Below are positions 1 through 20,406 of a DNA stretch of 20,406 bases, one piece after another. The notes under the pieces were generated by a model. That model was given only the letters and a program-made list of their open reading frames with translations, did no database searches and was not told where the DNA came from. The first letter of the stretch is position 1. Each line of letters opens with the position of its first letter. The DNA is from a virus: IMG/VR virus record IMGVR_UViG_3300042197_004601, positions 1 to 20,406 of that record, one strand, 5' to 3'. A program made the translations under genes and the position numbers.

Positions 1-64
1 CATCCTGGGTGAGCAAGCTCACCGCGGCTGCAAACAGCGCAAAGGCATAAAACCAAACACTCAC
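1..64 (-). CDS. Small membrane protein, 3' end outside window (partial)
   Basis: An open frame starts with GTG at 64-62 and stays open to the window edge. It gives 21 residues beginning MSVWFYAFALFAAAVSLLTQ, a strongly hydrophobic stretch that looks like a membrane anchor or signal peptide. An AGGAG Shine-Dalgarno sequence lies inside the last codons of the ligase gene, 7 nt before the GTG. The start overlaps the ligase stop by 4 nt (GTGA), the coupling style used throughout the window. The ATG at 66-64 is followed at once by TGA, so GTG is the only workable start. Function is unknown, and the call is moderate because only 64 bases are visible. Confidence 0.42.
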   Translation of the reverse strand, partial: MSVWFYAFALFAAAVSLLTQD

Positions 65-1464
65 ATCTTTTCTCCTGGTTCCCATCCCCGGAATCTCACA
101 AACCGGGGGAACCTCAGGCTGTAGGTCCCGTCTTGGTTTTGCGTGACCGCGTCGGCCTCGACTTCCACCACTCGATCCAGTAGGTCAACCCTACTGCTCC
201 AAAACTCATCACGATCGCCATCACGCAGACCGCTGCCAACATTGACCCGAATGACACGTCCACTGTCTTCTCCTTCGCATATCAGCGCACCCAACCGGCC
301 TAGATTGCGGCCGGTACCTTCTTCGAACCCCACTATATTTAAGTCTACCGTGATGGTGGGCTTCCACTTCATCCAGAAACTGCTTCTTTTACACTCGTAA
401 GGTGCTTCCAGATCCTTGATCATGATGCCTTCGTAGCCTTGTTCGACAGAGGCATCAGCAAACCGGCGCATGATGTCATGACCTTCGGCTGTGTCGAGAT
501 CCACGGTCATGCCGGGCATGATTTCCACGGAAGGACAATAGTCTGCCAGGATCTCTCTGATCGATTCCAGCCGATCCAACCGCCGGCGTTGCTGGGCGTT
601 CCAGTGGCCGCGATAGAAGTCCTCCATGGGTAACACATCAAACACATGATAGATGGAGTCGGCCGCATCGGCATCCTTCTTCCGTTGTGCTTGCCGCATG
701 AGAGCCTGGAATGATTCACCCACGATCTCGCCGTCCAGCACGAAGTCGGTGGCTGAGTTGAACATCCGGGTGCTGATGCGTTTGATGTGCGGGATCAGTT
801 GTTGTTCGATGTGGTCAAAGTTAGTGAAGGCCTTGCCGTTGCGGCTCATGAGGTTCACGGTACCACTGCGCGCATAGCACATGGCCAGCACTCTCACCCC
901 ATCCAGTTTGACCTCCAGCCTTTTGTTGCCTTTCAGTTTGCGAGGATGGTCTCCGGAATCTTGGGCCAACTGGCACTCAAAGGTTGGAATGGCCCATTCA
1001 GAATTGGTGCAGATCTTGTTGATGGTCTTTTCACTCACACCACAGCGCAGATCTTTTATCAGCACTCGCCGGGCCAGACCGTTCCATTGCTCCGAATCGA
1101 ATCGCGCCATCATGGCATCGATGGCACCACGGGCATCACCACCTGTGACCGATCGGGTGCGCAGGCTCTCGCACAGGGCCCAGAAACTGACCCAGGGGTT
1201 TTCTCGATCCGTCAAGCCTGAACTTTCGGCGACCTTTTTCACACCATATACGAAGAAAGGGTTCAGGGCGAGATAGCAGTTGTAGAGGAAACACTGTGCC
1301 GAACTCGACCCCAGGCGCGCGGCCATGAGGGCCTTTTCGATCACGGCCTCCTTGTGTAAGCGAGAGTCCGAACTCTCTAGGTCTCTGATCCAGTCCGCTG
1401 CCATGATGCCCGTAAATGTGCCTTCGTCATGCCTGTCAAATGCCTGTGCTTTGCCTGTGGTCAT
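61..1464 (-). CDS. lig: ATP-dependent DNA ligase (T4 gp30-like)
   Basis: Seals nicks in duplex DNA through a lysyl-AMP intermediate, and would serve phage replication, recombination and repair. The 467-aa product is close to T4 gp30 (487 aa). An N-terminal helical domain (about 1-160) includes VLIKDLRCGVSEKTINKI, typical of T4-type ligases. The nucleotidyltransferase motifs follow in order: motif I KLDGVR with catalytic Lys186, SRNGK at 207-211, motif III LDGE at 243-246, YHVFDVL at 272-278, motif IV EGIMIK at 345-350 and motif V MKWKP at 365-369. The rest (370-467) fits the OB-fold domain. All catalytic motifs are intact. The ATG at 1464 has GGAAG upstream and lies 3 nt after the stop of the preceding gene. 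The gene ends in GAGAAAAGATGTGA, which also carries the next gene's ribosome site and start. The family assignment is firm. Confidence 0.96.
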   Translation of the reverse strand: MTTGKAQAFDRHDEGTFTGIMAADWIRDLESSDSRLHKEAVIEKALMAARLGSSSAQCFLYNCYLALNPFFVYGVKKVAESSGLTDRENPWVSFWALCESLRTRSVTGGDARGAIDAMMARFDSEQWNGLARRVLIKDLRCGVSEKTINKICTNSEWAIPTFECQLAQDSGDHPRKLKGNKRLEVKLDGVRVLAMCYARSGTVNLMSRNGKAFTNFDHIEQQLIPHIKRISTRMFNSATDFVLDGEIVGESFQALMRQAQRKKDADAADSIYHVFDVLPMEDFYRGHWNAQQRRRLDRLESIREILADYCPSVEIMPGMTVDLDTAEGHDIMRRFADASVEQGYEGIMIKDLEAPYECKRSSFWMKWKPTITVDLNIVGFEEGTGRNLGRLGALICEGEDSGRVIRVNVGSGLRDGDRDEFWSSRVDLLDRVVEVEADAVTQNQDGTYSLRFPRFVRFRGWEPGEKM

Positions 1465-1467
1465 TAT

Positions 1468-1965
1468 TTAACTTCCCGTGGTGAGCCGTAAAAACCCAGG
1501 TCTATCTCGGATCGGCGTGAAGTGTTCGATGAACACATGGTGGTTGTCACCTGACTGCTGGATCGCGGCGTCTGCCGCACGATAGAGATCGGCCCAGGCC
1601 GAACCTTTGATCTCCGTTTCCACATCATGCTCGGCCCAGTGGCTGTCATACACCACATGGGTGGCACCCTCGAAAGGATGCAGATCCAGGAATCCGTGTT
1701 CGTCCAGTTCGTAGATGCTCCACTGGGCCCGCAGGCCGTTGGCTTCGCGGAACGATTCGAAATAGGTGTGCTGCCGATCGAACGCAGCCTCGTCCTGGGC
1801 GTAGGCTGGTGCCAGGGCTTCGCGCACTGACCGCAGGGCCGCTATGCCTTCGCCACCATCCTTCAGCACTTCAAACAGGTGGCCGGCCTTGGCTTCAGCA
1901 GCGCAGAGGGCATTGTGAAGTCGGGTCCATTGGCCTCGGGTCAAGGTGATATGGGGCTGGTTCAT
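1468..1965 (-). CDS. Conserved phage protein, function unknown (165 aa)
   Basis: A 165-aa soluble protein. The C-terminal half, with VVYDSHWAEHDVE, SAWADLYRAADAAIQQSGDN and HHVFIEHF, resembles a family I recall from T4-like environmental phages that has no known role. I chose ATG 1965 because GGGAG lies 7 nt upstream and the ATG overlaps the stop of the 26-aa gene before it (ATGA). A frame-compatible GTG at 1995 would add 10 residues but lacks a good ribosome site and would swallow the small gene. The protein is rich in His and Trp but shows no recognisable catalytic signature. Confidence 0.85.
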   Translation of the reverse strand: MNQPHITLTRGQWTRLHNALCAAEAKAGHLFEVLKDGGEGIAALRSVREALAPAYAQDEAAFDRQHTYFESFREANGLRAQWSIYELDEHGFLDLHPFEGATHVVYDSHWAEHDVETEIKGSAWADLYRAADAAIQQSGDNHHVFIEHFTPIRDRPGFLRLTTGS

Positions 1966-2042
1966 ACCAATGCTCCCATGATGTGCCGGACGCACCAGGA
2001 GGTCGCGAATACCACCGCGATCACTAAACCGAAATCACTCAT
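1962..2042 (-). CDS. 26-aa membrane micro-protein
   Basis: A very short gene from ATG 2042 to TGA 1964-1962. It encodes 26 residues starting MSDFGLVIAVVFATSW, with one hydrophobic segment long enough to enter a membrane. AGGAG sits 7 nt before the ATG. The start overlaps the end of the 51-aa gene, and the stop overlaps the next ATG as ATGA, so ribosomes can pass straight through. The ribosome site plus coupling at both ends supports translation despite the size. Function is unknown; small membrane peptides in phage early regions are often involved in lysis timing or exclusion, but nothing here shows that. Confidence 0.62.
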   Translation of the reverse strand: MSDFGLVIAVVFATSWCVRHIMGALV

Positions 2043-2190
2043 GCGTCATCTCCTGTTCCTGCAGGCGCAGATATTCCGCGTTGAGTTCTGCGATCCGTTT
2101 TTCGTTCCGGGCGTTGGTTTCCAGATCCAGTTCGCCACGCACTTCGCACAGCAGGATCAGTTCTTCGATCACATCATTCATGGTTCTCAT
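2035..2190 (-). CDS. 51-aa charged helical protein
   Basis: Reads from ATG 2190 and gives a 51-aa product starting MRTMNDVIEELILLCEVRGE, rich in Glu, Leu and Arg and probably all helix (coiled-coil-like heptads around residues 5-48). AGGA lies about 6 nt before the ATG. The frame is open upstream to 2394, but that part is only the shadow of the overlapping membrane gene at 2208-2420, so the longer start is wrong. The stop lies inside the ribosome-site/start region of the 26-aa gene. Function unknown. Confidence 0.72.
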   Translation of the reverse strand: MRTMNDVIEELILLCEVRGELDLETNARNEKRIAELNAEYLRLQEQEMTHE

Positions 2191-2207
2191 TCGGGGTCCT
2201 TTCAGGA

Positions 2208-2420
2208 TCAAGATTTGGTGATACGCACATTGGGCATCAGGAACACCAAGAGGATCGCCATGGCCAACCAGGTGTACCAATCTAACACGATGTCCAGCAC
2301 TGGAAACAGGGTGTTCAGGCTCCAGATCACCAGCACCGGTACTATGGCTATGGCGAATATGGCCAATGATACTACGAGCAACACTATCACCCACTCGTCG
2401 GATTTGTGTAGGAATTTCAT
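2208..2420 (-). CDS. Small membrane protein, two transmembrane segments (70 aa)
   Basis: A 70-aa protein with two hydrophobic stretches, roughly residues 10-35 (WVIVLLVVSLAIFAIAIVPV) and 42-63 (LDIVLDWYTWLAMAILLVFL), and charged ends, so probably a two-pass inner-membrane protein. GAGGAG lies 5 nt before ATG 2420, and the start overlaps the previous stop as ATGA. The gene ends 17 nt before the next one. Function is unknown; such proteins can be exclusion or lysis helpers, but no motif identifies it. Confidence 0.82.
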   Translation of the reverse strand: MKFLHKSDEWVIVLLVVSLAIFAIAIVPVLVIWSLNTLFPVLDIVLDWYTWLAMAILLVFLMPNVRITKS

Positions 2421-2578
2421 GCCGTCTCCTCTACATTGACTATGTCTTGCGTGACCTGTTCTTGCTGGAAGGCCGCTTCATTGAACAGGTTCGAAGTTTC
2501 GATCAAGGCCTGTTGTTCGCTTTCGGCTCGAACCTCGAAATAGTAGACCACTGTCCTGGCCACGGTATAGATGCTCAT
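2417..2578 (-). CDS. 53-aa protein, function unknown
   Basis: From ATG 2578 to TGA 2419-2417, a 53-aa acidic product starting MSIYTVARTVVYYFEVRAES and ending NVEETA. GGAG lies 6 nt before the ATG. Both ends are ATGA overlaps, with the 27-aa gene upstream and the two-pass membrane gene downstream. The residue pattern suggests a short beta hairpin (TVARTVVYYFEVRA) followed by a long Gln/Glu-rich helix. No family is recognised. The coupling and the good ribosome site are the main support. Confidence 0.72.
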   Translation of the reverse strand: MSIYTVARTVVYYFEVRAESEQQALIETSNLFNEAAFQQEQVTQDIVNVEETA

Positions 2579-2658
2579 CTCTGTCTCCAATCTGAGTGTG
2601 GTGGGAGATCGTACTCTTCGTCGGCCGGTGCCGGGTTCTTGATGTTAGATTGATCCAT
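2575..2658 (-). CDS. 27-aa micro-protein
   Basis: From ATG 2658 to TGA 2577-2575, a 27-aa Pro/Asp-rich peptide starting MDQSNIKNPAPADEEYDLPP. It overlaps the end of the 133-aa gene by 14 nt and its stop overlaps the next start as ATGA. AGAGGA lies about 10 nt upstream, a little far. Without it the following gene would lack its upstream partner in the overlap chain, which supports it modestly. No function is visible. Confidence 0.5.
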   Translation of the reverse strand: MDQSNIKNPAPADEEYDLPPHSDWRQR

Positions 2659-3046
2659 GGATTTTCAGTCCTCTAAAAATCTTGTTCCAGGCTTCGTCGA
2701 TACACATCTTGGCTCGCACCAAGTCATCCTGGGCCATCAGTTCCTGTGCGTCACTCAGGTAGGAGTAGGCTTCGCCTTCGGGGTCGCCAAAGAAGCCACG
2801 CTCTTCGCCGGTGTAGAATCGCTGGATGGTGACTTTCACCCTGTTCAGGGTCTGGCGGGCATCTTCTAACTGGCCGCGGTTGGCTTCGGTCCAGGCCGAC
2901 ATCATCATGTCCGTCACGACTTTCTTAGGTGATCGGGTACGGAGATAACTGTCTACTGCCGCGTCCACATCCGCACGAAGAGCACCAAACATGCGGACCT
3001 GGGCCCGCTGTCGCGAATCCATCTGGTCATATGCTACTGTGGTCAT
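2645..3046 (-). CDS. Helical protein, first gene behind an early promoter (133 aa)
   Basis: A 133-aa, mostly helical, charged protein of unknown family, with SPKKVVTDMMMSAWTEANRG and MAQDDLVRAKMCIDEAWNKI as its most conserved-looking parts. The repeated Ala/Leu spacing of the C-terminal half recalls TPR-like helical pairs, but this is only an impression. AGGAGC is 5 nt before ATG 3046, and a strong sigma70-type promoter (3077-3106) lies just upstream, so this gene heads the transcript running into the small-gene chain toward the ligase. Early expression is inferred from that promoter. Confidence 0.85.
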   Translation of the reverse strand: MTTVAYDQMDSRQRAQVRMFGALRADVDAAVDSYLRTRSPKKVVTDMMMSAWTEANRGQLEDARQTLNRVKVTIQRFYTGEERGFFGDPEGEAYSYLSDAQELMAQDDLVRAKMCIDEAWNKIFRGLKIHGSI

Positions 3047-3076
3047 TTCTGCTCCTAATTTCTAACTGTATGTCTT

Positions 3077-3106
3077 ATTATACTCGAAATTGGGATTTCT
3101 GGTCAA
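3077..3106 (-). promoter_or_regulatory. Sigma70-type early promoter P1
   Basis: On the minus strand, TTGACC (3106-3101), an 18-nt spacer, then TATAAT (3082-3077), a near-perfect vegetative promoter. It lies 30 nt before the ATG at 3046. It is one of five similar copies in the window whose spacers also agree (AAATCCC then a TTTCG-like run). Confidence 0.85.
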
Positions 3107-3114
3107 CCGGGGGT

Positions 3115-3141
3115 AAAACGCTAGGTTAGTAGGCACTAACC
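3115..3141 (-). repeat. Inverted repeat upstream of P1 (possible terminator or operator)
   Basis: A perfect 7-bp stem with a 4-nt loop (GGTTAGT-AGGC-ACTAACC at 3124-3141 on the plus strand), followed on the minus strand by TAGCGTTTTA. It contains the stop codon of the preceding 85-aa gene and sits directly before the -35 box of P1. A 16-base piece of it, 3115-3130, recurs exactly at 7652-7667 before P3. It could end the upstream transcript or bind a regulator. Confidence 0.55.
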
Positions 3142-3393
3142 TTTGTTGATCAGGGTCGAGACGATCTGTTGGGCTTCCATCTGTCGGATCTGATCTTCGA
3201 GACTGCGGATCTCGCGCTCGCGCTGAGCCCTGGGTATTTCCATCAAGAGCCGTCTGGTCATGCTTGACCACCACCCGGCTTCATAGGCATAGTTGGTGTT
3301 GCCATTGACCTGGCAGGCCCGGCTGAACCGATCCACGGTGTCCGATACCGTGTCTTTTTCCCGGTGCCAGCGATTCCAATTTTGGACTTTCAT
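3136..3393 (-). CDS. Conserved small phage protein, coiled-coil C-terminus (85 aa)
   Basis: An 85-aa basic protein. The first half is rich in Trp, Asn and Arg (MKVQNWNRWHREKDTVSD; NYAYEAGWWSSMTRRLLMEI). The second half (RAQREREIRSLEDQIRQMEA) is a likely coiled coil. The start at 3393 has AAGGA 6 nt upstream and an ATGA overlap with the SGNH-hydrolase-like gene. Its TAG stop lies inside the inverted repeat before P1, so the transcript unit seems to end here. Role unknown; perhaps a dimeric nucleic-acid-binding protein, judged only by composition. Confidence 0.8.
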   Translation of the reverse strand: MKVQNWNRWHREKDTVSDTVDRFSRACQVNGNTNYAYEAGWWSSMTRRLLMEIPRAQREREIRSLEDQIRQMEAQQIVSTLINKG

Positions 3394-4202
3394 TGACCTT
3401 CCTTGTCAAAAGTTACGATCTGATCTGTTTCTTTAAGTTTGGGTAAGAGCACTTTGAATGCAAATTCTCGGTGAGCATCGGGCCCGTAATGACCAATCCC
3501 TACAGGTTCTGTTGGATTCAGTGGTTTATATCTGTGTTCGTGGCACCAATCACAAAAACTGAAATTTTCAAAGTCGAAGACACGATCACTTTGGATTTGA
3601 TTTTTGAAAAAGTCTAGTAGATATTCATTTGCTAAAGTTTCGGCCTTTGGCCCTTGAAACATAAGATATCCAATGTTGTGTTTTTCCAGCAGAGTTTGAA
3701 ACAATAAAACATCTAGTAGGAAGTTGATACGTTCTGCATAAGAACTATAAAAATAGGCGCGTCCTTCGCTCCATCGTCGTAGAAATTTTTTATCCACTGC
3801 ATATCGATTTTCCATCACTACCAATCGATCGTCATGCAAATGCTCTTTCCAATGCAATTCACCCGAAAATTGATGCGTGCGGAAATGCGATTCTTGCGGT
3901 TCGCGATCTTGCTCAAGATCGTCAATCCAGATTTCGTCTCTGATTTCAAAACTAAATCCGATGAGAGCAATTATCCGTTGTGTTGGGTTAAGTTCTCTTT
4001 GTTGTAATAGGTCATGACAGGCGGATCGTATGATACGACGATTACATGATCCGCCAATAGCATTGTTGATCACGAAGCCACCTAGGGCTTTGCCGACGCA
4101 ATGGGCATAGGTTTTTGCTTGCAAGGAAGGGTGATAGTTAGCATCACTATAACTGTCACCATTACAGTATATCAAGGGAAAATCTAATGCTTTGTTCGAC
4201 AT
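3390..4202 (-). CDS. SGNH/GDSL hydrolase-like protein
   Basis: Likely an esterase or acyl-hydrolase-fold protein that could act on lipids, acylated sugars or cell-surface polymers. The 270-aa sequence opens with a beta strand and nucleophile motif, FPLIYCNGDSYSD, putting the GDS Ser at residue 17. A Gly-Gly-Ser-x-Asn turn follows (GGSCNRR, 50-56), and the end carries GIGHYGPDAHREFA, where His238 fits the catalytic His block. The Asp usually three residues before that His is not evident, so activity is uncertain. No signal peptide is visible, so it would act inside the cell or in the virion. The gene is clearly more AT-rich than its neighbours (3601-3660 is about 35% G+C) and has a weak ribosome site, both consistent with recent transfer. 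It overlaps the next gene as ATGA. Confidence 0.75.
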   Translation of the reverse strand: MSNKALDFPLIYCNGDSYSDANYHPSLQAKTYAHCVGKALGGFVINNAIGGSCNRRIIRSACHDLLQQRELNPTQRIIALIGFSFEIRDEIWIDDLEQDREPQESHFRTHQFSGELHWKEHLHDDRLVVMENRYAVDKKFLRRWSEGRAYFYSSYAERINFLLDVLLFQTLLEKHNIGYLMFQGPKAETLANEYLLDFFKNQIQSDRVFDFENFSFCDWCHEHRYKPLNPTEPVGIGHYGPDAHREFAFKVLLPKLKETDQIVTFDKEGQ

Positions 4203-4209
4203 GCTGTGG

Positions 4210-4425
4210 TTATTTCACCAGGCCCTGGCTACCGCTCCGGCTGGGCAGTTGGCTGCGGCCTTCTGACAGATTCTGGGTGCATACCACCAAGATGTTGGGG
4301 GAGTGTTTGTCTACCAACCACTCGGTGCGGGCCCGATCACAGGCCGGCTGCGAGGGGTGGCTGCTGATCAAAGTGAAGTTGCTCGTGGTACCTACATAGG
4401 CGATCAATAACCATTCTCGTATCAT
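4210..4425 (-). CDS. Small secreted or membrane protein with Cys pair (71 aa)
   Basis: A 71-aa protein with a hydrophobic N-terminus (MIREWLLIAYVGTTSNFTLI) and two cysteines, Cys29 and Cys49, 20 residues apart. ATG 4425 is preferred because AAGGA lies 7 nt upstream and the start makes an ATGA overlap with the gene before; the open frame up to 4509 is only overlap with that gene. The Cys spacing and layout match the preceding 65-aa protein, so the two look like diverged tandem copies. A disulfide in the periplasm is a reasonable guess. Function unknown. Confidence 0.75.
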   Translation of the reverse strand: MIREWLLIAYVGTTSNFTLISSHPSQPACDRARTEWLVDKHSPNILVVCTQNLSEGRSQLPSRSGSQGLVK

Positions 4426-4619
4426 TCTGAGATCCTTATGGGTTGGCAATCCAATCTCACCCGCGATCGATCCGCGGTTTTCAGCAACCGCAGGAGATCG
4501 GTCTGGCACTCCCCGGCGGTGGCATAGTAGCCAATGGTCTGGGATCCAGCGGGGCCGCCCACCTCTGCAGTGTTTACAGCAGTGGCTACCAGCACGAATA
4601 TGACCAAAGGTGTGTTCAT
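4422..4619 (-). CDS. Small secreted protein with signal peptide and Cys pair (65 aa)
   Basis: A 65-aa product with a clear signal-peptide-like start (MNTPLVIFVLVATAVNTA, possible cleavage after NTA at 18) followed by a short mature part with Cys38 and Cys58. This suggests export to the periplasm and one disulfide. The ATG at 4619 shares one base with the stop of the preceding gene (TGATG), and the stop overlaps the next start (ATGA). It is the likely tandem relative of the 71-aa neighbour. The role is unknown; superinfection exclusion or envelope modification would fit but is not shown. Confidence 0.78.
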   Translation of the reverse strand: MNTPLVIFVLVATAVNTAEVGGPAGSQTIGYYATAGECQTDLLRLLKTADRSRVRLDCQPIRISE

Positions 4620-4852
4620 CAGTGAATGTCTCTCACCCCTGGCACCAGCTTCCGCACCTGATCTCGACGGGCTCCGATATCATCTACCATGCGGTTGTAA
4701 TCTTCGGCCGTGAGCACTGTGCGATAGATGCTGAGGGCCTGTGTGACCAACACAGCGGCGATCTCTAGCGGATCATGCCCACGACCCAAAATTCCGTCAT
4801 GATGACGCCAATATTCTTGATAGAGAGAGTCGAGATCATTTGATGTATTCAT
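4619..4852 (-). CDS. Conserved small phage protein (77 aa)
   Basis: A 77-aa, largely helical protein. Its middle part, DPLEIAAVLVTQALSIYRTV followed by LTAEDYNRMVDDI, follows a pattern I recall in small proteins of T4-like environmental phages, with no known function. The ATG at 4852 overlaps the 58-aa gene as ATGA; GAGGA is about 9 nt upstream. It is soluble and acidic in its first third (SNDLDSLYQEYWRHHD). It sits inside an unbroken chain of coupled genes from P5. Confidence 0.82.
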   Translation of the reverse strand: MNTSNDLDSLYQEYWRHHDGILGRGHDPLEIAAVLVTQALSIYRTVLTAEDYNRMVDDIGARRDQVRKLVPGVRDIH

Positions 4853-5025
4853 TCCGACATGTCCTCGACATAACCGTTGACCAAGGCGAATTCAGCCACT
4901 TCTGACTCGCTCATCCATGTGAGAGCATCGCGGGCTATGGTCTCCCAAGAGAGCACGCCCTGTTCTGCCAGATCCAACACTTCTGTGGTAACAGGACGAC
5001 TTGGCTTATGGCTGAAGACTAGCAT
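4849..5025 (-). CDS. Conserved 58-aa phage protein
   Basis: From ATG 5025 to TGA 4851-4849. The 58-aa protein contains TTEVLDLAEQGVLSWETIAR then a MSESEVAEFALVNGYVEDM-like end, a pattern I recall from tiny proteins in many tailed phages, where a predicted helix is followed by MSE-D/E-V. It starts 4 nt after the stop of the preceding gene and overlaps the next start as ATGA. The ribosome site is weak, so translation is probably coupled to the gene before. No function is known to me. Confidence 0.78.
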   Translation of the reverse strand: MLVFSHKPSRPVTTEVLDLAEQGVLSWETIARDALTWMSESEVAEFALVNGYVEDMSE

Positions 5026-5028
5026 GGT

Positions 5029-5253
5029 CTAGCCCCAGTCTTTCTTGTCGCCGAACCGCTCGTTATCTTCGTAACCGGCCATGTAGGCTTTCCACTCTGG
5101 GCTATCGCGCTGGACCAGCACTTCCTCACTCTGGTAAGTGGCGCTGACGAAGAGGTGTGGGCGAGGTGGTCGATGGTAGTAAGAATCGGCTGATCCGCGA
5201 TCGTAGGCACCACCATGGCGGGTGTCGTATTCAGTTTCTAGAATTTCGGTCAT
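5029..5253 (-). CDS. Conserved phage protein with RHGGAYDRGSADSYY motif (74 aa)
   Basis: A 74-aa protein of a small family widespread in tailed phages. The signature RHGGAYDRGSADSYYHRPPR (12-31) and the end SPEWKAYMAGYEDNE then DKKDWG are recognisable, but the function is unknown. AAGGAG lies 6 nt before ATG 5253, and promoter P5 places its -10 box 28 nt before the ATG, so this is the first gene of a transcript. The end is 4 nt from the next start. Confidence 0.86.
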   Translation of the reverse strand: MTEILETEYDTRHGGAYDRGSADSYYHRPPRPHLFVSATYQSEEVLVQRDSPEWKAYMAGYEDNERFGDKKDWG

Positions 5254-5281
5254 CTCTGGCTCCTTGTATCATTGTTCCACT

Positions 5282-5310
5282 ATTGTAGCAGGCCTGTATT
5301 TTCTGGTCTA
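5282..5310 (-). promoter_or_regulatory. Sigma70-type early promoter P5 (weaker copy)
   Basis: On the minus strand TAGACC (5310-5305), a 17-nt spacer, then TACAAT (5287-5282), 28 nt before the ATG at 5253. Both boxes differ by one base from the other copies in the window and the spacer is one base shorter and less conserved, so it may be weaker. The -35 box follows directly after the stop codon of the preceding gene. Confidence 0.65.
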
Positions 5311-5499
5311 TCAGCCCTCCGTCCGGAAACGGTCGGCATAGTCTTCCGCATCCTCACGATGGGCGAACGGCCTCCATTCTACCAGCTCACCCGCGTCATT
5401 TTCCACGCTCACCACCCAGACCACTCGTTGTTCATCCGCGTCAAGGCTCACGGTGGTCCATAATCTGGGTGATGGGTCCAAGGGCAAGGGCACGGTCAT
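5311..5499 (-). CDS. Small acidic protein (62 aa)
   Basis: The true gene begins at ATG 5499 (MTVPLPLDPSPRLWTTVSLD), overlapping the previous stop as ATGA. The longer open frame to 5784 is a shadow of the 91-aa gene, with an Arg/Gly-rich composition typical of a wrong frame. The product is 62 aa, with a beta-rich first half (VVWVVSVENDAG) and a helical acidic end (REDAEDYADRFRTEG). The stop touches the -35 box of P5. Family not recognised. Confidence 0.76.
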   Translation of the reverse strand: MTVPLPLDPSPRLWTTVSLDADEQRVVWVVSVENDAGELVEWRPFAHREDAEDYADRFRTEG

Positions 5500-5771
5500 T
5501 GATCCACTTCGAACAGGATCACCTGATCTTTTTTGAACGGCGTTATCCATTCCGTTATGACTGAGATCCGCCGTATCCGGTGCCCTTCGATTTCGCCGCC
5601 CACGGCCAGGAACGGGCCACCGCTGGGATCCACGAAACCCAGGTCTGTCATGTCCACACCCGATGTGCCGTCCTTGCCTCCGAATCGCCAATACCGGAGA
5701 TCGCCCCGGATGGTGTATGTACCGGGACTGATCTCTTCGAACCGATATTCCACGCCGTGGCGGTTTTTCAT
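5496..5771 (-). CDS. Small beta-rich protein (91 aa)
   Basis: A 91-aa protein from ATG 5771, with GGAG 7 nt upstream and an ATGA overlap at each end. The sequence alternates beta-type stretches and Gly turns (GTYTIRGDLRYWRFGG; GFVDPSGGPFLAVGGEIEGH; VILFEVDQ), so it is probably a small beta barrel or sandwich. The open frame extends upstream to 6020, but that part overlaps the 72-aa gene and has shadow-like Arg-rich composition. No family is recognised; it is cytosolic, as there is no signal or membrane segment. Confidence 0.78.
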   Translation of the reverse strand: MKNRHGVEYRFEEISPGTYTIRGDLRYWRFGGKDGTSGVDMTDLGFVDPSGGPFLAVGGEIEGHRIRRISVITEWITPFKKDQVILFEVDQ

Positions 5772-5986
5772 CCAAGATCTCCAAAGGTCTCGGGTCGATG
5801 ATCCAATCGGTTGCCGGCGTCGTCGGAGTAAAACACCGCGTCCTCGTCCGTGATGGTCACGGCCAGATCTGAATGCAGGATGTCGTAGTCGGTGAACTCG
5901 CCCGAATCCGTGTACACGCGGAATCGGTATCGATGATCCCCGCAGTAGATAAGGTAGCCGGTGGTGCCCTGGGCCGAGATCTTCAT
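5768..5986 (-). CDS. Small acidic protein (72 aa)
   Basis: A 72-aa protein starting MKISAQGTTGYLIYCGDHRY at ATG 5986, the point where it overlaps the stop of the 29-aa gene as ATGA. The open frame to 6094 is an alternative but runs through the small membrane gene and gives an unlikely Cys/His-rich head (HVCRCCCSDICAHDH). The chosen product is beta-rich at the start and very acidic in the middle (DSGEFTDYDILHSDLAV; TDEDAVFYSDD). Acidic small phage proteins sometimes mimic DNA, which is only a thought here. Confidence 0.74.
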   Translation of the reverse strand: MKISAQGTTGYLIYCGDHRYRFRVYTDSGEFTDYDILHSDLAVTITDEDAVFYSDDAGNRLDHRPETFGDLG

Positions 5987-6072
5987 CGCTCGATCCACCA
6001 CGATATGATCGTGGGCACAAATATCGCTACAACAGCACCGACATACATGATCAGTTCTTGTGAGATATACAT
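5983..6072 (-). CDS. 29-aa membrane micro-protein
   Basis: From ATG 6072 to TGA 5985-5983, 29 residues starting MYISQELIMYVGAVVAIFVP and ending SWWIER, a single hydrophobic span with a charged tail. GGAG lies 7 nt before the ATG. It overlaps the end of the preceding gene by 22 nt and the next start as ATGA. Too short for standard gene finding, but supported by ribosome site and coupling. Probably sits in the inner membrane; role unknown. Confidence 0.6.
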   Translation of the reverse strand: MYISQELIMYVGAVVAIFVPTIISWWIER

Positions 6073-6266
6073 TGTTCCACTCCAAAATGTTCAAAGATAT
6101 TCAATGCTTCGTTGCGGGTGACCTTGCTGGCACACTCCTCAACGATCAACTCTGCAAATACTTCGAGTGATACATTTGGATCACCACACCATCCTTCTCC
6201 CCCACCCCATCTAGTCTTTTTCCATCCGGCGGTTTCTGCAAGTTCTCGGATCCGTTCGTTCATCAT
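6051..6266 (-). CDS. NERI/FAELIV-family small phage protein, copy 2 (71 aa)
   Basis: A 71-aa protein with NERIRELAETAGW near the start and EVFAELIVEECASKV in the middle, ending with IFEHFGVEQ. This is a common phage family of unknown function. It is a tandem paralog of the gene just upstream, which has NERIIKLGLESGM, KFAELIVRECAAV and VLKHFAVE in the same order. Two ATGs lie side by side (6266 and 6263); the first gives an ATGA overlap with the previous stop, the second matches the paralog's start. The ribosome site is weak. A GEGWCGDPNV stretch is specific to this copy. Confidence 0.84.
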   Translation of the reverse strand: MMNERIRELAETAGWKKTRWGGGEGWCGDPNVSLEVFAELIVEECASKVTRNEALNIFEHFGVEQCISHKN

Positions 6267-6484
6267 TCTACCGCAAAATGTTTGAGCACGAAATCACCGG
6301 GTACCTGCCATTGGTGGCTGTTGATGTTGGCCACTGCGGCACATTCCCGCACGATCAACTCCGCGAACTTGTTCAAGCATTCTTCATCGGCGTGGCCGCA
6401 CAGGAAATAGTGGCGTGGTGTTTCAAGATCCACATAGTTCAGCATGCCAGATTCTAATCCCAGTTTGATAATTCGTTCGTTCAT
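6263..6484 (-). CDS. NERI/FAELIV-family small phage protein, copy 1 (73 aa)
   Basis: A 73-aa tandem paralog of the following gene. Shared blocks are MNERI at the start, FAELIV-x-ECA in the middle and HF-x-VE at the end. Between them this copy carries RHYFLCGHADEECLNKF, with two Cys and two His residues. ATG 6484 overlaps the preceding stop as ATGA, with GGAGG 4 nt upstream. The family is common in environmental and enterobacterial phages but unassigned. Duplication followed by divergence is the simplest explanation. Confidence 0.84.
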   Translation of the reverse strand: MNERIIKLGLESGMLNYVDLETPRHYFLCGHADEECLNKFAELIVRECAAVANINSHQWQVPGDFVLKHFAVE

Positions 6485-6783
6485 GCTGCCTCCAGTTCCA
6501 GCACCTGGGCCGGATAACGGATCTCACCGTCCAACTCCAGTTGATCCTGCTCGAACGGACTGAGAGCCGAATCCTCCACCAACTGCCAGTCCAGGATGTA
6601 TTCTTCGGTCATGGCACCGGCATGTTCGATCCGATCACGCACCTGCTCCACCAGGAGGCCCGGGGCAGTCTTCAAGGGATCTACAGCCAGGATGAAGTAG
6701 TCTGACCCACCCTTGAACTTCCAGTAAGGATCGCACTCGGTGCCGTAGTTCTCGCGGTATTGTGTGGTGATCAAGATTTTCAT
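6481..6783 (-). CDS. Conserved phage protein, MKILITTQYRENYG family (100 aa)
   Basis: A 100-aa protein whose start, MKILITTQYRENYG, and following YWKFKGGSDYFIL are typical of a small family I recall from many T4-like phages; no function is known. The second half is helical and acidic (EQVRDRIEHAGAMTEEYILD). AGGAG is 5 nt before ATG 6783, and promoter P2 lies just upstream, so this gene opens a transcript of coupled small genes running to about 5311. The stop overlaps the next ATG. Confidence 0.87.
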   Translation of the reverse strand: MKILITTQYRENYGTECDPYWKFKGGSDYFILAVDPLKTAPGLLVEQVRDRIEHAGAMTEEYILDWQLVEDSALSPFEQDQLELDGEIRYPAQVLELEAA

Positions 6784-6812
6784 CTCTGCTCCTGTTCTTT
6801 CACTGTAGCCAT

Positions 6813-6842
6813 ATTATAGCCGAAACGGGGATCTCTGGTCAA
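6813..6842 (-). promoter_or_regulatory. Sigma70-type early promoter P2
   Basis: On the minus strand TTGACC (6842-6837), 18-nt spacer, TATAAT (6818-6813), 29 nt before ATG 6783. The TGA inside the -35 box (6841-6839) is also the stop codon of the upstream 66-aa gene, so gene end and promoter are fused. Spacer matches the P1/P3 pattern (GATCCCCGTTTCGGC). Confidence 0.84.
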
Positions 6843-7039
6843 CCGCGCAGTTGATCCAGGATCTGCCGCTGGAGTCGATCCACTTCCTCATTGTCGACAT
6901 AGAAATCCGTGCGCGGGTCCCAGTACCGGCCCTCCCGGGGGTCATAGTACAGCACCGCGCCCGAGGGATAGTGGAACGGTCCCTCCAAGCCCGGTCGTGG
7001 GCCATAACGGGTGTCCCGCTGGAATACTGTATAGGCCAT
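6839..7039 (-). CDS. Conserved small phage protein, YYDPREG family (66 aa)
   Basis: A 66-aa protein beginning MAYTVFQRDTRYGPRPG, with AVLYYDPREGRYWDPRTDFY (29-48), a pattern I know from unassigned small proteins of T4-like cyanophages and relatives. The start at 7039 lies 2 nt after the stop of the previous gene and has GGAG 9 nt upstream; the open frame to 7078 only repeats that gene in another frame. The final codons form part of promoter P2. Rich in Tyr, Asp and Arg; no membrane segment. Confidence 0.78.
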   Translation of the reverse strand: MAYTVFQRDTRYGPRPGLEGPFHYPSGAVLYYDPREGRYWDPRTDFYVDNEEVDRLQRQILDQLRG

Positions 7040-7041
7040 GC

Positions 7042-7305
7042 TCAGGAACTCCAAAAAGTTTCGCTGCGGGGCGAACAATAGTAAGGCGTATCATAGCGTT
7101 CCTGGAACTCCTCACCGGTCAGGGCATTGCGGCTGGTGACCATGGTGGCATACACATGGAAGCGATAGCCCTGGCTGGAGGGATACCGTTTGGAGTACAC
7201 CTCATGCAAGGCCCCGCTGTCCGCGGTTGAATGATCCACTTTCCTCACCAGGCGCTCGCCGTTACGGGTGCGGCGGTCTCGTTTGTAAAGTTCTACTGTG
7301 AGCAT
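7042..7305 (-). CDS. Conserved small phage protein (87 aa)
   Basis: An 87-aa protein with LYKRDRRTRNGERLVRKVDH near the start, then GYRFHVYATMVTSRNALTG, EEFQERYDTPYYCSP and SETFWSS at the end. I recall the same series of blocks in unassigned proteins from T4-like phages. AAGGAG is 6 nt before ATG 7305. The gene lies between the 89-aa and 66-aa genes in the P3 transcript. Basic N-terminal half; no catalytic motif seen. Confidence 0.83.
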   Translation of the reverse strand: MLTVELYKRDRRTRNGERLVRKVDHSTADSGALHEVYSKRYPSSQGYRFHVYATMVTSRNALTGEEFQERYDTPYYCSPRSETFWSS

Positions 7306-7315
7306 CAGGTTCTCC

Positions 7316-7585
7316 TTAGGCGAATTCGTAGAATTTCACGGCAGGGTCCAGCTTCTGCAGTTCACGGGCACATCGCGTGAGCATGCGGTATTTACGATCC
7401 ACCTCGCCGCGGCTCAGCTCACCGTCGCAGGTGAGATTCTCGGGGCTCAGGGCTGAATCGATGTCTTCCGCGATCCGCTGCCGATCCGCTGGGTTGGCCA
7501 GACTCAGGGGTGGCTGGCGGAACATGGCACGGATGTGGTTGCGTTCTTGTACATATTTCACTAGGTTCACTGAGTTGATGTTCAT
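7316..7585 (-). CDS. Small helical protein behind promoter P3 (89 aa)
   Basis: An 89-aa protein starting MNINSVNLVKYVQERNHIRA. ATG 7585 is chosen because AAGGAG lies 6 nt upstream and because the start then sits 29 nt after the -10 box of P3, the same spacing as at the other promoters. An in-frame GTG at 7606 would start inside the mRNA leader. Helical segments include NPADRQRIAEDIDSALSPEN and SRGEVDRKYRMLTRCARELQ. Function unknown. It begins a three-gene transcript. Confidence 0.8.
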   Translation of the reverse strand: MNINSVNLVKYVQERNHIRAMFRQPPLSLANPADRQRIAEDIDSALSPENLTCDGELSRGEVDRKYRMLTRCARELQKLDPAVKFYEFA

Positions 7586-7614
7586 GCTCTGCTCCTTGTT
7601 ATTCACTATACCTA

Positions 7615-7644
7615 ATTATAGCCGAAATCGGGTTTTTTGGTCAA
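7615..7644 (-). promoter_or_regulatory. Sigma70-type early promoter P3
   Basis: On the minus strand TTGACC (7644-7639), 18-nt spacer ending in CCCGATTTCGGC, TATAAT (7620-7615). It lies 29 nt before ATG 7585. The spacer shares its last 12 or so bases closely with P1 and P2. Confidence 0.85.
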
Positions 7645-7647
7645 CCG

Positions 7648-7685
7648 CCCCAAAACGCTAGGTTAGTGTGCGCTTACTTTTGGGG
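7648..7685 (-). repeat. Inverted repeat upstream of P3, shares 16 bases with the P1 repeat
   Basis: Plus-strand CCCCAAAA (7648-7655) pairs with TTTTGGGG (7678-7685), and the inner CGC/GCG can pair across the loop. Bases 7652-7667 are identical to 3115-3130 upstream of P1. The stop codon of the 57-aa gene (7676-7674) lies inside, just as the 85-aa gene's stop lies inside the P1 copy. A transcription terminator or a regulator site fits. Confidence 0.55.
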
Positions 7686-7847
7686 CTTGGGACCTACCCC
7701 GCAGGCGTAGAAGAAGCGATCCGTGTCGAAACGGCTGTTGGCTTCTCGGCAGGCTGACGCTACTGCTGTGGCGGCCTGCAGGCGTGCGTGGGGATCTAGG
7801 ATGGCGTCGATGTAACGGGCGAGCAGTTCGAAGTGTTTCTTAGACAT
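7674..7847 (-). CDS. Conserved 57-aa phage protein
   Basis: From ATG 7847 to TAA 7676-7674. The 57-aa protein begins MSKKHFELLARYIDAILDPH, continues with ARLQAATAVASACREANSRF and ends DTDRFFYACGVGPKPQK. This combination (an N-terminal MSKKHFE helix and a C-terminal RF-x2-ACG) is typical of a tiny protein family in many tailed phages, function unknown. AGGAG lies 7 nt before the ATG, and promoter P4 is 29 nt upstream. The stop lies inside the inverted repeat before P3, so this looks like a single-gene transcript. Confidence 0.83.
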   Translation of the reverse strand: MSKKHFELLARYIDAILDPHARLQAATAVASACREANSRFDTDRFFYACGVGPKPQK

Positions 7848-7876
7848 GCTGTGGCTCCTGTAGTTGATGATGTCTA

Positions 7877-7906
7877 ATTATAGTGCGAATGGGAATTTTT
7901 GGTCAA
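7877..7906 (-). promoter_or_regulatory. Sigma70-type early promoter P4
   Basis: On the minus strand TTGACC (7906-7901), 18-nt spacer, TATAAT (7882-7877), 29 nt before ATG 7847. It separates the virion-type genes at 7923-10027 from the small-gene region and is the first early promoter met in the direction of transcription. Confidence 0.85.
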
Positions 7907-7922
7907 CCACCAAAATCCAGGG

Positions 7923-8954
7923 TTAAATCACGATGTTGGCGCGGGCCTCGGCCACAGAATACTGCGCATTGCCAAGATTGTTGGCCACGGTGGTGTTGGC
8001 GTTGACATCTACCAGTTGGGTATCGAGCTGGATGCCCACAGCGTTGAGCACCGCGATGTTGCGACCTTCTCGCATGCTAGCGATCACGGCCTGACCGGTC
8101 AGCGTGCTGGTATTAGCTATGTTTTCAAAAAACTGGGCCGCTCCGCCCTCGCTAACATCTAAACCTATATCATGCAGCTGGCTGGCCAGACCCAGGGCCG
8201 TGCTTACGGAATTGGCCACCAGATTAGCATTGGCGATATCATTCACGACATTGCCTATGTCGATGCCCGCGGCCGAGCAGTTGTCCACGTTCAGAACCAA
8301 TTGCTGCGCGCAGGCATTGGCAGCATCGTTGGCCTGGCTCGCCAGATTGGCATAGGCAGTAGCGATATTACTGATGTAACCGTTGGCCACGGCGATCAGG
8401 CCTGTGCCCGCGGTACTGAATGCCAGATCAACATCACCAAAGGTCTGCGGTCCGGCATAATGGGTGGTATTGGGTATGGTGGTGGAGTTGGCCACATTAC
8501 CGCCTGAGCTATAGGCGCCGGTGAGAGCATAGCTCATCAGGGTATAGATCCCGTTAACAGCACTGCCACTGCTGCCACCGTTCGCGGTGAGTGGAGTCAG
8601 CGCACCCAGATTGGCCAGTTCGGTGACTACCGTCGTGACCACAGGTAGTTCTGAGTTCACCGTGGCCCCTGCAGCGATGCCTACGATGTCATTGATGGTG
8701 ATGGTATTGCCCGGACCGGTACCGGTGGCCAAGGTGTTGCCCACGAAATCCGTGACCACGGTGGGTATAGGAGTGGTCAAGGTATTGATTAGATCAAGGT
8801 CCTTGTTGCTCTCGAGATTGCTCACTGCCTCGCTCACGGCCGGTAGATCGGCTCGGAAGATATCCTTGACCTGGCGGAGGCTGCGACTCAAGGCCTGATT
8901 GCCCAGTGCTTGATCTGGGGGGATGATTTTTTTTAGTGTGTTATAGGTGGTCAT
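7923..8954 (-). CDS. Putative virion structural protein, Ala/Asn/Thr-rich (343 aa)
   Basis: A 343-aa protein with a low-complexity, Ala/Asn/Val/Thr-rich make-up. An N-terminal helical part (QALSRSLRQVKDIFRADLPAV) is followed by the block DFVGNTLATGTGPGNTITI (about 69-87), a Gly/Ser-rich middle, and long Ala/Asn-rich helices (AYANLASQANDAANACAQQL; LNVDNCSAAGIDI). It ends AEARANIVI. ATG 8954 overlaps the stop of the previous large gene (ATGA), with GAGGT 6 nt upstream. Its place after PAAR and the other Gly-rich protein suggests a tail or baseplate part, perhaps elongated. I recall similar proteins only from uncultured phages. No enzyme motif seen. Confidence 0.72.
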   Translation of the reverse strand: MTTYNTLKKIIPPDQALGNQALSRSLRQVKDIFRADLPAVSEAVSNLESNKDLDLINTLTTPIPTVVTDFVGNTLATGTGPGNTITINDIVGIAAGATVNSELPVVTTVVTELANLGALTPLTANGGSSGSAVNGIYTLMSYALTGAYSSGGNVANSTTIPNTTHYAGPQTFGDVDLAFSTAGTGLIAVANGYISNIATAYANLASQANDAANACAQQLVLNVDNCSAAGIDIGNVVNDIANANLVANSVSTALGLASQLHDIGLDVSEGGAAQFFENIANTSTLTGQAVIASMREGRNIAVLNAVGIQLDTQLVDVNANTTVANNLGNAQYSVAEARANIVI

Positions 8955-10027
8955 ACTGTGACCTCTACGGGCGGTAGTCCAATCCTGGCACGCACTATGG
9001 GATCGTCTCCGGTGTAGGCCGGAGCCCGAGGATCTATCAAGAACCGTTCTAGATTGGTGTTCACGGCACCTGATGTACTGGCATAGATGCCACGCAGTCC
9101 ATCGGGCGTGGGCATGGTCAAGGTAGAGAAACTGTTGGGGAGAATCTTTACGGGATTCAAGAGATCAGCCATAGTGTCAATACCAGCGGTGCGAACTCCT
9201 AACACGCTCTTGACCTGAGCGAGCTCGGCACCAGTTATCTGCGTCATGCCTTGGTAAAGCGCACGATTGGCAGAGTCAGATATGTTTGGTAGACCTCCCG
9301 AGGCCAAGTTCGTGATACTGGCTGTGTCAACGCCGGCCTGGCGCAGGGCAGTTTCCACTCCCGGAACCAGGCCGCCCACTGATGCCAGTTGACCTACCAA
9401 TGCAGAAGGGCTGCCCAGATTGGGCAGGTTGTTCATGTTGATGAGATTGCCCAGATTGCCAAGATCTCCGCCCAAAGCCCCAAACGCCTCCGATACCTGG
9501 CTGAACCCCCCGGTGATAAGGTTGTCCATGCCTCCTGTGACAGGACCAAAGGTAGTAGAAATTCCTCCCAAGTTCAAACTGCTGTTGATGAACTGGTTGG
9601 CCTGGCCCGTAAAGCCTTGCGCAGAATTGAAGATCTGACCAAATCGGGTGAGATCACCCGAACCCATGATGCCCGACGCAGTCTGTGAGATCAGTCCTGT
9701 GAACCCACCATTGAATACCCCACCTGTGGCAATGGGGGCCAACGAAGAAACGAAGCCACCGGGTATGGAGTTGGTCAGCGCAGGAAAGGTACCGGCCCCT
9801 AATGTGCGCAGGCTGTCGAGCGTACCACCACCCAAAACACCTGTGGCTGATGTCACCACACTAGAAAACTGGCTGGTTATGGGCAAGGCATTGAAACTGC
9901 CCAAGGTACTGGTTAGGACAGAACTGGTACCCAGGCTGGATCCCAGACCGGCAACAGAACCAGCACCGGGCAGCAATCCTGCGCCAGCAATGCTGGTCAC
10001 TGCACTGAGTGGTCCTCCACAGCTCAT
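8951..10027 (-). CDS. Putative virion protein, Gly/Ala/Ser/Leu-rich (358 aa)
   Basis: A 358-aa protein. The first 60 residues are almost entirely Gly, Ala, Ser, Leu and Thr (SIAGAGLLPGAGSVAGLGSS), then come blocks such as PALTNSIPGGFVSSLAPIA, NGGFTGLISQTASGIMGSGD and FGPVTGGMDNLITGG. A more ordinary C-terminal part follows, with VKILPNSFSTLTMPTPDGLR and a tail PAYTGDDPIVRARIGLPP. It starts 1 nt after the PAAR stop and is coupled to the next large gene. The position next to the spike-tip protein makes a tail-tip, baseplate or injected virion protein likely. A repetitive amphipathic helix that contacts membrane is possible from composition only. Confidence 0.73.
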   Translation of the reverse strand: MSCGGPLSAVTSIAGAGLLPGAGSVAGLGSSLGTSSVLTSTLGSFNALPITSQFSSVVTSATGVLGGGTLDSLRTLGAGTFPALTNSIPGGFVSSLAPIATGGVFNGGFTGLISQTASGIMGSGDLTRFGQIFNSAQGFTGQANQFINSSLNLGGISTTFGPVTGGMDNLITGGFSQVSEAFGALGGDLGNLGNLINMNNLPNLGSPSALVGQLASVGGLVPGVETALRQAGVDTASITNLASGGLPNISDSANRALYQGMTQITGAELAQVKSVLGVRTAGIDTMADLLNPVKILPNSFSTLTMPTPDGLRGIYASTSGAVNTNLERFLIDPRAPAYTGDDPIVRARIGLPPVEVTV

Positions 10028-10028
10028 G

Positions 10029-10319
10029 TCATGAACCTATGATCACATCAGCGCTGCCGGAGGCCACTGCTGTGCAATTGGACAGTTTTGATCCAACAAA
10101 GGCCGCGGAGCGACCATTTATGATGACAGAAGAACTGCCACTTACGATGGCTGCGGTATGGGTTCCGCAGCGCCGACCTGGGATAAGATGAGGAATGGAT
10201 CTATCAGCAATCCTGGCAGCTCCGCGACCATTTATCAGCACATCTTGGCTACCACTAGCAATCACATAAGGGCTGCAGTGTGGTATGCCTGCATCACCTT
10301 GTCTTGCCGCTGCGGGCAT
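10029..10319 (-). CDS. PAAR-domain tail spike tip protein (T4 gp5.4-like)
   Basis: Caps the needle of a contractile tail and helps pierce the host envelope; in the family a metal ion held by His/Cys stabilises the cone. The 96-aa product shows the PAAR pattern: MPAAARQGD, then three similar units with GS-x-DV-x-ING or GS-x-VIING (23-31, 61-69) and GSADVIIGS at the end. Candidate metal ligands are His14, His44, Cys51 and His54. GGAG lies 7 nt before ATG 10319. The gene overlaps the end of the 71-aa gene by 26 nt. The presence of PAAR supports a contractile-tailed (myovirus-type) phage. Confidence 0.92.
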   Translation of the reverse strand: MPAAARQGDAGIPHCSPYVIASGSQDVLINGRGAARIADRSIPHLIPGRRCGTHTAAIVSGSSSVIINGRSAAFVGSKLSNCTAVASGSADVIIGS

Positions 10320-10509
10320 GTTCTATCTCCATCAATCTCTCAAATCTCGGCACCCAGGCATCGATCTCATCATGCTCTTCCTGGGTATGCGGACCTGGCG
10401 GAATTTCGGGACAGAACTCTATCACATGATCAAACACAGAAGGTATGTCTTCATACCTGGTGTATTCATGTAGCTGGCCCGAGATCATGATCACGAACCT
10501 GTGCGGCAT
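10294..10509 (-). CDS. Conserved small phage protein, GQLHEYTRYEDIP family (71 aa)
   Basis: A 71-aa protein, MPHRFVIMISGQLHEYTRYE then FDHVIEFCPEIPPGPHTQEE and FERLMEIEHARSGK. I recall the same arrangement (beta hairpin, EYT-x-YEDIP, IEF-x-P-x-IP-x-GPHT, charged helix) from unassigned small proteins of marine T4-like phages. It starts 1 nt after the previous stop and overlaps PAAR by 26 nt. The ribosome site is weak, so translation is probably coupled. Conserved presence next to PAAR and the Sm-like gene might point to a tail role. Confidence 0.8.
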   Translation of the reverse strand: MPHRFVIMISGQLHEYTRYEDIPSVFDHVIEFCPEIPPGPHTQEEHDEIDAWVPRFERLMEIEHARSGKTR

Positions 10510-10510
10510 G

Positions 10511-10810
10511 CTAACCAGTTATGATCGATTTGCGCACAGGTGCGATGCCCGTGGTAGCCTGGATCCAACTGTCGCGCACGTCATCGCGGGTGTCCGCGAT
10601 CATGGCCCAACTAGAGTTATTTAGCCGGACGTTTTTGTCCTGGTTTGAGCTAAACAGTGCCGGCATCATCTGTAGTCCTTGAGGACTCAGCACGGTGAGA
10701 ATGGGATGTTCGATTATCATGTGATCGGGATTGATTTCTTGCACCCGAGCCACCAACTCTTCGCCGGTGATCAGCTTGAAAGTGTAGATTTCGTCAACGT
10801 TTAGATTCAT
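10511..10810 (-). CDS. Conserved phage protein, possible Sm-like beta barrel (99 aa)
   Basis: A 99-aa protein beginning with a beta-hairpin pattern, IYTFKLITGEELVARVQEIN then HMIIEHPILTVLSPQGLQMM, which resembles the bent sheet of Sm/LSm-type RNA-binding proteins, as proposed for similar short phage proteins. Hydrophobic-strand spacing and the G-EE-V-A turn are the only evidence; no Hfq signature motif is seen. The second half has VRLNNSSWAMIADTRDDVRD and IQATTGI. Starts as ATGA at the glutaredoxin stop. I am sure of the gene, less so of the fold. Confidence 0.75.
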   Translation of the reverse strand: MNLNVDEIYTFKLITGEELVARVQEINPDHMIIEHPILTVLSPQGLQMMPALFSSNQDKNVRLNNSSWAMIADTRDDVRDSWIQATTGIAPVRKSIITG

Positions 10811-11082
10811 AGTGTTTGGTCTGCCAGAGAATTGCGCAGATCGATTTCAGATCGTATTTCTTCTGCGCTCATCTTACTTAGGCCTGACCAACCACCCTCT
10901 ACGAATATCTTGCCGTCCATGAATATCTGCGGCACGGTGCGCAATCCCTGGCTCTGGATAAATTCGCGTGCTTCGGCATCTTGTTCGATGTTTATTTCAC
11001 GGAACGGTATGTCTTTGGCCAGAAGATAGTTCTTGGCCATCACGCAGAATGGGCAATTGTTTTTTGAATACACGGTTAGCAT
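10807..11082 (-). CDS. grx: Glutaredoxin
   Basis: Small thiol-disulfide oxidoreductase that would re-reduce the ribonucleotide reductase encoded just before it. The 91-aa product has the dithiol active site CPFC (Cys10-Pro-Phe-Cys13) after the first strand, the cis-Pro motif TVPQIF (Pro51) and the GGW/GG-type glutathione-binding loop EGGWSGL (62-68). This is the normal glutaredoxin length and order. The ATG shares one base with the nrdB stop (TAATG), so nrdA, nrdB and this gene form one unit. The upstream ribosome site is distant (AGGA about 13 nt away). Confidence 0.94.
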   Translation of the reverse strand: MLTVYSKNNCPFCVMAKNYLLAKDIPFREINIEQDAEAREFIQSQGLRTVPQIFMDGKIFVEGGWSGLSKMSAEEIRSEIDLRNSLADQTL

Positions 11083-12209
11083 TATAATGATAGTCCTGCG
11101 AGAGTGGTTTCTGTCACATCTTGTTTAGTGCCGCCTACCACGTAGGAGGAAATTTCTGTTTCTTGTGGTGCCACTTGTACTTCGGCACCGGCGATCCATT
11201 TCTGTGTCCAAGGCAAAGGATTGCTGCCTCCTCGGTAGGGTGATTGAAGACCGATAGCAGTCATGCGCTTGTGAGCGATCCATTCGATATAGTCCGACAG
11301 CAGTTGTTCGTTGAGTCCGATCATGCTGCCAGAGCTGAACAGATAATGTGCCCATTGCCGTTCTTGATCTACAGCATCCTGGAACATCTGAGCCACTTCG
11401 ATTTCACATTCCGTCTTTATCCGTGCATAATCTGCGTCATCCTGCGGCAGCAGTTTCAGTAATTGTTGGGTGCTGGCCAGGTGGACATTTTCATCTCTGG
11501 CGATAAACTTAATGATCTTAGCGTTACCCTCCATCTTCTTGAGCTCTGCGAACGCCCAGGAGCACGCGAAACTAACATAGAACCGGATGCCCTCGAGAAC
11601 ATTGACCGAGGCAAGGCACAACCACAATTTTTTCTTGAGTTCATATTCATCGATCTCTATGGTTTGGTCATTTACACGATGCGATCCTGCGCCCAACATC
11701 TGGTACCAGGTGCTGTATTGGATGAGATCATCATAGTATCTGGAGATGTCGTGCCCACAGGCTACGATCTCTTCGATGTCCAGCATCTCGTCGAACACTC
11801 GGCCGGGATCTGAATACACGTTGCGGATGATGTGTGTGTACGACCGGCTGTGTATGGTTTCCGAGAATGCCCAGGTCTCGATCCAGGTTTCCAGTTCTGG
11901 TAGGCTGACCAAAGGCAGGAAAGCGAGATTTGGTGAGCGACCTTGCACTGAGTCCAACAGTATCTGGCGTTTGAGATTGGCAGTGAATATGTGGCGCTCC
12001 CAGTCAGTGAGATCTTTGAAGTCTTTGGCATCACGCAGCACATCTACCTCCTCAGGGCGCCAGAAGAAACCCAGCTGCTTGTCTGTGAGTTTGTCAAACT
12101 GCCGATATTTCAGCGTGTCGTATCGTTGCATGCCCACACCACCTTGGGGATCTAGGAAGGCCAGGCTGGTGGTATGATCGCGATTCTTGCGAAGATTCAA
12201 TACTGTCAT
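11082..12209 (-). CDS. nrdB: Class Ia ribonucleotide reductase, small (radical) subunit
   Basis: Holds the diiron-tyrosyl radical that starts reduction of ribonucleotides in NrdA, supplying dNTPs for phage replication. From ATG 12209 the product is 375 aa, like E. coli NrdB (376). The core matches closely: FFWRPEEVDV, LLDSVQGRSPNLAFLPLVSL, ETWAFSETIHSRSYTHIIRN. Iron ligands Asp86, Glu117, His120 and the radical Tyr124 are present by comparison with E. coli; RFYVSFACSWAFAE and KIIKFIARDENVHL carry the second half of the iron site. The open frame to 12254 would overlap nrdA and add non-homologous residues, while ATG 12209 sits 16 nt past the nrdA stop behind a GAGAG site. Intact. Confidence 0.97.
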   Translation of the reverse strand: MTVLNLRKNRDHTTSLAFLDPQGGVGMQRYDTLKYRQFDKLTDKQLGFFWRPEEVDVLRDAKDFKDLTDWERHIFTANLKRQILLDSVQGRSPNLAFLPLVSLPELETWIETWAFSETIHSRSYTHIIRNVYSDPGRVFDEMLDIEEIVACGHDISRYYDDLIQYSTWYQMLGAGSHRVNDQTIEIDEYELKKKLWLCLASVNVLEGIRFYVSFACSWAFAELKKMEGNAKIIKFIARDENVHLASTQQLLKLLPQDDADYARIKTECEIEVAQMFQDAVDQERQWAHYLFSSGSMIGLNEQLLSDYIEWIAHKRMTAIGLQSPYRGGSNPLPWTQKWIAGAEVQVAPQETEISSYVVGGTKQDVTETTLAGLSL

Positions 12210-12225
12210 GGATGGGTCTCTCAGG

Positions 12226-14541
12226 TTATATTTTGCAACTGTCACAGCCAGCATCGTCGGCCTGCAGAGTGACGTCTACTGATTCGATCAAGACCTGGCG
12301 CTGATTCATGCGATCCACATCGATCTCACCGGATCCATCATAGGTATTGAAATAATACAATTGTTTGCCGCCCATTTTGTAGAACATGATCATGTGCTTG
12401 AGCATTTCACTCATGGGTATCTTTTCATCTTCGTAGTGCTGTGGGTTGTATGATGTGTTCACAGAGATACCTTGGTCGATGTATTTTTGCAACACAGCCA
12501 TGATATGGAGATAACCTTCAGGACTGCGCTGATTCCACAATAGTTCATATCGGTTTTTGAGGCGGCGATATTCGGGCACCACCTGACGCAGCACCCCGTC
12601 CTTGCTCTGTTTCACGCTCACGTAGCTGCGCGGTGGTTCTACTCCATTCGTGGAATTGGATATCTGGGCCGATGTTTCAGCCGGCATCAAGGCCATCAGA
12701 GTGGAATTGCGGATGCCGTGCTCACGTAGCCGTTCGCGCAGTCCCGCCCAGTCCACACAATCTCGGTGAGGTACCAGCTCGTCCACTTCTCGCTTGTAGG
12801 TATCAACTGGTAGGATGCCGTCGTGGTATCGTGTCTCGTTGCTTTTGGGGCAGGCTCCTCGCTCTGCAGCCAGATCAACCGACGCTTTGATCAGATAGTA
12901 TGACCAGTGCTGGGCCCAGCGATCTACCACGAACAGGGCGCGAGGATCTGTGTAGGAGAGATCGTTCTTGGCCAACCAATAGGCCAGATTGATGATGCCC
13001 ACGCCCAAAGGCCTGCGATTCTCCGTGGCGATCTGTGCGGCCAAGATAGGATAGTTCTGATAGCTCAGCAGCGCGTCTAGACCACGCACCGCCAAGGTAC
13101 AGGCCTTTTCCATGTCTTCGGGATCGCGGAACACACCCCAGTTGATAGCACTGAGCGTACAGAGAGCGATCTCCCCGTTGGGATCTTTGACATCATCCAA
13201 GGGCCGTGTTGGTAGATCGATTTCACAGCAGAGATTGCTTTGCCGGATAGGAGCCAGTTCGGGCTTGAAGCTGCCGTGGCTATTGGCATGATCCACGTTC
13301 ATGAGATAGATGCGGCCAGTATCCTTGCGCTCCTGCAGGAATGCTGTGAACAATTCCATGGCCGTGATCCGTTTTTTCCGTATCCGGGTGTTGCGCTCGG
13401 CGGCTTCATAGAGCTCGCGGAAACGATCCACATCAGTGAAGAACGCGTCATACATTTCCGGCACATCGTGTGGCGAGAACAGGGTGATATCCGCATTGGC
13501 CAAGAGCCGCTCGTACATGACCTTGTTGAACTGCACACCATAGTCCATGTGGCGCACACGATTGTCCTCTGTGCCTTTGTTGTTTTTCAGCACCAGGAGA
13601 TCTTCCACTTCCAAATGCCATAAGGGGTAGTATAGCGTGGCAGCACCGTTACGAACGCCGCCCTGGCTGCATGATCGCGTGGCGGCCTGGAACATCTTGT
13701 AGAACGGTACCACGCCGGTGTGGTAAGCATCACCATTGCGGATGGGTGATCCCAGGGCGCGGATCCTGCCGGCACCGATGCCGATGCCAGCCTTCTGGCT
13801 CACATACTTCACGATGCTGGAGGCCGTGGCATTGATCGAATCCAGGCTGTCTCCGGTCTCGATCAGCACGCACGATGAGAATTGCCGCATGGGTGTGCGT
13901 ACCCCAGCCATCACGGGGGTGGGCAGGCTCACCTGGTGCGTAGAGATAGCATCATAGTAGTCGCGCACCCACATCATTCGGCTTTCACGAGGGTATTGGC
14001 TGAACAGAGTAGCCGCGATCAGCACGTAGGCCATCTGTGGGGTCTCGAAAATCTCTTTGGTCACACGATTCTGCACCAGATACTTGCCACGGAACTGTTC
14101 CATGGCCGCGTAGGTCAGCTCTTCGTCGCGGTCATGACGTATGAATCCATTGATGCGATTCCATTCGGCTTCGGTATAGGCGGTGAGCAGTTCGGGATCA
14201 TAGAATCCTGCTGCCACGTTCCTGCGCACCAGTTCCAGCACCGAGCAGGGTTGGAAATCGCCATAGACCTGTTTGCGCAAGTGATAGCAGATCAGCCTGC
14301 CGGCCACGAACTGATAATTGGGAGTTTCTTCGGATATGAGATCTGCTGCTGATTTGATCAGGGTCTCTTGTATGGCCGAAGTGGCTATGCCATTTGCAAA
14401 CTGTATGTGGCTCTTGATTTCCACTTCCGAAGCTGATACTCCGGTGATGCCTTCTGTGGCCCAGAACACCACGCGGTGCAGTTTTTCCAGATCCAACGGC
14501 TCTCGGCGGCCGTCTCTTTTTTGAACTTGTATTTGGGTCAT
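12226..14541 (-). CDS. nrdA: Class Ia ribonucleotide reductase, large (catalytic) subunit
   Basis: Reduces ribonucleoside diphosphates to deoxy forms. The 771-aa protein follows E. coli NrdA (761 aa) from end to end. An N-terminal ATP-cone (VQKRDGRREPLDLEKLHRVV) implies allosteric activity control. Active-site residues are all there: Cys224 in QFSSCVLIE, Asn436, Cys438 and Glu440 in QSNLCCE, Cys461 in ALCTLS. The paired tyrosines of the radical path lie in KQLYYFNT near the end, and the C-terminal CDSCKI offers the Cys766/Cys769 pair that passes electrons from glutaredoxin. No intein or split is seen, although phage nrdA often carries them. AAGGT is 5 nt before the ATG. Confidence 0.98.
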   Translation of the reverse strand: MTQIQVQKRDGRREPLDLEKLHRVVFWATEGITGVSASEVEIKSHIQFANGIATSAIQETLIKSAADLISEETPNYQFVAGRLICYHLRKQVYGDFQPCSVLELVRRNVAAGFYDPELLTAYTEAEWNRINGFIRHDRDEELTYAAMEQFRGKYLVQNRVTKEIFETPQMAYVLIAATLFSQYPRESRMMWVRDYYDAISTHQVSLPTPVMAGVRTPMRQFSSCVLIETGDSLDSINATASSIVKYVSQKAGIGIGAGRIRALGSPIRNGDAYHTGVVPFYKMFQAATRSCSQGGVRNGAATLYYPLWHLEVEDLLVLKNNKGTEDNRVRHMDYGVQFNKVMYERLLANADITLFSPHDVPEMYDAFFTDVDRFRELYEAAERNTRIRKKRITAMELFTAFLQERKDTGRIYLMNVDHANSHGSFKPELAPIRQSNLCCEIDLPTRPLDDVKDPNGEIALCTLSAINWGVFRDPEDMEKACTLAVRGLDALLSYQNYPILAAQIATENRRPLGVGIINLAYWLAKNDLSYTDPRALFVVDRWAQHWSYYLIKASVDLAAERGACPKSNETRYHDGILPVDTYKREVDELVPHRDCVDWAGLRERLREHGIRNSTLMALMPAETSAQISNSTNGVEPPRSYVSVKQSKDGVLRQVVPEYRRLKNRYELLWNQRSPEGYLHIMAVLQKYIDQGISVNTSYNPQHYEDEKIPMSEMLKHMIMFYKMGGKQLYYFNTYDGSGEIDVDRMNQRQVLIESVDVTLQADDAGCDSCKI

Positions 14542-14544
14542 GGT

Positions 14545-14970
14545 TTACCTTGTGTGATGGACGAATTCTGCGCTGCTCATGGATCTACGCACCTGCTGTG
14601 CTTGAGATGGGATATTTAACACCTGGTCTGGGTGCCAATTCAGTATATATTTTCCTTGGTTCACCAGGACTAAATTGTCGTGATCGGTCTGCGCCAATCT
14701 CGCATCAGATATCTCAGCATGTTCTGTCATCATTACAGTATACAGCATGCCCAGCGCTCGAGCAAGATCGCACAGCCGATCTTGGGCCAACAGGCACCAG
14801 GGATCAGGCCAGTCTGGATAGTGTTCCCAGATCATGGTTCTCACTGTCTCGGGTGCCCGATACCACCATTGATTGATGGCGAGCAAGGCCCGATCGATGG
14901 GGAGATCGCGGCACTGATCTCTCAGCAGGTTCCATGCTTGGAGCCTGCGTGCATAGGATTCAGACCACAT
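14545..14970 (-). CDS. Conserved phage protein, function unknown (141 aa)
   Basis: A 141-aa protein, with INQWWYRAPETVRTMIWEHY, DWPDPWCLLAQDRLCDLARA and then LGMLYTVMMTEH followed by DNLVLVNQGKYILNWHPDQV. I recall this series of blocks from unassigned proteins of environmental T4-like phages, usually near tail-fibre genes. Rich in Trp, Leu and acidic residues, no signal or membrane segment. It shares one base with the tail-fibre stop (TGATG) and ends 3 nt before nrdA, so it may be a chaperone-like or accessory partner of the fibre, by position only. Confidence 0.82.
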   Translation of the reverse strand: MWSESYARRLQAWNLLRDQCRDLPIDRALLAINQWWYRAPETVRTMIWEHYPDWPDPWCLLAQDRLCDLARALGMLYTVMMTEHAEISDARLAQTDHDNLVLVNQGKYILNWHPDQVLNIPSQAQQVRRSMSSAEFVHHTR

Positions 14971-16565
14971 CAGGCCAGATGCGAGATAGAATAGGTCAGT
15001 GTACCACCATTGGAGTCACCGGTATTGGTGGTAGTGTACTGCACCAGGATGTTGCTGCCACTTTGAGCAGCGCTGAGAGTGACTCCTAGATCTGCGTTTT
15101 CCGTGAAATCATCGGTGTAGTTCAGGGTGCCCAGGCTCTCGTCAGCGTTGTAGGCCACCACACGCAGGGCACCGTGCCGATATAGACCGCTGCGTTCGAT
15201 ACTGTAATTCATGGTGAAGCTCGTGCTCTGCTCCGCGCTCCAGGAGAAAATGGTTTCTGGCGAGGATTGATTGTCATCCAACACATAGGTACGGCCAGTG
15301 AGCCGGGCATATCTACCCAGCTGGATCTGCGATCCCGTGGTCGTGGTACCACCCAAGATCTCCACTCTGGGGTACACATTGGCATCTGCATCGCTGCGCT
15401 CAAACATATCACTCACCGATACATTATTGTCGTTACCCAGTGTGATCACAGCGGTACCGGGGTTGGAGGTGAATTCATTGCCCACCGCGTAGAACACATT
15501 GTAGGCAGAGATGTTCAAGCTGATGTCGTCGTAGATGATGCCCTGCGCATAGATGTCGTCGAACATGTTGTGCACCGCCCGGAATCCAGTGGCACCACCG
15601 TTGATCGGAGTGCCGGTGCCAAGGTTGATACCTTGGTACAGGGTGAGGAACATAGAGTTGCTCACTGTGATGCCAGTGATCTGTTCATCGGTGCGCATGC
15701 CATAGGTGATGCCGGTAAATCTGCATTTGTCAAAGGTGATCTGGTTGCAGACCAGGGCAGTGGTGCTGTTGAATCTCACGCCTGCTATGTTGTCGGTGGC
15801 CAGGTCCGTGGTGATAGAAGCCTGGGTGAGCGGACCTCGAAAGTTCACCGAATCAAAATAGCACTGGGTAGCTGTTTCAACGAAAAAGATGTCAGTGACG
15901 GGCACCGACTGGAAGGTCATGGAGGAGATCTCGATGTTGCGTGGCGGTGTAGCACCGTTATTGCCGATGTTTACACCGGTCTGCTGCAGGCTGTCCCCAA
16001 AACGGGCCACGTAGGCCGAGAGGCTGGATATGTCGCCTGATGTATCCAGTTCTATGATGGTGCAGTCTGCGCCCTCACCTATGAGCTTGGCATAGGTAGG
16101 GATGATTATGCTTTCAGTGATTTTGTAAGTACCGGCGGGGAAGTACAGCGCACGACGGATCTGTGTGTTGGTTTCTCGGCAGTAGAGCTGGTAAAGCGCG
16201 CGATTGATAGCTTCGGTATCATCGGCGATGCCATTGCCTACCGCACCGAAATCTCTCACATCAGCGAAATCATCCAGCTTGGCCTGCACTGTGCGCACCA
16301 CAGGATCACTAGGTGTGGGGCCAGTCTGCGCCGCATAGCCTACAGCAATATCTTCATAGGTATAGGAACTCAAGACCGTGATATCAGAAAACTCTGTGAG
16401 TATCTCGGTGTTGCCGATCACGGGCGCACCCTCGGCCAGGGTGCCGTTGCCTATGAACAGTCTACGGCTATCCGTAGCCCACCCCAGTTCTGCACCTGCC
16501 AGCTGCGGCAGGTTCTCGGTGAGTCCTTTGCGATTGGTGATGCGGCTAACTTGTACTATGGCCAT
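14970..16565 (-). CDS. Tail fibre/spike with pectate-lyase-like beta-helix (possible depolymerase)
   Basis: A 531-aa virion protein for host recognition. The N-terminal 1-60 (VQVSRITNRKGLTENLPQLA; AELGWATDSRRLFIGNGTL) resembles the attachment or trimerisation domain found in phage tail proteins such as the major tropism determinant. The block DVRDFGAVGNGIADDTEAIN (about 102-121) is the standard start of a pectate-lyase-3 beta-helix, and FPAGTYKIT (about 143-151) follows it. Residues to about 440 show the repeated short strands and Asn/Gly turns of a right-handed helix. A beta-sandwich-like C-terminal end (TLNYTDDFTENADLG to the terminus) could bind sugar or form the trimer tip. Whether it cuts polysaccharide is unknown. 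GAGGT lies 8 nt before the ATG, behind a late-type promoter. Confidence 0.9.
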   Translation of the reverse strand: MAIVQVSRITNRKGLTENLPQLAGAELGWATDSRRLFIGNGTLAEGAPVIGNTEILTEFSDITVLSSYTYEDIAVGYAAQTGPTPSDPVVRTVQAKLDDFADVRDFGAVGNGIADDTEAINRALYQLYCRETNTQIRRALYFPAGTYKITESIIIPTYAKLIGEGADCTIIELDTSGDISSLSAYVARFGDSLQQTGVNIGNNGATPPRNIEISSMTFQSVPVTDIFFVETATQCYFDSVNFRGPLTQASITTDLATDNIAGVRFNSTTALVCNQITFDKCRFTGITYGMRTDEQITGITVSNSMFLTLYQGINLGTGTPINGGATGFRAVHNMFDDIYAQGIIYDDISLNISAYNVFYAVGNEFTSNPGTAVITLGNDNNVSVSDMFERSDADANVYPRVEILGGTTTTGSQIQLGRYARLTGRTYVLDDNQSSPETIFSWSAEQSTSFTMNYSIERSGLYRHGALRVVAYNADESLGTLNYTDDFTENADLGVTLSAAQSGSNILVQYTTTNTGDSNGGTLTYSISHLA

Positions 16566-16588
16566 GTGGATATACCTCGGTTATCGGG

Positions 16589-16595
16589 TATTTAT
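16589..16595 (-). promoter_or_regulatory. T4-type late promoter candidate (ATAAATA)
   Basis: Minus-strand CATAAATACC, close to the T4 late promoter TATAAATA, ends 23 nt before the tail-fibre ATG. The TAA (16594-16592) is also the stop codon of the upstream nuclease gene. Late expression fits a virion gene. Confidence 0.55.
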
Positions 16596-17308
16596 GCGTG
16601 GTTCAGGTAGTATTGCTCTACCCTGGCCCACCAACGATCGCGCCACTGATCAAATTCCTCGCCCTCTATGATCCACTCTTGATATTGGGGTTCAGTGATG
16701 ATGTTGCCCTGATCGTCCACATCGGGCTTGGCGCACATCAGGATCACGCCACGCTGTATCCGGGTGCCATGCACTTCGTTGTGTGCTTCTGCGTAGGCCG
16801 CTAGCTGCAGGAAATAGTCCTCGATCCACTCAGTGCGCTTGGGTCGATTGGTCTGCTTGAAATCCATGATGGCTTCTGAACCTTCATGCAAGCCCACGCA
16901 GTCCGTGGTACCTGCATAGATTGAGGGGAAATACAAGGGCACTTCTGTGCCCCAGAATTCATCAACTTTTATCAAACCTTCTTGTATGACCTTTTGGGCC
17001 ATGGCATGGCTGGGCCAGAAGAAAGGATTGGTACCGCGATCTCGCTGTGTGCCGGTCGTGACCCAGTGCTCGAGATAGCTGTGCATCCTGGTACCACGGT
17101 TGGCAGCCTCGGTGGTGATCTGCTGGGCTTTTTCGTGCCCTACTCGCTGCTTCCAGTTTTCCAGCGCGATGCGTTTTTCCTGTGGTTTGGTTCGGTCTAG
17201 GATGGTGGTCACTGACGGTAGTTTGCGACCGTCGGGAGTGGCATAAAGCCGTTGTCCATCCACGCTCTCTCGGGTCAGCGGAGCATACTGATATCGTTCA
17301 GTGATCAA
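16592..17308 (-). CDS. PD-(D/E)XK nuclease, Cas4/RecB-like
   Basis: Likely a metal-dependent DNA exonuclease or end-processing enzyme in phage recombination or genome degradation. The 238-aa protein shows the RecB-type order: GTRMHSYLE with His76, TEVPLYF (Glu122), AGTTDCVG with Asp136, MDFKQT where Asp149 and Lys151 form the catalytic core, and QLAAYAEA (Gln168, Tyr172). No four-Cys cluster of Cas4 is visible, so it probably lacks the Fe-S site of true Cas4. The start codon is TTG (17308), overlapping the iscA stop as TTGA; no ATG lies nearby before residue 75. The stop codon forms part of the next promoter. Confidence 0.88.
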   Translation of the reverse strand: MITERYQYAPLTRESVDGQRLYATPDGRKLPSVTTILDRTKPQEKRIALENWKQRVGHEKAQQITTEAANRGTRMHSYLEHWVTTGTQRDRGTNPFFWPSHAMAQKVIQEGLIKVDEFWGTEVPLYFPSIYAGTTDCVGLHEGSEAIMDFKQTNRPKRTEWIEDYFLQLAAYAEAHNEVHGTRIQRGVILMCAKPDVDDQGNIITEPQYQEWIIEGEEFDQWRDRWWARVEQYYLNHA

Positions 17309-17634
17309 ACTCGGAATGATTCGCCGCAGCCGCAGCGATCCTTTTCTTGTGGGTTGATGAATTCAAAACCTTCGTTGAGGCCTCGCTGTTGATAATCTAT
17401 GGTCATATCTGAGAGATACACCAGATGCTCGGGTTTTATGTAAACACGCACACCAGCCACGTCGAAGTGTCTGGTACAAATCTGTGAACCTTGCTCCTGG
17501 TCCACATACTCTAAAGTATAGGCCAAGCCAGAACAGCCTGTGGTCCTGATTCCTATTTGGATTCCAAGACCGCGTCCCCGCCGGGTTATGGCAGCTTTGA
17601 TTTTTTGTGCTGCTAAATCAGTGATTGAAATCAT
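17305..17634 (-). CDS. iscA: A-type Fe-S carrier IscA/ErpA-like
   Basis: Carries iron or [2Fe-2S]/[4Fe-4S] clusters to target enzymes. From ATG 17634 it is 109 aa, as E. coli IscA (107). The three conserved cysteines are present: Cys34 in RTTGCSGLAYTLEYVD, and Cys101 and Cys103 in CGCGESF at the C-terminus. The open frame to 17730 adds a Ser/Ile/Arg-rich stretch that is only overlap with the upstream gene. The start lies 17 nt inside the end of the glycosyltransferase-like gene and its ribosome site is weak. It belongs with the broken iscU about 1 kb upstream. A viral gene helping to maintain Fe-S supply during infection is a reasonable inference. Confidence 0.93.
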   Translation of the reverse strand: MISITDLAAQKIKAAITRRGRGLGIQIGIRTTGCSGLAYTLEYVDQEQGSQICTRHFDVAGVRVYIKPEHLVYLSDMTIDYQQRGLNEGFEFINPQEKDRCGCGESFRV

Positions 17635-18610
17635 GATAATAGTTCTCAATAATCCGATGATAGTGCTGACGATTCCATTGCGCGATCGTGCCAAGATCGG
17701 CCAGCAGCTGGTTTTGCTGTGCATGCTCATGGATCGCAGTCACAGCAGCACAGATTTTGTCAAATCTGATATCAGGGTCGTGCTCACAGTCATAGCTTTC
17801 GTCAATGTAATCTCCAAAAGTACGGAAACCCATGGTTCTCAGCTGTTGCAACTGCCCGGATGTACCATACAGCAGGAAAGGTTTACCTGCTGCCAGACAT
17901 TTGGCGGTCTTCTCTGTAAACCAACCTTCGCTGTAGGTGTTTGTTTCGATCACAATTTCGATTCGATATCGGCCAAACAATTCATGATAGACCGGTAAAC
18001 AGGCCAGAGAAGACACACAGCCGTTGAAATGACTTGCCAGATCATGATGATGTGTGCGGCATGCTGCCCAGTCAACAGCATCCTGAAAGATTTCATCTCC
18101 TGGCGCCATTTCAAATTCTACAAAATCTTGTCCAGGCTGGAATATCACGAAACTATCATTGGGGAAGTGCGTGACTAAAAAATGTGCCATCAACAGTCGT
18201 GAAGGCATGAATCTGCCATAGGCTGCGCCAAATAATTTGGCATCCTCATCGACTCTACAAAGATCAATGCGCAGCAATTCTGCTGTCTGTTGGAAAAAAG
18301 GCGTGGGATATGTTTCCACCGCGCACCATTCAGATTCGAAACGGGGATAATGATCTACCATATGACAAATCACGCGATCCGGAGATAAGCCATGGTTTTG
18401 CACAATGATTTCTAGCACGCGGTCAAGTGCAGTGAATGATATGGGTTCGCCGTCCGGTAATACCAAGATTAATTTACGATCTCGGATCTGTTGTCTGTGC
18501 TCGTGTAACAGCCTCAACAGCGTGCCAATACGATAAAGATATCCATCATGTTTGATGAAATCGTTAACGACCACGGTTACTGCGTGGGGATCAATCTGTA
18601 CACAGCTCAC
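17618..18610 (-). CDS. Glycosyltransferase-like protein (GT10-type C-terminal motif)
   Basis: A 330-aa protein. The C-terminal block ETNTYSEGWFTEKTAKCLAA (222-241) then GKPFLLYGTSG looks like the sugar-nucleotide-binding region of fucosyltransferase-type (GT10) or related enzymes, with F-x-TEK as the marker. A middle block, FGAAYGRFMPSRLLMAHFL (127-145), often appears in these phage enzymes. It might modify phage DNA, the host surface or virion sugars; the sequence does not say which. Start is GTG 18610, overlapping the iscU stop as GTGA. It interrupts the iscU-iscA pair, and its codon use looks more AT-rich than iscU's second half (about 43% G+C in one 60-base sample), so it may have inserted later. 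Confidence 0.7.
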   Translation of the reverse strand: MSCVQIDPHAVTVVVNDFIKHDGYLYRIGTLLRLLHEHRQQIRDRKLILVLPDGEPISFTALDRVLEIIVQNHGLSPDRVICHMVDHYPRFESEWCAVETYPTPFFQQTAELLRIDLCRVDEDAKLFGAAYGRFMPSRLLMAHFLVTHFPNDSFVIFQPGQDFVEFEMAPGDEIFQDAVDWAACRTHHHDLASHFNGCVSSLACLPVYHELFGRYRIEIVIETNTYSEGWFTEKTAKCLAAGKPFLLYGTSGQLQQLRTMGFRTFGDYIDESYDCEHDPDIRFDKICAAVTAIHEHAQQNQLLADLGTIAQWNRQHYHRIIENYYHDFNH

Positions 18611-18870
18611 TGTGCCTGGCGTTTCTTGCGGTAATCTTCGATGGCGGCCTTGATGGCGTCCTCGGCCAGAATCGAACAGTGTATCTTCACGGGCGGCAAG
18701 GCCAGTTCCTGGGCTATAGTGGTGTTCTTGATGGTTGCTGCTTCATCCAAGGTCTTGCCTTTGACCCATTCTGTGACGAGGCTGCTAGATGCTATGGCCG
18801 AACCGCAGCCATAGGTTTTGAACCGGGCGTCGGTGATCACACCATCTTCCACCATGATTTGGAGTTTCAT
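18607..18870 (-). CDS. iscU: IscU-like Fe-S scaffold, 3' part of a frame-broken gene
   Basis: The larger piece of a broken iscU. It gives 87 aa from ATG 18870 (MKLQIMVEDGVITDARFKTY) and matches E. coli IscU from residue 42 to the end. It keeps the second and third cluster-binding cysteines in TYGCGSAIASSSLVTEWVKG and in PPVKIHCSILAEDAIKAAI, and the LPPVK motif read by the HscA chaperone. CGGAG lies 5 nt before the ATG, so internal start is possible. The open frame runs to 18939, but residues before 18880 are the wrong-frame reading of the first half. By itself this piece lacks Cys37 and Asp39 of the active site. Confidence 0.82.
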   Translation of the reverse strand: MKLQIMVEDGVITDARFKTYGCGSAIASSSLVTEWVKGKTLDEAATIKNTTIAQELALPPVKIHCSILAEDAIKAAIEDYRKKRQAQ

Positions 18871-18880
18871 GACGTCTCCG

Positions 18881-18997
18881 TCATCCGCACGCTGGGGCGC
18901 CAACCATACCGGTCCCAACGTGCGAGTTCTCCTTATCAAATGATCCTACATTTCTCGGATTGTTATAATGATCCAAGACTTTTTCTGAATAAGCCAT
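18881..18997 (-). CDS. iscU: IscU-like N-terminal part ending in early stop (38 aa)
   Basis: From ATG 18997, with AGGAGG only 5 nt upstream, 38 residues (MAYSEKVLDHYNNPRNVGSF ... GMVGAPACG) match the start of IscU almost exactly, then TGA stops translation just after Cys37-Gly38. The next expected residues, Asp-Val-Met-Lys, lie in the +1 frame. Comparison with the usual GGAGACGTCATG suggests an extra GGA-GAC repeat plus one inserted T (GGATGACGGAGACGTC). Removing the T restores ACG-DG-DVMK. The first 24 codons are AT-rich at the third position (8 of 24 G/C), unlike the second half (about 26 of the first 40), suggesting a mosaic gene. Either a pseudogene, a recoded gene, a split gene or a sequence error. 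Confidence 0.78.
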   Translation of the reverse strand: MAYSEKVLDHYNNPRNVGSFDKENSHVGTGMVGAPACG

Positions 18998-19026
18998 GTT
19001 TTCCTCCTACAATGATATTACTTGAT

Positions 19027-19033
19027 TATTTAC
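19027..19033 (-). promoter_or_regulatory. T4-type late promoter candidate (GTAAATA)
   Basis: Minus-strand AAGTAAATAATC ends 29 nt before the iscU ATG. The TAA (19032-19030) is also the stop of the 110-aa gene. It is less like the T4 consensus than the copy at 16589, so this is tentative. Confidence 0.35.
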
Positions 19034-19362
19034 TTGATGTCAATGGCTCTTTTGGCCATTGAATCTACTGTTTTTTGCGCTTGATCCACGGTCATGGTCA
19101 CGGGTACCACATCCGATCCCTGGAAAAGTATGTTGGGGCCTTCGATCCTGGCGATCACTGCATTGAGTGGTGGTTGTGCTGAGAGTTCGGCCAGGCGATC
19201 TGCTGTGACGCTGATGCCCATGTTTGAGGCCAGTTTGAGGAATGCTTGGGTGCTGATGGTGCGTGCAGCGTCTGTGTCTTCCGCGCGTCCTAACAGGAAC
19301 TGGGCCAAGGCCGTGAGCTTGATCTGATCACCGTCGGCACCGGCCACTTCACGGATCAGCAT
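19030..19362 (-). CDS. Conserved phage protein linked to virion genes (110 aa)
   Basis: A 110-aa protein starting MLIREVAGADGDQIKLTALA. The middle FLLGRAEDTDAARTISTQAF and then NMGISVTADRLAEL are patterns I recall in the small protein that follows the scaffold-like gene in environmental T4-like phages. The end is a probable beta strand plus helix (VVPVTMTVDQAQKTVDSMAK). Start shares one base with the previous stop (TAATG). It could be a head-assembly partner, by position and recurrence only. The tail of the gene carries a TAAATA element. Confidence 0.8.
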   Translation of the reverse strand: MLIREVAGADGDQIKLTALAQFLLGRAEDTDAARTISTQAFLKLASNMGISVTADRLAELSAQPPLNAVIARIEGPNILFQGSDVVPVTMTVDQAQKTVDSMAKRAIDIK

Positions 19363-20342
19363 TATCTGCGCTCGCGTCCCAGACCCACTGAGACTTCTTC
19401 CTCTTCTTCCTCTTCTCCCTCAGGGGGCAGATTGGCATCAAGGCTGAGATCCACTTCACCTTGATCCGGTGCCGGTGCTGCGGCTGCCATGCCGGCGTCT
19501 TGACCGGGTACCACGGGCGCTTGTCCCGTGAGCACGCCCTGGGCTGCTTCCATCTCTGTCTTGCCGGCCTGCACCGCCGTGAGCAGGTTGGTGAGCGCGG
19601 CCGAGGCCTGGCTCTGGAACTGGGAGGCCTGTTCTGTGCCCATGTCATTGCGGATTGAGTTCACCAGTGCCGGCAGATCCTTGAACTGCATCTCGGAGAT
19701 ATCTTCCATCATGCCCTGGATGCGGTCCACCATGTCTTGAGCGGCCAACACTACCTGGGCGGTCTGGATCTCGCTTTCTGTGAGTCGCAGGCTCTCGCCC
19801 AGCTTGCGGCCAGCTGCTGCGGCTTTCTGGAAGCGCTCCTTGCCATATTTCTTGCGTCCGATGGCAGCTGCCACGGCTTCGGGATCTCGTGCTGATCCAC
19901 CCTTCCGGATGGCTTTGACAGTTTTTTCAAAGCCCTGGTATTTCTCGTCGGTGTGGCTTTCTTTCTTCATGCTGGCGATGGCCGTCACGGTTTTCTGTTC
20001 TTCGGGCGAGAGATTCTGTCCGCTCTGCGCTTTCCGCATCACGGCCTGTGTCTTGGGATCGTCCACGTCCACGGCCATGGGCGCTGCGGCGGGAGCTTCG
20101 GTGATCCGGCTGGTCAGGGCCTGCTCCAGCATGATAAGTCGCAGATAGTCGGGGTTGCGCTCGGAAAAGTGGCGGCTCACCGAGGTCTTGTGCTCTCGCA
20201 AGAGTCCGCGCACACGACCGAGCATCCGTCGTGCCTGGCTCTCGTTGAGCCGGCGGAAATCCACCTGGTGGTCGAAATATCCCGCCAAGGTCTTAGTGAT
20301 TTTTTCTGTGGGGCGCAGGGCGTCCAGTTCGTGCAGTTTCAT
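19362..20342 (-). CDS. Putative virion or prohead scaffold-like protein (326 aa)
   Basis: A 326-aa, helix-rich, highly charged protein. The N-terminal 1-85 (MKLHELDALRPTEKITKTLA; RMLGRVRGLLREHKTSVSRH; NPDYLRLIMLEQAL) is a domain I recall from uncultured T4-like phage proteins. The centre holds SARDPEAVAAAIGRKKYGKE (150-169), then a long coiled-coil-like stretch around AAQDMVDRIQGMMEDISEMQ, an Ala/Gln-rich linker, and a very acidic end (EGEEEEEEE, about 308-316) before GRERR. High charge, coiled coils and an acidic tail fit a scaffold or head protein, though it does not match T4 gp22 clearly. AGGA lies 7 nt before the ATG and a late-type promoter 23 nt upstream. Confidence 0.76.
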   Translation of the reverse strand: MKLHELDALRPTEKITKTLAGYFDHQVDFRRLNESQARRMLGRVRGLLREHKTSVSRHFSERNPDYLRLIMLEQALTSRITEAPAAAPMAVDVDDPKTQAVMRKAQSGQNLSPEEQKTVTAIASMKKESHTDEKYQGFEKTVKAIRKGGSARDPEAVAAAIGRKKYGKERFQKAAAAGRKLGESLRLTESEIQTAQVVLAAQDMVDRIQGMMEDISEMQFKDLPALVNSIRNDMGTEQASQFQSQASAALTNLLTAVQAGKTEMEAAQGVLTGQAPVVPGQDAGMAAAAPAPDQGEVDLSLDANLPPEGEEEEEEEVSVGLGRERR

Positions 20343-20365
20343 TGTTGAATCCTCGTATCTGCCAG

Positions 20366-20372
20366 TATTTAG
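20366..20372 (-). promoter_or_regulatory. T4-type late promoter candidate (CTAAATA)
   Basis: Minus-strand GGCTAAATACTGG ends 23 nt before ATG 20342, the same spacing as at the tail-fibre gene. CTAAATA is the variant I recall from marine T4-like phages. The TAA is also the stop of a candidate upstream frame. Confidence 0.5.
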
Positions 20373-20406
20373 CCAGATTTATGCATTTGTCTAATCTCAT
20401 TTCCGT
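20369..20406 (-). CDS. 3' end of an upstream gene (partial, tentative)
   Basis: The frame ending at TAA 20371-20369 reads GNEIRQMHKSG and is open to the window edge. Of the three minus-strand frames this one places its stop inside the late promoter, as at the other two TAAATA sites. Eleven residues are too few for a family. A second frame stops earlier and the third stays open, so the choice is weak. Confidence 0.3.
   Translation of the reverse strand, partial: GNEIRQMHKSG

Follow-up and report, generated by a model that had tools for sequence, protein, structure and literature searches.

A family of probable early promoters with a conserved spacer in a T4-type phage contig and its environmental relatives

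The spacer between the -35 and -10 boxes of a promoter is usually held to be of little importance, save for the bases next to the -10 box. Spacer sequence does affect promoter strength (PMC8695583), and a review lists no known specific contact of RNA polymerase with the spacer upstream of -15 (PMC2613000). In the early promoters of phage T4 the consensus extends further than the sigma-70 elements (PMC2988021). The related jumbo phage vB_PcaM_CBB has 18 RpoD-like early-type promoters, mostly in clusters ahead of short hypothetical ORFs, and also ATAAATA late promoters (PMC5259590).

We examined a 20,406-base viral contig (hereafter the window), whose genes lie on the minus strand and encode a DNA ligase, NrdA, NrdB, a glutaredoxin-like protein, an exonuclease, and tail-spike-like and structural proteins. 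For NrdA and NrdB, the closest named matches come from phages of the T4 superfamily and include many jumbo phages. The window represents a piece of a T4-type phage, and the source may be a jumbo phage. Environmental relatives with protein identities of up to 84-91% are held in IMG/VR, several of them as contigs of 316-353 kb; seven of these were used for per-genome counts. The relatives do not count as independent samples, and several of them were chosen for a matching motif.

Five sites on the minus strand of the window, P1 to P5, constitute a promoter family that is probably expressed early. Four of them share the form GG plus TTGACC, 18 nt and TATAAT: P1 (3077-3108, boxes 3106-3077), P2 (6813-6844, boxes 6842-6813), P3 (7615-7646, boxes 7644-7615) and P4 (7877-7908, boxes 7906-7877). 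P5 (5282-5310) is a weak member, TAGACC-17-TACAAT, with a TGC extended -10. Scanned with a matrix built from the relatives only, with the window itself excluded, these sites scored 37.9, 54.4, 44.4, 21.8 and 16.6 bits, respectively. The scan recovered exactly these five, in agreement with the five copies proposed in the initial annotation, and found no other site in the window above 6 bits; shuffled windows peaked at -6.9. The same annotation had described 18-nt spacers of similar sequence in the four strong copies. The length is exact for P1 to P4 and does not apply to P5, which has 17 nt, and the P4 spacer fits the shared block poorly, its -10-proximal (right) half being atypical. The resemblance among the P1-P4 spacers far exceeds chance, with a summed pairwise identity of 71 versus 28.2 +/- 4.5 in 200,000 shuffles (p = 5e-6).

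Each promoter is followed by a leader with an AGGAGC ribosome site, and the distance from the -10 box to the ATG is 30 nt for P1 (leader 3047-3076), 29 nt for P2 (6784-6812), P3 (7586-7614) and P4 (7848-7876), and 28 nt for P5 (5254-5281), so that both the near-identical ribosome sites and the 28-30 nt distance reported earlier were reproduced. A GGAGC ribosome site is present at 5/5 promoter-linked starts in the window versus 1/31 of the other listed start positions. The genes behind the promoters, all on the minus strand, have no assigned function, and a Pfam search with the promoter-linked genes of the window returned no match. They encode 133 aa behind P1 (2645-3046; cluster c2, with 12 matches to promoter-bearing orthologs in relatives), 100 aa behind P2 (6481-6783; cluster c6), a protein of cluster c11 behind P3 (7316-7585), 57 aa beginning MSKKHF behind P4 (7674-7847; cluster c7, best identity 91%) and 74 aa behind P5 (5029-5253; cluster c9). 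Orthologs of the P5 gene in the promoter sets of ten relatives bear canonical copies of the promoter; P5 is therefore very likely a genuine, if degenerate, member of the family.

In the relatives, the consensus of the 17-nt form is GG TTGACC ARAAATnCCCATTTTGC TATAATA, and that of the 18-nt form ends in ATTTCGGY TATAATA. After the -10 box come n4-5 TATAGTAA, a leader rich in A, AGGAGC and the ATG, most commonly at a -10-to-ATG distance of 29-31 nt (28-32 nt in 301 of 376 copies). Both spacer lengths are used and 17 nt is the commoner: among the retrieved loci, exact TTGACC-N-TATAAT pairs numbered 160 at 17 nt and 74 at 18 nt, with 0-6 pairs at each other spacing in the range 10 to 25. The seven relatives of 316-353 kb carry 17-22 copies each, all on the same strand, and the reversed pattern had no match in them. 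The ORF downstream of the unit has a median length of 92 aa, and these ORFs belong to 88 gene clusters. One near-constant promoter and ribosome-site signal is reused before about 20 small genes in a large environmental bacterial virus. The spacer-bearing pattern was found in at least 120 viral stretches and in 0 of 84,980 bacterial and archaeal species genomes; therefore, it is a property of phages, and a bacterial or host promoter family was rejected. When the consensus units were compared by blastn with named phages, no match covered most of the unit; among the matches listed were Enterococcus, Lactobacillus, Vibrio and other phages, in which mainly the section made up of the -10 box and the leader was covered. 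Few or no TTGACC-17/18-TATAAT sites occur in T4, XaC1, GAP32, DLP6, Munch, MIJ3 and MinM2.

The spacer holds 12.4 bits of information in the 17-nt form and 18.0 bits in the 18-nt form in loci retrieved through protein similarity or with just the two boxes, and 12.7 and 19.3 bits, respectively, in family loci only. In the relatives the values were 14.0 and 21.7 bits, and shuffles reached no more than 1.1 and 2.5. In contrast, TTGACA-17-TATAAT promoters from the same phage loci have only 2.1-2.3 bits in their spacers; they have neither the block nor the leader motif (leader information of 0.7 bits versus 4.6 in the TTGACC class) and are less often preceded by GG. Loci fetched with a spacer-containing pattern were left out of the spacer values of 12.4-12.7 and 18.0-19.3 bits and of the TTGACA comparison, and the spacer bits of an enlarged locus set obtained with such a pattern were discarded as biased. 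Since the TTGACA promoters at the same loci hold about 2 bits in the spacer and have no leader motif, the TTGACC units are a promoter class separate from generic sigma-70 sequence, and the suggestion that their spacer is conserved beyond what sigma70 needs is upheld. When the 17- and 18-nt forms were compared, the extra base fitted best at positions 15-17, just before the -10 box; therefore, the ARAAATnCCC block is in register with the -35 box and not with the -10 box.

This spacer conservation is real and class-specific, and it has no accepted reader. Ordinary promoters need no constant spacer, so something would have to read the constant one here. Across hundreds of promoters in a single phage lineage the spacer retains 12-19 bits, and the other promoters at the same loci ignore it; the TTGACC class would be a natural case of spacer readout. 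The block from -29 to -20 has no accepted polymerase-only reader.

Compared with described systems, the class is close to the early promoters of T4 (GTTTAC/GTTGAC, TGn, TATAAT), with which it shares sigma-70-type boxes, a conserved G before the -35 box, many copies before small early ORFs and a consensus larger than sigma-70 requires (PMC2988021, PMC1524935). Its -35 box is near consensus with a preceding G (GGTTGACC), its -10 box is TATAAT, and the units lie before small, mostly novel ORFs. The 17-nt form (TTTTGC) and P5 have the TGC of an extended -10, and the four 18-nt promoters of the window have CGAG, CGGC or GCAC just before the -10 box. The T4 promoters differ in possessing an UP element, whereas the TTGACC class has no UP signal and a -35 box ending in C: an A-rich run at -40 to -44 was not found upstream of GG, where no column of the 17-nt form exceeds about 0.3 bits and scattered columns of the 18-nt form (n = 62) reach up to 0.43. 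The spacers differ as well, T4 early-type spacers holding about 5.3 bits, most of it next to the -10 box, versus about 12-19 bits with the -35 side included in the TTGACC class, and TTGAC-type sites of the jumbo phages Munch (a Salmonella phage) and GAP32 holding 1.1 and 0.7 bits, respectively; the T4, Munch and GAP32 values are rough, as the sets were picked by box pattern and partly by eye. The CBB promoters are alike in their clustering before short ORFs and in the presence of a separate late set, but an UP-like element precedes only those of CBB. T4 middle promoters, with their MotA box at -30, likewise have an element between about -35 and -20 at a slightly variable distance to the -10 box. 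However, the TTGACC class keeps its -35 box, and its block is not TGCTTTA. Identity as a T4 middle promoter was rejected, given the intact TTGACC and the finding of MotA in 0/7 relatives, as was identity as a T4 late promoter (TATAAATA without a -35 box), since a -35 box is present and the -10 box is TATAAT.

We also searched the relatives for proteins that might read these promoters. All seven encode a gp55-type late sigma; according to the literature, gp55 reads TATAAATA and needs no -35 box. This late motif forms a separate set in the promoter loci, with 67 occurrences on the coding strand versus 5 on the other. Sigma70_r4 (PF04545) was found in 0/7 relatives by a search that was positive in 14/14 controls, and Sigma70_r2 gave one sub-threshold match only. 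MotA (phrog_1345) was found in 0/7, with a T4 positive control at 1.3e-99. AsiA was not found in the relatives either, but its controls were silent too, so this result says little. A TTGAC-type -35 box requires a sigma factor with region 4, and the relatives have no detectable one; it therefore seems most likely, judging from gene content, that the sigma-70-type RNA polymerase of the host reads the TTGACC units.

We consider it quite probable that P1 to P5 serve a T4-type phage as early promoters, with host RNA polymerase and a sigma-70-type factor as the reader and the conserved spacer as an integral part of recognition. Each unit would be a compact composite pressed against the end of the preceding gene, in which GG-TTGACC comes first, then ARAAATnCCCATTT at a constant distance from the -35 box, a -10 that is extended or nearly so (TGC with 17-nt spacers, CGGY with 18-nt spacers) and TATAATA; the initiator TATAGT would lie around +1, and a leader rich in A would lead to AGGAGC and the ATG. 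About 20 such units per genome would lead to simultaneous expression of small genes, probably for host takeover, and the late genes would be served by TATAAATA and the phage's own gp55. Along a polymerase-intrinsic route the spacer could act via DNA shape, opening or escape, and we regard tuning of polymerase binding, opening and escape as somewhat likelier than the footprint of a separate factor. In this explanation we infer early timing, host sigma-70 use and promoter strength; the timing is probable by analogy, from the likely host sigma reader, the small-ORF context and the T4 and CBB precedents. Counted against it are the absence of a conserved UP element, which is characteristic of T4 early promoters, and of any known specific polymerase contact with the spacer upstream of -15. 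The promoter pattern provides a reliable marker for mapping early genes in uncultured phages, including many takeover genes of no assigned function.

Instead of being read by polymerase, the spacer block may be the site of a separate DNA-binding factor, phage-encoded, virion-carried or from the host, that activates the class or later shuts it off while sigma-70 still uses both boxes. The initial annotation had likewise suggested a phage or host factor. This is possible, if less probable than the explanation above. It is consistent with the lack of block and leader motif, and the rarer GG, in the TTGACA promoters of the same loci, with the extra base of the 18-nt form adjoining the -10 box while the block stays in register to the -35 box, and with the location of the block in a stretch without known polymerase contact (PMC2613000). 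However, there are no solo copies: each of the 104 GGTTGACC sites that carry the left block also has a -10 box, and an independent operator was rejected because the block was never seen without the promoter. A dyad operator was likewise rejected, as pairing did not rise above the expectation from column composition. The failure to find MotA in the seven relatives also argues against such a factor, as does that to find AsiA, in a search without a positive control. We tentatively put forward ARAAATnCCC as a candidate site of a phage or host factor between the boxes of a complete sigma-70 promoter, which might mark about 20 genes as an immediate-early regulon in a widespread environmental jumbo phage lineage.

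It is improbable that a phage-encoded sigma reads the class, with Sigma70_r4 undetected in the relatives, a single sub-threshold Sigma70_r2 match, and gp55 directed to TATAAATA without need of a -35 box. In favor of such a sigma are the distinctness of the class, the absence of the pattern from bacterial and archaeal genomes, and the report that the jumbo phage CBB encodes a sigma-70-like factor (PMC5259590).

The initial annotation had also likened promoter plus leader to a mobile cassette, which would spread by copying. The unit does precede 88 gene clusters, P1 and P3 have 16 more nt upstream in common, and orthologs occur with or without the unit; the window genes at 6839-7039 and 7042-7305 lack it, and their orthologs have it. 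However, P1 and P3 excepted, the upstream flanks of the copies are unrelated, as are the coding starts (z near 0-2), and spacer identity is 0.570 within a genome versus 0.559 between genomes (label-permutation p = 0.2). No gene family is represented twice in a locus, and the free positions within the unit (spacer 7, leader 2 and 4) indicate that sites were selected rather than recently copied. We therefore abandoned the cassette, which is very improbable. Orthologous promoters resemble each other slightly more than non-orthologous ones do (0.680 vs 0.622), and both spacer lengths occur within 17/27 ortholog clusters. The comparisons fit promoter units that are gained and lost, by selection with turnover and not by cassette copying. 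Finally, that these are ordinary sigma-70 promoters whose spacers are alike by chance or base composition would suit the near-consensus TTGACC and TATAAT, but it is refuted by the shuffles of window and relatives and by the TTGACA promoters as an internal control, and its probability is negligible.

Terminator-like hairpins on the minus strand stand directly before P1 (3123-3142, -9.3 kcal/mol), belonging to the upstream gene, and directly before P3 (7648-7685, -16.8 kcal/mol), across the upstream stop codon. A stable upstream hairpin (z below -2) accompanies 40% of the units with an upstream stop at a distance of more than 25 nt, versus 6% of those whose upstream stop abuts the -35 box. Because they are mainly present where the stop is distant, the hairpins are part of the preceding gene rather than of the promoter unit, and a general terminator-promoter fusion was rejected. 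At P2, the TGA stop of the upstream gene sits inside the -35 box itself.

The promoters of the TTGACC family, which carry a conserved spacer, lie close to the genes that precede them. The TGA stop codon of the upstream gene falls inside the -35 box of P2 (6837-6842 in the window), and among the environmental phage loci related to the window 119 of 336 promoters of this family (about one third) overlap or abut an upstream stop. A 16-nt repeat, ACTAACCTAGCGTTTT, occurs on the minus strand in identical copies directly 5' of P1 (3115-3130) and P3 (7652-7667) and overlaps terminator-like hairpins; AACCTAG recurs 5' of promoters in several relatives.

When consensus promoter-plus-leader units were compared with named phages, intergenic sites of unrelated Enterococcus, Lactobacillus and Vibrio phages (H42-H66) matched the part comprising the -10 box and start region, with E values down to 4e-3. 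This likeness perhaps reflects convergence among strong-promoter start regions. The 57-aa protein encoded behind P4 (7674-7847) has homologs with 51% identity (E 9e-5) in MinM2, Pag-Yong1 and Pra-JY27, which are unrelated 65-kb freshwater cyanophages, and weaker homologs in Mycobacterium phages.

A second promoter class, lacking the spacer motif, is represented in the window by the promoter-like site TTGACA-17-TAATAT (19015-19043) before the start of an IscU/NifU-like gene (18607-18996). This gene, which matches NifU_N and lies near an IscA-like protein (17305-17730), appears to be broken by a frameshift: the frame of the start ATG meets a stop at GCGTGCGGATGA, and the remainder is in another frame. 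The apparent disruption may be genuine, or it may stem from an error in sequencing. In relatives, TTGACA/T-17-TATAAT stands ahead of an ATG-GCTTATTCTGA start, and the gene that begins there looks like the same gene.

A TTGACA-17-TATAAT promoter also precedes a conserved element of about 200 nt found in the relatives' loci, and not in the window, in 19 distinct copies, including L071:8782-8987, L105:13762-13964, L113:14481-14699 and L095:13478-13690. A ligase gene lies upstream and an ATG follows directly. All three frames are interrupted by stops in the copies inspected, and an Rfam search returned no match at the gathering score. The element is a candidate for a new structured RNA or leader: a folded alignment of 15 copies contains 30 pairs, 13 of which have changed on both sides with pairing kept.
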